From Pyrofollis japonicus (lineage in GTDB: Archaea > Thermoproteota > Thermoprotei_A > Sulfolobales > Pyrodictiaceae), in assembly GCF_033097485.1 (NCBI RefSeq), contig NZ_AP028634.1:1727126-1791125 (forward strand): a stretch of 64,000 nt of DNA, in the 5' to 3' direction. The notes beneath the pieces are model-generated. The model was not told the origin of the DNA, ran no database searches, and saw only the letters and a program-made list of their open reading frames with translations. Of this stretch, positions 1 to 64,000 are shown piece by piece. The position numbers and the translations under genes are program-made. Position 1 is the first letter of the stretch. Each line of letters starts with the position of its first letter.

Positions 1-1
1 G

Positions 2-772
2 CTGCAGCTCATCAACCAGCAACTGGCAAGGAGCGAGGAAAACCTACGGGCCGCGAGGATAGTCAGGATAGCTGTTCACCCAGTGCTTCAGCGCCGCGGA
101 ATAGGCTCAAGGCTCCTAGCATTCATAGAAAGCAGGGCCGCTGAGAGAGGATACCCCATTGTAACAACGATATATGGTAGGCATGATGTGCTCGGCTTCT
201 GGCTTCGCAACGGCTACAAGGTGTTCTACATTAGTCCGCGCTATAACAAGGTCACGGGCGAGAAGAACATAGCTATGGTGAAGCCGCTTAGCGGGACAGC
301 AAGCAACGTGGTCAAAGAACTCGTTGAAGCATTTACTAGGGAGCTTCTCCTTGCTGCACACATTCTCTACCGAGACGTATCGGCCGAGAAAATAGCTAGC
401 ATACTAGAATCGATAAAAGAACAAGAACCCATACTATCAATACCTATAACCAGCGATGATGAGGCGAGGCTCCAGAAGGTTCTCAGAGACCCCGAGAAGC
501 TTGAACACGCGGCTTATGCTGCCTATGCTTTACTAGTATCGCTGCTTCCGAGAGCAGCATCCATGCTAGGACTTGACGAACTAGTATCTCTCGTCGCCTA
601 CCTTCTCCAAGGGAAACCGCTTAACGAGGTAGCCGATATACTGGGCGCAAGCATCGTGGAGACGAGAGCAAAGATAGTAAAAGCGCTTAGGAAGCTCCTA
701 TCTTTCGGAGAAACAGCCGGGTCTATGAGGAGGCATCTCCACCGGGACAAGGGCTTAGCTCAAGCGCCGTGA
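2..772 (+). CDS. tmcA: tRNA(Met) cytidine acetyltransferase, C-terminal part (partial)
   Basis: The frame is already open at the window edge, so this is the 3' end of a longer gene. The visible part starts with a GNAT acetyl-CoA-binding segment: motif QRRGIGSRL at about residues 29-37 of the fragment, then a hydrophobic FWLRNGY strand/helix. A helical C-terminal tail of about 150 residues follows, as in TmcA/NAT10 (known family: ATP-dependent N4-acetylation of cytidine in tRNA or rRNA). The helicase-like N-terminal half lies outside the window. The pairing of GNAT and the long helical tail makes TmcA much more likely than a stand-alone acetyltransferase, but the missing half prevents certainty. 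Confidence 0.75.
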   Translation: MQLINQQLARSEENLRAARIVRIAVHPVLQRRGIGSRLLAFIESRAAERGYPIVTTIYGRHDVLGFWLRNGYKVFYISPRYNKVTGEKNIAMVKPLSGTASNVVKELVEAFTRELLLAAHILYRDVSAEKIASILESIKEQEPILSIPITSDDEARLQKVLRDPEKLEHAAYAAYALLVSLLPRAASMLGLDELVSLVAYLLQGKPLNEVADILGASIVETRAKIVKALRKLLSFGETAGSMRRHLHRDKGLAQAP

Positions 773-807
773 AGAATGGGCAAGGTGCCGAGACCCCTCT
801 CTCGCCC

Positions 808-1392
808 CTAATCGCCCGGCAGCACGCGGCTCGGAGATACAACGACTCCTTTCTCTCTGAGCCTTGAGGCGCACCTAGTGCAGTAGGCTGCCTCCTTGCG
901 GTCAACTTCTACTATACTGTTACTGAAGCTCATCACGCATAACGGGTTAGAGCAGTGCTCTAGGCCGAAGGCGTGGCCGAGCTCATGCATACTCTCCTTC
1001 AGCAACCTCTCCATGAATAACTCGTTGCTCGGTGGAGCACCATAGAACTCTGGGCGGAGACGAGGAGTATAGACCACCGCAGCACCTCTGCCGAGAAGAG
1101 CCTCTCCGAAAACAAAGTTGAGCCCATCAGCGTAGGCGTCTATGCCAGCAACAACGAGCACAGCATCAGCCTCGGCGGCCTCTCGCAGCCCGGCCGCAAG
1201 GTAGAGAATGTGCTCGCTCCTATACTGGCCCCTAGCAGCGTCATAAGCCTCCAGCGGGGGACTCAGAACCTCATCAGCTAGAATGACTTCAGCGTTCACA
1301 TAGACGGTTGAAAGAAGGCGGCCAAGCACTCTAAGAACATCCATGTCCTCCTTCATAGAGACGAGTAGGAGCCTTAGTAGACGAGACGACAA
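808..1392 (-). CDS. amzA: Archaemetzincin, zinc metalloprotease
   Basis: This 194-residue protein carries the archaemetzincin signature: HELGHAFGLEH at residues 136-146 (three zinc-binding His and the general-base Glu137), directly followed by Cys147, Cys152, the Met-turn Met154, and a CxxC pair at 171/174 that binds a second zinc. Length and motif spacing fit the full archaeal family. A TTG start is chosen because GGTGAGGG lies just upstream and the N-terminal beta strand begins there. The physiological substrate of archaemetzincins is unknown. It is the last gene before tmcA on the opposite strand, and a tiny possible membrane-protein gene precedes it. Confidence 0.9.
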   Translation of the reverse strand: MSSRLLRLLLVSMKEDMDVLRVLGRLLSTVYVNAEVILADEVLSPPLEAYDAARGQYRSEHILYLAAGLREAAEADAVLVVAGIDAYADGLNFVFGEALLGRGAAVVYTPRLRPEFYGAPPSNELFMERLLKESMHELGHAFGLEHCSNPLCVMSFSNSIVEVDRKEAAYCTRCASRLREKGVVVSPSRVLPGD

Positions 1393-1409
1393 CGTCCCTC
1401 ACCATACTC

Positions 1410-1520
1410 CTAGTGCTGGCCAAGATAAGCCAACAAGTGTAGCAGAAAAGCTAGCAAGAATAAACCAGCACCAATAACCGCTGCAATAAAACGCCGAGAA
1501 CCCCTAACAGAAGCATACAT
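1410..1520 (-). CDS. Possible 36-residue single-span membrane protein
   Basis: A short open frame ends 17 bases before the archaemetzincin start on the same strand. From the ATG it encodes a basic head (RGSRR) followed by a hydrophobic stretch of about 22 residues (FIAAVIGAGLFLLAFLLHLL) and a short tail. This is a plausible one-helix membrane peptide co-transcribed with amzA. An in-frame TTG at about 1535 would add five residues. No clear ribosome binding site was seen and homology cannot be checked here, so this is a candidate only. Confidence 0.3.
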   Translation of the reverse strand: MYASVRGSRRFIAAVIGAGLFLLAFLLHLLAYLGQH

Positions 1521-1603
1521 AGCAGCATAGCCCAATAGAGAGACAGGACAGAGACAAACAAAAAAAAGTTGAGGAATAGTCCGATGGCGCTAGAACCCCT
1601 CTA

Positions 1604-3577
1604 CTAACCTGCCTGCTGATCCTTCTCAGTCGGCAAATATGGTGGCTGAGGCGGTGGCCCACCACTTGTTGGGTTAAACTTAATTTCATACGTTATCACA
1701 AACGGTGGATGAGAGTATGTAACATCAGCAGTACTATCGTAGCCTAAGTACTGCTCATACTTGTAAATAACTACGTGTACTTGTTCACCGGGATAAGTCT
1801 TGCTAGTTCTTTCAAGTTTAATCGTTGTTGCCTCGGCATTCATATTTGTATATGCATAGCTCAGTACAACACTAGCAGTACTTAGTAGCTTGTTAAGAGC
1901 CTTCGGAGCTATAGTGGTTATTACTTTCTTTATGATGGGTGCAACACCCGTGACAAGACCTGCCATTGCATCGGAGTTAAAGGAGCTAGAAGCCACCTTA
2001 TCTATTAATTCACTACTACTATCATAATACGTCACAACCTTATCATATATCTTTACTGGCGTGATACTGATTGTGCTCGTTAACTCAGAGTACTTGTTAT
2101 AGAAGTCATTGTACTTATAGTCTTGAGGAAAAGTTGAAGTACTTCTTACCGATGTAAAAGCATCGTCGTAAAGTGGCGTAAACGTTATAATTGGCGTTAT
2201 ACGCCAGAACGAATAATAAGTTCCATCATTATAGCTGTATATATAGACTTTCTCCATATAGTAGTCAACAACTGCTCCATCGCCTTTCCATGTCCTTGTA
2301 ATGTCTGCTTCCACATATGATACAAAACCATTAGAAGCATCTTCGGGAGAAAGTGTTGCACTTCCCGGATCAACAGTGAAATCTTGATGCTCATTTCCAA
2401 GTATAAGCATGCCAAGAAGTGTTACACCAGATTTATGGTAATGAAACTTTCCAACGGCTATTGATGCCGCTATTTTCGGCAAACTTATACAGTTATACCC
2501 GCAACTACCTGTTAGAACTACTATAGGCATATCATGCAATGTTTCAACACCATTTTCTGGTGTAACACTTATCCATCCTACGCTATAACCCATTAGTTCT
2601 GTTAAGAATTCATTCATTTTCTTAACGCCTGGGCTTACGCGGTACCAGTGGCTAATTGCTGCGTCAACCGGTGATGCGCATGTTGTCGGGACGTACACTG
2701 ATGTGCTGAACACCTTGCGGAATTTGTCGTAGACTGTTACCGGGTTAGCTCCTACAACTCTGTTCATGAAATCTTGCGATGCTGTTGAGGTATATAGTTC
2801 GCTTATGGCTGTGAAGTCGTCGTCATCGAAGTCGAAGCCGTAGTTTGTGTTGTAGGACCAATAGTTATCAATAGTTATGACGTCGTAGCATGATAGCGAG
2901 TAGCTTGCAACACTTATTTGTCTGGGCGCCGTGAAAGTCTTGATACTTGTCTTTCCACTGCTCATGTTGTAGATGTTGTGTACTATGTAGTGGTATGTGG
3001 GGGTCGCATTCGTCACTGCGAACATGGCGGGTGTTAGTGTAAGGCTTTTTCTACGCGTGTATATGTAGTAAGGGTCGTTCTTTACAGCATTGAAGGCCTT
3101 TATTCTGTCGCCGTGGAAGTCTTTGAGGGCGATATCGTAGCTCCCTATGACTGCTGATGCTATGAAGTGGTTTCCTTTACTGTCGTATAGGAATAGTGTT
3201 ACTGTAACGGCTGACGACTCGCTAATACGTGGTGGGAGTTTTTGAGCTATCTTCGTCATGGCTGTTTTTGACATCTTTATTATCTTTGACGAGGGTAGCT
3301 CAACAGTTACGCTACGTGCGCCTGGAGCTATTTTCTTTGAGACGTGTAGGCCGAAGATGCCGGGCGCTGATCCGTATACCTCTACCCAGCCATAGAGATT
3401 ACCGGTATGCGGCACGATCTTGTCAACATCCTTGATAGTTATGGTGAGCCTATCTGGCTGGCCGAGCCTAATAGGTATGATGTAGAGTGCGGCCGCTGAT
3501 ACGCTGGTTATTAGTATGGCTATTAGCAGGAGTGTTGAGAGCTTCAATACAAAGCCCCTTTTAGGAAGAGATACCAT
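1604..3577 (-). CDS. Large secreted protein of unknown function
   Basis: The encoded protein has about 658 residues. The chosen ATG (3577) gives a classical export signal: basic MVSLPKRG, then a hydrophobic core (LSTLLLIAILITSVSAAAL) ending in small residues. An upstream ATG in the same frame would put coding sequence inside an inverted repeat and is less likely. The mature part is Tyr/Ser/Thr/Asp rich with predicted beta character and a few Cys (for example SCGYNC near the middle). It ends in a proline-rich tail (PPPQPPYLP) without a C-terminal membrane anchor. No known domain was recognised. Composition and secretion suggest a cell-surface or extracellular role. Its promoter region holds a perfect 28-bp inverted repeat, which suggests tight regulation. 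Confidence 0.75.
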   Translation of the reverse strand: MVSLPKRGFVLKLSTLLLIAILITSVSAAALYIIPIRLGQPDRLTITIKDVDKIVPHTGNLYGWVEVYGSAPGIFGLHVSKKIAPGARSVTVELPSSKIIKMSKTAMTKIAQKLPPRISESSAVTVTLFLYDSKGNHFIASAVIGSYDIALKDFHGDRIKAFNAVKNDPYYIYTRRKSLTLTPAMFAVTNATPTYHYIVHNIYNMSSGKTSIKTFTAPRQISVASYSLSCYDVITIDNYWSYNTNYGFDFDDDDFTAISELYTSTASQDFMNRVVGANPVTVYDKFRKVFSTSVYVPTTCASPVDAAISHWYRVSPGVKKMNEFLTELMGYSVGWISVTPENGVETLHDMPIVVLTGSCGYNCISLPKIAASIAVGKFHYHKSGVTLLGMLILGNEHQDFTVDPGSATLSPEDASNGFVSYVEADITRTWKGDGAVVDYYMEKVYIYSYNDGTYYSFWRITPIITFTPLYDDAFTSVRSTSTFPQDYKYNDFYNKYSELTSTISITPVKIYDKVVTYYDSSSELIDKVASSSFNSDAMAGLVTGVAPIIKKVITTIAPKALNKLLSTASVVLSYAYTNMNAEATTIKLERTSKTYPGEQVHVVIYKYEQYLGYDSTADVTYSHPPFVITYEIKFNPTSGGPPPQPPYLPTEKDQQAG

Positions 3578-3588
3578 GGCTGGGTACC

Positions 3589-3674
3589 AAGTCTTTATGC
3601 TATACAACAACACAAGTAGAGACATTAATCGGCATAACATTTATAACTTGTGTTGTTGTATAGCATAAAGACTT
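3589..3674. promoter_or_regulatory. Perfect 28-bp inverted repeat flanking a TATA box
   Basis: Arms at 3589-3616 and 3647-3674 are exact reverse complements over 28 bases, separated by 30 bases. On the minus strand the spacer opens with TTATAAAT (about 3639-3646), a good archaeal TATA box for the secreted-protein gene. Transcription would then start near 3617-3620, right before the second arm, with the ATG about 40 bases on. The core TATAGCAT recurs at 3659-3666 and 3739-3746 and inverted at 3597-3604, with ATGCTAT at 3689-3695. The arrangement looks like operators for a dimeric regulator. A MITE-like remnant is an alternative, although no target duplication is visible. Confidence 0.6.
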
Positions 3675-3745
3675 CTTTCTCGTCCTCAATGCTATGTCGC
3701 TATAATCCTATATGAGGTATCGCTATATTTGTATTTGGTATAGCA

Positions 3746-3753
3746 TTATTTAA
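3746..3753 (+). promoter_or_regulatory. TATA box of gatA
   Basis: TTATTTAA lies about 25 bases before a likely start site near 3775. It overlaps a further copy of the TATAGCAT element found in the neighbouring inverted repeat, so gatA and the secreted-protein gene may share a regulator. Assigned from position and sequence only. Confidence 0.4.
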
Positions 3754-3812
3754 GTATTGTTGAAAATTAAAGGGTATTTTATGCCGTGTTCTTGCCTGTC
3801 GTTATCTGGGTT

Positions 3813-5291
3813 ATGGGTTTGGAGCCTTATAGGATGCCGGCGTGGCTGGTTCGCGAAGAGCTCGCCAAGGGTAATATTAGCGTGGAGGATTATGTCGGCT
3901 CAGTGTATGAGCGTATTGAGAGGCTTGAGCCCAGTATCAACGCGTTCATCACGTTGAGGAGCCGCGAAGAGGTCATGGAGGAGGTTAGGGAGGCTGTTAG
4001 CCGTGGCGGCAAGCTGGCTGGCGTGCTTGTAGCTGTCAAGGACAATATCCATGTGAAGGGGCTGAGGGTTACCTGTGGCTCGAAGATGCTTGAGCACTAC
4101 GTTGCCCCCTACGATGCTACGGTCATTAAGAGGCTGAGGGAGAGCGGGGCAGTCGTCATCGGGAAGACCAATATGGATGAGTTCGCGATGGGTTCTACAG
4201 GTGAGACGAGCGCTTATGGTGCAACGCGTAACCCTTGGGAGTTGGAGCGGGTTCCTGGGGGCAGTAGTAGCGGCTCTGCCGCCGCCGTTGCTGCTGGTAT
4301 GGCTACTCTTGCTCTTGGTAGCGATACTGGTGGCAGTATCCGGTTGCCTGCTTCCTGGACGGGGCTCTACGGGCTTAAGCCGACCTATGGGCTTGTGTCT
4401 CGCTACGGGCTAGTATCTTATGCTGATAGCCTTGAGCAGATTGGGCCCATGGCCCGAGATATAGTTGACCTGGCTCTCCTCCTGGAGGTTATCGCTGGGT
4501 TTGATCCTTTGGACGCTACTAGTCTCCGCACAGATGCCCGGGGCTTCGCTGAGATAGCTAAAAAGGGGTTAGAGGAAGGGGCCGGTGATCGTCAGGTATT
4601 ACTCATTAGTGATTTCCTCGAGCATCCGGGAGTCGACCCGGAGATCAGAGGGTTGCTGGAGCTGGCTGCGGACAAGCTTGGCTCGATGGGTGTAGAGGTT
4701 TCCGAGAAGAGGCTGGGAGACGAGGTTGTAGATTACGCGCTTCCCGCTTACTACGTTATAGCAATGGCTGAGGCCAGCAGCAATTTGGCTAGATACGACG
4801 GTATAAGGTACGGCCCCAAGGAGGAGCCGAAGCCGTGGGAGAGTTGGAACGAGTACTACTCGAGAATAAGGGCGAAGTACTTCGGCCTCGAAGTAAAGAC
4901 GAGGATCATACTTGGCTCGTGGATGCTTAGCGCTGGCTACCGTGACCAGTACTATATACGTGCGCTCAAGGTGAGGAGGCTGGTAAGGGATAGGCTCCTA
5001 GAATTGCTCCGAGGCGTCGATGCGCTTCTCCTACCCTCGGCCGTGACTATGCCTCCTAGGCTCGGAGAGGTAGTTGACGACCCGGAGAAAATGTATGCAC
5101 TCGACCTTGCAAACGTGCTCGCGAATCTTTCTGGGCTCCCTGCTCTCGTAGCACCTGTTGCGCGCGTCTCTGGCATACCGGTGGGTGTGCAGCTAGTGTC
5201 TAAACCGCTTGGCGAGAAAATTCTTTTCCTCCTAGGAGGCGCGCTTGAGGCTGCTACAGGTATGCGGAACCTGGTCGTCCCCACGAATTAG
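3813..5291 (+). CDS. gatA: Glutamyl-tRNA(Gln)/aspartyl-tRNA(Asn) amidotransferase subunit A
   Basis: An amidase-signature protein of about 492 residues. The Ser-cisSer-Lys triad is visible: Lys in [11 protein letters not shown] (about residue 76), the cis-Ser in [12 protein letters not shown] (about 152) and the nucleophile Ser in [10 protein letters not shown] (about 175), followed by [14 protein letters not shown], which is typical of GatA. The known role is glutamine hydrolysis and ammonia supply to GatB for transamidation of misacylated tRNA. GatB and GatC are not in this window. The start is uncertain: GTG at 3786 would add a hydrophobic nonapeptide that GatA proteins normally lack, so the ATG at 3813 is preferred. 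Confidence 0.92.
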
Positions 5292-5442
5292 TGGTGCAAG
5301 CGACCCCTTCTAGCCGCTACTAATAGTGCGGAAAACTGTACTAAATGAGGGACAAAGCTGAAATATCTGTGCCAGGCTTCCCACCATTACTACGAGGCCA
5401 AGCGTCACAGCCCCTATGCGTGATTCGTTTGGGTGAGCGCAT

Positions 5443-5814
5443 GTGAACAAGGTACTGGATGCCCGAGATAGGAGGACTATACCTCGCATAGAGCAGGTTT
5501 TCGAATCCATAAGGCTCTTATTCGACGACATAGAGGCCTACGCGTACATGAGTAGAGGCGAGGTCATCCTCCGCCTCGAATACGAGCTCATCCTTATCCG
5601 TGTTCCAACGGGTTACGGGCTCCGCGACTTGGCCTCATACCTCTTCAAGCTCGGAGCACACATCTATAGGAAGCGCAGAGGAATCGACTTCGCACTAGAC
5701 GTTGACGAGGAGAACTGGGTTGTCTTCCACGCAGAAACAATACACGTGGAAAGGGGGCAAGCGTACATAGCTATCGAGCCTAGAAGAATAGTTAGTGGGG
5801 ATGATCTTTTCTAA
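5443..5814 (+). CDS. Hypothetical protein, 123 residues
   Basis: Not recognised. It encodes a soluble alpha/beta protein rich in charged residues with no membrane span, Cys motif or signal peptide. The GTG start overlaps a short ATG-TGA, so translation may couple to an upstream leader. A GGTGAG sits about 15 bases before the start. It stands alone between gatA and the convergent DUF1646 gene. Codon use resembles its neighbours, which supports a real gene. Confidence 0.6.
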   Translation: MNKVLDARDRRTIPRIEQVFESIRLLFDDIEAYAYMSRGEVILRLEYELILIRVPTGYGLRDLASYLFKLGAHIYRKRRGIDFALDVDEENWVVFHAETIHVERGQAYIAIEPRRIVSGDDLF

Positions 5815-5867
5815 AAAGATGGTGTCTCTTCCTCTCTTTAACCTTGTCTGTTTGTATTCGCTCCCTG

Positions 5868-7007
5868 TTAGAAGGCACCCATGATAGCTAGTGCTATGAA
5901 GTATACCATTAGGAGCGCTAAGCCAAATGGGACACCTATGCGAGCCCACTCCTTTGATGTTATGCGGAGCCTTGCAGCAGCAACAATGTTTGGAATATTG
6001 CCCGGTATCAGCATACCTCCTGAGATTAGGAGGCCTATTAGTGCTGCTCTTATCTGGTCTATTGTTAGGTATGGGCCTATCTCTGCTGCTGTCAGTGTCG
6101 CGTTATCAACAACTGCTGATATCATGTTAACCCAGTATAGTATGTAGGCCGGTATCTTCGAGAAGTACCACTCGACGAGAGGCGTGAATCCTGTTCCCAG
6201 GAGCTCGAGTGCTGCTACGAAGATGTAGACCCTTACAGCCCTCATCACGACGCTTCTCAGCGTCTCGCCATACTCGAGTTTATCGAATAAGTCAGTGCTT
6301 ATCTTCTCTGAGAACCCTTTCCCAGCCCTTATCGCCGTATAGAGTGATACCACTACCACGCCGGGTATTATGAGGTCGCCGAGGGTTTTCAAGAGGAAGT
6401 CGAAGCCAGCATGGTAGGGTGGGCCTGCGAGCTTGTGTACAGCTATTGTTGCCAAGGGCTCTCCGAGGGGAGTAAGGGCAGCCCCCATACCTAGCGCGAA
6501 CGCTGCTAGGACTGTGATCTCTACCTTCTTCGACCTAGGGAGAGGAAGGGCAGCCATTATCTCGGAGTATATTACTGCCGCAACTATTACCGAGATTATG
6601 CTGCTCGTGAGGCCAAGGATAAGGACTATTATGAATATGAAGCCGCGTAGCCCCAGCCTTGTCAGCAGCTTGCCTATGCCACGGTATATTGGGCGATAAT
6701 AGTAATAGAAAGCCAGCCCAGCGATAAGCACTACTTCAGCTATACCTATTGGGATTCCATGTATCATGAGTGGTGCTAAGAGGGCGCTTTTAGTGAGCTT
6801 GGGTACCTCGCTTCCCGGCAATATTCCTGCGAGATAAATAGCTGTTACAGCTATAATACCCATGACGAGGAAGAAGGGCTCAAGATTCTCCTCAACCTTT
6901 CTGGAAACAAGGGGAAGAACGAGTACAGCAACAAGTATTGCGAACAACGTTGCTACGACACTAATCACTGGCTGCCCTATGTTGAGAGCAATAAGCTCCA
7001 TAATCAC
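5868..7007 (-). CDS. DUF1646 integral membrane protein, putative cation transporter
   Basis: A polytopic membrane protein of 379 residues with about ten hydrophobic segments. Two conserved patches fit the archaeal/bacterial DUF1646 family: VEENLEPFFLVMGIIAVT near residue 40 and GAALTPLGEPLATIA near residue 180, with LGLTSSIISVIVAAV between them. Some family members have been labelled cation transporters, but the substrate is not established. It is monocistronic, facing gatA and its follower convergently. The exact N-terminus (MIMELIALN) is acceptable because the first helix begins soon after. Confidence 0.75.
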   Translation of the reverse strand: MIMELIALNIGQPVISVVATLFAILVAVLVLPLVSRKVEENLEPFFLVMGIIAVTAIYLAGILPGSEVPKLTKSALLAPLMIHGIPIGIAEVVLIAGLAFYYYYRPIYRGIGKLLTRLGLRGFIFIIVLILGLTSSIISVIVAAVIYSEIMAALPLPRSKKVEITVLAAFALGMGAALTPLGEPLATIAVHKLAGPPYHAGFDFLLKTLGDLIIPGVVVVSLYTAIRAGKGFSEKISTDLFDKLEYGETLRSVVMRAVRVYIFVAALELLGTGFTPLVEWYFSKIPAYILYWVNMISAVVDNATLTAAEIGPYLTIDQIRAALIGLLISGGMLIPGNIPNIVAAARLRITSKEWARIGVPFGLALLMVYFIALAIMGAF

Positions 7008-7140
7008 CCACCACTCCCAGCAGGGCCGAAGGCCGGACCTGCTTCTCGCATTCTCGTAACAAGTACATGGGAATTAAGAAGCTTTAGGCGCTCAGCAAAA
7101 GCATTCTTCTAAACAGGAGCAGGGCTCCATTACTGATCTA

Positions 7141-8031
7141 CTACTGGGGCATACATGATTCACATCCAGTGGGTGGCTCCTCTGCTGCAACGAGTTTTGT
7201 TGCAACTAGCTCTCCGTTAACATAAACCTTTACGTAAATTGGTGCACTAGTATCACCTACAACTATTGCTAATGGTATAGGAGTACAAGTTGCTGCTGGC
7301 TGAACTAATATGTCCCTGAGTGCTAGTATATGAATCTCAACAATCGTCATTTCTCCTAGCTTGTACACGTGGACAGGGCTTGGCTTAGTGGTATGGATTT
7401 TGTAGACGTCGGGCGGGGTATCTACCAGTGATATATAGTCTCCACTGGCATCATGTGTAGCTGCTAAGCAGACGAACAGTTTTCCTCTGTAAAGGCTTGC
7501 CCATTTGATGGAGATCCTTACATCTCGGTCGAAGAACGGGAAAGACCCTCCCAATGTGTATGTAGGTGGTTTGGCTTTTGTGCCGGGAAGGCTTATGTTG
7601 GCGGCTGTTTCCCCATTGACTATTAGTTTGAGTACCTGGAACTTCTCCAAAAGCTCCTCTTTGATCGGTATCGTTATGGTGAGGTTTGCGCCCTTGCATT
7701 CCTTTGTAAGGGGGTTTTCCGCTATAACTAATAACCCCATGAGTATTGTCGGGGTTTCGTTCCCGAATATTGGCGCTTCCCATGCGGGAGGAGACGAGTA
7801 GGCGTAGAGCCTGCACGCGCTTCTGTCACGGAGTTGTACTAACATGGTGCTCCCGTTAAGCTGTGCTTTTACTGCTAGCTCTTTTCCTGGCTCCGGAAAG
7901 CTTAGGTGAGGAGGCAGCTCGTTAACCCATTCAGCTATCAAGTTGTAGTTGAGGAGTGTGCCTAGGAAGAAGGGCGTTAATGAATAGAATAGTATTGCTG
8001 AGAGCAGTAAGAGGAGTAGGGGTATTTCCAA
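7141..8031 (-). CDS. Exported or membrane-anchored hypothetical protein
   Basis: A 296-residue protein with one strongly hydrophobic N-terminal segment (about residues 3-27, LLLLLLSAILFYSL) that acts as signal or anchor. A probably extracellular domain follows, rich in beta-strand patterns, with Cys at several positions and the tail GCESCMPQ. The CxxC-type tail could bind metal or form a disulfide. No family was recognised. It is transcribed leftwards from the AT-rich spacer it shares with ttuB. Confidence 0.6.
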   Translation of the reverse strand: MEIPLLLLLLSAILFYSLTPFFLGTLLNYNLIAEWVNELPPHLSFPEPGKELAVKAQLNGSTMLVQLRDRSACRLYAYSSPPAWEAPIFGNETPTILMGLLVIAENPLTKECKGANLTITIPIKEELLEKFQVLKLIVNGETAANISLPGTKAKPPTYTLGGSFPFFDRDVRISIKWASLYRGKLFVCLAATHDASGDYISLVDTPPDVYKIHTTKPSPVHVYKLGEMTIVEIHILALRDILVQPAATCTPIPLAIVVGDTSAPIYVKVYVNGELVATKLVAAEEPPTGCESCMPQ

Positions 8032-8200
8032 TACCTGCTAACCCCGTACTATGTGGCGACTATTCACAATTATATTCTTATTATTTGGGTTTGGAGAAGA
8101 GCGTTAATAGTGTGCTTGTTGCGTTTTTAGAACCATATAAGAGGGCAAGCATGTTATAGAGTCCTATCCAGACGTGAGGCATTGGTGAGGAGAGAACTCC

Positions 8201-8404
8201 ATGGCTATAAAGGTGAGGATACTAGGGGATGGCGAGAAACAAGTAGAGTATCGTGAAGGTGTGAGGGTTGTTGATGTTCTTAGAGAGCTCGGGCTGCTTG
8301 AGAACGAGTACGTTGTTGTGCGTAGGGGAAAGGTTGTAGCAGAGGACACTGTCCTGGAGGATGGTGACGAGCTAGTACTGTACCCGGTGGTGTCGGGTGG
8401 CTAA
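8201..8404 (+). CDS. ttuB: Ubiquitin-like sulfur carrier, TtuB/SAMP type
   Basis: A 67-residue beta-grasp protein ending in the diglycine tail VVSGG, as expected for MoaD/ThiS/Urm1-like sulfur carriers. The known mechanism is C-terminal adenylation by an E1-like enzyme and conversion to a thiocarboxylate. The ATG follows GGTGAGGAGAG, and a TATA-like ATATAAGAG lies near 8135. The stop codon overlaps the start of the following thiolase gene by eight bases, so the two are almost certainly translated together. That assigns this carrier to tRNA 2-thiouridine formation rather than to molybdopterin or thiamine synthesis. Confidence 0.85.
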   Translation: MAIKVRILGDGEKQVEYREGVRVVDVLRELGLLENEYVVVRRGKVVAEDTVLEDGDELVLYPVVSGG

Positions 8405-9428
8405 GTGCTCGGTGTGCGGTAGGCCAGCGATATACGTGTCCCGTGCCTCGGGGCTAGCGTTCTGCGAGAAGCACTTCATAGAGTACTTTGGCCGAAAAGT
8501 TCGCAGGACTATGCGGAAGTACAAGATGTTTGGGCCGAAGGAGCACATAGTTGTTGCCGTATCGGGCGGCAAGGACTCTATGTCCCTTCTCCACTTCCTC
8601 CACAATCTCTCTAAGCGTGTGCCGGGCTGGAAGGTGACGGCCCTCCTCATAGACGAGGGGATCAAGGGGTATCGGGAGTACACGATTAAGCGCTTCCTGC
8701 GCTTCGTGGAGGAGAACAATATCGATTACAAGATAGTCCGGTTCAAAGACGAGATAGGCTATACTCTTGACGAGATAGTGCGCATTGGAAGAGAACGCGG
8801 CCTCCCCTACCTGCCGTGCACATACTGCGGCGTGTTCAGAAGGTATCTTATCAATAAGGCTGCACGGGAGCTTGGGGGCACTGTTGTTGCTACGGGGCAC
8901 AACTTGGACGACGTAGTGCAAACCTACCTCATGAACATTATAGGGAATGATTGGGCCAAGATCGTCCGCCTGGGCCCGGTCTCGGGGCCAGCAACCCACC
9001 CCAAGTTCGTGCGCAAAGTCAAGCCATTCTACGAGATACTGGAGAAGGAGACGACAATCTACGCTATACTCCACGGGCTCTACGACGGGTTCGAGGAGTG
9101 TCCTTACGCGCCTCTAAGCATACGGTGGGTTGTACGGAAGATGATCAACCAGCTGGAGGAGAGAAGCCCTGGGGCCAAGTACTCGCTTCTCCGTAGCCTT
9201 GAGACCGCGATAGAGCTGCTAAGGAAGCAGGGCTATGGTGAAAACGAGCAGCTCTATACCTGCGCAATATGTGGGGAGCCATCAGCTCATCCTATCTGTA
9301 GGGCTTGTCAGCTCAAACTAGAGCTAGGAATACTGAAGCTGAGCGAGGATCGAATACGGAGTCTTCCCCCCGAGGCCAGGCGGATGGTTGAGCTAGCCAT
9401 TGAGCGCGGAGAAGGAGGGAGGAAGTAG
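8397..9428 (+). CDS. ttuA: tRNA 2-thiouridine synthetase TtuA/Ncs6-like
   Basis: This 343-residue protein shows all TtuA elements. An N-terminal zinc finger (CSVC at 4-7, CEKH at 23-26) precedes the PP-loop ATP pyrophosphatase motif SGGKDS at 56-61. The Fe-S cluster Cys pair CTYC lies at 141-144, with another Cys near 235, and a C-terminal zinc finger CAIC...CRAC begins near 289. The known reaction is adenylation of U54 (or the wobble U) and sulfur insertion to give s2U, which is important for tRNA stability at high temperature. The GTG start lies inside the end of ttuB. The next gene starts one base after its stop, so it may belong to the same operon. Confidence 0.92.
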   Translation: MAKCSVCGRPAIYVSRASGLAFCEKHFIEYFGRKVRRTMRKYKMFGPKEHIVVAVSGGKDSMSLLHFLHNLSKRVPGWKVTALLIDEGIKGYREYTIKRFLRFVEENNIDYKIVRFKDEIGYTLDEIVRIGRERGLPYLPCTYCGVFRRYLINKAARELGGTVVATGHNLDDVVQTYLMNIIGNDWAKIVRLGPVSGPATHPKFVRKVKPFYEILEKETTIYAILHGLYDGFEECPYAPLSIRWVVRKMINQLEERSPGAKYSLLRSLETAIELLRKQGYGENEQLYTCAICGEPSAHPICRACQLKLELGILKLSEDRIRSLPPEARRMVELAIERGEGGRK

Positions 9429-9429
9429 G

Positions 9430-9873
9430 ATGGTCTATAGGCTTCCACGCGCTATAGACCTTAATGCCGCGTCACGCCTCATCCGCGACAAGCCCAAGCT
9501 ACTCATAGTCGGTCGCTGCCTTGAAGCAGAGAAGCCCTGGGTTCTTGAGAGGTTCCCGAGCGACGAGTACGCGAAGATAACCGTCTGCCTTGAGGCAGAG
9601 CACGTGAACCACGTCGGGTTCAAGGTTGCGGGCATACTTGCTCGTGTACCCTTCAAGGAGGTCGCAGTGGTTACAACTGATGGCAGTATGCACTGTGTAC
9701 AACTACACTTCATGGTTGAGGAGATATTCAAGATAATGAGGCTCGAGATACCGAGGAAACACTACGTAGTCGCTGGCAACGAGCTAGTAGAAGTGCCTGC
9801 GGAGGCTGTACGCACAGCACGCTACCTCTCGAAGGTAGCAAAGCTACTTGAGCGCTGCGCCGATTCTCCTTAA
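9430..9873 (+). CDS. Hypothetical protein downstream of ttuA
   Basis: Not recognised. The ATG at 9430 is preferred because GGAGG precedes it and it lies one base after the ttuA stop, giving 147 residues. The soluble alpha/beta protein contains conserved-looking Cys/His positions (GRCLEAEK, HVNHVG, SMHCVQLHF) that could bind metal or act in sulfur transfer. Operon position suggests a link to tRNA thiolation, which is inference only. Its 3' end overlaps a convergent membrane-protein gene by 30 bases. Confidence 0.65.
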   Translation: MVYRLPRAIDLNAASRLIRDKPKLLIVGRCLEAEKPWVLERFPSDEYAKITVCLEAEHVNHVGFKVAGILARVPFKEVAVVTTDGSMHCVQLHFMVEEIFKIMRLEIPRKHYVVAGNELVEVPAEAVRTARYLSKVAKLLERCADSP

Positions 9874-10260
9874 GTCGTCTAGGTCTTGTGGACTCATGAA
9901 GCCTAGCTGCTGTTTACACAGAGCTTGTACCGGTATTTCTCCTGCCTCTACCATTGAGGTTAGCTCGCTGACGAAGCTTTCGAAGTCGCGATAATTGCGG
10001 TACGAGCCATAACCAAAGAATATAGCTATAACGGATGCCAGTGCTGCCAGAACCACGCCTAGTACGGGTTTGCTCGAAAACATGTAGCCCCTCAGACCGG
10101 CAAACACTACCCAGGCGGCGACGACAAGGCTTATTGTTGTCCACTTGGTTATTCTTGCCGCTATGTCTGCTTCCCGGTATGCCTCTCCGAGGAAGCGGAG
10201 CACCTCGGCCCGGCTACAAGGCATGGGCTCGACCAAGTACTTGTATATTCCTCTCGGCAT
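9844..10260 (-). CDS. Small membrane protein, two predicted helices
   Basis: A 138-residue protein of unknown function. Two hydrophobic segments lie at about residues 43-61 and 66-86, separated by a short polar turn. A cytoplasmic-type head of about 40 residues and a charged C-terminal region of about 50 residues flank them. No catalytic motif is visible. It overlaps the end of the upstream convergent gene and is divergent from hypB, with which it shares the spacer at 10261-10362. Confidence 0.55.
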   Translation of the reverse strand: MPRGIYKYLVEPMPCSRAEVLRFLGEAYREADIAARITKWTTISLVVAAWVVFAGLRGYMFSSKPVLGVVLAALASVIAIFFGYGSYRNYRDFESFVSELTSMVEAGEIPVQALCKQQLGFMSPQDLDDLRRIGAALK

Positions 10261-10362
10261 CGCTGCTACCCGCCTAGTCTCGCACGGGAAGGAGGGTTAT
10301 GAGGAAAGCCCTATATATCGGGAGTCCTCCAGGTGCACCTCTCCAGGAGGAGTGGTACAAAT

Positions 10363-11046
10363 ATGGTCAAGAAGGTCGTGTTCCTGGGGAAAGACGTTAT
10401 AGCTGAGAATGAGCGACTAGCCCAGAAGCTGCGAGAACTCTACGACAAGTACGGCGTAACTGTTTACGAGTTCCTCGGTGGACCAGGGAGCGGAAAAACA
10501 AGCATAATTGAGCGCTTGATACCGGTAATGAGGCGCGACTACCCCGCAGAGAGGATGCTTTACGTCGGGGGAGACGTCGCTACAACTCTTGATACCGAGA
10601 GAATAGCGAGACTCGGGGTGAGAACTATTCAGATAAATACTGGAGGCACGTGTCATCTCGAGGTGCCACATGTAGAGGCTGCTATAAAGCAGCTTGGGGG
10701 AGAAAAAGCGCTTGAAGAAATCGATGTAATGATTATAGAGAATGTTGGCAACCTGATATGTCCGTTCAATTTCCCCCTAGGCGCACACGCAAGGATAATG
10801 GTTGTGAGCGTGGCGGAGGGCGAGGACAAGTTCGTAAAGCACCCTATAAGCACTAAGGTGAGCGACATAATAGTGATAAATAAGATTGACCTCGCCAAAG
10901 CGGTTGGAGTAAACATTGAGAATATGGTCAGATCTGCTAGGGAGATAAACCCTAAGGCACCTATAGTGCTTGCTAGTGCTAGGACGGGCGAAGGCATAGA
11001 AGAACTATACAGAGTTATGAAAGAGTACGTGTCAAGAAACAAGTAG
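10363..11046 (+). CDS. hypB: Hydrogenase nickel-insertion GTPase HypB
   Basis: A SIMIBI-class GTPase of 227 residues. The P-loop GGPGSGKT is at 39-46, the switch segment GGDVATTLDT at 69-78, the metal-binding Cys-His pair GTCHLE at 96-100, IENVGNLICP at 125-134 and the guanine specificity motif NKID at 173-176. HypB delivers nickel to hydrogenase precursors together with HypA. The ATG is preceded by CAGGAGGAG. An upstream in-frame ATG would add ten residues without a binding site. hypA follows after 15 bases, so they form an operon. Confidence 0.95.
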   Translation: MVKKVVFLGKDVIAENERLAQKLRELYDKYGVTVYEFLGGPGSGKTSIIERLIPVMRRDYPAERMLYVGGDVATTLDTERIARLGVRTIQINTGGTCHLEVPHVEAAIKQLGGEKALEEIDVMIIENVGNLICPFNFPLGAHARIMVVSVAEGEDKFVKHPISTKVSDIIVINKIDLAKAVGVNIENMVRSAREINPKAPIVLASARTGEGIEELYRVMKEYVSRNK

Positions 11047-11061
11047 CAGCGGGTCAGAGGC

Positions 11062-11490
11062 TTGCACGAGACAAGTATTGCTCTCAGCATACTTGCCGCG
11101 GTAGAGGAGGTCTTCAACGAGACGCCTGGCGCGAAGAGGGTTTCAAAGATAAAGCTTAGGATAGGAATGCTCAGCCTAATCGATGTCGAAGCCCTTAGCT
11201 TTGCCCTAAAGGTTGCTTCACGCGGAACGCCTGCCGAGAATGCGGAGATAGAGTACACTATAGATCCGCCAGTGTTTCGGTGCAATCGCTGTGGCCACAC
11301 GTGGAGCATAAGCGAGGAAGAGCTGCAACGACTTGTGGAAAAATATGGTCTACAGTCGGCTATGCATCTGCACCCGGACATAATTACAAGGTTCTTCAAG
11401 TGCCCTCGCTGCGGTTCGACTGACATAGAGATAGAGAAGGGGCGCGGGGTAATAATAGAGAGCGTTGAAATAGAAACCGAGAACGAGTAG
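11062..11490 (+). CDS. hypA: Hydrogenase nickel chaperone HypA
   Basis: A 142-residue protein beginning MHET, whose His2 is the nickel ligand. Two zinc-binding CxxC pairs (74/77 and 114/117) are separated by a long insert of about 36 residues, as in archaeal HypA. It passes nickel to the hydrogenase large subunit in partnership with HypB. The TTG start is required to give the invariant MHE terminus. It is the second gene of hypB-hypA, and a NikR-like regulator gene follows after 20 bases. Confidence 0.95.
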   Translation: MHETSIALSILAAVEEVFNETPGAKRVSKIKLRIGMLSLIDVEALSFALKVASRGTPAENAEIEYTIDPPVFRCNRCGHTWSISEEELQRLVEKYGLQSAMHLHPDIITRFFKCPRCGSTDIEIEKGRGVIIESVEIETENE

Positions 11491-11510
11491 TAAAGGAGGA
11501 ATGATACAAG

Positions 11511-11921
11511 GTGGTTGTGAAAACAGGTATAGCTCTCCCCGACAAGGTCTACGAGGAGCTTAGCAACATAGCCAGGGAAATGGGGTATGGAAGTATCTCG
11601 AAAGCCGTCAGGGACGCTGTTGAGCTATTTATTGCTTTTAACAAGTGGTGGTCCGCAAAGGGCTCAGTTACTGGGACGATAATGGTGCTTTACCCGAAGG
11701 AAGCGAGCACTACGGAGAGAAAGGTCATAGAGCTTCTAGGTGGGTTCTCAGAAATAATTCGTGCAAGCATCCACGTTCCTCTCGGCGAATACTCGCTGCT
11801 AGCAATACTAGTGGCAGGCGAGGGCTCAGAGGTCAAGAACCTCTATAAGGAGCTTACACGACTTGACGGCGTACTAGCAGTCCAGCCCTCACTCCTACCG
11901 CTGCCTACAGGAGCCCCATAG
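11511..11921 (+). CDS. NikR-like ribbon-helix-helix regulator lacking canonical nickel ligands
   Basis: A 136-residue protein with an N-terminal ribbon-helix-helix DNA-binding region (about residues 5-45) and an ACT-like C-terminal domain, the NikR layout. Aligned by eye to the NikR high-affinity site HVHLxxxxC, this protein reads HVPLGEYSL: one His is kept, while the second His and the Cys are replaced, and the His-rich loop upstream is absent. It may sense another ligand or act without metal. GGAGG precedes the GTG start. Its place after hypBA suggests control of hydrogenase or nickel genes. The last 17 bases overlap a convergent gene. Confidence 0.75.
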   Translation: MVVKTGIALPDKVYEELSNIAREMGYGSISKAVRDAVELFIAFNKWWSAKGSVTGTIMVLYPKEASTTERKVIELLGGFSEIIRASIHVPLGEYSLLAILVAGEGSEVKNLYKELTRLDGVLAVQPSLLPLPTGAP

Positions 11922-12456
11922 CTGCAAGATATTTTGTTGCATCATCAAGCCTCCCCGTAAACTCGTTATACCATGCAAGGATGACCCCATCATTTCTCAC
12001 AGCAGCATAGTCCATTGTCTCATCGAGATACATTATATCAGCGCCTAGGACTCGGAAAGGCCTAAGCACCTCTGGGTACTTATCGATAGGCCTAAGCTTG
12101 CTGGACAATGCAATTCTCCGAGACCATATATCGGCCTCAAAAGGAGAAAGAAGATGAGGATGCTGCTTCACAGCCATCGGAACCATATACGGGTAATATT
12201 CCTTGATCTCTCCCCTGCATATTAGAGCTACTTTAACGCCCCATACACTGACATAGTCTGAGTCTAAGACGACATAGCTACACTCATCGCCCCCCTCGCT
12301 AGACTCCACGAGAGAGGCATAAAGCACTCCCTTGCTACGCTCACGTATCACTAGAAGCGCTCTCTTGTCAAGCTTCTTCACAGTGATAGGGAGCCCCTTC
12401 TTTATCGCCTCAATAATTGCTTGCATACCAATATCAGCTGGGTCGGATCCAGCCAA
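11905..12456 (-). CDS. Hypothetical protein, 183 residues
   Basis: Not recognised. A soluble alpha/beta protein without membrane spans. A few isolated Cys do not form an obvious metal site. It lies downstream of the hydrogenase large-subunit gene on the same strand, separated by 185 bases that hold no other gene, and overlaps the NikR-like gene convergently by 17 bases. The TTG start is tentative. Confidence 0.6.
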   Translation of the reverse strand: MAGSDPADIGMQAIIEAIKKGLPITVKKLDKRALLVIRERSKGVLYASLVESSEGGDECSYVVLDSDYVSVWGVKVALICRGEIKEYYPYMVPMAVKQHPHLLSPFEADIWSRRIALSSKLRPIDKYPEVLRPFRVLGADIMYLDETMDYAAVRNDGVILAWYNEFTGRLDDATKYLAAMGLL

Positions 12457-12641
12457 TGCCGCATCCCCCTGCTACTAGCTCAATGCCGGCATGACTCATA
12501 CTTTGTGTGCTGGTTATTACCTTATTCTTTGCGAGAAAGTCGAAGAATGAGGCTATGAAGGATGTGTAGTAAGTCTTTGCTCTAAAAAACTGCTTGGGGA
12601 CAGAAAAGGGGTGAATTATTGTTGAATAAGATGGTTTGCTG

Positions 12642-14597
12642 CTAGCTGTAGTGTGTTGAAGTTATCATCTTCTTCACGGTCTTTATGGGTTTGCCGTTCT
12701 TCACGAATGTTATGTGTGCCGCGCATGCAAGGCATGGATCGAAGCTTCTGATTGCTCTTACGTAGTCGAGGCCGGTCCAGTCCTCAGGCTTGGTTTCTTC
12801 GGTCACTACTGTGTTGACTGCGCTTTCCTCGAATGGGCTTCTGCCGTACTTATCGAATGGGCTTACGTTGCCAGTTGTTGGTGCGTGGATCTGTATGTTG
12901 AGTACTCTTCCGCTCTTCTGCACCATCCAGTGTCTCACTGTTCCTCTGGGGGCTTCTGTGAAGCCTACTCCGAATGTTATCCGGTCGGGTTTCTTCCAGG
13001 GCCTGCTTGCATAGGTCTTGCCCTGCGCTATGTACTCCTGGGCCTTCAGCAGATTAGTCCAGGCAGCAACCACGTCAACCATTATGTTGAATGCTCTTGC
13101 CCACAGGCGATATATTGTAGAGCTGTATTCCGGTACTTTCCACTCGAAGCTCATCTCTTCGCAAACGGCTGCTGGTAGCTCATCCGTGCACGCGCGTGGC
13201 AGCGTTACCTTGAGGACTCCGTTGCCGCTCTTGAAGCTTACTTTCTCGTTTCCGATGCTGAACGAGTGTAGGCTCGTCACCCTCATTCTCGCGTATGGAC
13301 CTACTTCGAATGGGACTATTGTACCGTCCTTCCATACGAGGCGTACGTGTGTTGCCCAGCTGTACTTCTTGTCCCAGTCCCTTGCCTCTGGGTTAGGTAT
13401 CGTCACTTTCAGCCATGGGTGGAATACGGGGGCGTTCACTGTCTTTCCGAGTATGTCGCTAGTATACTTGTCCCACTTGCCCCAGTTCAGCGTGTTGCCT
13501 AGTGGGTCCTTGAACCCTGTCTTCTCTAGCTCCTTGTACCAGGGTAGCTCGTGGACCTTGTCTGCCCAGTCCTTGTAGAAGGAGTGCTGCACGTGCTCGA
13601 ATATACTGACCTGGTACTCGGCGTAACTGTCTGTGACGAGCTTGCCTCTTAGGACTACGCCTGGCTTGACTATTCTCTTCCTAGCGGCCTTGTCGATGCC
13701 CTTGTAGAATTCTTCCCATTCGACACTGCATTCTCGGTCCCAGGCGCCGCAGCCACCTATGCTTGCATACTCCTCTGGGTCGTCGAAGATGCCGCCACTA
13801 CCAATCGCACCAACCGTTGACTTTGCTGGGTCTGGGTGGTAGCTCGTACCGTTCTCCGCATAGTTCATCTTGTTTGCGTAGAAGTCGAAGAGGTCCCAGA
13901 GCACAGTGTACATGAACTTTACCCATGCTGTTAGCTTTACTAGGCGGAACATGTAGCCCATTAACAAGTATTCGTGGTTTGTCAAGTCCGTCATAATGCC
14001 GCCGGGTATGAGTGTTGATGGGTGGCTGTGCCTACCGTAGATGAGTACGCCCGCCTCTCTCGCTAGGCGCTGGAACTTTACCGCTAGCTGCCATATCTTG
14101 CCGGTTATCGGGGTTAGTGCATCCATTATGTCCGCTATAGTTGTGAAGCCGTGGATGTCTCTATGCTCCGCCAGCGTCTTCCTTGCCTCAGCGTAGACGC
14201 TGGGAGTCATGAGGCCTACTACGGGGCTGCTATAGTCCGGGCCCTCTAGCATAAGCAGAATTATCGTGTGGTCATAGATGTGGTCCGTCATCGCGAAAGC
14301 CATATTCCTAAGCGCTACGCCTAGCGGCGTCGGTGCGACACCATACACCATGTCCGCTGCTATCACGTCTGCATTTGCGTGGCTCGCGCCACAGACGCCA
14401 CAGATGCGGCTGGTTATGTGCGGCAGGTCTTCTGGAGGCCTTCCCAGCGAGAACACCTCGAAGCCGCGGAACATCGTCACGAAGCTGCGCACACTGTCGG
14501 GGTCTGCTCTCCTCTTATCCGTATCAACAACTACTCTAAGCCCCAAGTGCCCCTCGATACGCGTTATAGGGTCTATTATCATTTCGCGCTTTACCAT
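12642..14597 (-). CDS. [NiFe] hydrogenase large subunit
   Basis: A 651-residue catalytic subunit. N-terminal motif RICGVCGASH (Cys66, Cys69) and C-terminal motif DPCLACAAH (Cys622, Cys625, His628) supply the four cysteines of the Ni-Fe site. The 23 residues after His628 are the peptide expected to be removed by the maturation protease once nickel is inserted. The ATG at 14597 is preceded by GGGGTGA at good spacing; a GTG 18 bases upstream is less likely. With the Tat-exported small subunit and cytochrome b encoded just before it, this is a membrane-bound group 1-type H2-oxidising enzyme (class inferred from partners), probably feeding electrons to a sulfur-type respiratory chain. Confidence 0.95.
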   Translation of the reverse strand: MVKREMIIDPITRIEGHLGLRVVVDTDKRRADPDSVRSFVTMFRGFEVFSLGRPPEDLPHITSRICGVCGASHANADVIAADMVYGVAPTPLGVALRNMAFAMTDHIYDHTIILLMLEGPDYSSPVVGLMTPSVYAEARKTLAEHRDIHGFTTIADIMDALTPITGKIWQLAVKFQRLAREAGVLIYGRHSHPSTLIPGGIMTDLTNHEYLLMGYMFRLVKLTAWVKFMYTVLWDLFDFYANKMNYAENGTSYHPDPAKSTVGAIGSGGIFDDPEEYASIGGCGAWDRECSVEWEEFYKGIDKAARKRIVKPGVVLRGKLVTDSYAEYQVSIFEHVQHSFYKDWADKVHELPWYKELEKTGFKDPLGNTLNWGKWDKYTSDILGKTVNAPVFHPWLKVTIPNPEARDWDKKYSWATHVRLVWKDGTIVPFEVGPYARMRVTSLHSFSIGNEKVSFKSGNGVLKVTLPRACTDELPAAVCEEMSFEWKVPEYSSTIYRLWARAFNIMVDVVAAWTNLLKAQEYIAQGKTYASRPWKKPDRITFGVGFTEAPRGTVRHWMVQKSGRVLNIQIHAPTTGNVSPFDKYGRSPFEESAVNTVVTEETKPEDWTGLDYVRAIRSFDPCLACAAHITFVKNGKPIKTVKKMITSTHYS

Positions 14598-14714
14598 AGA
14601 TATTTCACCCCTCACCTATACTATTAATCACCTATATCCCGAAGAGCGAGGTACCTTGTACACGGGGGCATTTAAGTATAGACGTGTGGAGTTGTTCGTA
14701 AAAAACAAAAGCGC

Positions 14715-15752
14715 TCAAGCCTTCCCCTCCTCCTTCACAATACCCTTCTTCACTAAGTACTCGTACCAGAGCGGATGCTCCTCCTTTATGCGGCGCAAAG
14801 GCATTTTGCCATGGATGTACGTCGGATCCATCGGGAATATCGTCGGGTTCAGATGTGCGTACGATATGTGCACCATCAGTATGAATGTTACTGCTAGCAC
14901 AGCTTCTTTGACATGAGTTATCCAGAATACACCGTTCAGCACCTGGGGACCCCAGACGCTCATAATGGCGCCAGGTATGCCAAGCACAGCCATACCCCAG
15001 TAGACGCCCCAGTACTCGAAGAGCTGCTCACAGTCATACTTGAACACCTTCGGCATCTTGCCGAGGCGCGGCGATATTGTCCAGAGCATCCTATTAATTA
15101 TGTTCTTGAAGAATGTCCACGTCCATATAGTCATTATCGGCCATTTCTCGAAAATGCTCTCCTTTCTGGATCTCGAGAAGAGGTCAATCAGGAACCTTGT
15201 GGTGTAGTAGCCGAAGTGTAGCAGCACTACTACACCCATCAGCCATCCAGATATAACATGTATTGCCACATAGGATTCCCTGCTCACATAGAGCATCTTC
15301 CAGTACGGATTATTGCCGAGATACATCGTGAAGCCAGTGAACGCGCAGAATATGAATGTTATCATTACCCATATGTGTTGTATTCTCTGCCATAATGAGA
15401 ATCTCAGCACCCATACGTCGCGCTTGCCTTCTTCACTCTTATAGTAGCGGCGCCACTTGCCTTGCTCTCGCGCAAAGGCCGCGAAGTGGCCTAGGGTCCA
15501 CCAAGTGCCAAATATGCCTATCAATATGATTAGTATGTCGAAAGCTACTGCAAGGAAGTCTCTCCACCAAAGCGTACTCTTAAGGTTCATCTCGGACAAC
15601 AGCTTGAAGAACTGGCTTATGCCACCCTCTTCTTGTAGCGGTATCCAGGCAAGGAAGTACACTATGGCCCAGCTGCCGCCAACCAGCAGCGCCACGAGTA
15701 TTAGGTCTGCTACTAGATAGGCTGTCCAGAGCTTCTGACTAGAAGCCGCCAA
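14715..15752 (-). CDS. Hydrogenase-associated cytochrome b membrane subunit
   Basis: A 345-residue integral membrane protein with about six hydrophobic segments. Histidines in or beside them can ligate two b hemes (RIQHIWVM, VAIHVISGW, VLLHFGYY, ITHVKEAVL). It resembles the cytochrome b561/formate dehydrogenase gamma group that carries electrons from the hydrogenase small subunit to the quinone pool. It lies between the small- and large-subunit genes, all on the same strand with 29 and 117 bases between them. The TTG start follows GGTGAAGAGGAG. Confidence 0.85.
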   Translation of the reverse strand: MAASSQKLWTAYLVADLILVALLVGGSWAIVYFLAWIPLQEEGGISQFFKLLSEMNLKSTLWWRDFLAVAFDILIILIGIFGTWWTLGHFAAFAREQGKWRRYYKSEEGKRDVWVLRFSLWQRIQHIWVMITFIFCAFTGFTMYLGNNPYWKMLYVSRESYVAIHVISGWLMGVVVLLHFGYYTTRFLIDLFSRSRKESIFEKWPIMTIWTWTFFKNIINRMLWTISPRLGKMPKVFKYDCEQLFEYWGVYWGMAVLGIPGAIMSVWGPQVLNGVFWITHVKEAVLAVTFILMVHISYAHLNPTIFPMDPTYIHGKMPLRRIKEEHPLWYEYLVKKGIVKEEGKA

Positions 15753-15781
15753 GTCTCCTCTTCACCCCCGTCGCAATCTCC

Positions 15782-17212
15782 TTACTCTTTTGCCTTGCTG
15801 CGTAGATGTGCCCAGATGCCAGCCACGACGCCAGCTGCTATCAGTGTAGCTGCACCGATTTCTACGTCCTTCTTTAGCTCCTCGACGCTGGCGCCTACGT
15901 AGGGCAGCTTCTGGTAGAATGGCTCGAAGCTGTCAGTGAAGCCTGGCTCCGTGCATCCTATACATACGCCGCCAGTTCTCGTGGGGCCGCCTACACCGTT
16001 TACCCATCCGACCTTGTTCCATGGACAGTGGCTTATGGGGCCCTTGCAGCCGACCGCGTAGAGGCACTGAGCGGTGTTTTCACCCGGGAACTTTCTAAAG
16101 TCGCCTGAAGCGTACCATGCAGCTCTCGGACACTGCTGGTGCACTGTTTTGCCGAATATGTACTTGGGTCTCCAGTGCTCGTCTAGCTCCGGTAGTGGTA
16201 GCTGGCCGAGAGCCCATAGGATCATGTTGGCGATTACCCTTAGCTGTCCATTGCCGTTGGCTGGGCAGCCTGGTACTGCTACTGCTGGGCGGCAATCACT
16301 CCTAATTTCTCCTGGGCCTAGCTTGCACTGGCCATAAACAAATCGGCGGAACGGCTCTGCCTCGGGTACTAGGTCTACGAAGCCCTTGAAGCCTCTCCTC
16401 TTGTCGGGGAAGAAGCCCACGGCGCCGGTGGGGCTATAGCTCCAGCCCTTGGAGCCCCATTTCTCGAACAAATCGTAGCCCATCTTTTTCATGAAGTCCT
16501 TCTCTAGTACCTTGTTTGCTATTAGACCGCCGTAGGACGCACAGTTGCCGACAGCTATCACTGCGACCGCGTGCTTTAGCAGCCTCCTTATCCACTCGGC
16601 ACAGCTTATCGGGTGCCCGTTCTCCTCGCCTATGTAGCAGAAGTAGTCAACAGCATCCGGTACATCGGTTATCCCGTGCTCTTGTAGTATCCTCTTGTCA
16701 ACTGGTATACTGCCCTCTATTACTAGGACGAACGGGTTTAGCTTGCCCTCACTAGCCAGCTTCAGGATATCTATCGGGCTTGTTAGCAATATGCCGGGGT
16801 TGTAGCCCAGCTTTACGAATGTCTCGAGCGTCTTTCTGAGAGGATCATTTGCTGGTAGGCTGTCTATGAGCTGCTTGGCTTTCTCAGGGTTCTTTACCAG
16901 CTCCTCTGCGTAGCTTGGTGTCTTTTCGCCCCAGCTCAGCATCACTGTCTCGTGAAACACGAGTCTAACCGTGCCAGGGCCGACGGCATGGCTGGCACCG
17001 CCGAGTATCGTTATGAGGTCGGGCTCTGTAGCCTGTATAAGCGCGGTAGTATTGCCAGCACAGTCCTGGGCCTCGAACCAGACTATGTTAATTGCTCCCT
17101 GCTTGGCAGCGTTGACAGCTGCCTTGACGACTTTGCCCCAGTCTAGGCTTGCGAAGAACGCTGTGGTTCCTGCTAGCTTAAGGAAATCTCTCCTAGAGAG
17201 CTTTAAGGTCAT
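15782..17212 (-). CDS. [NiFe] hydrogenase small subunit with Tat signal
   Basis: A 476-residue Fe-S subunit. The N-terminus carries a twin-arginine export motif (SRRDFLKLAG at residues 6-15) before a hydrophobic stretch. Cys positions for three clusters are visible: DCAGN at 50-54, GNCASYGG, VPGCPANG, HQQCPRA, and CKGPISHCPWN followed by CIGCTEPGF. A C-terminal helix (AATLIAAGVVAGIWAHL) anchors the protein on the outer face of the membrane. ATG 17212 follows GGAGGTG with 8-base spacing; the longer frame from 17245 would place extra residues before the Tat motif. First gene of the hydrogenase operon. Confidence 0.95.
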   Translation of the reverse strand: MTLKLSRRDFLKLAGTTAFFASLDWGKVVKAAVNAAKQGAINIVWFEAQDCAGNTTALIQATEPDLITILGGASHAVGPGTVRLVFHETVMLSWGEKTPSYAEELVKNPEKAKQLIDSLPANDPLRKTLETFVKLGYNPGILLTSPIDILKLASEGKLNPFVLVIEGSIPVDKRILQEHGITDVPDAVDYFCYIGEENGHPISCAEWIRRLLKHAVAVIAVGNCASYGGLIANKVLEKDFMKKMGYDLFEKWGSKGWSYSPTGAVGFFPDKRRGFKGFVDLVPEAEPFRRFVYGQCKLGPGEIRSDCRPAVAVPGCPANGNGQLRVIANMILWALGQLPLPELDEHWRPKYIFGKTVHQQCPRAAWYASGDFRKFPGENTAQCLYAVGCKGPISHCPWNKVGWVNGVGGPTRTGGVCIGCTEPGFTDSFEPFYQKLPYVGASVEELKKDVEIGAATLIAAGVVAGIWAHLRSKAKE

Positions 17213-17577
17213 GCCAGGTGCACCTCCTTTTATGTTCTGGTGCACATAAGTAGTGTCTATGTATTCCCTTTCCGACGCCTTCTCACGTATAGATTATCTC
17301 TACTTTTCGGCCCCAGTTAAAAAGTTATCTATCAGAACAGAAAGAGTTTTGAATAAGTTTTATCGTGACCTTTAACGCCGTAAAGGGTTCACCAAATATC
17401 TAAAAAGTCTACAACAATATCATAAAATGTATACTATTTTTCAAATAAATATCTACATTAATTTATTTATATCTTTTTAAAAGTAATATATTTGATTAAA
17501 ATGTCTCGGTAATGGATGAACCGGTCCCGAGGAATAAATTAGGCTGCCCCGTGAACCCTAAGGGCGGCGATTAAGGT
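17213..17577. promoter_or_regulatory. Divergent promoter region of the hydrogenase operon
   Basis: An AT-rich spacer of 365 bases with no gene. For the hydrogenase operon, CTTTTTAA on the minus strand (17317-17324) is a TATA candidate and implies a leader of about 80 bases with a GGAGGTG site at its end. For the rightward gene, the AATAAATTA segment near 17532 is the nearest TATA candidate. CCTTTA and TAAAGG form a short inverted repeat at 17369-17386, a possible operator. The stretch from 17400 to 17510 is very AT rich and may hold further binding sites. Confidence 0.4.
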
Positions 17578-17970
17578 ATGAGTGACCTCTCTCTTGAGAA
17601 GTGTGATCCACGAGAAATTATTGAAAAGATAAGTAATGCCCTTGAGAGCCCGGAGTGGAGCAAGTGGCTAAACGAGACTATGCAAGCATTCGCTGCAGCA
17701 CTAACCGGTGTCGCTGAGAGACGAATGACTGATGCCGTGGCGGCACTCTTCCTCGCACAGGTCGGTAGTAGCTTCTACGCGGCCGCAAGGATGCTTGGAC
17801 GTGGCCCCGAGGAGGCGCTGGAAGAGGCTAAGAAGGATCTTTGCAGAGTATATACTGCTGCCTTATGGTTCCTTCGTCAAAGCTTTGATACAGGAACACT
17901 TGAGGAAAATTACAAGAACGCTCTATCGATGATAGCGAGCAACAAGGAAAGCATGGAGAAAAAAGAGTAA
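17578..17970 (+). CDS. Hypothetical helical protein in the hydrogenase locus
   Basis: A 130-residue, almost entirely alpha-helical, acidic protein without membrane span or metal motif. Two isolated Cys (about 9 and 88) are present. No family recognised. Its start is divergent from the hydrogenase structural operon, and it leads a rightward group that ends with the maturation protease. This suggests a chaperone or accessory role in hydrogenase assembly, by context only. Confidence 0.6.
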   Translation: MSDLSLEKCDPREIIEKISNALESPEWSKWLNETMQAFAAALTGVAERRMTDAVAALFLAQVGSSFYAAARMLGRGPEEALEEAKKDLCRVYTAALWFLRQSFDTGTLEENYKNALSMIASNKESMEKKE

Positions 17971-18092
17971 ATATCATGTCAGCAACGTAGTAACATGTAT
18001 GACAAACCGGTGCGGCTTTAAAGCTAGTTGCTCAGCACATACAAGCAATAAAGGAACAAGAGGCGTAGAGAACAAGTAGGAGGCGTCTCTTC

Positions 18093-18488
18093 GTGCGTAG
18101 TGACCCAGTTAGGCGTAGGGCTCTTATCGAGGCTTTTAGAGAGGTGGCAAGGGTAGCTGGGACCATCAATAGGTTCTTCGAGGAAGTTGATAGCGAGGTG
18201 AAGAAGAGCCTTAGGGATGCCCTTGGCGTACCTGGGCCCGAGGAACAGCTGCTTAGGAAATTGTATACCTTTAAGCCAGCGAAGCCCGAGAGCACTGAGG
18301 AGCTTAAGAGGCTTATAGCCCGATACATGGGGCTGGAGGATAGCGGGGTAGACGTATTTGAGTATCTCCGCTCGCCTGGTAGCAGTAGTACCGGACACGA
18401 TGGAGAGGGGAGGAGAGAGCCTCCTCTCAATGATGCTGGAGAAGGGGGACGAGACGAGGATAGGCAACTGCATAGTAATAGAGGCTGA
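18093..18488 (+). CDS. Hypothetical protein, possible 5' half of a frameshifted gene
   Basis: From a GTG the frame encodes a convincing helical stretch up to about residue 92 (ending near VFEYLRSP). The tail beyond that, overlapping the next frame, is Gly/Ser/Arg rich and looks like the shadow of the +1 frame rather than real protein. Together with the following gene it may be one coding sequence broken or joined by a frameshift near 18358-18400. Not recognised as a family. Placed between the helical protein and the maturation protease of the hydrogenase locus. Confidence 0.5.
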   Translation: MRSDPVRRRALIEAFREVARVAGTINRFFEEVDSEVKKSLRDALGVPGPEEQLLRKLYTFKPAKPESTEELKRLIARYMGLEDSGVDVFEYLRSPGSSSTGHDGEGRREPPLNDAGEGGRDEDRQLHSNRG

Positions 18489-18816
18489 CATGGACGCGCT
18501 AGCTCTAATAGACGAGGCAAGGAGGCTTGGTGCAAGCGAGATCGTATTGCTTGGTCCTCTACACCGCGATAATAGGCAGCGTGGAATCTACTTAGAGCGG
18601 GTAGAGCCGAATAAGAGCGCGGCTTCTAGTCCAAACAAGCTTGTCAAGGAGCTTTGGGGCAATCTTACGGGCAGCCTACGCCTAGACGACTATGTTGCAG
18701 CCATGCGCATACTATACGATAAGCCATTCTATGTCGCTGAGTGCGACCCAGGTGACACAGATGAGTGCAGAGACCTCGTCGAGCAGTGGCTCAGAGAGTA
18801 CTGTGGCCAAGCCTAG
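18358..18816 (+). CDS. Hypothetical protein, possible 3' half of a frameshifted gene
   Basis: The coding character is clear from about ARLVAVVPDT onwards. An alpha/beta protein follows, with VLLGPLHRDN and an acidic, Cys-containing end. The printed TTG start gives 152 residues and an overlap of 131 bases with the preceding frame; ATG at 18400 would give about 138 residues and an 89-base overlap. Both overlaps are unusually long, which argues for a frameshift or a fused product. Function unknown; the gene is followed, with a 14-base overlap, by the hydrogenase maturation protease. Confidence 0.55.
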   Translation: MSISARLVAVVPDTMERGGESLLSMMLEKGDETRIGNCIVIEADMDALALIDEARRLGASEIVLLGPLHRDNRQRGIYLERVEPNKSAASSPNKLVKELWGNLTGSLRLDDYVAAMRILYDKPFYVAECDPGDTDECRDLVEQWLREYCGQA

Positions 18817-19363
18817 GATATTGGTTTTCGGCACAGGAAATACTTTCTACGGCGACGACGGCATAGGCTATTGCCTTGTAAAAGCCCTAGAGAAGTGCGT
18901 CAAATCGTTAGGCACAGACCTGGTCTCCATCCAGGCCCTTAACCCTGGCCACGCCACGCTACTAGAAGGGTACGATTACGCGATATTCCTCGACGCCTAT
19001 ATTGACCCGGAGGCACCAAAGGACGCGGACATAGTTGTGCACGAGCTCGATCCTTCGCTTCTCGACGAGGCGGATATAGTATTAGCCATAGAGGGTATCG
19101 AGCCACATAGCCTCGATCCTTTGAAGCTACTAGTGCTGGCTAGGGGAGCTTCGCTTTTCAGCGGCAAGGGGTTCCTCATAGGGATAAGGCCGGAGATAAT
19201 TGACTTCAACAAGCCCTTGAGCAAAGAGGTCAAAGAGAGAGGAATCAAGGCGATCAAGAAACTAGCCGAGATACTTGGCAATCTAGGACTTGAACTCACC
19301 ATAGACTATGAGTGTGTAAAGAGCTTTCTCGACGAGAAGTGCAATGGACCACTATTAGACTAA
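18803..19363 (+). CDS. Hydrogenase maturation protease (HyaD/HycI family)
   Basis: A 186-residue endopeptidase of the family that removes the C-terminal peptide of the [NiFe] large subunit. Visible features are GTGNTFYGDDG at 10-20, an Asp in FLDAY (64) and a His in IEPHSLDP (102), matching the residues that recognise nickel in this family. The GTG at 18803 is preferred because the glycine-rich strand RILVFGTGN begins five residues later; longer frames read back into the preceding gene. The likely substrate is the large subunit encoded at 12.6-14.6 kb, cleaved after its DPCxxCxxH motif. Confidence 0.88.
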   Translation: MAKPRILVFGTGNTFYGDDGIGYCLVKALEKCVKSLGTDLVSIQALNPGHATLLEGYDYAIFLDAYIDPEAPKDADIVVHELDPSLLDEADIVLAIEGIEPHSLDPLKLLVLARGASLFSGKGFLIGIRPEIIDFNKPLSKEVKERGIKAIKKLAEILGNLGLELTIDYECVKSFLDEKCNGPLLD

Positions 19364-19391
19364 GCTACTGAGCATTGAACAGTACACGTTT

Positions 19392-21728
19392 CTATACTGT
19401 TCTAGGCTTTTCCAGGAGCCCGAGCTTCGCGGCCGCAACCATTACTTGGCCGACTGCGACCCCTCCATCCCCTGGCGGTAGTCGGTGTTGAAGCACAGCC
19501 TCTAGCCCGTGCTCGCGCAAAGCCTCCCTTACCCCCTGGACTATGTATGTATTCACAGCTGCGCCGCCGGAGACAAAGATGGGACCATCAAGGCCTTTGG
19601 CTGCACGGGCAGCTGCTTCTCCAAGTGCCCTCCCCAGAGCCTTCTGGATAGTGAATGCGACATCGCTAACGCTATACTTATCAATGGCTTCGAGAACCCA
19701 GCTCAGCAGCTTCCTTACATCAACTACTACTCGCCCGTAAGCAGTAATGAGGGGCGGCGTAAAGCCCAGGTCTCTGCCCTTTCTCGCTGCTGCTTCAAGC
19801 CTCATAGCTGGTTCACCCTCATAGCCCCTGTGCCACCCTATGCGGAGCAACGCAGAGAACGCGTCAAGCGTTCTACCCATGCTCGTGGTAAGAGGTTGAG
19901 AATCCAGGCCAGCCTGCCTATAGGCTATCCTAGCCTCGGTCTCCCCGTAGGGAAGTTTGTCTCTCTCTAGGAGCCCTCTCTTAGCGAGAATCCCTACTAC
20001 CTCTTCTTCCCCGAGCCCGCTGGCCTTCATCAGCCCTATTAGTGCTCTAACGGGCCATTCGACTGCACGTTCTCCACCAGGGAGGCGGAAGGGATAGAGG
20101 CTCGCGACTCTAGTGAAATTCGAGTAGCTTGCTACGAGTACTTCGCCGCCCCATATGGTGCCGTCGGAGCCATAGCCAGTCCCATCAATAGTTATAGCAA
20201 CGTGTTCCTCGCCAGGCTCTACACCGTGCTCAGCCATAGCGCTGGCTGCGTGAGCATGATGGTGTTGTACTTCTACGAGTTCTGCACCATATTCCTCCGA
20301 CATCCTTGCAGCTAGGCCGCGATTATGGTAGCCTGGATGCATGTCTAGTGCTACGAAGCGAGGCCTCAGTCCATAGACTCTTATGAGCCAGCGTAGCTCC
20401 TTCTCAAGGTCCTCCAGCTGCCCGGGCTCATCAAGGTCTCCTATGAACTGCGTCGGGACTATCTTGTCCTCGAACGAGACTGCTCCCGCTACTTGCAGCT
20501 CCGCACCGACTGCTATGCCTTCCGGCAACCAAGCCCTAACACGAATCCATGCAGGTGCATAGCCGCGGGCACGGCGCAAGAACACTAGCTCGCCATCGGT
20601 ATATCTCAACACGCTGTCATCTACTCTGTGAACTATCTCACGCTCGTGCGTTACAACGTAGTCCGCTATTCCTCTTAGATGCGTGAATACACACTCTATA
20701 GAGGTGCACATGGGGTACCCGGTCTCGTTCCCACTCGTCATTATGAGGAAACCATCCCTCAGCTCTTCTAGAAGCATGACTTGTAGCCCGGTATATGGCA
20801 GCATAACTCCAATAGTGTCTAGGCCAGGCGCGACGAGCTCGGAGACGGGGGAGTCTTCTCGCCTTGGGAGCAAAATTATTGGGCGCTCAGCTGACCTAAG
20901 CACTGCACACGCATCGGAAGGGGGAATAGCTATTTTCTCAACAATGCTACAGTCCCGCGCCATTAGGGCAAATGGTTTCGTCGGCCTTCTCTTCCTGCGA
21001 CGAAGCTCGGCAACAACACTATCGTCGCTCGCAAGCGCTGCGAGATGGTACCCGCCCACACCCTTTATTGCGAGTATGTGCCCCTCCTCTATCCGCTCTG
21101 CAGCCCACTTGGCAGGATCGTCTACGGGGATAATGTTGCCCTCCATATCGTACACGATGGTTCTTGGCCCGCACTGTTTACAGCTAATTCCCTGGGCGTG
21201 GAACCTGCGGATGTTCTCCGGATTGCTGTAGTCGCGTCTACAATCTATGCAGAGGGGGAATGCCCTCATGGCAGTGTTTTCGCGGTCATACGGTATGTCG
21301 TACATCATTGAGAAACGGGGCCCGCACCAAGCACAGCTGTTCCAAGGGTAACGGTAGTACCTTGACACGGGATCATGTATCTCTGCGACACAGTGCGGGC
21401 ATATGCCGAAGTCCGGGGGTATCATGCTCCGCTTGCTACGTCTTCGCTCACTCTTCCTGATACTGAACCCTCGGTACCATTTCGGAGATACGGGCTCTAC
21501 TTCTAGCTCCTCTATTCTTGCTGGTGGGGGTTTCTCCTCGTACAAGCCTATGAGGAAGCTCTTGAGTTGCTCTGGGCTGCCCTCGACCCATACTTCTACC
21601 TCGCTTCCACCGAGGTTTAGGACGTAGCCTTTGAGGCTGCGGGATACTGCTAGCCTGTATATGAAGGGGCGGAAGCCGACGCCCTGAACTATTCCCGTAA
21701 TTCTGATCTTCAGCGCTCTCCTATCCAA
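19392..21728 (-). CDS. hypF: Carbamoyltransferase HypF, [NiFe] hydrogenase maturation
   Basis: A full-length 778-residue HypF. Domain order: acylphosphatase (catalytic Arg20 and Asn38, motif GIVQGVGFRPF), two zinc fingers (Cys110/113/132/135 and 160/163/183/186), YrdC-like ATP domain from about 200, then a Kae1-like carbamoyltransferase domain with VQHHHAHAAS. HypF makes thiocarboxamide from carbamoyl phosphate on the C-terminal Cys of HypE, the source of cyanide ligands. TTG start. It is encoded downstream of hypE on the same strand and ends close to the convergent maturation protease gene. Confidence 0.96.
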   Translation of the reverse strand: MDRRALKIRITGIVQGVGFRPFIYRLAVSRSLKGYVLNLGGSEVEVWVEGSPEQLKSFLIGLYEEKPPPARIEELEVEPVSPKWYRGFSIRKSERRRSKRSMIPPDFGICPHCVAEIHDPVSRYYRYPWNSCAWCGPRFSMMYDIPYDRENTAMRAFPLCIDCRRDYSNPENIRRFHAQGISCKQCGPRTIVYDMEGNIIPVDDPAKWAAERIEEGHILAIKGVGGYHLAALASDDSVVAELRRRKRRPTKPFALMARDCSIVEKIAIPPSDACAVLRSAERPIILLPRREDSPVSELVAPGLDTIGVMLPYTGLQVMLLEELRDGFLIMTSGNETGYPMCTSIECVFTHLRGIADYVVTHEREIVHRVDDSVLRYTDGELVFLRRARGYAPAWIRVRAWLPEGIAVGAELQVAGAVSFEDKIVPTQFIGDLDEPGQLEDLEKELRWLIRVYGLRPRFVALDMHPGYHNRGLAARMSEEYGAELVEVQHHHAHAASAMAEHGVEPGEEHVAITIDGTGYGSDGTIWGGEVLVASYSNFTRVASLYPFRLPGGERAVEWPVRALIGLMKASGLGEEEVVGILAKRGLLERDKLPYGETEARIAYRQAGLDSQPLTTSMGRTLDAFSALLRIGWHRGYEGEPAMRLEAAARKGRDLGFTPPLITAYGRVVVDVRKLLSWVLEAIDKYSVSDVAFTIQKALGRALGEAAARAAKGLDGPIFVSGGAAVNTYIVQGVREALREHGLEAVLQHRLPPGDGGVAVGQVMVAAAKLGLLEKPRTV

Positions 21729-21840
21729 TGCCTATACACGCCTCGCCACAAGCGAGGAAAACAATGATAAAGTGTTGACACAAACGGGGATATGGCTAGA
21801 AGGAATTAACTGCGAGAAGCGGCGAGAAGCTCAACCATCT

Positions 21841-22902
21841 TTAGCATATTCTTGGCACTATCTCGCCGCTCGGCGGCTCTAGTATTCTTACCCCGCCAGT
21901 CACGCTCTTGAGGAGCACTCGGCCAGCATGATGCGGGTCCTTCGGCTCGTAGACCTGGCCTATTATTGCTGCCTCCTTGTAGCCAAGGCCGTGTATGAAG
22001 TCTAGGATCTCCTCTGCCTTTGACCCATCAACTGCTAGGACTGCTGCTCCCTCGTTTGCAAGGCTTAAGGGGTCTACGCCAAGCATTTCCGCGTATTCTT
22101 TTACCTGGGGGCGTATTGGCACCTTTTCCTCCTCTATGACTATTACTGTCCTAGTTTTCTCCGCCCAGTCGTTGGCTAGCATTGCTATGCCTCCTCTCGT
22201 AGGATCGCCAGCACCGTGAATGTAGTTGCGATACTTCTCTAGGAGTGGGAGCATTAGGCTTGTTAGTGGCTTCACATCGCTTTTCACGTCGAACTCTACG
22301 CCTATGGTTTGCTGTGCGGCAAGAATTGCTGCTCCATGATCGCCTACATACCCTGTTACTATCAGCTTGTCTCCGGGCTTTATCTCGCGGTCATCAATGG
22401 GCTTTCCCTCTACTATGCCTATACCCGCAGACGCTATCACTACTCCATCTACTTGGCCTTTCGGCATAACCTTGAAGTCGCCGCCTATTAGGGCGACACT
22501 GTTTGAAACAAGAGTACTGACATAGCTGTCTATGATTTTCTTGAGCTTCTCCGTCTCGAAGCCCTCCTCAACAATAACTGCGTCAAGAGCTGCGACTGGT
22601 TTTGCCCCAACCATTAGTAGGTCGTTTATCGTGCCGCTCGCTGCGAGGACTCCTATGTCGCCGCCGGGGAAGAAGATAGGCTTAACAGTGTAAGAGTCTA
22701 TGGTTAGCGCAATATACTTGCCCCCATCAAGGGGTATGAGTGCAGCATCGTCAAGGGCGTCTAGCCCGGCCCCATTGTCCACCCTCCAGTACTCGGGTGG
22801 AACAGCATTCACTATCAAGTTCTTAATTAGGTCCTCGGTCTCCTTGCCTCCCGATCCGTGTGCAAGCGTTATTAGTTTCCAAAGCCTAACATACCATGTC
22901 AA
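21841..22902 (-). CDS. hypE: HypE, cyanide-ligand synthesis for [NiFe] hydrogenase
   Basis: A 353-residue AIRS/PurM-fold protein ending in PRIC, the C-terminal Cys that is carbamoylated by HypF and dehydrated to thiocyanate. AHGSGGKET near the N-terminus and GDPTRGGIAM in the second half are diagnostic. It overlaps the hypC stop by four bases (ATGA), showing translational coupling. It acts with HypC-HypD to build Fe(CN)2CO. Confidence 0.96.
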   Translation of the reverse strand: MTWYVRLWKLITLAHGSGGKETEDLIKNLIVNAVPPEYWRVDNGAGLDALDDAALIPLDGGKYIALTIDSYTVKPIFFPGGDIGVLAASGTINDLLMVGAKPVAALDAVIVEEGFETEKLKKIIDSYVSTLVSNSVALIGGDFKVMPKGQVDGVVIASAGIGIVEGKPIDDREIKPGDKLIVTGYVGDHGAAILAAQQTIGVEFDVKSDVKPLTSLMLPLLEKYRNYIHGAGDPTRGGIAMLANDWAEKTRTVIVIEEEKVPIRPQVKEYAEMLGVDPLSLANEGAAVLAVDGSKAEEILDFIHGLGYKEAAIIGQVYEPKDPHHAGRVLLKSVTGGVRILEPPSGEIVPRIC

Positions 22903-23171
22903 CTCTCTTCACCTTTCTCAAGATACTCGAAGAGCTGTTGTGCCTTAGACTCGAGGTCTTCTATGAACTCATTTATAGCATTAACGAGTTCTTCCGCACG
23001 CTCGGGCTTCAGCTTCTCAATTATAACGCCTGCATGCACTACTACGAGGTCGCCTGGCCTGAGATCCTCATATGTGCCGCCATATACCTCTCTTAGAACA
23101 CCGTCACCGAAATCAACTAGCACTATATCGCCTTTTACTTCCTTTACCTCTGCAGGTATACCTAGGCACAT
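22899..23171 (-). CDS. hypC: HypC, hydrogenase maturation chaperone
   Basis: A 90-residue OB-fold protein starting MCLGIPAEV; the essential Cys2 binds the Fe(CN)2CO fragment and the apo large subunit. The C-terminal helix is longer than in many HypC proteins but normal for archaea. It lies between hypD and hypE in one operon: hypD ends 67 bases upstream and hypE overlaps by four. Confidence 0.95.
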   Translation of the reverse strand: MCLGIPAEVKEVKGDIVLVDFGDGVLREVYGGTYEDLRPGDLVVVHAGVIIEKLKPERAEELVNAINEFIEDLESKAQQLFEYLEKGEES

Positions 23172-23238
23172 AGTGGCCGAACCCCGCTACTCAGTTTTGG
23201 AGAAGCAAGGGTGAAAAACTGTAACCTTGCCAATGAGG

Positions 23239-24459
23239 CTAGATTATTCCTAGGCTTTTCGCTATGTCTTCAGCAAGGCCTCCTCCGCCGAAGCGAGCCC
23301 AGACGGCACATGTTCCTTCACTGCTCACCATGCATGGCCCATAGGGTGTTCCCGGCGTACACGTTTTCATGAAGTGCGGGCAATCAGTTGGCTTCGCAAG
23401 GCCTAGGGTTACTTCTGCGCAGCGACACCCCGGTGGCAAGTCGTATCTCCACTCATCGGGTGAGAGGTCCTTTATGCCGTACTGGTGGAGCGCGTCCACA
23501 TGGCGATATTTTTCCCTAAAGGCCAGCCCGCTTTTCGGCACAAATCCTATTCCCCTCCATGCGGCGTCAACTACCTCGCAGCATTCGTTGATCTGTTTCT
23601 GCGCGGTTGTATTGCCCTCCCATGTTACGACTCTCGTATACTCGTTGACGAGCCTGGGCTTGCCTTCCACGTGTTGCCGTAATATCTCTAGGACGGCTAG
23701 TAGTACGTCAAGTGGTTCAAAGCCTGCAACCACTGTTGGTATGCCGAACTCATCCACCACGAATCTCCATGCCTTGGCGCCTACGATTGTTGACACGTGG
23801 CCGGGTGCTATGACTCCTCGTATCGGATTATCCTTGTGGGTTTCGAACGTATACCTCATTATGGGCGGAGTCAAGCGATGAACATTGATGATCGTCATAT
23901 TGCTAGGTACGTGGCCCTTCACAACGGGAGCTGCCGTTGAGGGAGCCGTGGTCTCGAACCCTACTGCGAAGAACACGCTCTCCTTCCCGTCCTTCTTGGC
24001 CATACGTATTGCGTCTAACGTGCTATAGACTACTACCACGTTTCCTCCAGCTGCTCTAGCCTCCTCGAGGCTGCGTATGTCCTTGCCACGCCTTCCAGAG
24101 CCAGGGAGTTTGTAGGCGTCACCATAGGTGAAGACGCGTATTCCTTCAAGGCTGAGCTTTATAGCCACGTCGACGTAGTAAGCGGGTGTTATGCATACAG
24201 GGCATCCAGGACCAGCTATAAGCTCGACATCCGGAGGCATGAGGCTCCGTAGTCCGAAATGAGTTATTGTGTACTCGTGTGTGCCGCAGAAGTCCATTAT
24301 CTTGATCGGCGACTGGCCTACCCGGGCAACAGCTTTTGGGGCCAATTGGTGTATCTTTTCAACGACTTTTCTCGTATACTCGCTGCGGCGGAGAAGCTCC
24401 TCAAGGCGCTTGAGAAGCATCGCCCGCTGCTCGCCTAATGACAAGGCTTTGTGCACCAC
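23239..24459 (-). CDS. hypD: HypD, iron-sulfur scaffold for Fe(CN)2CO assembly
   Basis: A 406-residue protein with all signature motifs: CGTHEYTITHFGLR (Cys58), GPGCPVC (Cys86 and Cys89), the central GFETTAPSTA, and the C-terminal Cys-rich region binding a [4Fe-4S] cluster (CRCAEVTLG, DCPHF, GPCMVS, GTCAVW). HypD with HypC holds the iron while cyanide and CO are attached. It is the first gene of hypD-hypC-hypE, with hypF following. Confidence 0.96.
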   Translation of the reverse strand: MVHKALSLGEQRAMLLKRLEELLRRSEYTRKVVEKIHQLAPKAVARVGQSPIKIMDFCGTHEYTITHFGLRSLMPPDVELIAGPGCPVCITPAYYVDVAIKLSLEGIRVFTYGDAYKLPGSGRRGKDIRSLEEARAAGGNVVVVYSTLDAIRMAKKDGKESVFFAVGFETTAPSTAAPVVKGHVPSNMTIINVHRLTPPIMRYTFETHKDNPIRGVIAPGHVSTIVGAKAWRFVVDEFGIPTVVAGFEPLDVLLAVLEILRQHVEGKPRLVNEYTRVVTWEGNTTAQKQINECCEVVDAAWRGIGFVPKSGLAFREKYRHVDALHQYGIKDLSPDEWRYDLPPGCRCAEVTLGLAKPTDCPHFMKTCTPGTPYGPCMVSSEGTCAVWARFGGGGLAEDIAKSLGII

Positions 24460-24547
24460 CCCCGCTGACTAGGAGCACCTCCTGCTTTGGGGATGATAAA
24501 CTTGTTTCTACGAAGACAGTATAAGATAACGAGATAAACACAATATT

Positions 24548-25435
24548 TTACTCATGCAGCCTTGCCGCAACACCGCTGCCCGTTATTCTCAACCGGTATA
24601 CACCCTCATAGTGATCACGGAGCTCCGCGAAGACTACATCTTCTTTACCCTTTCTTGGAAGGATTATTGCAACCTTCTTCTTAACATACCAGTTCTCGAC
24701 AAGCATCCTGCTCCTAAGTCTTTCAAAGAACTCTGCATCCTCATCACTAGCCATTCCTACGCGTCTACTAAAGCACCGTGACTGTTCAAAGAAGCTTCTA
24801 AGACTCGGTGACTGAATGAAACGCACAAATGCGCGAGACCCTTCATCAATAATCTTCTCGCCGAGCAATCGATGCATATCACTAGTACTCATCTCGCCCA
24901 TGACTACAGCCACTACCTCTCGCTCCGGCACAGAATAGCTCTCAACTCGGGCCAGCCCCGGCCCACCAGCTGATAGGCGGGCCTCAAGCCACCTCCCATA
25001 AACCATTGCCACTACGTCGCCGAGCCCTGTCCCTGCAACCACTTCGGCTCTATGGGCTAGTGCCGCTGCTTCGACAAAGCCTAAGCCACTTAAGAGCCCC
25101 GAGCCAAGAGAAACGCCAAGAGCTACCGTCGCAGAGACCGCGAAGCCCGAGCCAAGAGGCACCGGTGAGCTTATGCTGATACATGCTGGATGCAATGCCT
25201 CGTTCTTGGTGACCTCATTTACAACGGGTGGCAGGGCTCTAAGCATCTCATCGCCTAGGCGTATCTCGATGTTCCAGGCATCGCATGGCCTTGCCTCTAC
25301 AACAACACGTGGCTCCAGTAAAAGCCCTGCGCCAAGGCTACCGGATAGCAGCGGCTCGCTACGCCACACGGGAACCCAGAACCCGGTAACATGCAAGGGA
25401 ATCTCCAGTACCACCTTCCTGCTCTCATCACTCAT
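24548..25435 (-). CDS. Pantoate kinase (GHMP family)
   Basis: A 295-residue GHMP kinase-fold protein with the ATP-binding loop SSPVPLGSGFAVSA near residues 90-103 and the usual small C-terminal domain. It fits the archaeal pantoate kinase family (COG1829 type), which phosphorylates pantoate in the archaeal route to CoA, replacing bacterial pantothenate kinase. Divergent to coaBC, 127 bases away, which strengthens the assignment; phosphopantothenate synthetase itself is not in the window. Confidence 0.85.
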   Translation of the reverse strand: MSDESRKVVLEIPLHVTGFWVPVWRSEPLLSGSLGAGLLLEPRVVVEARPCDAWNIEIRLGDEMLRALPPVVNEVTKNEALHPACISISSPVPLGSGFAVSATVALGVSLGSGLLSGLGFVEAAALAHRAEVVAGTGLGDVVAMVYGRWLEARLSAGGPGLARVESYSVPEREVVAVVMGEMSTSDMHRLLGEKIIDEGSRAFVRFIQSPSLRSFFEQSRCFSRRVGMASDEDAEFFERLRSRMLVENWYVKKKVAIILPRKGKEDVVFAELRDHYEGVYRLRITGSGVAARLHE

Positions 25436-25523
25436 GCTAGTATCCCGTTACTTGCTCAGCGATAACAGCATCTATAATTCGTAGTGGTATCTGCGCATGT
25501 GCTGCGGCAAAAGAGCTATACAC

Positions 25524-25561
25524 GGCTCATGAGCCTTAATCCTCTCTACAAGGGTGTAGAG
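25524..25561. promoter_or_regulatory. Palindromes between pantoate kinase and coaBC
   Basis: GGCTCATGAGCC at 25524-25535 is a perfect 12-base palindrome. A second inverted repeat, CTCTACA and TGTAGAG with a 4-base loop (25544-25561), ends two bases before the coaBC GTG. CTTAAT between them is a weak TATA candidate that would make coaBC nearly leaderless. The arrangement suggests an operator controlling both CoA genes; no regulator is identified. Confidence 0.4.
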
Positions 25562-25562
25562 G

Positions 25563-26819
25563 GTGAGTCTACCACACCCAAGCCTATCGATTATCGACGA
25601 GCACGAGGGCGAGCTAAGAGGCAAATGTATTGTGCTGGGAGTAACCGGGAGTGCCGCGATTTATCGTAGCATAGACCTTGCTCGCACGCTTATGAGGCTT
25701 GGAGCAAGGGTACGCGTGGTTACGACTCCTGCGGCCACCGAGCTGGTCTCACCAACACTGTTTGAGTGGGCTACCGGGTACCCTGTTGTAACAAAGCTCA
25801 CGGGCGCAATAGAGCATGTCACGCTCTCGCGTCTCTGCGACGCAGTCGTTGTTGCTCCTGCCAGCCTAGATACGTTGGCAGAGATAGCTGAGCTGCGGGC
25901 CTCAACACCTGTCTCGGCAACTGTTCAGGAGGCAGCAGGCCTCGGGAAGCCAGTACTCCTCATTCCGGCCATGCACCTAGGTATGTGGAGGAGATCTAAG
26001 AGGCTCCTAGACGAGCTCGGGAGACAAGGCTTCTACGTAATGGAGCCCGTTATTGAGGGTGAACAAGCAAAGTATCCTCCCGTAGAATTAGCTGCTTGGT
26101 GGATAGAGTCTATCCTTATGCGCGGAGTTGACCTACGAGGCAAGAAGGTGCTAGTAACTGCTGGGCCTACAAGGGAGTATATAGACGAAGTCCGGGTCCT
26201 AACTAATCCGTCGAGCGGAAAAATGGGGGTCTACCTTGCTCTCGAGGCGCGGTGGCGAGGAGCAGACGTTGTCCTCCTCCACGGCCCCCTCTGCACGGCT
26301 TTACCACCGCAGTGGAGAAGCTATGTAGAGGCATACAATTTTGTAAGTGCAGAAGATGCGCTAAGACTTGTACGCGAGCACGCTAAAGGTATAGACCTAG
26401 GACTCTACGCTGCAGCCATAAGTGATTACAAGCCGTCGGAGAAGCTCGAAGGAAAAATAGATTCAAGCAGCAACAAGGAACTTGTCTTGAAGCTAGTCAA
26501 GACCCCTAAAGTAATAGCGGAGGCTGTTGCAGCTGAGCCTAATGCTGTGCACATAGGCTTTGCCGCGGAGGCTGCGAGCAGTGTGGAGGAACTACTCGTA
26601 AAGGCGAGGAGGAAGCTCGAGAAGTATAGGCTTGACGCAGTAGCGGCGAACAATATACGTGAACCAGGCGCTGGGTTTGGCTCGGAGACTAATCACGTCT
26701 ACATAGTTGATTGGAGAGGAGGCGCGACTGAGATACCTAGGATGCATAAGAGGCTCGTCGCGAGAAGAATACTAAATCATGCGGTAAAACTGCTGACTGA
26801 GGGACCTAGGCCGAGGTAG
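25563..26819 (+). CDS. coaBC: Bifunctional phosphopantothenoylcysteine decarboxylase/synthetase
   Basis: A 418-residue two-domain enzyme. The N-terminal flavoprotein CoaC domain has VTGSAAIY near 28, catalytic His85 in IEHVTLSR and the substrate motif PAMHLGMW (the usual Asn is His here). The C-terminal CoaB domain starts near 190 with VTAGPTREYID and NPSSGKMG and adds cysteine to 4'-phosphopantothenate. The product is 4'-phosphopantetheine, a CoA precursor. GTG start preceded by a hairpin-like inverted repeat. Divergent from pantoate kinase. Confidence 0.93.
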   Translation: MSLPHPSLSIIDEHEGELRGKCIVLGVTGSAAIYRSIDLARTLMRLGARVRVVTTPAATELVSPTLFEWATGYPVVTKLTGAIEHVTLSRLCDAVVVAPASLDTLAEIAELRASTPVSATVQEAAGLGKPVLLIPAMHLGMWRRSKRLLDELGRQGFYVMEPVIEGEQAKYPPVELAAWWIESILMRGVDLRGKKVLVTAGPTREYIDEVRVLTNPSSGKMGVYLALEARWRGADVVLLHGPLCTALPPQWRSYVEAYNFVSAEDALRLVREHAKGIDLGLYAAAISDYKPSEKLEGKIDSSSNKELVLKLVKTPKVIAEAVAAEPNAVHIGFAAEAASSVEELLVKARRKLEKYRLDAVAANNIREPGAGFGSETNHVYIVDWRGGATEIPRMHKRLVARRILNHAVKLLTEGPRPR

Positions 26820-26822
26820 CGA

Positions 26823-27287
26823 TTAAGCTGGCTCAGAGCCTCTCGGGGGCTTCATCGCATAAGCTATGGCGTCATCTATGTCTCTGAAGACTCTAACGCA
26901 TGTTGTCCTGCGCTTGCGGAGCCTCATCTTGAGAGGCACCAAGTAGTAGACCTGGCCAGTGAACGGGTCCTCTGGCACCCATAAGACGAGGATCCTATAC
27001 CCTGTCTCAGCTACTGCGAGTTCAAAAGCCTTAGATATGAGGGGGCGTGCTCTCTCTCCACATGCCCGCATCTTGGGGACTTCAACCGTGAACGGGGGCT
27101 GTTGCTTCTTCTCGTATACGCGGCCGCGCTTGGCAGTCCACACTGTTATTGCAGCTGTGCCGCCGGGGACACCGCTCTTCTCCTCTTCCAGTTCCTCAGC
27201 CAGCTCTTCCGAAGGTATTAGCGGCTCCTCTAGCTCCTCTTCTAGCTCCATTCGGGCCGCTTCGAGGGCCATATCTCTACGCCCCAT
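26823..27287 (-). CDS. Hypothetical protein, 154 residues
   Basis: Not recognised. ATG 27287 (MGRRDM) is preferred over an upstream in-frame start. The first 50 residues are strongly acidic and Glu rich (LEEELEEPLIP, EELEEEKSG), probably flexible or coiled. The C-terminal 100 residues form a basic alpha/beta domain with FRDIDDAIAYAM near the end. Its 3' end lies three bases from the convergent coaBC stop. No functional clue beyond that. Confidence 0.55.
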   Translation of the reverse strand: MGRRDMALEAARMELEEELEEPLIPSEELAEELEEEKSGVPGGTAAITVWTAKRGRVYEKKQQPPFTVEVPKMRACGERARPLISKAFELAVAETGYRILVLWVPEDPFTGQVYYLVPLKMRLRKRRTTCVRVFRDIDDAIAYAMKPPRGSEPA

Positions 27288-27482
27288 GTTTAATAGTGAT
27301 AGCCATCCTTGCCTAGATATAAAGGTAATCATTAGAATTGATATGCGCTCTCCAGATAGTACCGTACTACCTAACTACTGTGATGCGCCCCACTCCTTAC
27401 GGCAACCACCGCTATGGAACTATGCAGTAACAACACGTTAAAGTAAGTCAAAGCACAACACTGTTCACCACGGTAAACATCC

Positions 27483-27801
27483 TTGCAGAGAACATTGCGC
27501 ATCGAGGACTTCTCGCTCCTAACCCACGTTGGTGACCCCCAGGTCTCGCCGAAAGGCAGGTACATCGCCGTTTCAACTATAAGGCCGCGGCTCAAGGAAA
27601 ACAAGTATTTGAAAGAGATCTGGATCTATAGGGCTAGCGACACCAAGCCCTTGGCTGTCCTACAGAGCGAGAGCGACTCGTCGCCGCGCTGGAGCAACGA
27701 CGAGGAAAAGATTGTATTCGCGTCACGTAGAGCCTTGACGGAAGAATAAGGGTGAAGTAATCTCTATACTTATCGTCTTGGCGGCGAAGCACAAGTTAAC
27801 C
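27483..27801 (+). pseudogene. Remnant of an S9-family acylaminoacyl-peptidase-like gene
   Basis: The first 88 codons read as the start of an S9 peptidase beta-propeller (IEDFSLLTHVGDPQVSPKG, then SPRWSNDEEKIVFASRR). A TAA (27747) and a TGA (27753) then interrupt the frame. Translation in the same frame continues with SNLYTYRLGGEAQ, which is normal propeller sequence, until a third stop at 27799. Everything after that, including the catalytic hydrolase domain, is gone and the base composition changes to AT rich. S9 peptidases of this type are about 600 residues, so this is a decayed 5' remnant, probably cut by the adjacent insertion. Confidence 0.75.
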
Positions 27802-28103
27802 TACTGTAAAACTGTCTTTAAATAAAAATCTAAACAAATACTCAGCTCTAAGGAGCAGACATACGTATTTCATAAATTAACCATAATGAACGTCTATTAT
27901 TGAGATTAATTAAACACCTTCTAGAGCGCGTTATTTTATAATTTCTTAAAAGTAGAAATTTAGTTTCAATATTTTTAATAATAAACATATTACTTTAGAT
28001 TATCCTTAAATAACGAGTCTACAAGTATAAAATATTAAACTGTCCATCATATTAAAGATAATATTAGGCGCTAGAAGCAGAATATGTCAGGTGAATATGT
28101 AGC
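27802..28103. other. AT-rich intergenic start of an accessory segment
   Basis: About 300 bases of very AT-rich DNA between the peptidase remnant and the HD-domain gene. No open frame of note, no tRNA and no clear terminal repeat were found. GGTGA at about 28090 serves as ribosome binding site for the next gene. It marks the left edge of the compositionally foreign block that ends near 30.56 kb. Confidence 0.5.
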
Positions 28104-30074
28104 GTGACTATTAAGACTGTTAAACCAAAGCTAATACATGATGCAATCCATGGAACAATACCGTATACTAGCATAGAACATGAAATAATCTCAAATTACA
28201 TATTTAATAGACTCCACGATATACTACAAAACTCCTTAGTTTTTCGCGTATTTCCTGGAGACAGAATCTCTAGATTTTCACACTCAATAGGTGTAATGCA
28301 CATAAGTAGTAAAATATTCTTTTATTCTCTTGCTAATACAGATGATCAGACCCTTCACTTATTTTATGAAAAGATAAGGGAGTTTGTCAAAGAATATGCC
28401 CGAATAATAAATGATGATTTAAAAGTAATATCACCTTCAGGTCAAGAGGTTTACTGTGCTAAAGAGTACACATCAGAGGATCTGAAGGAAGTCCTCAAGA
28501 GGATATTAAATCCCGAGGTAGTACTCAATTACTTTATACCAGGAAATGTAAGTGATGAATTTAAACCCTACCTATTGTTTAGCTTACAAAGCCTTAGAAT
28601 TGCAAGCTTATTACATGACGCGGGTCATTTACCCTTAAGTCATGTATTTGAATATGCACTTGACCAAATATATAAAGAATTAGAAAGCATGCATAATAAT
28701 ATAAATGAAATTAAACATTTATTTGAATCATATAAGAATTTTCGAGAGCTATTTTCAACGCAACTGAAACCTCATGAAACGCTAAGCATTATTATTGTTT
28801 TACAACTACTAGGTAATAAATATAAAAGAATTCTAAGAGAAATGGATAGCGAGGAAAAATGCCCAGCCCCGCTTGAAGATGTTTACGACGCAATTGTACA
28901 TGCTATGTTAGCTCTATCCTCAGCGCTCATTATTTTAGGAGATAAAAGCGATACTGCAGTAAATAATATTCTTGAATTTTTACATAAAAACAATGAATAT
29001 AAAATAAATGTTGATTTAGGAATATTTTCAAAAACGCTTCACCAAATTTTAGATAATGAAGTTGATAGTGATAAAATAGACTATGTTAAAAGAGCATCAC
29101 TATATAGCGGCGTAAAGATGTCATTTAATGAGGACAGAATTATCACCACATACAGACTCGTAAAGGATTCTAGCAGTCCTAACCTCTACATCTTACCCGC
29201 CGCAAAATCGCTGCATGAAATTGAAGAACTTCATAAAGCTTTATTTCGTTTCTATCGAAATATAATAGGCCATCATAGAGTAATGTTATTAGAAAAATTA
29301 TTAACAGAAATATTAACTAAAATGATAAGATTATATAAGTATTATGATTCGTTACCTGATAAATATAATGATATAAGGAATTATATAAAAGAAAACTATA
29401 TTCAGAAATTAATAAGATTATTTGATTTTTGCAACAAACATAAATTTAGAGAAGCTATTGCTGTGCTTTTTTCTCTAGATGATGCCTGGATTTTTTCATT
29501 TTTGAAAAATATATATGTATACATACTAACAAAAGAAATACGAAATCAAAAACTTGAAAAAATTGAAAAAGAGTTAGAAATAATGCTTAGAGAAATTTTT
29601 GAAAATGTAAAAGAAATTAGACCATTATGGAAGCACCGAAGTGAGTACTGGAGCTTTATTAGAAGCTTATTTAATAATGATAATAAAATAAATATAAAGG
29701 ATATAAATGGAAAGCTTAGAATAAAGTTACTAGATACAAAAGAAACGAGCTTAGAACTTCAACAATGCATAGAGAATTGTGTTAAGAAAAATAATTACGA
29801 TAGTAAAGAAGTTTTCGGGATACTCATACAGCCCCTAGCACCTGTTCTTCGACTCCCCAAACTTAAGGGGAAATTTAGGATTTGGACCTATAGAGGTGAT
29901 TCTATAAGAATTGTTCATATAGATGAATTATCTGAACTTCGACGTCTACAAGACGAGGAGGAAAAAACACATGTACAGCTATATGTATATTATTACAAAG
30001 ACCTTAATAGAAGAGTTATTGAAAAATGTACAAGAAGCTGCATCAAAGATGTTCTAATAACAGATACCAAATGA
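28104..30074 (+). CDS. HD-domain phosphohydrolase, SAMHD1/dGTPase-like, in AT-rich island
   Basis: A 656-residue protein with the metal-binding HD signature: His60 in FSHSIGVMH, His171-Asp172 in LLHDAGHLPLSH, and an Asp in DSDKIDYVKRAS (321-332). The spacing resembles COG1078/SAMHD1-type dNTP triphosphohydrolases. About 300 mostly helical, Lys/Glu/Ile-rich residues follow and match nothing recognised. Base composition is unlike the neighbours: 28681-28740 holds 10 G+C of 60, against 33 of 60 at 26281-26340. GTG start after GGTGA. Family knowledge: such enzymes hydrolyse dNTPs, and some restrict viruses. A defence role is inference. No partner nuclease or transposase is next to it. Confidence 0.8.
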   Translation: MTIKTVKPKLIHDAIHGTIPYTSIEHEIISNYIFNRLHDILQNSLVFRVFPGDRISRFSHSIGVMHISSKIFFYSLANTDDQTLHLFYEKIREFVKEYARIINDDLKVISPSGQEVYCAKEYTSEDLKEVLKRILNPEVVLNYFIPGNVSDEFKPYLLFSLQSLRIASLLHDAGHLPLSHVFEYALDQIYKELESMHNNINEIKHLFESYKNFRELFSTQLKPHETLSIIIVLQLLGNKYKRILREMDSEEKCPAPLEDVYDAIVHAMLALSSALIILGDKSDTAVNNILEFLHKNNEYKINVDLGIFSKTLHQILDNEVDSDKIDYVKRASLYSGVKMSFNEDRIITTYRLVKDSSSPNLYILPAAKSLHEIEELHKALFRFYRNIIGHHRVMLLEKLLTEILTKMIRLYKYYDSLPDKYNDIRNYIKENYIQKLIRLFDFCNKHKFREAIAVLFSLDDAWIFSFLKNIYVYILTKEIRNQKLEKIEKELEIMLREIFENVKEIRPLWKHRSEYWSFIRSLFNNDNKINIKDINGKLRIKLLDTKETSLELQQCIENCVKKNNYDSKEVFGILIQPLAPVLRLPKLKGKFRIWTYRGDSIRIVHIDELSELRRLQDEEEKTHVQLYVYYYKDLNRRVIEKCTRSCIKDVLITDTK

Positions 30075-30105
30075 ATAAACAAGATAATAAACAAAAATAC
30101 ATAAC

Positions 30106-30300
30106 TTAAGCTATATTCTTTAACGCCTCATTCACGATGCGATATTCTTTATCACCTATCCTCTCTATGTACCCCCATCTCTCAAGCTGCTTTAAAATAG
30201 TGTATGCGTCATCTACCTTAGTCTTTTCTATAAAGTCGTAAAGGGTAAACTTTCCACCATTACGTGAAACTTCTCTTAAGAACTTTAATATGCTAGGCAT
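30106..30300 (-). CDS. Small winged-helix DNA-binding protein
   Basis: A 64-residue protein with a winged-helix pattern: helix 1 (ILKFLREVS), helix 2-3 (LYDFIEKTKV, DAYTILKQLERWGYI) and a two-strand wing (YIERIGDKEYRIVN). GGTG precedes the ATG. It converges on the HD-domain gene with 31 bases between them and shares its AT-rich composition, so both probably arrived together. It could repress the island or its own promoter; the target is unknown. Confidence 0.6.
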   Translation of the reverse strand: MPSILKFLREVSRNGGKFTLYDFIEKTKVDDAYTILKQLERWGYIERIGDKEYRIVNEALKNIA

Positions 30301-30660
30301 TTTTTCACCATTATTATCTAGGAAGTTGTTACGTTATCAATGTACTGCCCAAAAATATCCCCGAATAATACGCTTTCTGAAGTAACTTCAACAGTAATCA
30401 GTATTACACTATACCTATAAAACTTAGAGAAATAAGTAAAAAATATAATATATAGATAAAAGTCTTTATATCTATAGTTATATATTCTTTACATCATTCT
30501 AACAGACCCATTGCAGGGTTTGCAAAATGAGGACCGCAAAACGATATACGCAAAAAGCTCAAGCACTGCTTAAAGGGGTATAAAAATCATCCTTGACTTC
30601 TTCGAGGACAAGCTTGGGGCAAAAGGGGGTTTAAGAGAGCAATGACATGTTTTTGCTGTT
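30301..30660. other. Intergenic right edge of the AT-rich segment
   Basis: 360 bases without a convincing gene. The first part (to about 30490) is AT rich and should hold the promoter of the small winged-helix gene. From about 30560 the composition returns to normal. GGGTATAAAAATC near 30580 is a strong-looking rightward TATA box, yet no gene follows it on that strand. A short frame after it (IILDFFEDKLGAKGG) could be the end of a lost gene. No flanking repeat was detected by eye. Confidence 0.4.
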
Positions 30661-31581
30661 CTAGCCTCTAGGTTTCCATGCTACTCCTTCATCGGTTGTA
30701 ACGGGCTCAACTAGGCCTTCTTCTTCGAGCCAAGCCACAACAGAGACTAGCGCTGTACGGTTTAGGAGCACTTGGCGCGGAGTAGGCTCGGCCGCTGAGA
30801 GGTCTCGTGTAGCGATTACTGCTAGCTTGTCAATAGTTATCGGGTGATGCGACCTTATCGTCTCTAGTACATAGTTTCTTACCTTGTCTACGGCGGCGAT
30901 ATTGGCCTCTATCATTGCCTTTGCTCTCCCACCCTCTACTATGGGTCCATGGCCTGGGACTATTTTGTACCCAGACTCTGCTAGCTCCATTAATACCTGC
31001 AGGCTTTCCTTCCACTCGCGCAGATTCAGCGCAAAGGGTATCCCAAACCTGGCCAGAACCTTCTCACCGAGAATCGCGTCACCTGCTGCAATAACCTTAT
31101 CGTCTTCAATTACTATCCCGCTATGCCCGGGGCTATGGCCGCGAAGATCTATTGTTTTCACGCCGGATGCTATTTCCTCGCCCCACCAATAGGCCCTGGA
31201 CACTCTCAGCGTTATGGGGGGCATTGAGGCGAGAGACTTGCTAATAACTCCGCCATAGACTATGCTGAACCGTGTCTCAAGGCTCTCAACGAGAGGCACA
31301 CAGTACTTGTGAGCCAAGACTTGTACTGATTCCGATACCAGGGGAGGAGCAGCAGCCAAGTGATCTGTATGGCCATGGGTTAGCGCGATCACTGTTGCCC
31401 GTAAGCCTAGCTTCTCTAGACTCGCAGAAATGAGGGAAGAGCGATCATCCCCTATACCGGGGTCAATGATCATCGCCGAGCCATTGCCAAGGCCTACTAT
31501 TACCGTGTTAGGGCTCCCGGGTAGAGCCCACGTCCTATCTCCTAAGCGTCTAGGCTTCGCCGCCACTTCTGGACCCCTCAC
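30661..31581 (-). CDS. Metallo-beta-lactamase-fold hydrolase
   Basis: A 306-residue protein with the MBL metal motif THGHTDH near residue 70, further His in LRGHSPGHSG, Asp in AAGDAILG and VPGHGPIV, which together form the two-metal site. A C-terminal winged-helix-like extension (from about 235, HHPITIDKLAVIA) is typical of the LACTB2/glyoxalase II-like group. Substrate unknown: thioesterase or nuclease activity are both possible in this family. GTG start. Divergent from the DUF364 gene. Confidence 0.85.
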   Translation of the reverse strand: MRGPEVAAKPRRLGDRTWALPGSPNTVIVGLGNGSAMIIDPGIGDDRSSLISASLEKLGLRATVIALTHGHTDHLAAAPPLVSESVQVLAHKYCVPLVESLETRFSIVYGGVISKSLASMPPITLRVSRAYWWGEEIASGVKTIDLRGHSPGHSGIVIEDDKVIAAGDAILGEKVLARFGIPFALNLREWKESLQVLMELAESGYKIVPGHGPIVEGGRAKAMIEANIAAVDKVRNYVLETIRSHHPITIDKLAVIATRDLSAAEPTPRQVLLNRTALVSVVAWLEEEGLVEPVTTDEGVAWKPRG

Positions 31582-31764
31582 CGCTTGGCGTACTGCTTCA
31601 CCTATAAGTGGTAACGTTATAGGCTCCCGCAGCTACTCTCCAAGCATGAGCGGGCAGCTCACCCGCCTGACAGCGGGGCAGCCCCCCGCGATCCAGGATG
31701 ATGGCGGGATCCACTCGGGCGGCGTAAACCAATTCCTCCTCTATACTCGTATAGGTGTGATGCA

Positions 31765-32616
31765 TTGGAGCAAGCACTGAATGCTGCCACCGCTTGGCGC
31801 ATTCTAGGCAAGGCTATGAGGGAGGTACTTGACTCGGCTCTCCGCAAGTGGGCTGGGCTACGTGTAGCTGACGCGTTTCTCGGGGCCCGTTACTCGTACG
31901 TTGAGCTCGTTGGAGGCTGGTGTGGAGTAGCATATGTCCCGGGGTACGACCTAGGAAGAGGAGTTGACGTGTTAGAGGAGGCTACTCCCCGTCTTCTCGC
32001 ACGCCTTGTTGAGAGGGGGTTTGGGCGTGGTGCAGCGTCACTAGCATTGGCGGCCATTAATGCAGCGACAATGGCTTGGATCTATGAGTCCCTTGACCCG
32101 CCGGTGATTATTGAAAAAAGGCTTTCCGATATTGTTGGAGCGGGGCACGGCGACAAGGTAGTCGTACTTGGATACATGAGGGGCGTTGTTGACGAGTTCC
32201 TCGAGTCCGGTGCAGACGTCTATGTCTCTGAGATCAGTGAGGATCTCTACCTAGAGGCGGCGAGAGACGCTAAGAACAAAGGCTTCACCGTTATAGGCCG
32301 CGACGAGGCTAGGCATTATCTAGAGAAGGCAACCATAGTAGTTGCTAGCGGGAGCGCACTACTCTACCCAGAGCTGACGCTGTGGGAGCTTAAGGCCGCA
32401 TTAAGTGCACGCGAAAGAGTACTCGTGGGACCCACGTCGAGTTTCCATCCATTGCTCGGAAAGAAGCTAGGGGCGACACTTGTCGGGGGAGTCTATATAG
32501 ACCCCAGCATGTGCAACATGGTTCGCTGGCATGTGGCGGGAGGCGGAGGTTTGCATAGCTTTCGGAGGAAAGGAGCCAAGGCTCCTTTCTTGCCGAGGAT
32601 ATATATGCGCGTCTAG
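31765..32616 (+). CDS. DUF364 family protein, putative heavy-metal chelation
   Basis: A 283-residue protein matching the DUF364/DUF4213 type: a SAM-dependent-like alpha/beta C-terminal domain with VVVASGSALLYPELT and GPTSSFHPLL, preceded by an enolase-like N-terminal part. The family has been linked to metal or cofactor handling, but no activity is established. The TTG start after GGTGTGA is tentative; ATG 31816 is another option. Its last four bases overlap the convergent radical SAM gene. Confidence 0.7.
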   Translation: MEQALNAATAWRILGKAMREVLDSALRKWAGLRVADAFLGARYSYVELVGGWCGVAYVPGYDLGRGVDVLEEATPRLLARLVERGFGRGAASLALAAINAATMAWIYESLDPPVIIEKRLSDIVGAGHGDKVVVLGYMRGVVDEFLESGADVYVSEISEDLYLEAARDAKNKGFTVIGRDEARHYLEKATIVVASGSALLYPELTLWELKAALSARERVLVGPTSSFHPLLGKKLGATLVGGVYIDPSMCNMVRWHVAGGGGLHSFRRKGAKAPFLPRIYMRV

Positions 32617-33962
32617 GCCTGGGTCCTTAGCCCCCATTCCCGGAACATGTTGACTCCCATGTATATTCCGCGCTGCATTACGTGTGCAAGGTAGAGGGTG
32701 TGGAGTCTCCTTATGTTGTAGCAGCCTTCTTCGTCGCTGTGCTCCCCTAGCGCTCTTAGTATGGTTACAAGTAGGCGGGCAAATCTTGCCCCTAGTTCTC
32801 CGTAGCGCTGGAGAAGCGTTGACGGGCAGAAGCGGAGGCCGAAGATCTGTGTAGAGGCATAGTAGAGCATGTCCTCTAGAGGCGAGACGTAGAGAGCCTT
32901 TGTCGCCGAGAATCCCCTCTCTTCCACAAGCTTAACATACTTCTCAATACTAAAGGTATTTGCATATGCATAGTTACCGAGCCTACCTATTCCGCTCACG
33001 CCTAGGGCGAAGAACTTATCATAATCAACTATGTACTCATCAATGAGCCTTGCGCCGCGATTCATGCACCAAGCAGTTGACGGTGCATAACCATGTCTGA
33101 GCGATTCCTGCACGATTGTCTCGTAGAGCTCAGTGTCCAGCGGGTGCCAGGGCCCCTCAGAGCGCAGCATCATGAGCTTGCGCAGGCCGGGTGCGGGCAT
33201 GAGAGGGTAGAACGTTACCTGGTCCACTCCAAGCGAGAGAGCCCTATCGGCTTCTTCTCGTATTCTCTCCACGGTATCGTTGCGCCCGCCCCAAATCATG
33301 TCAATATTCACTGTATCGAACTTTCCTCGCGCAGCTTCAATGGCTTTCAAGGAATGCTCTACCTTGTGGTGTAAGCGGCCTAGCTCTACAAGGCGCTTAT
33401 CATCAAGTGCTTGGACACCTATACTTAGCCTTGAAACCTTTGCAGATCTCAGTACAGAGACAGCCTCATCGTCTATGTCTATTGGACTAGCCTCTGCAGA
33501 CACATCGAGGCCGTGGCCAAAGTAGCTTCTTAGCAGATCTACCACTTCGGCTAGCTCATAGATGTTTATAGACGGCGTTCCTCCTCCAATATAGACTACA
33601 CGTATCTTCGCATCCTCTGCGCTCGATGCGAGCCACGCTATTTCTTTCTTCAATGCAGACATGTACATTGTGTAGCGATTTGGGTCATAGGGGTATTTTA
33701 CGAAGCAGCAGAACTTGCAAAGGGGCTTATGGCAAAACGGCATATGGATATAGAGTGCATACACTCCTTTCTCAATACTTCTGATAATTTTCGCGTGCTC
33801 GTTTCGATCAGCATCGCTGCCTATTAGTTTTTTGAAAAATGCTTCGGTGCAGCTTGTTACCATATTGCCTAGGAGTGCTCCGAGGCGCTGTACGTGTTTA
33901 GGTATACCGTTTGTCTCTTGACCTATTTTTTGAACTTGGGCACAAGCTGCAATACATGCCAT
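32613..33962 (-). CDS. Radical SAM protein related to coproporphyrinogen III oxidase HemN/HemW
   Basis: A 449-residue radical SAM enzyme with HemN-like order: ALYIHMPFCHKPLCKFC (residues 69-85) for the Fe-S cluster, YIGGGTPS as the glycine motif, and the TIM-barrel segments SIGVQ and YPLM. The Cys spacing is C-x4-C-x2-C (77, 82, 85) with Cys86 next, instead of the usual C-x3-C-x2-C, so it is not a standard HemN. The C-terminal domain fits the HemN-type extension. It may act on a tetrapyrrole or carry heme; the substrate is open. The start could lie downstream of the printed one. Confidence 0.8.
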   Translation of the reverse strand: MACIAACAQVQKIGQETNGIPKHVQRLGALLGNMVTSCTEAFFKKLIGSDADRNEHAKIIRSIEKGVYALYIHMPFCHKPLCKFCCFVKYPYDPNRYTMYMSALKKEIAWLASSAEDAKIRVVYIGGGTPSINIYELAEVVDLLRSYFGHGLDVSAEASPIDIDDEAVSVLRSAKVSRLSIGVQALDDKRLVELGRLHHKVEHSLKAIEAARGKFDTVNIDMIWGGRNDTVERIREEADRALSLGVDQVTFYPLMPAPGLRKLMMLRSEGPWHPLDTELYETIVQESLRHGYAPSTAWCMNRGARLIDEYIVDYDKFFALGVSGIGRLGNYAYANTFSIEKYVKLVEERGFSATKALYVSPLEDMLYYASTQIFGLRFCPSTLLQRYGELGARFARLLVTILRALGEHSDEEGCYNIRRLHTLYLAHVMQRGIYMGVNMFREWGLRTQA

Positions 33963-34264
33963 TTATTACTGCCTCCCTTGGCCGGCCTTAACAGCTAGTA
34001 GAGCGTGCTTTTCTCAAAAATCCATGTTGTGAGTGAAATTCCCAAAGTGTATTTATTCGGTGACTCGCAGGGGTACGGGTTCTCGTGGCATTTTGACTAC
34101 TTGCTTCATAGTCTTGTTATTGTACTTAGGGCTGTTCCTACTAAGGATAGGATAATAGATAAGGTAATACCATCATTATTATGATAATGGTTTGCAGCCA
34201 CAGAGTCAGACCCTGCTACTCTTTTCAGGAATAGACACAAGCCGCGCTACAGAGGAATGACGAG
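33963..34264. promoter_or_regulatory. Divergent spacer with near-palindrome upstream of HerA-like gene
   Basis: 302 bases between two divergent genes. CCATCATTATTATGATAATGG (split here as CCATCATTATT and ATGATAATGG, 34170-34190) is a 21-base near-palindrome with two mismatched pairs per side around its centre. It lies 75 bases before the HerA-like ATG and could be an operator. A small frame (34029-34184) is listed separately. No RNA gene was recognised. Confidence 0.3.
34029..34184 (+). CDS. Possible 51-residue protein of unknown function
   Basis: From a GTG the frame reads a plausible protein (SEIPKVYLFGDSQGYGF, then WHFDYLLHSLVIVLRAVP) with a semi-hydrophobic helix, and ends at TGA inside the near-palindrome. 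No ribosome binding site is evident. It may be a small gene, a remnant or chance. It is the only open frame in this divergent spacer. Confidence 0.2.
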   Translation: MSEIPKVYLFGDSQGYGFSWHFDYLLHSLVIVLRAVPTKDRIIDKVIPSLL

Positions 34265-36397
34265 ATGACGAGACAGACAAACGTTGCGAGACCTGTAGGC
34301 ATGGTTACAGGCGATGCCAGGCCGGACTATTTTGTTTTCACAGCAGACCCTGACAATATTCCGCGACTCTATGACTACGTATACATTGAGGCTAAAGAGG
34401 TCCCACCAGGTGAAAACGAGCCAGTCACGGTCAAGGTTCTCGCACAGATTCGTAGCATTCGGCGCCTCGCACTAGGCGTCTCCCCGGAGCATCCTTGGCC
34501 AGTGCTCCGCAATCTTTCCCTGCCGCGCGGAAGCGACACAGTCATCGCTTCCGCAAAGGTTCTTGGGTACAAGTGGCGCGGAGGCATATATTATCCAAGG
34601 CATGCACCACCCGTAGGCTCATGGGTTTACCTAGCCCCTGATGACCTGCTGAAGGAGTTTTACTCTGTAGAGGAGCCACGCAGGCTCCATGTCGGATACT
34701 TGATTTCTAGGCCGAGTGTGCCAGCATTTCTTGACTTAGAGGGGATAAAGCGCCACGTAGCCATTATAGCTGCTACCGGCGCGGGCAAGACATGGGCAAG
34801 TGTTGTTCTCATAGAGGAGCTTCTGAAGAAAGGAGCAACAATAGTTGTTTTGGATCCGCATGGCGAGTACGCTGCTATGAAGAGAACCGCGTACCGTCTT
34901 GGCCAAGGCTTTGAAAACGCCGTAAGGGTTCTAAAAGGGCACCGGGAGCAGGAAGGCGACCTACAGTATCGGGTCAGCATTGCTGACATGTCTGCTGAAG
35001 AGCTTGCAACTATAGCCGGTATACCTTCAAAGGCTAATCGTATTAGGAGCGTAATCTATGGCGCGAAGAGGCTCTCTGCATGGATGTCGGAGGCTACGGG
35101 TGATCCTCGTTGGAGGGGACTGCGCGGGATAATAAAGATAATACAGTCTGCGATAGACGCTATGGAGATAACACGAATGCAGAACAATATGAGGCTTGAC
35201 GTTTTTGCGCAGAACTTGGTGACTAGGCTCGCCCTTAAAACCGGCTGGGAGAACGAGAGGCTTAAGGAGTTACAGAAGAGGCTTAAGGAACTAATTGCTT
35301 CGGACGAGGAGATAGGTAAGGGCATTAGGAGGCTATGGCTAAGCCTCAGTAGGGATACTTCGCCGGGCTATGACGCGATCCGGTATCTTGATGAACTCCT
35401 CCGCATAGGAGTTTACGGCGTAAAGACTATCCCGCTTGATGTCCTCCTGGAACCGGGCACGGTCACGGTTGTTAACCTGGCTGGACTGAGGGCAGAGGTC
35501 CAAGACCACCTTGTATACAATATTCTCTACCGAATTTTCACCGCTAGGTTGCGCTACCTTAGGAGGATACCTGGGGAGAGCTACCCATATCCGGTCGTCG
35601 TCGTGCTGGAGGAGGCCCACCGATTCGTTCCTCCGAAGTCCCAGAAGCAGACGCGTAGTCGCGACATTGTCGCAACAATTGCCTCAGAGGGTAGAAAGTT
35701 TGGTGTATTCATTGTGGCTATTACTCAGAGGCCTAGCCGCATCGACCCCGACGTGCTTAGCCAGCTCCAGGGCCAGATAATTCTTCGTATAGTTAATCCC
35801 CGGGACCAGGAAGCAATAAGGGATTCGAGTGAGCAGGTAAGCCAAGATCTTCTCGACAATCTTCCTGGCCTGAACACTGGAGAGGCGGTAGTAGTAGGGC
35901 CGTTGTCGCCTGCACCCATAATGATGAGGTTAAGGGATCGCGTGCTGAGCTATAGCGGGGGCGACATAAGCCTTGTGGAGGCTTGGGGTGCGTCTAGGAG
36001 CGATATGAAGCTTTTAGAAGAGATGAAGCAAGATGCGTTAGAGAAGATATCGGCGCTCACCGGTGAGAAGTACCGTGACCTCGCAGAAGCCTTAGCGGAG
36101 CTAACGGGGCTCGATGTAGGTAGCAAGGATGTAGACAAGGCACTGCGCTTAATTGTCCGGGAAAGCGTTTGGGCGAGCTATAACGACGAGGTGGGCGTCA
36201 TATATGGTGAGGTGATCTACCATGACGGTAGGAGCTGCGAGGTGAGAATCGATATTGCTTCGCGCACACCTTATTGTTCGTGCTGTGGCAACCGCGTATG
36301 TGGCCATGTTGTAGCCGTGCTTATCAGGGCTGTACTTGATAACGTGATCCCGGTTGGAGCTGAAGCTAGATCTGAACCATGGTCCGACCTATTATAG
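34265..36397 (+). CDS. HerA-like ATPase with C-terminal SWIM zinc finger
   Basis: A 710-residue protein. An N-terminal HAS-like barrel (about 20-130) precedes a HerA/FtsK-type ATPase with Walker A ATGAGKTW at 170-177, LDPHGEYAAM after it, and Walker B VVVLEEAHRF near 446-455. FGVFIVAITQRPSRI and NPRDQEAI are DUF87/HerA sensor motifs. Near residues 668-682 there is CSCCGNRVCGH, a CxCxnCxH SWIM zinc finger that binds DNA or protein. This fusion is uncommon for HerA. The role is probably DNA processing or translocation, and no nuclease partner lies next to it. ATG start after an A/G-rich leader. Confidence 0.85.
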   Translation: MTRQTNVARPVGMVTGDARPDYFVFTADPDNIPRLYDYVYIEAKEVPPGENEPVTVKVLAQIRSIRRLALGVSPEHPWPVLRNLSLPRGSDTVIASAKVLGYKWRGGIYYPRHAPPVGSWVYLAPDDLLKEFYSVEEPRRLHVGYLISRPSVPAFLDLEGIKRHVAIIAATGAGKTWASVVLIEELLKKGATIVVLDPHGEYAAMKRTAYRLGQGFENAVRVLKGHREQEGDLQYRVSIADMSAEELATIAGIPSKANRIRSVIYGAKRLSAWMSEATGDPRWRGLRGIIKIIQSAIDAMEITRMQNNMRLDVFAQNLVTRLALKTGWENERLKELQKRLKELIASDEEIGKGIRRLWLSLSRDTSPGYDAIRYLDELLRIGVYGVKTIPLDVLLEPGTVTVVNLAGLRAEVQDHLVYNILYRIFTARLRYLRRIPGESYPYPVVVVLEEAHRFVPPKSQKQTRSRDIVATIASEGRKFGVFIVAITQRPSRIDPDVLSQLQGQIILRIVNPRDQEAIRDSSEQVSQDLLDNLPGLNTGEAVVVGPLSPAPIMMRLRDRVLSYSGGDISLVEAWGASRSDMKLLEEMKQDALEKISALTGEKYRDLAEALAELTGLDVGSKDVDKALRLIVRESVWASYNDEVGVIYGEVIYHDGRSCEVRIDIASRTPYCSCCGNRVCGHVVAVLIRAVLDNVIPVGAEARSEPWSDLL

Positions 36398-36535
36398 AGT
36401 ATTTAAGCATTTTGCTACATGGGTTCGAGGCAAGCGGCCAAGAGGTTTTAACGCAGAGCCTAAACTAACTTATCGTGCAGAAGTGTTACCCCCGCTTGCT
36501 CTAATAGCCGGGACCCATGACGGCTAGCCCGCATC

Positions 36536-37429
36536 ATGGAGGTAGGTAATGTGACCATAACTGTAGCACTAATACATATGAGGCTCAAACCCCTGGCAAA
36601 GAAAAGCAATCTGGAGAAGGCAAGAAAGCTCGTAAGAGATGCTGCCTTAAAAGGAGCAAATCTTGCCGTGCTCCCATCCTTCGTGAACACGGGCCCCTTC
36701 TTTCTCTACTATCCACGTACTCGTAATCAGTCAATAGCGAGGAACCAAGCTGAGAGAATACCGGGAAGCACATATGAATACTTATCCATGATGGCCATAG
36801 AGAACGGCATATACATTGTGGCTGGCCCAATAGTTGAGAGAGCAGGGCCAAAAATGTTCCTCACAACTCTCATAATAATGCCGAACGGCGCCCTCCTCGC
36901 AAAGTATAGGAAAATCGCACCCAACATCGTTGACGAAGATATCGGGATCAGCCCCGGCAGGGAAATAGTTGTATTTAATGACGCAGGCAGGGCGATGGGC
37001 CTACTAGCAGAGGACGACATCTATTACCCCGAGATAGCCCGCGCTCTCCTCCTCTCCGGAGCAACAGCCATGATAGCGACTCTTAGACCCGGAGAAGACG
37101 TGAACAAGGTAAAGCTAAGCCTACTCGCCAGAAGCATAGAGAACCGGGTACCAATCCTCGCTGTCGGAGGCGCTTTCGAGACAGTGGAGAACGTGATAGA
37201 TATACCCACAATGGTCATTGATCCCCAGAACGGCATAGTCGAAGAGATAAATGAGCCAAAAGACACCTTCCTCCTAGTAGAGGTAATGGATAAGCCAAGC
37301 AACATGAAGGAAATCATAGAGGCATCACTAAAGGCAAAAACTATCTCAACTATACTATGTAAGGCTGCAAAAGAAAGCCTTGTTGAAAATCTAGTAGCAA
37401 AGTTTAGAAGCGGAGAAAACACGGCATGA
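36536..37429 (+). CDS. Nitrilase-superfamily protein with altered catalytic triad
   Basis: A 297-residue carbon-nitrogen hydrolase fold. The family triad is Glu-Lys-Cys. Here the Glu position reads LPSF (Ser48), the Lys is kept (YRK, Lys126), and the nucleophile motif reads GLLAEDDIYYPE, placing Glu159 where Cys should be. All other fold motifs are present (GANLAVLP, AKYRKIAP, RSIENRVPILAVGG). It therefore probably cannot hydrolyse amides or nitriles and may be a binding or regulatory pseudoenzyme. Monocistronic as far as visible. Confidence 0.8.
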   Translation: MEVGNVTITVALIHMRLKPLAKKSNLEKARKLVRDAALKGANLAVLPSFVNTGPFFLYYPRTRNQSIARNQAERIPGSTYEYLSMMAIENGIYIVAGPIVERAGPKMFLTTLIIMPNGALLAKYRKIAPNIVDEDIGISPGREIVVFNDAGRAMGLLAEDDIYYPEIARALLLSGATAMIATLRPGEDVNKVKLSLLARSIENRVPILAVGGAFETVENVIDIPTMVIDPQNGIVEEINEPKDTFLLVEVMDKPSNMKEIIEASLKAKTISTILCKAAKESLVENLVAKFRSGENTA

Positions 37430-37660
37430 AGGCATAACAAGAGTTTCTCCACTAGCTGGTACACTACTATAAGTCAATGTTAGTAGCAGCAACCCGTGCC
37501 TAGCTCGCAGTATTCAGTATTCTCTAGTTCTCAGATTCTATGCTTACTTAATAGGTAGCGTACTAATATGACTACTTTACGCTTCATCGTTAGGTTACGA
37601 GTAGAGTACGTTACAGAGAACACTGCTGTTTATAACCGGATTATCTTGGCTTTGCTAACC

Positions 37661-37713
37661 TATTTATTGAGGTCCTTGTACAAAATATTATGGACACGGA
37701 GAGAGGTGAGGCT
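37661..37713 (+). promoter_or_regulatory. TATA box and ribosome binding site of the solute-binding protein gene
   Basis: TATTTATT at 37661-37668 lies about 25 bases before 37690, where a first ATG occurs, so transcription likely starts there. A good GAGAGGTGAG site (37701-37710) then sits four bases before the ATG at 37714. This supports the second ATG as true start and a leader of about 24 bases. No TPP riboswitch was recognised in the 260 bases upstream. Confidence 0.45.
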
Positions 37714-38928
37714 ATGAGTAGAGGGGCCTTTGTTACAGTCGTCGTTATTGTTGCAATTATTGCAGGCATTGTAGGCTATTATATCGGGGGAGTCAGTGGC
37801 AAGTCAACAACCACAACTATTACCGTAACAGGGTCCGTAGGCAGCAAGGTTTCAACAACTACGGTTACCAAGACGGAGACCATTACTAATGCGGGACAAG
37901 GGAAAGCTCACAAGATCACTGTATATGTTTATAGTGACTTCATGGCGTGGGGCGAGGATCCGAAGCTATTTGACAAACTTGTTAAGGATTTTGAACGCGT
38001 TACTGGTATTAAGGTTGAGGTAAGAAAGTTCGACGACGCTAGAACAATGGTTACTACCGCCATAGGTGAGTACAAGAAAGGAGTTAAGACCGCCGACGTG
38101 ATAATTGGCGTTGATAGCTTGCTGGTCGTTGAGCTTAAGAAGAACAATATGCTTGAGTGTTACGTATCGCCGAGTGCGGATGAAGCGCTAGTTAAGGCTC
38201 TTGACCCTGATGAATGTGTGACGCCCATAGATTATGGACTCATTGCGCTGGTATATGATCCTTCAAGGCTAAGCACTGAAGAGATTACAATGCTTAAGGA
38301 CGGTGTTAGCCTCGATGAACTAGTCAGGCTTGCACCGAGGATAGTTACTGAGGATCCGACTAAGAGTAGTCCGGGCCTCAACTTCCTTCTCTATACTATA
38401 GCTTTGTCAGAGAAAGCGGGCAGGAACTGGGAAGAGCTGTGGAGCGCTATGAAGAAGAACAACATACTCGTACTAGGATCGTGGAGCGATGCCTTCAACG
38501 AGTTTCTGAGAACGGGGAGCAAACGTGCCATAGTCGTTAGCTATGGTACGGACCCGGCATATAGTGCGTGGGAGAACATGAGGCATGGTAAGCCGATGAC
38601 GCCAAGTATTAATGCGACTGTCTTAGCTCTTGGCGACAAGAAGTATGGATGGGTCCAGGTCGAGGGCGTTGCGATAATCAAGGGCGCAAACGTGGAGGCT
38701 GCCAAGAAGTTTGTTGACTGGCTTCTAAGCATAGAGGTTCAGAGCCTCATTCCCGAAAACCAGTGGATGCTGCCTGCGAGACAGGATGTACCGCTACCGG
38801 CTTTCTACAAGTACGCCTTGACGGAGAAAGATGTTGACAGGCTTGCCAACACGTTAGTGCCTCCGAGCAAGGTTTCGGAGAATCTTGAGAAGTGGCTGGC
38901 GGCTTGGCTAAAGATTATGAGCGGCTAG
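37714..38928 (+). CDS. Extracellular solute-binding protein, thiamine-binding (TbpA) type
   Basis: A protein of about 404 residues. A hydrophobic N-terminal anchor (about 5-25) is followed by a Thr/Ser-rich linker (about 29-60), typical of archaeal membrane-tethered binding proteins. The mature part matches family 1 binding proteins of the thiamine/iron group: VYSDFMAWGED, ADVIIGVDSLL, PIDYGLIALVYD, and WMLPARQDVPLP near the C-terminus. No permease or ATPase gene is adjacent, so its transporter is encoded elsewhere or lost. Ligand (thiamine or a relative) is inferred from the family. Confidence 0.8.
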   Translation: MSRGAFVTVVVIVAIIAGIVGYYIGGVSGKSTTTTITVTGSVGSKVSTTTVTKTETITNAGQGKAHKITVYVYSDFMAWGEDPKLFDKLVKDFERVTGIKVEVRKFDDARTMVTTAIGEYKKGVKTADVIIGVDSLLVVELKKNNMLECYVSPSADEALVKALDPDECVTPIDYGLIALVYDPSRLSTEEITMLKDGVSLDELVRLAPRIVTEDPTKSSPGLNFLLYTIALSEKAGRNWEELWSAMKKNNILVLGSWSDAFNEFLRTGSKRAIVVSYGTDPAYSAWENMRHGKPMTPSINATVLALGDKKYGWVQVEGVAIIKGANVEAAKKFVDWLLSIEVQSLIPENQWMLPARQDVPLPAFYKYALTEKDVDRLANTLVPPSKVSENLEKWLAAWLKIMSG

Positions 38929-38938
38929 CACCGAAGAC

Positions 38939-39940
38939 CTAGCTATCCGTCTTCCGTCTTTTCTCGTTATCCGTTGATTGTTTTTCTCTTATTCTCTTCT
39001 TCGTATATCTTTTGAGGCTACGAGGCGGTGGAGCCGCATCCCTTGATGGTACAAATACTATGAGTGCCCGGAGAACCTCGGGGATCTCATGCACTATCCT
39101 ATGCGCTATTCTCATTGATTCGCGATGTGCTGTACCAAGTGTTATGCCCGGAGGAGCCTCCAGCCACATTTCAACCTCGTAGAATGTTCCATAGCTCTCT
39201 ATTTTTAGGCGCCGCACTCTGCTATACCTTGTTGCTTGTCTTAGTGTTGAAAGCACCTTTGCTCTGAGTTCGCGGTACACATGGTAAGGCGTTATTCCGA
39301 TAAGATGATATACTGCTTCACGAGTAATACCGAGAACGCCGTAGGCCACATAGAGACCCATTATTATCGATGTAACTGCCTCTATAATGGGCTCCTTAAG
39401 GAGGTTTGACGCAACGATTGCTGCACCGCCGCCGGTTTCGAGTAGGAAGTCGAGGCTTAGTTTCTCCGAGATGGCGTTTATACTTACAATCCTAAGGCCT
39501 ATGATCCTTAAACCTCTGCGAGCATAGCGCTCAAGCAATAGGCTGGCAATACCGCTTCCGAACAAGTAGATAGAGAATATTATGGGGGTTACACGCTCGT
39601 GCGGGCTCATCATGTTCCGTATTATTACTATTGCTATGACGAAAAGAGCGACTAGAGATGTTAAGAGAACAGCTAGTGATTCTAACCTCAAGACCTCGTA
39701 TCTTGACCTATACATTAGAGCGCGAGAAGCCGCTATTTTGAACGCTACTGCGAGCCCGCCGAAAGACATGGCTTCAACAAGCCATACAAGACCCTCCATC
39801 AATACTACATCGGATTTTGTAATAGCATAGAGCATGAGGCCGATAATGGAGAAGACTAGAGAGGCCGCTGCAACCACATAGGTCGTCCTCACAGCCCTTG
39901 AGGCCACTAGTATCTTTCTTACCGCTATTCTCCTAACCAT
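38939..39940 (-). CDS. Cation diffusion facilitator-like membrane protein
   Basis: A 333-residue protein with about six membrane helices in the first 210 residues and a CDF-type cytoplasmic domain (ESYGTFYEVEMWLEAPP, then AHRESMRIAHRI). A very basic tail of about 35 residues ends it. The metal-site helices differ from classic zinc CDFs: the first reads MEGLVWLVEA and the fifth LDFLLETGG, so the usual Asp/His residues are partly replaced by Glu and Trp. It may carry another divalent ion. Its 3' end is ten bases from the convergent binding-protein gene. Confidence 0.75.
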   Translation of the reverse strand: MVRRIAVRKILVASRAVRTTYVVAAASLVFSIIGLMLYAITKSDVVLMEGLVWLVEAMSFGGLAVAFKIAASRALMYRSRYEVLRLESLAVLLTSLVALFVIAIVIIRNMMSPHERVTPIIFSIYLFGSGIASLLLERYARRGLRIIGLRIVSINAISEKLSLDFLLETGGGAAIVASNLLKEPIIEAVTSIIMGLYVAYGVLGITREAVYHLIGITPYHVYRELRAKVLSTLRQATRYSRVRRLKIESYGTFYEVEMWLEAPPGITLGTAHRESMRIAHRIVHEIPEVLRALIVFVPSRDAAPPPRSLKRYTKKRIREKQSTDNEKRRKTDS

Positions 39941-40087
39941 AGTCCTTTACACACCCGTGTAAGAAGCAATGCCACTAACTGTTGTTACCAGTCCAGCCTC
40001 GCGTTATATCTATTTGGATAGCCAGGACGAGGTACAAATGGGTCCAAAACAGTTCAAGTCAATAAGCTTAGAGCTACATAGGCATAA

Positions 40088-40873
40088 CTATTGCTGTGCT
40101 CCTTGCCTCTCGCCTTCTTCTGCCGATCTATACCTTATCCTAACTTCTTCAATGCCTTGGTCTGTTATCATAAAGGGAACCCAGCCATAAGCGACCGGCG
40201 TACCCCTTGCCTTCTTTACCAATATTTCCTTAACAGGGTACCCGGCTTCTGTCGCTGCTGAGTGGTAACGAAGCACTATGAAGACATCAACCATGTACTC
40301 CATTGTCGCAGCTATGTCCGCGTACAGCTGTGTCGGTGTGTGCAGAGTCGCTGCGACGAGTATGTTTCGCTTCTTAGAAACCAATATCCTAACCATGTTG
40401 ACGAAGTCGTATACCATGTTAGTTTCATGCCACTGGAAGAATGGGTTCAGACTATCGATAACCACTATGCCTTTTCCACTAATATTTGCCGAGTCTAGTA
40501 CGCGGGTTATAGTTGACACTGCTGCATGAATGTCTAGGCTACGCAGTCTTTCAGCTACGTGGGTATTCGTTTCATAACCATACCTGCCTCCATAGCCGTC
40601 TACGAGCAATAACATCTTATTCTCTACGTAGTTTTCTACATCTACGCCCTTAGCTTCAAGCGAGCTGACAATGTCCTTAGGGTCATCGTCTAGAGCGATA
40701 TATACAACGGGCTCATTTCTCTTAAGGGTGCTGGCAGCGAGCAAGTGGAGAATATATGATTTACCTGTTCCACCCTCACCGGCGAGAAGCATGAAGCTGC
40801 TACGCCATACGCCTTTGGGGAGTAGCTTGTCTAGAAGAGGGATTCCAAAACTAACCATGTCGGTATGAGGCAT
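40088..40873 (-). CDS. KaiC-like RecA-superfamily ATPase
   Basis: A 261-residue single-domain ATPase. Walker A GEGGTGKS near residues 32-39, YIALDDDP after the second strand and Walker B GIVVIDSLNPFF near 133-144 are clear. The start, SFGIPLLDKLLPKGV, is the typical entry of archaeal KaiC-like proteins. Family members are diverse; signalling or DNA-related roles are both possible. A divergent AT-rich promoter (TATATATT at 40912) separates it from the AIM24 gene. Confidence 0.8.
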   Translation of the reverse strand: MPHTDMVSFGIPLLDKLLPKGVWRSSFMLLAGEGGTGKSYILHLLAASTLKRNEPVVYIALDDDPKDIVSSLEAKGVDVENYVENKMLLLVDGYGGRYGYETNTHVAERLRSLDIHAAVSTITRVLDSANISGKGIVVIDSLNPFFQWHETNMVYDFVNMVRILVSKKRNILVAATLHTPTQLYADIAATMEYMVDVFIVLRYHSAATEAGYPVKEILVKKARGTPVAYGWVPFMITDQGIEEVRIRYRSAEEGERQGAQQ

Positions 40874-40911
40874 CCTAGGCTTACCGTTTAGCTACTATGG
40901 GTTCAGAGAGG

Positions 40912-40919
40912 TATATATT
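40912..40919 (-). promoter_or_regulatory. TATA box for the KaiC-like gene
   Basis: TATATATT, about 40 bases before the KaiC-like ATG on the minus strand, implies a start near 40888 and a short leader. Being nearly symmetric, it could also serve the rightward AIM24 gene. Confidence 0.4.
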
Positions 40920-40981
40920 GTTACAACGTCCTAATACATATTGGTTTACAAGTCGCATCAATTCTACGGAGATGTCTTACT

Positions 40982-41650
40982 ATGAGATGGGTCAAAGAAC
41001 ATGATCCTGCTTATACTGTGCTTAAAGTTTTCCTAGAGCCCGGGGAAGAGGTATATGCCGAACCAGGTGCCCTCATGCTTCTACGAGGAGATGTCGAAGT
41101 AAAGACTAGTAGTGGTGGACTTGCAAAAGCGCTTGCACGGAGATTGCTCGGGGGAGAAAGCTTTTTCATAAACACATACCGCGCTAAGAGCTCTGCCGAG
41201 ATATGGTTTGTACCGCCACTTCCGGGCGATATAGAAGCTATAGATCTTAGAGGAGACGAGTGGATAATCCAGGATACGAGCTATCTGGCTCATAGCGGCG
41301 ACATAGATATTGGTGCTAAGTTTACTGGGTTTAGGGGTCTCATCGCTGAAGGTGAGCTGTTCTGGCTTAATGCGAAGGGTTCTGGGACGCTTTGGGTATC
41401 GAGCTATGGCGCGATCGAGAAGGTTAATGTAGGTGAGGGGGAGAGACTTGTTATTGATAATTATCACTTCGTGGCCATGCCGGCATACACGAGGTATAAT
41501 GTACGGAAGATAGGTGGGCTTAAGACGCTGTTCTTTGGCGGTGAGGGCCTGGTTATAGAGGTTGAAGGGCCTACGACCGTGTATGTTCAGACAAGAATAC
41601 TGCCTCCTCTTGCTAGGCTCCTAAGCAAGTATATCTCGAGTAATCGCTGA
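40982..41650 (+). CDS. AIM24/TIGR00266 family protein
   Basis: A 222-residue all-beta protein with the family start (LKVFLEPGEEVYAEPGALM), GGESFFINTY near residue 58 and the Gly-rich C-terminal half (GLKTLFFGGEGLVIEVEGPG-like). AIM24 proteins are related to mitochondrial biogenesis factors; in archaea the function is unknown. No partner is visible: the next gene on the right is convergent. Confidence 0.82.
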   Translation: MRWVKEHDPAYTVLKVFLEPGEEVYAEPGALMLLRGDVEVKTSSGGLAKALARRLLGGESFFINTYRAKSSAEIWFVPPLPGDIEAIDLRGDEWIIQDTSYLAHSGDIDIGAKFTGFRGLIAEGELFWLNAKGSGTLWVSSYGAIEKVNVGEGERLVIDNYHFVAMPAYTRYNVRKIGGLKTLFFGGEGLVIEVEGPTTVYVQTRILPPLARLLSKYISSNR

Positions 41651-41669
41651 GAACCTTGGCTGTTCCGAG

Positions 41670-42623
41670 TTATTCCGAAGGAGTATGGCGCCAAAGGCTC
41701 ATCGGTGAGGGCTCAACAAGGCCTGGCTTGTTTTTCCCCTCCCGGAGCCTCTTCAGCGCCCTGCTTATGGGCTCTGCGTCGAATGCTATCGTTGTGTGCC
41801 AAGCAGCTAGCCCAACAAAGCTTCCAAAGCGTCTACGAAGCTCTGAGGCAACTGCGTGTTCTTCCACGCCATATGCCTCGCTCGCGAGGCGCCTAAGCCA
41901 TCTATCGAGAGGAAGAACCGAGTAGTCTCTACACGCAAGGAGCCTCACCAAGGCTAAGGTATAGCCTCCTACGCCCCTAACGTCGCGGAGCTCGTCTACC
42001 TCGGCACAGTTCTTCTCATAGACCCTCTTCCGAATAGCCTCCATAACTGTGCGGGCTCGGTAACCGAAACCAGAGCCGCGGAGGACACTATAGCTGAGTT
42101 TCTCGGGGCGCGGAGTCTCGAGGAAAACACCTATGCCTGGAATAATTAGCCTTCTTGAAGCATTACGGTAAAGCCGGTAAAGCATACCCCAGCCTTGCTT
42201 AAAGCTTGCATTCTGCTGACAAACAGCGACAAGGAAAGCGCTCCATAGGCTTGTTTCTCGGAGCCTGAGGCCAGGAAACACATCTATTACTCCACCTACA
42301 AGGGGGTCACCGCGACCTAGTAGGATATAATCGGAGAGGTCTTCCCACGCGCCAATAAGTTCTTCAACAAAGCCTACTCTTTCTTCCCAGCAAGAGCTAC
42401 TTGGTCCTGCATAGACCTTCATGGCTAGCCAGTTTTCGCGGAGGCGCTCCAGCACAGCCACTGCGCCAGGACATAGTTCGAGCTTTAACGAGAAGCCGTC
42501 ATACACCCATCCGAAGCTATAGGTGCTGGCTGTCGCATCGAAGTCGAAATCACTGCTTGCCTCGAGATAGGCTTCGTAAACGGGGCCAACTAGCCTTATA
42601 GCTTCCAAGGCGGGTACGCCCAC
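41670..42623 (-). CDS. 8-oxoguanine DNA glycosylase-like, HhH-GPD superfamily
   Basis: A 317-residue DNA glycosylase. The N-terminal beta domain (about 1-110) resembles OGG_N/AlkA_N; the helical domain contains the helix-hairpin-helix LRDVRGVGGYTLALV and the catalytic Asp in SVLPLDRWLRR. The Lys used by OGG1 for beta-lyase activity is not seen at the usual place after the hairpin (GGYTLAL), so it may be monofunctional. It removes damaged bases, exact specificity unknown. GTG start. Confidence 0.75.
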   Translation of the reverse strand: MGVPALEAIRLVGPVYEAYLEASSDFDFDATASTYSFGWVYDGFSLKLELCPGAVAVLERLRENWLAMKVYAGPSSSCWEERVGFVEELIGAWEDLSDYILLGRGDPLVGGVIDVFPGLRLRETSLWSAFLVAVCQQNASFKQGWGMLYRLYRNASRRLIIPGIGVFLETPRPEKLSYSVLRGSGFGYRARTVMEAIRKRVYEKNCAEVDELRDVRGVGGYTLALVRLLACRDYSVLPLDRWLRRLASEAYGVEEHAVASELRRRFGSFVGLAAWHTTIAFDAEPISRALKRLREGKNKPGLVEPSPMSLWRHTPSE

Positions 42624-42748
42624 TCCCGCAAAGATGGTTAACGGAAATTAATTGTGAACAAACCCTAGCGTCGATAAAAGAGGGCTCCGCGTTTTTGCCC
42701 CAAGGCCGTCACTATATAGTGTTTCGCCATGAATAGTTCTGCGGAGTC

Positions 42749-42776
42749 TTATTTATAGCATCCCGTTCGATAAAGA
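42749..42776 (+). promoter_or_regulatory. Leaderless promoter of the small membrane export protein
   Basis: TTATTTATAG at 42749-42758 is followed by the ATG at 42776, 18-25 bases on. The archaeal transcription start should thus coincide with the first codon, giving a leaderless mRNA. Confidence 0.5.
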
Positions 42777-43285
42777 TGTTTATCCCAGAAGAGAAGGTAT
42801 GGGATGCTGCGCCAATGGACGATAAGCTTCTGCTAGTGCTCATACTTGGACTACTACCTCTCTATGAGCCTAGATATGTTTACCCCGTGCTCTCGCGCAG
42901 CGTAGAGCCCGTAGTCGCGCTCATAGCGTCGGTGCTGGAAGCCATCTTCTTGTCAATTCTCTTGGCATATCTCTCCGAAGAGGCGTGGGTGCTTCTCGAG
43001 AAGCTTTCTACAAGGTACGGCTTTGCCTTAACCATTAAGAAGAGGGTTATTGAGGCCCGTCGCAAGGCTACTCGGCTTGTAGAAAAATATGGGGACATAG
43101 GCTTAGCTGTTTTTGTCGCTGTCCCGTTGCCGGTCACCGGTATATACACTGGGGCTGTTGTTGCATTTCTTCTCGGGATACCCAGGCCTAGGACTGCTAT
43201 GGCGCTTGCAGCTGGAGGCGTGGCATCGGTACTTATTATTGCTATACTGACCGCGTTGGGGGCGACACTCATTGGGCAGAATTGA
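42776..43285 (+). CDS. Small multidrug export family membrane protein (COG2426 type)
   Basis: A 169-residue protein with four hydrophobic segments. PLPVTGIYTGAVVAFLLGI is the hallmark of the sm_multidrug_ex family, preceded by the PLYEPRYVYP turn. Transport function is only predicted for the family. The first ATG fits the leaderless promoter; an internal ATG at residue 14 is possible. Its end overlaps the start of the next gene by 14 bases, so both are translated from one message. Confidence 0.8.
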   Translation: MFIPEEKVWDAAPMDDKLLLVLILGLLPLYEPRYVYPVLSRSVEPVVALIASVLEAIFLSILLAYLSEEAWVLLEKLSTRYGFALTIKKRVIEARRKATRLVEKYGDIGLAVFVAVPLPVTGIYTGAVVAFLLGIPRPRTAMALAAGGVASVLIIAILTALGATLIGQN

Positions 43286-44471
43286 GCCCTTGAGAGTGGC
43301 CCGGGTTGTTGGTGAGGGTGCTAGGCTTGTTTCGCAGAAAGGAGCATTAATGGTTTACAGGAAATGGGTTAAGGCACCCGCAGACGTTAGACGCGCAGAG
43401 CTCGTAGTCATTGAGGATAGTAGAGGCGATGTTCTAGGATGCGGGTTCTACGACGACGTGGGCCCAGTCGCGCTTCGACTTATAGAACTAAATGGGTGCA
43501 GTTTCAGCGATGCACGCGAAGCGGTCTACGCGCTAATTGAGCGGAGCCTTGTCTTACGTAAGCGGCTTGGACTTGTGGGTGCTGAGTCTGCCTACCGCCT
43601 TGTACACAGTGATGGAGACTACTTGCCGGGTCTCATAGTTGATGTATACAGCGACTTAGCTGTAATACAGCTTAGCAGCATAGTCTGGGACGCATTGAGG
43701 AAAATTATTGTTGAGGCCCTCGTAGACATTGTTGATGTTAAACACGTCTACGAGAAGAGTGTACAGAGGACAAGACTCGATATAGGGCTTAAACCATATG
43801 AAAAACTATTGTACGGTAACCATACTTTCGCATATATACGTGAAGGCGAGGCAAGGTTCTACGTTGATGCACGGATAGGGCAAAAGACCGGCTTCTTTCT
43901 AGACCAGAGACTCAACCGTATTGAATTCGGCAAAATGGCTGGCGGCGTTGTTCTCGACCTGTTTAGCTATACCGGGGGCTTTGGGATACATGCACTACTA
44001 GGCGGGGCTGAGAAGGCCATCTTCGTAGAGGAGGACGAGAAGGCCATTAAGATACTAAGGAGGAACCTCGAACTCAACAAGGTCTCAAACAAGGCTATAG
44101 TAGTTAATGATAATGTTTGGAGAGTGCTGCGGCGATTACAAGAGAAAGACGAAGCCTTTGACTCAGTGTCGGTGGATCCTCCGGCGTTCATCCCGCACCC
44201 CGAAGCTTATGAACGAGGACTACAAGCATACAAGAAGCTATATTCGTTATCAGCTAGGCTAGTGAGCAGCGAAGGCATCATAGTGCTTAGTAGTTGTAGC
44301 GCTCATTTACCGAGGGATAGGTTTAGAGATGTTGTCTCTGCTGCATTCCAGACTGCTAAGAGGAACTATACGCCTATCGGGGACATTAGGAGTATGCCGC
44401 CTGACCATCCTGTGAGGCCCTCGGCCCCCCACCTCGCTTACCTTAAGGCCCTCTTCGCCATCGTTTACTAG
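43272..44471 (+). CDS. SAM-dependent rRNA cytosine-5 methyltransferase, RlmI-like
   Basis: A 399-residue protein with a PUA-like N-terminal domain (about 5-80) and a Rossmann-type methyltransferase: VLDLFSYTGGFGIHAL for SAM binding near 235, the acidic IFVEEDEKA, SVDPPAFIP (motif IV) and LSSCSAHL, where the Cys is the probable catalytic residue. This matches COG1092/RlmI enzymes that form m5C in 23S rRNA. TTG start inside the end of the upstream gene. Confidence 0.85.
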   Translation: MGRIEPLRVARVVGEGARLVSQKGALMVYRKWVKAPADVRRAELVVIEDSRGDVLGCGFYDDVGPVALRLIELNGCSFSDAREAVYALIERSLVLRKRLGLVGAESAYRLVHSDGDYLPGLIVDVYSDLAVIQLSSIVWDALRKIIVEALVDIVDVKHVYEKSVQRTRLDIGLKPYEKLLYGNHTFAYIREGEARFYVDARIGQKTGFFLDQRLNRIEFGKMAGGVVLDLFSYTGGFGIHALLGGAEKAIFVEEDEKAIKILRRNLELNKVSNKAIVVNDNVWRVLRRLQEKDEAFDSVSVDPPAFIPHPEAYERGLQAYKKLYSLSARLVSSEGIIVLSSCSAHLPRDRFRDVVSAAFQTAKRNYTPIGDIRSMPPDHPVRPSAPHLAYLKALFAIVY

Positions 44472-44519
44472 GCGTTCTTTTTCTTTAGCTAACGGTGCCG
44501 ACCACTTATGTAGTATCAC

Positions 44520-46130
44520 GTGAGCTATATTGTAGTGGAGTATAAGAGGGTGCATGCCTCGTTGACGCTTAACCTACAAGAGATTGGTGAAGAAATTGGC
44601 ATTGTTCTGAGCAACGCCACTGCATCACTTGCCCCCATAGCGCTTCGCCGCGACAAGGAGCTAGATGTCCGCGAAGAAGACCTAGTTATAATCCGGGATG
44701 AAGGCTTAGGCGATGGCTACTACATGCTTGGTGTGATAAGGTGGATAACACGCTATGAACCCTTCCTGCGTAGGAGCGTACACAACGTTTACATAGAGCA
44801 TCCGGAAGCCCTGAGCTCCGAGGTAGTGATGCCCTTCTCTAACGCCTTCGTCGAAATCTACGGAGCCATATGTGACGGGGGGAAACCGTGCACTCGCCGG
44901 GGATTCGTTAGCAATGTTTATCCTCCTACACCGGGAAGCAAGGTCTACAAACTGGTAAAGGCCGATGATCTTTCTAGATACCTTACAGTTGCTGAGCCGA
45001 TAAGCGTTGGTGTGCACAAGTATAGTGATTGGAGGCTGCCGCTTGACTCTGCTTGGCTTAACTACCATATTGGAGTATTCGGCGCGACGGGCACGGGAAA
45101 GAGTAGGCTAATACTGAGACTGATCACAGAGATAGTGCGCACCGGATACGGGCTAATCGTCTTTGATCACAATGGCGTTGATTATGCACCGTTCGCGGAG
45201 AAAATTGGAGCAGAAGTTATTGACGCCTCATCTATAAGGATTGAACCAAAGATCTTTGCATCAATAGTTGGTAGGCTTGTTGATGTACAGGGTACGCAGA
45301 GGGATGTAGTAGAGGTCGCCGCCCTGTGCTATGCTATGAAGACTTATCGTGACAAGGATGACCGGTACAACAAGTACGGCTTAGAGGAGTGTGGCCGTTT
45401 CATAGCGCAGAGTAGTACGTCTCATCACCTTTACTCAAAGAAGCAGGAAAAGCAGTCCATGACGCCGAAAGAGGAGTTCATACAAGTACTTGATAAGGCT
45501 ATCAGACTACTCTACACCCGCGGAGCTGACGCGGCAGCCGTCAAGCTTAAGCTACTGACCCGCCTCAATATACCAGACTATGTCTTCGAGAAGCTCAGAG
45601 ACAGGGTATTGGAGCCGGAAGACATAGTACTGAAGGCCTTAAAGGGTAAAGCCGTAGTAATTGATATGAGCACTGAGCAAGACATAGAGGTGAAAAGAGG
45701 CATTATTGCATCAGTTGCCTCGGCCGTCTGGAGCCACATAGCGGCAACGAGGAGCGAGGCAAGACTAGGCTTAGTTGTCGATGAGGCCCAGAACTATGCG
45801 TGCGAATACTGTGGCGAGGCGGGCAAAGCTCTCGAGACAATAGCTAGGGAGGGCAGAAAGTGGAAGTACTTCATAATAGTAGCGAGCCAGCGCGTAAGCA
45901 GAGATATACGGCCAGGCGTAAGGAGTAATCTCGGAACGGTGTTCTTCTCAAGGCTACAAGCAAGCGGTGATCTACAGGAACTATCGGGCTACCTCGACCT
46001 TGGCAGGGTCAGTGAAGCCAACCTCGCCATGCTCGCGAGGAGAGAATTCTACGTAGCAGGGCTGATGAACCCGTTGAGAAGACCAATGCTCCTGCTGGTA
46101 GACGATATTAGCTATATGAAAAACTCGTGA
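44520..46130 (+). CDS. herA: DNA translocase HerA
   Basis: A 536-residue hexameric ATPase. An N-terminal HAS-barrel (about 1-150) precedes Walker A GATGTGKSRL near 184-193, FDHNGVDYAPF, and Walker B LVVDEAQNYACEYC near 420. ASQRVSRDIRPG is the sensor segment. HerA drives end resection with the NurA nuclease. The nurA gene ends only four bases from its stop on the opposite strand, so the pair is kept together but convergent. GTG start. Confidence 0.85.
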   Translation: MSYIVVEYKRVHASLTLNLQEIGEEIGIVLSNATASLAPIALRRDKELDVREEDLVIIRDEGLGDGYYMLGVIRWITRYEPFLRRSVHNVYIEHPEALSSEVVMPFSNAFVEIYGAICDGGKPCTRRGFVSNVYPPTPGSKVYKLVKADDLSRYLTVAEPISVGVHKYSDWRLPLDSAWLNYHIGVFGATGTGKSRLILRLITEIVRTGYGLIVFDHNGVDYAPFAEKIGAEVIDASSIRIEPKIFASIVGRLVDVQGTQRDVVEVAALCYAMKTYRDKDDRYNKYGLEECGRFIAQSSTSHHLYSKKQEKQSMTPKEEFIQVLDKAIRLLYTRGADAAAVKLKLLTRLNIPDYVFEKLRDRVLEPEDIVLKALKGKAVVIDMSTEQDIEVKRGIIASVASAVWSHIAATRSEARLGLVVDEAQNYACEYCGEAGKALETIAREGRKWKYFIIVASQRVSRDIRPGVRSNLGTVFFSRLQASGDLQELSGYLDLGRVSEANLAMLARREFYVAGLMNPLRRPMLLLVDDISYMKNS

Positions 46131-46134
46131 ATAG

Positions 46135-47340
46135 CTAAAACTTTTTCTTCTCGTATAGATAGCGCTTTTCCGGATTCGTATGACTCATAACCACTACATG
46201 CTCGCCTCGCAGCCCTTCCTCTTTGAGCATCTCGACTAAGTGCTTAATGATTCTTCTACGCACAAGTTCAAGCATATATGATTCCAAGCGTACGTAGCTA
46301 TCAACCAAGTCTATGGGATATGGTAGCCCTGTTGCAGGATTAGTGAGCGCCGACAGTATTGAAAGTACGCGCTCTAAGCCCAGGTTACCATAGTCGAGAA
46401 TTTCCACTCTAACCGCTTGACCAGGTCCTTGGCGAGGCTTATAGAAGGCGACAATTACTTCTCCGTAGCTGGGCCTCTTCTCTAGGAGCTCTTTAACTCC
46501 TTCAACATATCCCTTAACGTTCTTTCCTTCCTTCTTGCGCTCCTCAGCTATTATCTCTGCATAGCGTGGAACAAGGTCGGAAAACTTTCCAAGGACAACG
46601 TAGCTCCCAGGCCGGAGAATCATACTCATAATTGCTTTATCGTTTAGCGGAAGCTTCTCACCATTATTAAACACGCGTAAGAGGCGCGAATAACTCCTCT
46701 TAACTACTCCTATAAGCGTGACTCCTTGCTCTCTTGCCCTCTCTAATACCCTCATTGTTGCCTCGTCCAGCCTGGTAAGCACCTTGCTTTTCACAATACT
46801 CCGCCAGGGCCTAAACAACAGCTTGTACGGGACAAGTTCGCCGTCAAATAGTATGATAACTGGCTTTAGTAGGCCCTTCTCTTTATTCTCTAGAACTTTT
46901 AATGTGATCTTTTTCTCTGCTATCTTCGCGTAGAGAGGTATACGGCTTCTCATATTCTCGTCATCGGCAAAGAGAATATCCACTATCGACTCTACGGGCT
47001 TATCTTCGCCGCCGGAGACGCCGCCAAAGCCGATGTAACCTGCGATAACCGCTGCTAAATGCCCGCCTACTAGGTCAACTCCTCCATCAATGGGAAAAGT
47101 CGAATCAACAGCCACACCAGGCAGAGGCCGTTCATAGCCTAGGATACCCCATTCAAGACTATCGAGGATGCTCATTATCTTGTCGAAATCGTCTCTAAAC
47201 GACAATATGCGCCCAGCTATGCGCTCCGCAAGCCTCCTAGTCTTCTCCAGCATCTTTTGAACAGCTGGTGCAAACTCAACCATCTCAGTGTCTTCATCAA
47301 GTAATCCGAAGCGCTTAAGAACGTCCTCCTCGCTCTCCAT
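46135..47340 (-). CDS. nurA: NurA nuclease
   Basis: An RNase H-fold nuclease of about 401 residues. The metal-binding Asp lies in GVAVDSTFPIDGG near residue 80, and YGEVIVAFYKPRQGP plus PYPIDLVDSYVRL are conserved later. NurA degrades the 5' strand during end resection with HerA. ATG 47340 (MESEEDVLKRFG) is chosen because the longer frame adds an unlikely Cys-containing leader. Convergent to herA; Mre11 and Rad50 are not in this window. Confidence 0.85.
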   Translation of the reverse strand: MESEEDVLKRFGLLDEDTEMVEFAPAVQKMLEKTRRLAERIAGRILSFRDDFDKIMSILDSLEWGILGYERPLPGVAVDSTFPIDGGVDLVGGHLAAVIAGYIGFGGVSGGEDKPVESIVDILFADDENMRSRIPLYAKIAEKKITLKVLENKEKGLLKPVIILFDGELVPYKLLFRPWRSIVKSKVLTRLDEATMRVLERAREQGVTLIGVVKRSYSRLLRVFNNGEKLPLNDKAIMSMILRPGSYVVLGKFSDLVPRYAEIIAEERKKEGKNVKGYVEGVKELLEKRPSYGEVIVAFYKPRQGPGQAVRVEILDYGNLGLERVLSILSALTNPATGLPYPIDLVDSYVRLESYMLELVRRRIIKHLVEMLKEEGLRGEHVVVMSHTNPEKRYLYEKKKF

Positions 47341-47469
47341 GGCCTCTCTTCTCCGATCAATCGTGAATAGAAATGCTTCCCGGATACAAGTTAGGAGGCC
47401 GGTAGTACTTTGTATCACTTCCCTATATTCGTGCTAAAAAGAGGTAACTTCTCTATGAAAAAGGAGCTA

Positions 47470-48621
47470 TTATCTATGCCTTAGCAGAAGTATTGAGAGC
47501 GATAATACTAGTAAAGGGATAACGAGAATGAGGATTAGTCTGCTGTTGATGTTGCTATAACCTTTACCAGTAGCAAAAACTACTACACTCTTACTTGTAT
47601 TGCATTTATTGACGGAGATAGAGCTAGCTGACATTGAGGATGAAGTCACATGTACTGTGTTATTTAATGCTGATGATTTCTCGCTAAGGGAGGGTGTTGA
47701 GATGTTTTCTACTTTAACTGGAATAGCCACTTGCTTTACGTCAAGCCTTCCCCAAACATCAATAGACGAGCTGTACCCGACAACCACCTCTACGTGATGG
47801 AATTTAAAGTTAGTCTTGTTGAGAGCCTCTGCTAACTTCCTCCCCAGAGCAAGAACAGTGCTTTTATCAATGCTATCTTCCCTGACTAGCGAAGTATTTA
47901 CAAATAAAATTAAATGCCCTGTAAACTTATCTATGGCGAACATGTATTCCTCTCTAATATACTCATTTTTACTATCCCCTATATGTACATGCTCTCTCAC
48001 ATATACAAGATTAGCTTCAGGAAATAGCTCTTGAAACACTTTATCTATCTCTGGCAACTTTTTGTTAATATAGACGATAATATCTCCTAGCTCGCGCCCA
48101 CGATACTTCTTGATACCGCTATTACATGGATAGAGTACTACTTTGTAGCCAAGTTTTACTAGCTTTTTGATCGCATCTATAGCGCTTATGCTATTGTTAT
48201 TGTGTGCCAAGTTAATGCCTATGAATAAAAGATGCTTAAAAGGGCAATAAATGAGTGAACACATACTCACATTATTATCCTCAAGCTGGCTATAGATTTC
48301 ATCTAGTACTCTGTCTAGAGTATCGTTTTGCCATACATCTTGGTAACAATTTTCTTTGAGAAGAATGTTTGCCCAAGCAGGGTTACCAATCTTGCTTCTA
48401 GATACGAGAATTATAAGGGTATATCCATAATGCCGTAATTTGATTATCTCTGGACTTGTTGTGTTGAGAAAATCGTACAGTGCGCTTATGCTATCATTAT
48501 ATATGTATATGTTGTTATTTAGGCTATAATTATATGAGGCTATAGCTGTGAATGATGTGAAGGCAGCGGCTATGAATAGGAGGCCTAAGAATAATACTAT
48601 TCCAGAAATGTCAGCCTGCAC
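47470..48621 (-). CDS. Surface protein with N- and C-terminal membrane segments
   Basis: A 383-residue protein of unknown function, slightly AT richer than its neighbours. An N-terminal hydrophobic segment (about 7-27) and a C-terminal one (about 360-379, LILILVIPLLVLSLSILLL) bracket a probably extracellular domain with many Asn-x-Ser/Thr sites. A Ser/Thr-rich stalk (about 305-345) precedes the C-terminal anchor. Four Cys in the middle (NCYQDV, MCSLIYC, PCNSG) may form disulfides. No enzymatic motif recognised. Confidence 0.65.
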   Translation of the reverse strand: MQADISGIVLFLGLLFIAAAFTSFTAIASYNYSLNNNIYIYNDSISALYDFLNTTSPEIIKLRHYGYTLIILVSRSKIGNPAWANILLKENCYQDVWQNDTLDRVLDEIYSQLEDNNVSMCSLIYCPFKHLLFIGINLAHNNNSISAIDAIKKLVKLGYKVVLYPCNSGIKKYRGRELGDIIVYINKKLPEIDKVFQELFPEANLVYVREHVHIGDSKNEYIREEYMFAIDKFTGHLILFVNTSLVREDSIDKSTVLALGRKLAEALNKTNFKFHHVEVVVGYSSSIDVWGRLDVKQVAIPVKVENISTPSLSEKSSALNNTVHVTSSSMSASSISVNKCNTSKSVVVFATGKGYSNINSRLILILVIPLLVLSLSILLLRHR

Positions 48622-48729
48622 GGCGCTTCACTTACTTGCATGCTCCCACGTATTCTGTATAGCGTCATAGCTCTTGATAATTTTTAAGCTTGGATTTCTG
48701 GGTAGTGTTGACTAGGGGTGCGTTGGCAA

Positions 48730-48903
48730 ATGGCTGGCGTGCGGGACCCGGAGATAATGAAGATAGTGTATAATAGGGTTCTCAATAAGCTCGTTTGCAG
48801 AAAGTGCGGTGCGCTAAATCCTCCGGGCGCTAAGAAGTGTAGGCGCTGCAAGAGCAAGAACCTTCGCCCGAAGAAGGCATTCATAGGCATGAAGAGAGGC
48901 TAG
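48730..48903 (+). CDS. rpl40e: Ribosomal protein L40e
   Basis: A 57-residue zinc-ribbon ribosomal protein: CRKC at 23-26 and CRRC at 37-40 around [10 protein letters not shown], then a basic tail KNLRPKKAF. This matches archaeal L40e at full length. ATG 48730 is preferred over a GTG four codons upstream. Stands alone between leftward genes. Confidence 0.93.
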
Positions 48904-48963
48904 CCTCCTATTCTCAATTTCTATAAGGTAGTAGTGCTACTGCTCGGTCTTGCCGGTTTTTGG

Positions 48964-49365
48964 CTACTTTTGTTCCTCTTCTGTGCGCTCAAGTATTCTT
49001 CTCGCACCGTCTAGGACGTAGAGCACGAGTTCTCTGAGCTGCAGCGCATTATCTACGCAGTTTGCTGGCACGTCGTAGACGACGGTTATGAAGCCGTCAT
49101 AGTCTAGTGCATACTTGTAGGTTGTGCTCGTAAAGTTCTCTCGGAGAAGCTGGCCAAGGGCCTTCTCGTAGGGCTCTACGTCTAGGGGTACGGCGATTCT
49201 CACGGTTCTCGTGTCGTGGTCAAAGGAGAATACTAATCCTAGTCGGCCGAATCGCTTGTCCTCGTACTCTGCTACTAGGCTTCCCTCAACACGCCTATAG
49301 GTTAAGCCTAGTGCTCGTATCATCGACTCTAGGTCAGATAGGCTGCTCACCACTGCCTCCGACAC
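48964..49365 (-). CDS. Hypothetical protein at the end of the exosome superoperon
   Basis: A 133-residue acidic alpha/beta protein. The strand-helix pattern (VEGSLVAEYEDKRFGRLGLV, then TYKYALDYDGFITVVYDVP) faintly resembles YbjN or secretion-chaperone-like folds, but this is not a firm assignment. It starts 13 bases after the DHH phosphoesterase stop and is probably the last gene of the leftward superoperon. Confidence 0.6.
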   Translation of the reverse strand: MSEAVVSSLSDLESMIRALGLTYRRVEGSLVAEYEDKRFGRLGLVFSFDHDTRTVRIAVPLDVEPYEKALGQLLRENFTSTTYKYALDYDGFITVVYDVPANCVDNALQLRELVLYVLDGARRILERTEEEQK

Positions 49366-49378
49366 CCCGTATATGTCG

Positions 49379-50425
49379 TTATACGAGTACTTGGGGCTCT
49401 AATCCTCTACTTCGTAGGAGCTCTTCAACAATTTTTATCACTTCGCTTAGTGCCTTCTCGAGCGAGGCCCTGGTAGTCATCGCAGCTGCTTGTGCGTGTC
49501 CCCCGCCTCCGCCGCCGAGCCGCTTTGCAAGCTGCTCCATGATGTCGCGGCCGAGGTGTATACCGTACTTCTCCTCAACGTCTCTGCGAGAGCGTGCAAC
49601 TATCCTGGTCTCGGCCCCGTGCTCCGAGACAACGAGGGCTATGTCGGCTCCTAGGTCTAGTAGTGCTCTAGCAACACTTGACTCGTATGCGCCAACATGG
49701 GTGACTACGACTATTAGCTCGCCTGCCCGGATAGCGTGCATGCGCTTAGCGGCCTTGATGCGGGCTATTCGCTGCGAGATGTCGGGGGGAGGAGACTGGA
49801 GAGATCTTAGTACTCGTTCAAGGCTTGCACCCTCTTCCAGTATTCTTGCAGCAACTCTAAGCACTCTCGGAGTTGATAGTATGAAGTGCCTGGTATCGTA
49901 TACTATGCCTGCGAGCAGCGCCTCTAGCTCGGCTGTTTCAAGGCTTTCCTCCATACAATCGCGGACAAGAAGGTAGACTATCTCAGACGTTGCACGCGCA
50001 TTTGGATCATAAAACGCTATGTCTGCTTCTTCAGCGAGCTTGCTGGCCGAGTGATGGTCTATAACTATCTTTATGACCTGCCTAGCGAAGTCTGCTAAGC
50101 CTCCAAGCTGCTCGTAAGAGGCAGTGTCAAGTATAACTACGGCGGCCGATTCCTTGGGCGCTTCGTCCTCTATCTCGCTCGGCTCAACACCGATAACTTC
50201 CTTAATAACTCTCTTAGATACTTGGCTCACGCCTTCAGGGAATAATAGGCGGGCATCAATACCCCGTCTTCTAAGAACATTGCGTATGACATAGGCTGAG
50301 CCAACTGCATCGGGGTCGGCATTCCTATGCGCTGTGACTACGACAGGTGTACCAATATCACTGAGTATGCTGAGAAACGCCTTCAGATCCTCCTCTAGCT
50401 CCTCGCATTCTAAGCCTTTCTTCAA
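49379..50425 (-). CDS. DHH-DHHA1 family phosphoesterase, NrnA/RecJ-like
   Basis: A 348-residue protein with the DHH motifs TAHRNADPDAVGSAY near 32, VILDTA and VIDHHSASK, and a C-terminal DHHA1 domain ending with the Gly-rich GGGGGGHAQAAAM that binds nucleic acid. Such proteins degrade short oligonucleotides or pAp. It is a known late member of the archaeal exosome superoperon. Its TTG start lies 68 bases inside the DUF3194 gene, so the true start could be slightly downstream. Confidence 0.88.
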   Translation of the reverse strand: MKKGLECEELEEDLKAFLSILSDIGTPVVVTAHRNADPDAVGSAYVIRNVLRRRGIDARLLFPEGVSQVSKRVIKEVIGVEPSEIEDEAPKESAAVVILDTASYEQLGGLADFARQVIKIVIDHHSASKLAEEADIAFYDPNARATSEIVYLLVRDCMEESLETAELEALLAGIVYDTRHFILSTPRVLRVAARILEEGASLERVLRSLQSPPPDISQRIARIKAAKRMHAIRAGELIVVVTHVGAYESSVARALLDLGADIALVVSEHGAETRIVARSRRDVEEKYGIHLGRDIMEQLAKRLGGGGGGHAQAAAMTTRASLEKALSEVIKIVEELLRSRGLEPQVLV

Positions 50426-50702
50426 GCCACTTCACCGCTCCATCTATAGCCTCCGCTATTACCTCGTCGTAAGAAAACGGTGCAACAACGCGCCCCGTTG
50501 CCTTCACGTCAACAACTATGTCAAGCTCACGTCCTCCCCTCCTAAGCTCCCCAGATATTATTATTTCTAGTTCATCGAGTCGCCTACGAAGCTTATCCTC
50601 AAGCACACTCCTAATTCTTTTCTCGAGCTCTACGAGTATCTCTTCAAGCTCGTCCTCATTGATAGGATTCTCCTCTAAACCAACACTAATGGTCTTCGGC
50701 AT
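50358..50702 (-). CDS. DUF3194 protein of the exosome superoperon
   Basis: A 114-residue protein with an acidic N-terminal helix (INEDELEEILVELEKRI) and an alpha/beta core (LEIIISGELRRGGRELDIVV). DUF3194 is regularly found between prefoldin beta and the DHH phosphoesterase in Crenarchaeota, as here; its role is unknown. The last 20 or so residues overlap the DHH gene and are poorly conserved in character. Confidence 0.8.
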   Translation of the reverse strand: MPKTISVGLEENPINEDELEEILVELEKRIRSVLEDKLRRRLDELEIIISGELRRGGRELDIVVDVKATGRVVAPFSYDEVIAEAIDGAVKWLEERLRMRGARGGSEGVSQHTQ

Positions 50703-50896
50703 TGCTTAGCCCATGCCTCCTACGAGATCCGGGCATCATACTGCGCCGCGAAAATAATGATTGGGCCGATTACGTAGGTTATCACTATACTTTGCGAAGC
50801 CAGCGCACGGCACATTTTACACAAGCAAGCCCTTTGGACTAATACACTTAGCGTAAAAAGGGGAGCCTGCGCGATAAGAAATCCTTAGCCAATCCC

Positions 50897-51271
50897 CTAG
50901 CTTCCTGCGCCCTGCTTACCCAGCGTTGTTTTTGCCTGGAATTCCTTTATCTCCTTTGCAATCTGGTCAAGCTGTTTCTTTACTTCCTCCTCCTGCTTCT
51001 TGAGCTTCTGGAGCCTTATCTCAAGTATCTCAAGCCTATCCTTTAGCTCTTGTACCAGCTTTGACTTATCAACGCGGACAAGTATGCCTGCCTGCATCCT
51101 GTAAACCGGTGCATCGTCGCCGGCCTCTTCAAGGAGCTTCAGTACGCGCTGAACCTCAGCTATTTCGGCCTCAACAGCTGAGCGCTCTTGAACGAGCCTA
51201 GTGTATTGGGCTTGCAGGCTCTGGAAGCGTGTAAGCTTATTCTCTATTTCTGGGGGGAGTCTTTGAGCCAT
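50897..51271 (-). CDS. pfdB: Prefoldin subunit beta
   Basis: A 124-residue coiled-coil chaperone subunit: two long helices (about 8-50 and 72-115) joined by a beta hairpin (VYRMQAGILVRVDK). With prefoldin alpha it delivers unfolded proteins to the thermosome. ATG 51271 (MAQRLPPEIE) is preferred. It overlaps the end of pcc1 by 35 bases. A 194-base gap without a gene separates it from DUF3194. Confidence 0.92.
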   Translation of the reverse strand: MAQRLPPEIENKLTRFQSLQAQYTRLVQERSAVEAEIAEVQRVLKLLEEAGDDAPVYRMQAGILVRVDKSKLVQELKDRLEILEIRLQKLKKQEEEVKKQLDQIAKEIKEFQAKTTLGKQGAGS

Positions 51272-51530
51272 GACTGTCGCCACCTACTGCTCTAACCGCT
51301 TCAAGGGTTGTAGCTGCTAGGCCAAGATAAGCGTTTATCAGAGTCCTTGCTGCAGCCAGGTCCCTTGCAACAATCTTAATCTCTATAACGCCATCGCTCC
51401 TCTCAACGTCCACGCTGCCCCTATGCGGGTCTGGAGGATTAGCTGCCTCTGTTTTTAGTGCCCTAGTCAGTGCTTCTGCTTCTAGCGGCTTCAAGCCTTC
51501 TAGCCTTATGCGCGCTGAAACCGGATACAT
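51237..51530 (-). CDS. pcc1: KEOPS complex subunit Pcc1
   Basis: A 97-residue protein with the Pcc1 beta-alpha pattern (ARIRLEGLKPLEAEALTRAL, then IEIKIVARDLAAARTLINAY). Pcc1 dimerises the KEOPS complex that makes t6A in tRNA. Placed between Brix and pfdB in the superoperon. It overlaps the Brix gene by 68 bases and pfdB by 35. Confidence 0.8.
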   Translation of the reverse strand: MYPVSARIRLEGLKPLEAEALTRALKTEAANPPDPHRGSVDVERSDGVIEIKIVARDLAAARTLINAYLGLAATTLEAVRAVGGDSHGSKTPPRNRE

Positions 51531-52092
51531 AGTCTCTTACACCTAGGAGCCTCAATGTGGGCCCACATATTCTCCCGCTAGCCGGGCATATGAAGACTAT
51601 CTCTGCGATACTCTCTTGATGCGGCCTAATAACTGCTATAGTATCAACACTGGTGTCTTCTCTTGAGAACACGATTCTCGCCAAGAAGGCCCTTGCAAGC
51701 GTGTCGGAGAGACTAAAGAACGTCTTAGAAACACCTTGCTCAATATAAACACCTAGGCTCTTTGAGCCGAAGCTTCTCTGGGCTCCAGGTGTTTCTCTCG
51801 ATAAGCGTACTCCCCCAAGCACCATGTTAACTATTAGCTCAAGACGCGCCTCCGGGGGCTCTAGCGGCTCATATATTTTCAAAGAACCAGGGTTCCCCTT
51901 CCAAGTAGTAACTATGACGAGGCGTTTCGCGCCTCGAGCAACAACCTCATAGTATAGTTCTTGTATTGTGGCTTTACCTCTCGAAATCTTCACTGCATTG
52001 GGGAGAACAGCAACCAAGTCCTTTACGAAACTTCTCACGCGCTGAGAAGGCCGATGCGATGTTGTAACCACTATGTCCGCTTTTTGAGCCAT
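51463..52092 (-). CDS. Brix-domain ribosome biogenesis protein (Imp4-like)
   Basis: A 209-residue Brix protein: VVTTSHRPSQRVRSFVKDL at the start, LVIVTTWKGNPGSLKIYEP in the first half and PASGRICGPTLRLLGV near the end. Archaeal Brix proteins assist rRNA processing and large-subunit or small-subunit assembly. A TATA candidate (TTTATATTA on the minus strand, about 52147-52157) lies in the 138-base spacer upstream, so it may begin a sub-operon. Its C-terminus overlaps pcc1. Confidence 0.88.
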   Translation of the reverse strand: MAQKADIVVTTSHRPSQRVRSFVKDLVAVLPNAVKISRGKATIQELYYEVVARGAKRLVIVTTWKGNPGSLKIYEPLEPPEARLELIVNMVLGGVRLSRETPGAQRSFGSKSLGVYIEQGVSKTFFSLSDTLARAFLARIVFSREDTSVDTIAVIRPHQESIAEIVFICPASGRICGPTLRLLGVRDYVSGFSAHKARRLEAARSRSTD

Positions 52093-52230
52093 GACCTGCT
52101 TCTTCCTCCAAGTTATGCTGCATGGGTAAGACTACTATGGTTAAAGCCTAATATAAAAACAGATACAAACCGGCAACGTGACTAGGGTAAAGAATAGCTA
52201 TATTGGCTAAAAGAGGAACCTAAGCGAAAA

Positions 52231-52497
52231 TTATTCGCGTCTAACAATTATTCTCGGAAAGTGCTTGTTAAGCCCGGTTCGAGGAACATATGCTCCTCCA
52301 GCCCATACTGCGCCGCACTTCGTACACATCCATACACCGGTGCTTATTCTCTTCACGCGGCCCTTTGTACCACAGAATGGGCATTCGTGGTCAGCGTATC
52401 TGCGCTCCATTACCTCTTTCCATCGCTTTCTAAGCGTAGCACCATATCTCGGCCCGAAGCGCCCCGCTATGCCTACAGCCTTTGTTCGCCTAGCCAT
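52231..52497 (-). CDS. rpl37ae: Ribosomal protein L37Ae
   Basis: An 88-residue zinc-ribbon ribosomal protein: CPFC at 39-42 and CTKC at 58-61 with ISTGVWM between them, and the family start MARRTKAVGIAGRFG. ATG 52497 with GGGGGAAGGAT upstream fits better than a start six codons earlier. A TATA-like CTTAAATAATTG precedes it on the minus strand. Conserved superoperon position after rrp42. Confidence 0.95.
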   Translation of the reverse strand: MARRTKAVGIAGRFGPRYGATLRKRWKEVMERRYADHECPFCGTKGRVKRISTGVWMCTKCGAVWAGGAYVPRTGLNKHFPRIIVRRE

Positions 52498-52562
52498 ATC
52501 CTTCCCCCGCCGCACTCCTAGGCAGAGGCAATTATTTAAGCTGACTATCTTTCAAAACCTAT

Positions 52563-53570
52563 TTATTCTCTCTCGGCTTCCTCGGTGCTTGTACCGGATT
52601 CCTCCTCTGCAAGTTCTCCCTGCTCTATTACTTCTTCCTCAAGACGTTCTTTTCGAGGAGCTGGTTCCGCAACAATTTGTTGCTCTTTCGCCTCGGCACT
52701 CTCTTCCTTTACCTCCTCAAGCTCCTTTGCGAGTTTCTCCCTATACGGCTCCATAACTCTGCTAAGCTCCTCTAGGTACACATTCGCACGGTTAAGGGCT
52801 ATCGAGACTGCTGTTAGGACCTCCTTGTAGGTGAGGTCACCCATTCCTGTCTTCTGCATACCAGCTATCCTTCCATCATCGGAGACGGCTACTACTAGCC
52901 TCGTATCGGCGACTTGTTCTTCCTCGTAAGTCGGGTCAACTAGTAGTTTACCAGAAATCTTCGCCAAGGTAACTGAAACTACCTTGTGGTTTATGGGTAG
53001 GAGCATTGTGTACTTTGTGCGGTCAACTCGGTACCCGTCTTCGACCTTAACGGGCGCTGGGAGCCTCGTAGCCATGAGAGCGGCCATTGTTGCCAACATT
53101 GATGCGTCAAACAAGTTCCCGTCGTGGTTTAGTACATATATGTCAACATATATTCGCCATACGTGTTTTCCGGGCTCGATAACAAGCTTATCGAGAGCTA
53201 CTGCCCGTATTTCTCGGAGACTTCTATCAATAACTCTTGCAAGCTCTATAGCGTTCTCATCTGGCGGCCCCGGCTCAAACGTAGGCGAAGCTAGAGGGAC
53301 GAACTCAGCATGTACTACGAGGACTCCCTCGTTTGGCGTATCCGGGAAAGGTGCAACGATATCGGTCTTGACTCCTGCAAGTACTACTGTCTGGCCTAGC
53401 CGGACAAGCGCCGAGCCCTCAGCCTTCTCGACGTAGCCAGGGACTATCTCTATCTTTCTTATCTCGTCGAGTCTCCTACCGTCTAGTCTTACCCCTCGTG
53501 ATAACAGCGTTTCAAGTGTATACCTCTTAAGCTTAGGCATAACGGGCTGAAATGACGGAGTAACACTCAT
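52563..53570 (-). CDS. rrp42: Exosome subunit Rrp42
   Basis: A 335-residue RNase PH-fold, non-catalytic ring subunit of the archaeal exosome. Core motifs SRGVRLDGRRLDEIRKIEI and VLNHDGNLFDASMLATMAAL are present. It pairs with Rrp41 and helps bind RNA. The last 60 or so residues (from about 275) form an extremely Glu-rich tail absent from most Rrp42 proteins, which normally have about 275 residues. It starts six bases after rrp41. Confidence 0.95.
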   Translation of the reverse strand: MSVTPSFQPVMPKLKRYTLETLLSRGVRLDGRRLDEIRKIEIVPGYVEKAEGSALVRLGQTVVLAGVKTDIVAPFPDTPNEGVLVVHAEFVPLASPTFEPGPPDENAIELARVIDRSLREIRAVALDKLVIEPGKHVWRIYVDIYVLNHDGNLFDASMLATMAALMATRLPAPVKVEDGYRVDRTKYTMLLPINHKVVSVTLAKISGKLLVDPTYEEEQVADTRLVVAVSDDGRIAGMQKTGMGDLTYKEVLTAVSIALNRANVYLEELSRVMEPYREKLAKELEEVKEESAEAKEQQIVAEPAPRKERLEEEVIEQGELAEEESGTSTEEAERE

Positions 53571-53576
53571 GGCTCA

Positions 53577-54338
53577 TCAACCCGAGGACTGAACTTCTAC
53601 ATACTTTTTGCGAAGAGCTTCCTTCTGAAGCCTATAAATTTCGAGTATTCCCTTACGTGCTAGCTCAAGTGCTTTAATAAACTCCTCGTGGCTCAAGACG
53701 CCGTTAAGCTGGAGCAAGAGTACCTTGTCGAGGCTCGGAGCCATAGCCACCGGCATGTCTGCCTCCGCATAGTTGTCCTCAATCTCGTTTATGTCTAGTA
53801 CGAGTACGCCGTCAACTTTGCCAACGGCTACACCGGCTACTAAGTCACGCATAGCAATACCTGCATCAGCTAATGCGAGGCTTGCAGCAGTTATAGCCGC
53901 TGTTCTCGTCCCTCCATCTGACTGAAGAACCTCCATATACACGTCTATCGAGGTACGCGGATACATCTCCGTAATAACTACTGATTCAAGAGCCTCCCGA
54001 ATAACCTTGGAAAGCTCTACCTCTCTCCTAGTTGGGGCAGGTGTCTTTCTCTCCTCGGTCGAGAACGGGGCCATGTGGTAGCGACACCGTATTATGGCCC
54101 TATCAGGAAGCGCCATATGCCTTGGATGAGCCTCGCGAGGCCCATATACCGCTGCCAGCACTCTTGTCGCACCATACTCTACAAGAGCTGATCCATCAGC
54201 GTTGCCGAGGACGCCTACCTCTATCCTTATAGGCCTAAGCTGCTCTGGTAGTCGTCCATCAATCCTTATTGGCAGCTTTTGCCCATCTTTTTCTTCCCAT
54301 CTTATGAGTACTGGCTTCTCGCCTCCCGTACCGCCCAT
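53577..54338 (-). CDS. rrp41: Exosome catalytic subunit Rrp41
   Basis: A 253-residue RNase PH-type phosphorolytic 3'-5' exoribonuclease. Conserved parts: [39 protein letters not shown], and the catalytic-region motif [13 protein letters not shown] with its Asp. It degrades or tails RNA using phosphate or NDP. Starts one base after rrp4. Confidence 0.96.
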
Positions 54339-54339
54339 T

Positions 54340-55059
54340 TTAGACCCCTCTCTTCTCCCTCTCTTTGCGGATAAACTCCCTTACTCTCTCTGTTAGGCCT
54401 GTTGTATGTGCTTCTGCTTCTATTTTCTTAATCGACAAGACAAGTATCTCCTCAATATCTTTATTCGGGCAATTTATCAGTATTCTCCCGTTTTGCCCGA
54501 CGAGTATATTGCACCCTGTTTCTTGCATCAACATGTTTACCATGGAGCCCTTCTTACCAATAACTCTTGCAACTCTGCTTGGCTTTATCTCGACGATTGA
54601 GCCCTCGGTTACTCGCCCAAGACCCTTGCCCTTTATCGTGAGTAGAGGATCACGTGCCCGGTCGAAGGCTATTACTTTTGCTACGATGTAGTCACCTACA
54701 TCAAGATAACGTTTTAGACTATCAGTTACCGGGTTGAATGGTTTCTCTAGCGCCTCTTGCACAGTCAATATTCCCTTATACGGTGACGATATATCTACTT
54801 CCCAGTGTGTCAGACCTATATCCTCCACTAGCCCGATTACTATGTCACCGGCTTTCGGTATGTAGGCTCCCTCGAGAGGTATTATTGATATCTTGTACTT
54901 ATCGTCTACTTGCTCTACGCTAACAAGCCCAGTTATTGTTGCATAAAAGCGCTTTCCTCTCCTCTCGATATAGACCGAGTCAGCCTCTACGTCATCGCCT
55001 TCAGCTATTAGGTCTCCTGGAACCACTATTGATCGCGGACTAACATATATCTTTGCCAA
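54340..55059 (-). CDS. rrp4: Exosome RNA-binding cap protein Rrp4
   Basis: A 239-residue protein with an N-terminal barrel ([13 protein letters not shown]), an S1 domain (about 65-145, [12 protein letters not shown]) and a KH domain with [18 protein letters not shown] near 168-185. It sits on the Rrp41-Rrp42 ring and feeds RNA to it. Follows SBDS by seven bases in the superoperon. Confidence 0.95.
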
Positions 55060-55066
55060 GGCCTAG

Positions 55067-55780
55067 CTACACCACGCCTACTACTTTTACCTCCACACTA
55101 CCCTGTGTAGCCTTGCTCAGCTTGTCTATAACTTCTTGCTGTAATCCAGCAGGAACCTCTATCTCTGCAATAAGACTGCCATCAGTCTTCCAATCCATAT
55201 GCTTTACTTCACCAAGCTTTGGTAGAAGAGCAGAAACCCTGCCTGCATGCTCTGGCGGAACCGTTATCTTCAACAAAGCCCTTGCAATCTTTATCGGAAT
55301 TATGCGGCTAATTGCGCGAACTATCTGCGGCACCTGCTCTTCAACACTCTTGTAAAGATCTATACCTACTCGCGCCTGCTCCATTGCTGCCTCGATTCTC
55401 GCAGGAGGTATAGGCAGCTTCGTGCGCGGATCAATTGCATTCCTTGCTATATAGTTGATTATCTGCTTCTTCTTAGCCTCTATAAGGGCCCTTCGCTGCT
55501 CCGCCGTGAGCTGAAGCTCTCCACGCTTTACAATAATAGCGGCTATCTTTACTACGTCGTCAGTACCAAAGACCTTGCGGAGAAGCTCGGGCGATGCACG
55601 AAGGCCGCGGCGAAGATCAGTATAAATCGCGTCGCTTATGACTAGGTCCTCTAGGTTTACTTCTTTGCCCCTCTTATACTCAAAAGCGAGGTCGGGGTTA
55701 ACGAGAACTTCAAAACGTTTACCAGCAATCTCTAAGCGCGCTACAACTGGTTCATGTTCACCCTTACTCTTGCGCGGCAT
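55067..55780 (-). CDS. sbds: Ribosome maturation protein SBDS
   Basis: A 237-residue SBDS protein with the three usual domains: N-terminal FYSH (about 1-90, ending near KVFGTDD), a helical middle domain ([14 protein letters not shown] is the diagnostic motif) and a ferredoxin-like C-terminal domain ([14 protein letters not shown]). It releases the anti-association factor from large subunits together with EF-2-like GTPases. Second gene of the superoperon. Confidence 0.96.
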
Positions 55781-55785
55781 ACTTG

Positions 55786-56517
55786 CTAGACACCGAGTTT
55801 TTCTAGAAGTTTCTGAAGCTCCTCTTTTGTTAATTTCCGGAACTTCCCGGTCGATGTCTCAACTAAGCCTATTTCTAGCGTCTCCACGCTCGGCTTACCC
55901 TCCATCGCGGACGCAACTGCCTTTATGCCTAGGAGCATTGCCTCTTCAAGGCTCATATCATCTCTGTATTCTCTTTGAAGAACTTCTATTGCTTGTGACC
56001 CGCCCTGGCCGAGGCCATATGCTTTGTAGCTTATGTACTGGCCGCTTGGCTCAGCAACGAATAGCTTGGGCCCAGCCTCATCAACACCTATTATCATGAG
56101 TGTAATGCCGAAAGGCCTTACACCGCCATGCTGTGTATAGATCTGCATAAGGTCGCATATTTGCCGCGTAAGATACTCGACGGGTATTTTTTCGCCATAG
56201 ACGAACTTGTATTGAACAGCGAGCTGTCTAGCATAGTCTATTAACACTCTACCGTCGCTGCCAAAGCCTACAAATCCTGCTCCAACGTGCTCGTCAACCA
56301 TGTATACTTTTTCCAAGTGCTCTAAGTCTATAAGCGGGGATGTCTTTCTTTTCTCAGCAACAATTACTGCGCCTTCGGGAACCCTTACTCCAACCATTGT
56401 CCAGCCGCGCTTTGCGGCCTCCATCGCGTATTCTACTTGGAATAGCCTGCCGTCTGGCGAAAACATTGCAGTAGTACGGTCATATCCCATCATTGCAGGT
56501 GGTGCGGGGAATGACAT
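55786..56517 (-). CDS. psmA: Proteasome subunit alpha
   Basis: A 243-residue 20S proteasome alpha subunit with the signature [20 protein letters not shown] at 12-31, the HbYX-docking lysine region ([12 protein letters not shown]) and no catalytic Thr. It forms the gate ring of the proteasome. It is the first gene of the superoperon; a TATA box lies about 45 bases upstream. Confidence 0.97.
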
Positions 56518-56557
56518 AGTAGTAGCAACCCCCGGGCTTCAATAATGTAGGGAACGG

Positions 56558-56572
56558 TTTTAAAAAATAAAG
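56558..56572 (-). promoter_or_regulatory. Promoter of the proteasome-exosome superoperon
   Basis: On the minus strand CTTTATTTTTTAAAA forms a strong TATA element about 40-55 bases before the psmA ATG, predicting a start near 56535 and a short leader. It should drive the long run from psmA through rrp42. Confidence 0.55.
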
Positions 56573-56654
56573 TTGCTTCTAGAGCCCCTGGTGAGGCTAA
56601 AGCACAGTACATAAACCGAGCACAATTGACACGTTAAAGAATCTCGTAGCCAGC

Positions 56655-56707
56655 CGGTGATGACGAGTCCGAAAACAGATCTGTGAAGAATCTTCTCGCC
56701 CCTGAGG
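56655..56707 (+). ncRNA. C/D box small guide RNA
   Basis: All four boxes occur in order and at ideal spacing: C box GTGATGA (56657-56663), 12-base guide, D' box CAGA (56676-56679), 3-base spacer, C' box GTGAAGA (56683-56689), 12-base guide ATCTTCTCGCCC, D box CTGA (56702-56705). Archaeal C/D sRNAs of about 50 bases direct 2'-O-methylation of the base paired to the fifth position upstream of D or D'. A TTAAA element (56634-56638) lies 20-25 bases ahead as promoter. The D guide would pair with GGGCGAGAAGAT in a target RNA and methylate the fifth base (G). The D' box is one base off consensus. Confidence 0.75.
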
Positions 56708-56963
56708 CCACATTATTAGAGAACCTCTTGCAAAATATTTACACCAGAGCCGTAGTAGATTACCTCAAAAACATGGATAAGGGTAGGGGCCTCTCGGGTG
56801 CCGCCGGACCCCTGACAGCGCCGAGACGTTATCGGCGTGTGGATGAAGGGGTCTGCGCCTCTTTGAATGATGAGCGCGTCCTTCGTGACGAGAAAATGCG
56901 ATGACGTGAAGGCCCCATTGCTGACCATTGCACTGGAATGTGGTATTGTAGAGGGGCTAGGTT
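56708..56963. other. Spacer between sRNA and hypothetical gene
   Basis: 256 bases with no convincing gene. Short frames on both strands lack ribosome binding sites and coding character. TATTGTAGAGGGGCTAGG just before 56964 includes the likely binding site of the next gene. Confidence 0.4.
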
Positions 56964-57599
56964 ATGGCGGAAACCCGGCTGCTCAGAGTTTTGCGGGAGT
57001 CTGCGAAGCGCGGCAAACCATGCAGGCGTATAGTGGTGATTGCCGCCGAGGCAAGGCTTACTCCTTCTGAGGTTGAGGAGGCTGCCCGGAGACTCGAAGA
57101 AAAGGGGCTTGTAGCCGTCTATGGTGATCGCGTATGCTATAGCGGTGCTCTTGACTCTCACTCGGCTGGCCAAGAAGTTGCTGGGCCTAGGCTGAGAAGA
57201 GTTCTTAGCAAGCTTGCGAACAGAAGAGACTTGGTTAAGCTTGTTATGCCTGTAAGCGGCATGCTTAGCTATGTTGACTACCTTGTTCTAAGGCGTGACG
57301 GCATATTGTTCCTTATTAGGATCGTTGAGCGTGAGCCGCCAGATAGACTCGTCTCTCTCGCTAGACGGCTCGCGCGAAAAGCACGACGTATCGCCGAGGG
57401 CAAGGAATCCATAGAAGTCAAAGAAGTTAATAGTGTTAGGCTAATTGTGCCGGTACTTGTAGCTGAGTATGGTGCCCCTAGGCTCATAGAAGGTGTCTTA
57501 TTTAAACCAGCTGATATGCTATACGAGCTTATCCTTAACCCACATCTTGAGCTTTCCCATCCACTTGTAAGAGTATATGAAAGGATCAAGCGGGGCTAA
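56964..57599 (+). CDS. Hypothetical protein with winged-helix N-terminus
   Basis: A 211-residue basic protein. Residues 5-60 look like a winged helix (LRVLRESAKRGKPCRRIVV, LTPSEVEEAARRLEEKGL, VAVYGDRVCY). The rest is alpha/beta with DYLVLRRDGILFLIRIVE, which loosely resembles the strand pattern of PD-(D/E)xK nucleases, though a full catalytic set was not confirmed. It could be a DNA-binding protein or nuclease relative. It overlaps the convergent thiI by four bases. Confidence 0.6.
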   Translation: MAETRLLRVLRESAKRGKPCRRIVVIAAEARLTPSEVEEAARRLEEKGLVAVYGDRVCYSGALDSHSAGQEVAGPRLRRVLSKLANRRDLVKLVMPVSGMLSYVDYLVLRRDGILFLIRIVEREPPDRLVSLARRLARKARRIAEGKESIEVKEVNSVRLIVPVLVAEYGAPRLIEGVLFKPADMLYELILNPHLELSHPLVRVYERIKRG

Positions 57600-58765
57600 T
57601 CAAGCAGATTATACTCTGTGTAGTCTTCAACGGTCTTAGCAACAATATCTCTTATCTTATTGTACTCGTTATGTAGAATAACTGGGTCAGCTGCAGTGGT
57701 TACGGGTCCTTCGCCTAGCCTGCAATATTCTTTTGTCTTAGCTGCTTCTTCGTAGATACCTATACGCCGTCCAATATCCATTATCTCTTCTTTGTCTAGG
57801 CCTGCGAGCGGCCTTAGGAGCGGCATATAAAGAGGTAGGGCTTTAGCTATCGCATAGATGTTTCTGAGCGTTTGGCTAGAGACTTGGCCTACACTCTCAC
57901 CGGTATAGATTGCATGATACCCTAGTTTCTCCGCGAAGAGCTGCGATGCATCAAACATCGCCAATCTAAGGACAACTTGAGCATAATCTCTTCTCACACT
58001 ACTCCTTATGGCTTCTGTCACAAGTCTGAAATCAACTACATAGAGCTTTGGACTATATCCATGAAGCCAGTCTTTTGCGAGTCTGGACCCAACCCTTAGA
58101 GCATCGCTAACTGACGCCGTAGATGCTAGTATAAAGTGGAGAAGGTCTACCTCTATTCCTCTTTTAGCAGCCATCCATGCAGCGACAGGTGAGTCTAAGC
58201 CACCCGAGAAGAGTGCAATGGCCCTGCCCTCTACACCTATTGGTAAGCCACCTGGCCCTTTCACGAAGCCTCTATGAACGTATGCTTTTCTTCCACGAAC
58301 CTCTACGAAGACTTCTACCTCGGGATTGTCTAGATCTACTCCAGCCGAGTAGTTGTAAAGCGCTGCACCAACCTCACGGGCAACATCAAGGCTAGTGAAA
58401 CCCTCAACTCCGCTGCGCCTGGCACGTACCGCGAACTTTTTCCCCTTAACCCAATCAGCAGCGATATCACGGACCCTGAGTGCTAAGTCACTAAGATTCT
58501 CGTACGTTATTTCATAGGCGGTGGTCGCTCCATGAATCCCGAATGTGTGTGTTGCGGCGGAAATTGCCATAGTATAGTCTCTATCTTCCTTGCATGCCGC
58601 AATTACCCTAGCCCACTCTATTTTAGGACTAGTACATTGCACACCATATTTCTTGAAAGCGCTCAAGAGATTTGACAACAATCTCTTCTCAAAGCGACGT
58701 CTTACACGGTCAGACTTTAGGACAATTTCGCCAGCAAGAGCAGCATAAAACACCTTACGCTGCAT
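57596..58765 (-). CDS. thiI: ThiI-type sulfurtransferase/4-thiouridine synthetase
   Basis: A 389-residue protein: an NFLD-like N-terminus, THUMP RNA-binding domain (about 55-165) and a PP-loop ATPase domain with LFSGGLDSPVA at 185-195. REYCRLGEGPVTT-like sequence near the C-terminus (KEYCRLGEGPVTT) has a Cys typical of archaeal ThiI, which lack a rhodanese domain. It makes s4U in tRNA and may serve thiamine synthesis. The E1-like gene lies 84 bases upstream on the same strand. Confidence 0.92.
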   Translation of the reverse strand: MQRKVFYAALAGEIVLKSDRVRRRFEKRLLSNLLSAFKKYGVQCTSPKIEWARVIAACKEDRDYTMAISAATHTFGIHGATTAYEITYENLSDLALRVRDIAADWVKGKKFAVRARRSGVEGFTSLDVAREVGAALYNYSAGVDLDNPEVEVFVEVRGRKAYVHRGFVKGPGGLPIGVEGRAIALFSGGLDSPVAAWMAAKRGIEVDLLHFILASTASVSDALRVGSRLAKDWLHGYSPKLYVVDFRLVTEAIRSSVRRDYAQVVLRLAMFDASQLFAEKLGYHAIYTGESVGQVSSQTLRNIYAIAKALPLYMPLLRPLAGLDKEEIMDIGRRIGIYEEAAKTKEYCRLGEGPVTTAADPVILHNEYNKIRDIVAKTVEDYTEYNLLD

Positions 58766-58849
58766 GAGTCTCGTCTCCTAACCCTTAGCGCTGTTTTTAG
58801 CATCTAATATTATTGCCCATTGTGCTACTAAATGGTCTGAGATACTAGG

Positions 58850-59593
58850 TCAACATGTACAGTTCTTCCTCGGAGTAAGCTCTACCTTAAGCACCTCCAT
58901 GGAGTAAGCATCAACAACTATCATTTTCCCCTTAGCTACTTCGCCGATACCCGTAACAAGTTTTATGAGCTCCGTTGCAGCTATTGATCCAACAATTCCG
59001 ACTACGGAGCCAAGTGCCGGGATTTGTTGCTGCGGCGTCCGAAGCTTTGGCGGAAGCAAACAACGCAGACAAGATGTTTCACTAGGAACTATCACTGTGA
59101 CCTGGCCCTGGAAACCATATATCCCGGCATGGACATATGGCTTCCCGAGCCTATAGGCAGCTTCGTCTATAATGAACCTGGTCTCCCAGTTATCGAGTCC
59201 GTCAATGACTATGTCAACGCCTCTTAGCAGTTCCTCTACATTCTCTCTAGTAATCTCCGCAGTTATTGCCTCTACTTCGACATTAGGGTTCAGCTTTTTT
59301 AGCTTCTCTGCAGCCGAGAGCGGCTTAGCCTTCCCGATGTCATCTGTCCAGTGAAGTATTTGCCTGTTAAGATTGCTCGGCTCAACAACATCCTTGTCAA
59401 CAAGCACTATTTTTCCAACACCTGCCGCTGCAAGGTATATCGCCTCAATCGATCCGAGACCACCCACACCGGCCACAAGTACCTTCGTATTGCGGAGCTT
59501 TCTCTGCCCCTCCTCACCAAGTAATGGCAATTGCCTTGAATATCTCTTTAACTCATATGAAGCTAAGCCTTCTACATTAGTCGTCGAGCTCAT
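58850..59593 (-). CDS. E1-like sulfur-carrier adenylyltransferase (MoeB/ThiF/UbaA)
   Basis: A 247-residue E1-superfamily enzyme. YSRQLPLLGEEGQRKL, the ATP-binding VAGVGGLGSIEAIYL, VVEPSNLNRQ and the zinc-binding pairs CLRC and CTC are all present. It adenylates the C-terminal glycine of MoaD/ThiS/SAMP-like carriers. In this genome the carrier encoded with ttuA is the obvious partner, giving a tRNA thiolation route with ThiI downstream. Molybdopterin or thiamine roles are also possible. Confidence 0.9.
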   Translation of the reverse strand: MSSTTNVEGLASYELKRYSRQLPLLGEEGQRKLRNTKVLVAGVGGLGSIEAIYLAAAGVGKIVLVDKDVVEPSNLNRQILHWTDDIGKAKPLSAAEKLKKLNPNVEVEAITAEITRENVEELLRGVDIVIDGLDNWETRFIIDEAAYRLGKPYVHAGIYGFQGQVTVIVPSETSCLRCLLPPKLRTPQQQIPALGSVVGIVGSIAATELIKLVTGIGEVAKGKMIVVDAYSMEVLKVELTPRKNCTC

Positions 59594-59831
59594 AAACTAT
59601 GCCCCACTAGGGCCGAGGTATTCAGAGCTAAAAATCTACTATCGTATTTTCTTACATGGGACTACTTCCCGGACTATGAGGCTCGGTCAGATCGTCGTGA
59701 GGTCTTCATAGCCGATTCTCACGGCTCTGACTGGGACGGCGTCTTCACCCCGGTACAGTGTCTAAGAAACTGCTATGTAGTTAATAGGTTCTAAACCTCT
59801 AATAGTTAGGCGTAGCATCCCGGTGTGGAAA
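59594..59831. other. Divergent spacer, no gene recognised
   Basis: 238 bases between the E1-like gene and the ArfB-like gene. AGCCG and CGGCT around a 7-base loop near 59711-59727 form a small hairpin. CTGA and GTGA-like boxes occur but without sRNA spacing. GGTG before 59832 is the ribosome binding site of the next gene. Confidence 0.35.
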
Positions 59832-60539
59832 ATGAAAAAGACTCTCCTAAAAACGGCGTATGAGAAGGGTAGTGCTGTAGCAATACTTCCTGTCGGATCC
59901 GTAGAGAATCACGGTATCCTACCTCTCGGAACGGACACACTAATAGCCGAGTGCATAACCAATAAGGCTCTAGAAAAGGCTTCATGTGACGTAGAAGCTT
60001 TGCCCGTTATCCCCTACAGCGTTTCACTGGAACATGCTAAGCCAAGGGCTACTTCATCGCCTCAGACGTTCATAACATATCTTGTTGAGATAGTAGAGTC
60101 CTTACTTGAGTACACGAACGCTGTAATTATTGCTGTATTCCATGGCGGAGCGTATCCTGCTGCTTATCTGGCCGCACGAGCGCTTCGGTCAAAGGGCTTC
60201 AAGGTTACATCATTTAATGCTTGGAGGACGGTTGAGTCCTATATTGGCTCAAAATACGATATAGAAAGCGGAATAATTCACGCAGACGCTGTGGAGGCAA
60301 GTCTGCTGCTGGCATGCGGGCATCGCGTAGGGATTAAGGAGGCCTCTATAGAAGAGGTCATAGACTCTCTTAGAGCTAAGCCTGGTAAGCGCGTTGAGCT
60401 AGAACCGTGGATCTATAGTGATCTCGGATACATATATCCAAAAACCCCCGTGCCAGCCTCCAAGGAGTTTGGAGAAGAACTACTGGAGCTATTAGCCAGC
60501 GAGCTTGCTGACAAGGCTTGTAAACTCGTTGGGCAATAG
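59832..60539 (+). CDS. Creatininase-family protein, ArfB-like deformylase of riboflavin synthesis
   Basis: A 235-residue protein with the creatininase metal site: GSVENHGILPLGTDT (Glu25, His27, Asp35), AVFHGGAYPA (His104) and IHADAVEAS (His150, Glu155). In archaea one branch, ArfB, removes formate from 2-amino-5-formylamino-6-ribosylaminopyrimidinone phosphate, the second step to riboflavin and F420. The riboflavin genes next to it make that assignment likely. ATG 59832 follows GGTG; a GTG three codons earlier is less suitable. It overlaps the convergent amidohydrolase by 48 bases. Confidence 0.78.
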   Translation: MKKTLLKTAYEKGSAVAILPVGSVENHGILPLGTDTLIAECITNKALEKASCDVEALPVIPYSVSLEHAKPRATSSPQTFITYLVEIVESLLEYTNAVIIAVFHGGAYPAAYLAARALRSKGFKVTSFNAWRTVESYIGSKYDIESGIIHADAVEASLLLACGHRVGIKEASIEEVIDSLRAKPGKRVELEPWIYSDLGYIYPKTPVPASKEFGEELLELLASELADKACKLVGQ

Positions 60540-61631
60540 GCCGCGGCTCTGGTAAGAAGAGAGCCGTTTTACAAGGGTAATAAGCGGATCAAGGCTCCAT
60601 TCAATTTCGGGTATAGCTGCTACAACCGCTCCGTGCTCTAGTACCTCGTAGCCCGGCTGATAAAGCCCAAGGAGCTTTACGCACGAAATCGTTGCTGCAC
60701 GAATAATTGCATCAGCTATCTTCCGGCTTTTGCCCCGTGACACGCTGTGAGTATAGGTATAGGTGAAGCTCATCTCTTCGTGCACAAAGGGGGTTATCCA
60801 AGCAGCGTTATCAGTGCCTAGACCTACTAACGTTTCTCCAATAATTTCGTCAAGCACGTTTAGATTTGGCACACGTCCGACATGGTATAGGTTTGACCTT
60901 GGACAGAAAACTAGGCTTATCTTGTTCCTAGCTAGCTCTTTGAGCTCTTCTATAGAGAGCATTGTCAAGTGTACAGCAACAATGTTTTTCAGTCTTAATG
61001 CCATCTTATAGTCTAGACCGGCGTATAGTTCCTCCGTCTCAGATATATGAACGTGTACATGAGCATTACGCCTTCTAGCTTCTTCGACTAGAGATCTTAG
61101 CTCCTCCTCACTTAGATCAAAGATAGTGTCAAGTCCGATTCCATCATATTTTCTTAGGAGAGAAAGATAGGCGTTGTGTGATTTTTGGAGAGGTTGAGCT
61201 AGGAGCCTTACACGTATACCCGTCTTGGTGAAAATGTTAAGCAGGATCTGTGACCCGGTATCGCCTAGCTCGCTATACGCTCCTAGGTATAGTATGCCGC
61301 GCCTTCTTAGTTCCTCCGCAAGCTTCGCAACACGCTGTTCTATGACACGCACACCTAGTTTCTGTAGCTCGGTGTATTTTAGCCCAGAGGGAAGGGCGAC
61401 TAGTTCTTCAAGCTTCTTATCCTCGCCTATCTCGGGTATGGAGTAGTCAAGCACGTGTATGTGTGCATTGCAGAGGCCTGGAAGTACAATGTATGGCATA
61501 TGCTGTGCTCCTGGAGGACAACCAGGAGTAAAACCGATAACCTCGTCGTCGCTTATCTGTATGCAAGGTCTTTTTACAACTTCTACGTGGTCATCAGTGA
61601 GTATAAAAGCGTAGAGTAGTTCTAGGTGCAA
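60492..61631 (-). CDS. COG0402-type amidohydrolase (deaminase family)
   Basis: A 379-residue TIM-barrel amidohydrolase with every motif of the cytosine/guanine/SAH deaminase group: LCNAHIHV (His57, His59), HVHISET (His195), AVHLTML (His221), FCPRSNLYH and GLGTDNAAW (Asp274). The reaction is probably hydrolytic deamination of a nucleobase-like ring. It is the last gene of the riboflavin operon, 14 bases after ribH. The deaminase acting on the ribitylaminopyrimidine in archaeal riboflavin synthesis has, to my knowledge, not been assigned, and this protein is a candidate. Confidence 0.8.
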   Translation of the reverse strand: MHLELLYAFILTDDHVEVVKRPCIQISDDEVIGFTPGCPPGAQHMPYIVLPGLCNAHIHVLDYSIPEIGEDKKLEELVALPSGLKYTELQKLGVRVIEQRVAKLAEELRRRGILYLGAYSELGDTGSQILLNIFTKTGIRVRLLAQPLQKSHNAYLSLLRKYDGIGLDTIFDLSEEELRSLVEEARRRNAHVHVHISETEELYAGLDYKMALRLKNIVAVHLTMLSIEELKELARNKISLVFCPRSNLYHVGRVPNLNVLDEIIGETLVGLGTDNAAWITPFVHEEMSFTYTYTHSVSRGKSRKIADAIIRAATISCVKLLGLYQPGYEVLEHGAVVAAIPEIEWSLDPLITLVKRLSSYQSRGLLPNEFTSLVSKLAG

Positions 61632-61645
61632 TGCCGTATCACGGA

Positions 61646-62107
61646 TTACTCTATGAATATTGTTTCTCCGTTAAACTTTGCCTCATCCAGTGCTTTCAAT
61701 CGTCTTGCAAGCTTTATTGCTGCCTCAACAGCTCGTCTCGCATAATCATCTACGCGCTCTAGAGCTTGCATACGGTTCATACCGGGTCCCGATATTCCGA
61801 GCGTGACCGGCTTACCATATTTCTCAGCAAGGTCAACAAGCTTCCTAGCTACTTGGTGAGCTATTACTTCGTCGTGCTTCGTCGCTCCCTTTATTATTGC
61901 TCCTAGAGCAACAACCGCATCCACATCATCCTTCTTGAGCATCTTCTCAACTAGCAATGGTATATCGTAGGCTCCGGGCGCTTTAGCCACATACGTCACT
62001 ACCGCGCCGAGGAATTTTGCATGGCTTATAGCTCTTTGCATCATCAAGTAAGTAACATCATAGTTGAACTCGGAGACCACGATTCCGAGTCGTATCTGGT
62101 CGCTCAT
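61646..62107 (-). CDS. ribH: 6,7-dimethyl-8-ribityllumazine synthase
   Basis: A 153-residue lumazine synthase with [11 protein letters not shown] (pyrimidine-binding Phe), PGAYDIPLL and [17 protein letters not shown] (catalytic His78). It condenses 5-amino-6-ribitylaminouracil with dihydroxybutanone phosphate. Usually assembles as an icosahedral or pentameric shell. In the order arfC-ribB-ribC-ribH, with a 109-base gap after ribC. Confidence 0.95.
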
Positions 62108-62216
62108 CTCTACTCACGCCCGTTAGAGGGGACATAAGCCGCAACTTAATATAGTAATCACGTGGCTGCTGCTAATCTTTGTTTTAACTAAACTGATTGA
62201 CGTTGAGCCGACGTCT

Positions 62217-62684
62217 CTACGGCATTATGGGGCCAGCGTCCGGTCTGCCCTGTCTTCGCCCAGTCCCGGCCCTCCTGGTTAATTCTTCTGGATTACGTAG
62301 CAGCAGGTAGAGGTTCTCAGCGTGCTTAGATGCCCTGTCTCTAGCTATCTCGAATAGAGTTTCTTCGTCGTCCGATTCATCCTCGTGAACAGTGACATCA
62401 ATTATGTGCCTCCCTAGCTCGAGCTGCACCATCTGAACAGCCAAGGAATATACAGCGTAACTTATCTTGTCAGTAAGACTGGAGCCTACCCAACCGAGCA
62501 CCATGCCAGCGTCACAGTTTTCTTGCATCATTAGCCTCTTTATCGCTACCGGTATATCCTTTATACCTGGTACTGTTACGCGAACTATTTCCGCGTCGGG
62601 CATAAGATTTTGAAGGGTTTCTATAGCATAACGCGCCATGTCAACTCTTGCAAAGGTTGTATCTACAATACAGATCTTCACCAA
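62217..62684 (-). CDS. ribC: Riboflavin synthase, archaeal type
   Basis: A 155-residue protein of the archaeal riboflavin synthase family, which is related to lumazine synthase rather than to bacterial RibE. Start VKICIVDTTFARVDMARY and GIKDIPVAIKRLM are characteristic. It dismutates two lumazines to riboflavin. The start overlaps ribB by 44 bases, so the two are co-translated. Confidence 0.92.
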   Translation of the reverse strand: MVKICIVDTTFARVDMARYAIETLQNLMPDAEIVRVTVPGIKDIPVAIKRLMMQENCDAGMVLGWVGSSLTDKISYAVYSLAVQMVQLELGRHIIDVTVHEDESDDEETLFEIARDRASKHAENLYLLLRNPEELTRRAGTGRRQGRPDAGPIMP

Positions 62685-63354
62685 GCTTCTCTACCTCACT
62701 GATAATCTCACTACCCTCTACTACAACAGTGCCGAGTTCTTCTGCAACTTTTCGGGCTTTTTCAACACTTAGCGCTGTACCCTTGTCAAGCATCTCAACA
62801 ATAACCGCTGATGGTGAGAGACCGGCTAGCATTGCCAAGTGGAGGGATAGCTCTGAATGGCCTTTTCGCTCTTTTAGGCTACGACCAAGCAATATGGGTA
62901 CGTGACCCGGTGCCACGAAGTTTTCTACAAAGTATTTTCGAGCCTCACTGATATTTCCTTTCGTTATTAGCTCGAGCACATTGTGGAGTTCTCTAATTGT
63001 TATTGCTCTATCATTGTCGCGGATACCCGTCTTTGCCTTTAGGCTGTTAACCCATACCGAGAAAGCTGGTTTATCGCCATACCCGAGCGTGCGCCTGGTG
63101 AGTGGCGCAAGCTCAGGGAAGGCAGCATATATTTCATATGCGTATCGGAGACCTATTAGTGAGCCAGCACGTAGGGGCATGACGTAGCATATTAGCCCGC
63201 CCGCCCTCGTCCTCATCTCGTAAATCGTGTCAGCAGTTACTGCTGATGCGTGTATAGCGTAGTCTACCTCGTCTTCGCGACCATAGTCATCATGTATTAG
63301 TACTGGTTTACCCTTTGCAAAGAGTTCTATTGCTTTCTCGATTGTCTTGTTCAT
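62641..63354 (-). CDS. ribB: 3,4-dihydroxy-2-butanone 4-phosphate synthase
   Basis: A 237-residue RibB without a GTP cyclohydrolase II domain. DDYGREDEVDYAIHA supplies the metal/substrate Glu and Asp residues, and TGIRDNDRAITI and APGHVPILLG are the other conserved stretches. It converts ribulose 5-phosphate to dihydroxybutanone phosphate and formate. In the usual DRExExD motif the final residues vary as DEVDY, which is common in archaea. Confidence 0.95.
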   Translation of the reverse strand: MNKTIEKAIELFAKGKPVLIHDDYGREDEVDYAIHASAVTADTIYEMRTRAGGLICYVMPLRAGSLIGLRYAYEIYAAFPELAPLTRRTLGYGDKPAFSVWVNSLKAKTGIRDNDRAITIRELHNVLELITKGNISEARKYFVENFVAPGHVPILLGRSLKERKGHSELSLHLAMLAGLSPSAVIVEMLDKGTALSVEKARKVAEELGTVVVEGSEIISEVEKLGEDLYCRYNLCKS

Positions 63355-63422
63355 GGCTGCGTCACCGCGCAGCTGTAATCGTACAAGAATTGTGGCGGAT
63401 GACCGGCTCCTTAAAACCTGAA

Positions 63423-64000
63423 CTATTTCTGAGCTTTCTGTTTGTCATTAATTATTTTGCGAAGCTTCTCAGACAGACAGTACTCTATGGGGCTTCGTTC
63501 GAGGAGTGGTTTACAACATGTATCCAGTACCTTTAACCCTATGTGTACACAGTTGCCACAAGGACATTTCTCAACACATTGGAGCTTTAATTGCGGCCCT
63601 TCACGCGTTGTCGGAAATCCCTTCATAGCTGGGTCGTGGAAGAAGCTTGTACCCGCGCCAAAAACATATGGCGTTATAGTTGTCCGGATTTCATCGACTA
63701 CCCTACTAGCTATGAGGCTATAGTTAAGCCGCCCCCCGCCTTCAACCAGTATACTTTTAATTCCATATTGCTCGGCAAGTACCCTAAGAGCTTCTTTCAT
63801 GTCAACAACGCCATCTTTGCCGACAACGTGTACTTTTGCCCCAGCTTTTTCTAGCTGCCTTATTTTCTCAGCATTATCTGAGCCAGTTAACACTATGACT
63901 TGTGGGCCGGGTTCTCGGAAAAGCCGCAGCCCCTTATGCACCCTAAGGGTGCCATCAACGACCACTCTATAATATTTCTCCGTTTTGGGCAGCAAGCGTT
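63423..64000 (-). CDS. arfC: Diaminopyrimidine ribosyl phosphate reductase (partial)
   Basis: The frame continues through the window edge, so about 30 N-terminal residues including the start are missing. The visible 192 residues match the RibD C-terminal/RIB7 reductase fold: YYRVVVDGTLR, VIVLTG, KSILVEGGGRLNYSL and VVDEIRTTITP. It reduces the ribosyl side chain of the pyrimidine to ribityl with NADPH. A Cys-rich C-terminal extension (EKCPCGNC, DTCCKP) is longer than in most ArfC proteins. First visible gene of the riboflavin operon; ribB follows 68 bases later. Confidence 0.85.
   Translation of the reverse strand, partial: RLLPKTEKYYRVVVDGTLRVHKGLRLFREPGPQVIVLTGSDNAEKIRQLEKAGAKVHVVGKDGVVDMKEALRVLAEQYGIKSILVEGGGRLNYSLIASRVVDEIRTTITPYVFGAGTSFFHDPAMKGFPTTREGPQLKLQCVEKCPCGNCVHIGLKVLDTCCKPLLERSPIEYCLSEKLRKIINDKQKAQK

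Follow-up and report, generated by a model that had tools for sequence, protein, structure and literature searches.

A gene in the archaeon Pyrofollis japonicus (28104..30074, + strand, of the 64-kb stretch of DNA analysed, hereafter the window) encodes a 656-aa SAMHD1-like (COG1078-type) HD phosphohydrolase, as identified from profile, fold and active-site residues. It is a foreign, strain-specific gene of a rare SAMHD1-like subfamily. The best explanation that we can offer, and one that we think has an even chance of being right, is that it is an acquired SAMHD1-like dNTP triphosphohydrolase, from a rare and enlarged subfamily, that would lower the dNTP pool against viral or plasmid DNA.

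A strain-specific insertion

The gene lies within a clean insertion of 3,290 bp (27371..30660) between two conserved genes, whose limits are set by an empty site in each of three congeners (L036, L037 and L038). There the left- and right-flank genes are directly adjacent, and window positions 27370 and 30661 align to one and the same base. The left flank is the gene of a conserved 169-aa protein (26823..27332, - strand; matches in genomes G001, G002 and G004), and the right flank is a conserved gene for a metallo-beta-lactamase-fold protein of 306 aa (30661..31581, - strand; Pfam E=9e-16), whose orthologues, 66% identical, adjoin the left-flank gene in the congeners. The insertion is strain-specific, carried by P. 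japonicus alone among the members of its genus and family that were searched. We favour gain of the segment because its composition is foreign and it is missing from the rest of the family; loss from the other congeners is strictly possible.

An earlier sequence-only reading had described an AT-rich island of foreign composition, and both of its base counts (10/60 G+C at 28681-28740 and 33/60 at 26281-26340) are exact. The island is real, but the extent assigned to it was too small, as the empty site gives 27371-30660 and the foreign segment also takes in a peptidase fragment of host-like G+C (27483-27749). The AT-rich part proper occupies 27750-30660, at 31% G+C. No stretch of the window is richer in A+T than the one with the HD gene, at 30% G+C versus about 50%; the lowest-G+C run of 1971 nt in the 64 kb begins at 27801 (0.29; mean 0.49, sd 0.044). 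Its G+C is 0.30 and its GC3 is 0.23, and the two flanking genes have GC3 values of 0.51-0.59. A second low-G+C stretch (41-44%) is found at 47470-48621 and encodes a 383-aa protein, seemingly membrane-anchored.

The ends of the insertion have a 3-bp CTA in common and nothing more. A repeat search for transposon ends yielded no convincing terminal repeats there, and we saw no integrase, transposase, tRNA or inverted repeat marking them. No Rfam or tRNA gene was found within the 64-kb window, and thus the insertion is not a tRNA-targeted integration. No further copies of the AT-rich flanks occur elsewhere in the genome. The peptidase fragment (27483..27749, + strand) is the 88-aa N-terminal portion of an S9-type peptidase (PD40, E=6.5e-6), with corresponding open frames of 565-648 aa in genomes G010 and G026. 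It is a passenger or relic in the insertion; the window holds no C-terminal remnant of the peptidase, and the P. japonicus genome holds no second match to the fragment.

Membership in the SAMHD1-like family

The HD gene has a GTG start with AGGTGA upstream, and a 656-codon frame arising by chance at 30% G+C is out of the question. Prokaryotic HD dNTPases fall into two families, SAMHD1-like (COG1078) and Dgt-like (PMC7854603), and we are all but certain that the 656-aa protein belongs to the former and not to the latter. Its Pfam HD score, 18.6 bits, is under the cut-off of 22. The protein nevertheless matches SAMHD1-type structures by sequence, and a family profile matches 2hek (E=1e-73) and 2q14 (5e-68), as well as 2o6i, 3irh and 4lrl; against SAMHD1 (4bzc) it reaches E=6e-53 over nearly the full length. 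Dgt-type structures reach only about 1e-4 with the same profile. The predicted fold (pTM 0.80) resembles SAMHD1 in Foldseek (E about 1e-12, probability 1.00, TM-score by target about 0.6), and all 50 of the matches listed are SAMHD1-type. The similarity thus spans the HD core and the C-terminal region, as in SAMHD1-like (COG1078/YdhJ) dNTPases.

The HD signature that had suggested a SAMHD1-type enzyme is real, with H60, H171-D172, H175, H224 and D323 invariant in two alignments. The roughly 300 helical residues that had been called unrecognised belong mostly, from the 4bzc profile and Foldseek, to the helical and C-terminal region of the SAMHD1 family. Structure prediction, which had been proposed as a check on residues 340-656, gave a SAMHD1-like fold for the protein, with low confidence at residues 475-544. 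The C-terminal alpha/beta region (residues 546-651; 29739..30056, + strand), defined from predicted secondary structure, comprises strands at 570-577, 592-597, 600-605 and 624-630 and a helix at 636-651, with uneven confidence.

Distribution and relatives

Profile searches covered the genus, the family, 214 genomes of the order and 398 genomes of the phylum, and brought up no orthologue that scored at the level of the subfamily. This result and the empty site bear out a strain-specific insertion. The outcome that had been named as refuting the sequence-only reading, an order-wide single-copy core gene of normal composition, does not describe the 656-aa protein; more distant COG1078-type relatives are present in 91 of the 98 genomes searched. 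P. japonicus has a COG1078-type paralogue of its own (L002), of 516 aa and with a canonical D/Q/R activator site.

A tblastn search of plasmids and phages returned one full-length relative, a 635-aa protein annotated "hypothetical protein" on plasmid pHRV44 of Nitrosophilus labii (NIL_RS10345, WP_187647745.1). The two proteins are 28% identical over 538 aa and form one branch of the tree with 100/100 support, both end branches being long. By sequence, these two known members make up a rare, enlarged SAMHD1-like subfamily. Single-protein queries of viral contigs found no close relatives, and distant ones by alignment only. A single scan of a genome collection with narrow peptide patterns gave only two distant matches, so that the rarity of the subfamily in bacteria is no more than tentative.

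The N. labii gene is located on the 103-kb plasmid in a Tn7-like element, beside genes for TnsA, a Mu-type transposase, TniB and TniQ, and an N-6 DNA methylase is among the same-strand genes just upstream. The accession numbers of the cargo proteins of this island (L114, NZ_AP022827.1 8000-50000) break the series of their neighbours on the plasmid, where WP_187647742.1 has two annotated entries; these observations hint that the N. labii genome contains the element more than once. Defence genes of the "nucleotide depletion" kind are among the known cargo of Tn7-like transposons (PMC8649781).

Prophages and phages of enterobacteria, a P2-like phage included, carry more distant relatives of 510-541 aa as accessory genes; HD-domain and SAMHD1 genes go unmentioned in a paper on P2-like phage hotspots. 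In the lambda-like prophage of E. coli SCU-111 (L115 8000-9547), a 515-aa SAMHD1-like gene lies between ren/P and ninE and adjoins a DUF4041 gene. It is a candidate superinfection-defence gene, and 21 out of 5,426 E. coli genomes carry relatives. Such mobile-element and prophage positions are typical of accessory cargo; the defence role of these relatives is only putative.

An alternative explanation is that the gene encodes an accessory enzyme of the dNTP pool, with a role in metabolism or in avoiding mutations, that was transferred by chance and is not antiviral. SAMHD1-like auxiliary genes occur in nearly all bacterial phyla and in archaea, at 0-3 per chromosome (PMC7854603), and the presence of some COG1078-type protein in 91 of 98 relatives fits such a role; many of these widespread proteins may be housekeeping. 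However, the genome already has L002, with its canonical site, and a plasmid-borne island of the transposon type holds the sole full-length cousin. We regard this alternative as having a smaller share of the probability than an antiviral dNTPase.

Active site, activator site and enlargement

Active- and activator-site columns were tabulated over 41 aligned proteins, the 656-aa protein included. The four metal ligands (H60, H171, D172 and D323) are kept. Also kept are H175, H180, H224 and R57, the equivalents of H210, H215, H233 and R164 of human SAMHD1, and Q42 and Y327, the equivalents of Q149 and Y315. The pattern of the SAMHD1-like family, i.e. the metal ligands H...HD...D, the catalytic H210/H233 and R164, is therefore present in full. 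In three archaeal COG1078-type proteins of the order (L018, L020 and L023), catalytic histidines have been replaced (H206 by N, H210 by Q, and H233 by S, K or N), and these proteins are possibly inactive paralogues. From the conserved residues and the modelled fold, the 656-aa protein is probably a dNTPase or a closely related nucleotide hydrolase.

One departure stands out. The position equivalent to D319 of SAMHD1, a common feature of the SAMHD1-like family but no part of its formal definition, is A331 in the 656-aa protein and D in all 40 others tabulated; substrate or activity may differ as a result. In SAMHD1, D319 contacts the sugar 3'-OH, and the alanine thus raises the alternative that the hydrolase acts on a different substrate, be it some other nucleotide or a signal nucleotide, or that the protein binds nucleotides or nucleic acid without hydrolysing them. 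That A331 is unique among the 41 proteins speaks for it. Against it, the protein retains every metal ligand and catalytic histidine, D is present at this position in the N. labii cousin, and the apparently degenerate L018, L020 and L023 lose histidines instead. We consider this alternative unlikely, and retain dNTP hydrolysis as the preferred activity.

The activator site is altered as well. D34/Q39/R42 of fungal SAMHD1, the equivalents of D137/Q142/R145, bind GTP (PMC12042053). In the 656-aa protein these positions are S30, N35 and H38, and the site is not conserved; it is not universal within the SAMHD1-like family, and its residues are also altered, in part, in the archaeal relatives L008-L015 and L024. 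The N. labii protein has the same S/N/H.

A further trait of the subfamily in the 41-protein table is an enlargement between the first metal-binding histidine and the HD dyad (residues 72-160; 28317..28583, + strand). It measures 89 aa here and 96 in N. labii, versus 9-55 in the 39 other aligned family members, and helices are predicted at 81-105, 124-135 and 137-144.

The convergent small ORF

A small winged-helix-like ORF of 64 aa (30106..30300, - strand, from the ORF list) converges on the HD gene. It is as the sequence-only reading described it, with an ATG start and GGTGA just upstream, but its standing as a gene is less certain than that of the HD gene, as an ORF of at least 64 codons arises in 15% of shuffles of the 586-nt stretch (p=0.15; the length is not significant). 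Its helix-turn-helix matches are all sub-threshold. A single-sequence model is helical, of moderate confidence (pLDDT 75), and gave no significant fold match; no clear homologues of the protein were found among 98 genomes (best E=0.006). It would be at most a local transcription factor.

The HD protein and this ORF had been proposed as a two-gene defence module, nucleotide depletion plus a regulator; we weighed this reading together with a toxin-antitoxin-like form of it, with the small protein repressing or restraining the enzyme. The AT-rich part (27750-30660) does hold just two ORFs of at least 60 aa, and the N. labii HD gene is likewise followed, after 13 bp, by a small ORF, of 71 aa and on the same strand. 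The orientation here is convergent and not co-operonic, however, the two small proteins are dissimilar (no BLAST match; shuffle p 0.45-0.88; hhalign probability 0.2%), and the length and homology results above also weigh against a module. The pair was thus not recovered side by side elsewhere, N. labii being the one comparison locus. A conserved pair is not supported, and we think a two-gene module very improbable; the insertion would have delivered one clear enzyme gene, that of a SAMHD1-like dNTP triphosphohydrolase.

Comparison with known systems

The nearest counterpart is the N. labii protein, a full-length relative with the enlargement and activator-site residues in common; it differs in being bacterial, in its Tn7-like island, in its D at the 331 position and in a small neighbour gene with no detectable similarity. 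The COG1078/YdhJ dNTPases of E. faecalis (3irh/4lrl), B. thetaiotaomicron (2q14) and A. aeolicus (2hek) have the same fold, active-site residues and domain order, but are 371-480 aa long and differ from the 656-aa protein in its enlargement, changed activator site and A331. Human SAMHD1 and fungal SAMHD1 (9mr6) share its catalytic core fold and active-site residues; the 656-aa protein has no SAM domain, and the D137/Q142/R145 GTP site is not conserved in it. The PDB chain 9mr6, considered as a defence protein, was rejected as such, being fungal SAMHD1. The antiviral dNTP depletion of SAMHD1 is the model for the function proposed here.

Bacterial defence genes of the Dgt-type dGTPase class, reportedly described by Tal et al. 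in 2022, have the HD motif in common with the 656-aa protein. This class was rejected: the PADLOC dGTPase model matches with E=0.0046 over 40 residues only, and NCBIfam dGTP_triPase scores 14.9 bits against a cut-off of 152. Clover (CloA/CloB) employs an HD dNTPase in defence, and CloA has been compared with Dgt-type dGTPases (PMC12265719). The locus is not Clover, as the family differs and CloB is missing: the AT-rich part has no second ORF long enough for this nucleotidyltransferase, and its flanks are conserved genes.

No known defence systems were found nearby, PADLOC on ten neighbours reporting HerA-type ATPases only, at 34-46 kb. The HD gene does not cluster with known defence genes, and the flanks are conserved in congeners. 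The two HerA-type ATPase genes are at 34265-36397 and 44520-47418, the latter adjoining a convergent 427-aa gene that by eye resembles NurA.

Proposed function

For an acquired SAMHD1-like dNTPase we count the SAMHD1 match, the active site, the foreign insertion, the transposon-borne cousin in N. labii and the prophage relatives; against it we count the lack of a known defence system nearby, A331, the widespread COG1078 proteins and a subfamily of two known members only, 30% identical. With a metal bound at H60, H171, D172 and D323, the enzyme would split dNTPs to yield deoxynucleosides and triphosphate. In its active state it would draw down the dNTP pool and thereby keep viral or plasmid DNA from being replicated. 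We infer such an antiviral role, which is plausible and about as probable as its opposite. Control of the putative dNTPase is likely altered: GTP control is unlikely because the D137/Q142/R145 positions are S30/N35/H38, and the 72-160 enlargement may sense a cue other than GTP. More tentatively, and with a probability well short of even, the enlarged, island- or transposon-borne subfamily of an archaeon and a bacterium may have lost the GTP switch and sense infection through residues 72-160, which would make it an undescribed archaeal dNTP-depletion defence.

If the enzyme only balances nucleotide pools, this is an ordinary accessory gene. If it is antiviral, SAMHD1-type dNTP depletion would extend to an acquired archaeal gene, in a subfamily that lacks the usual GTP switch, so that the trigger becomes a directly testable question.
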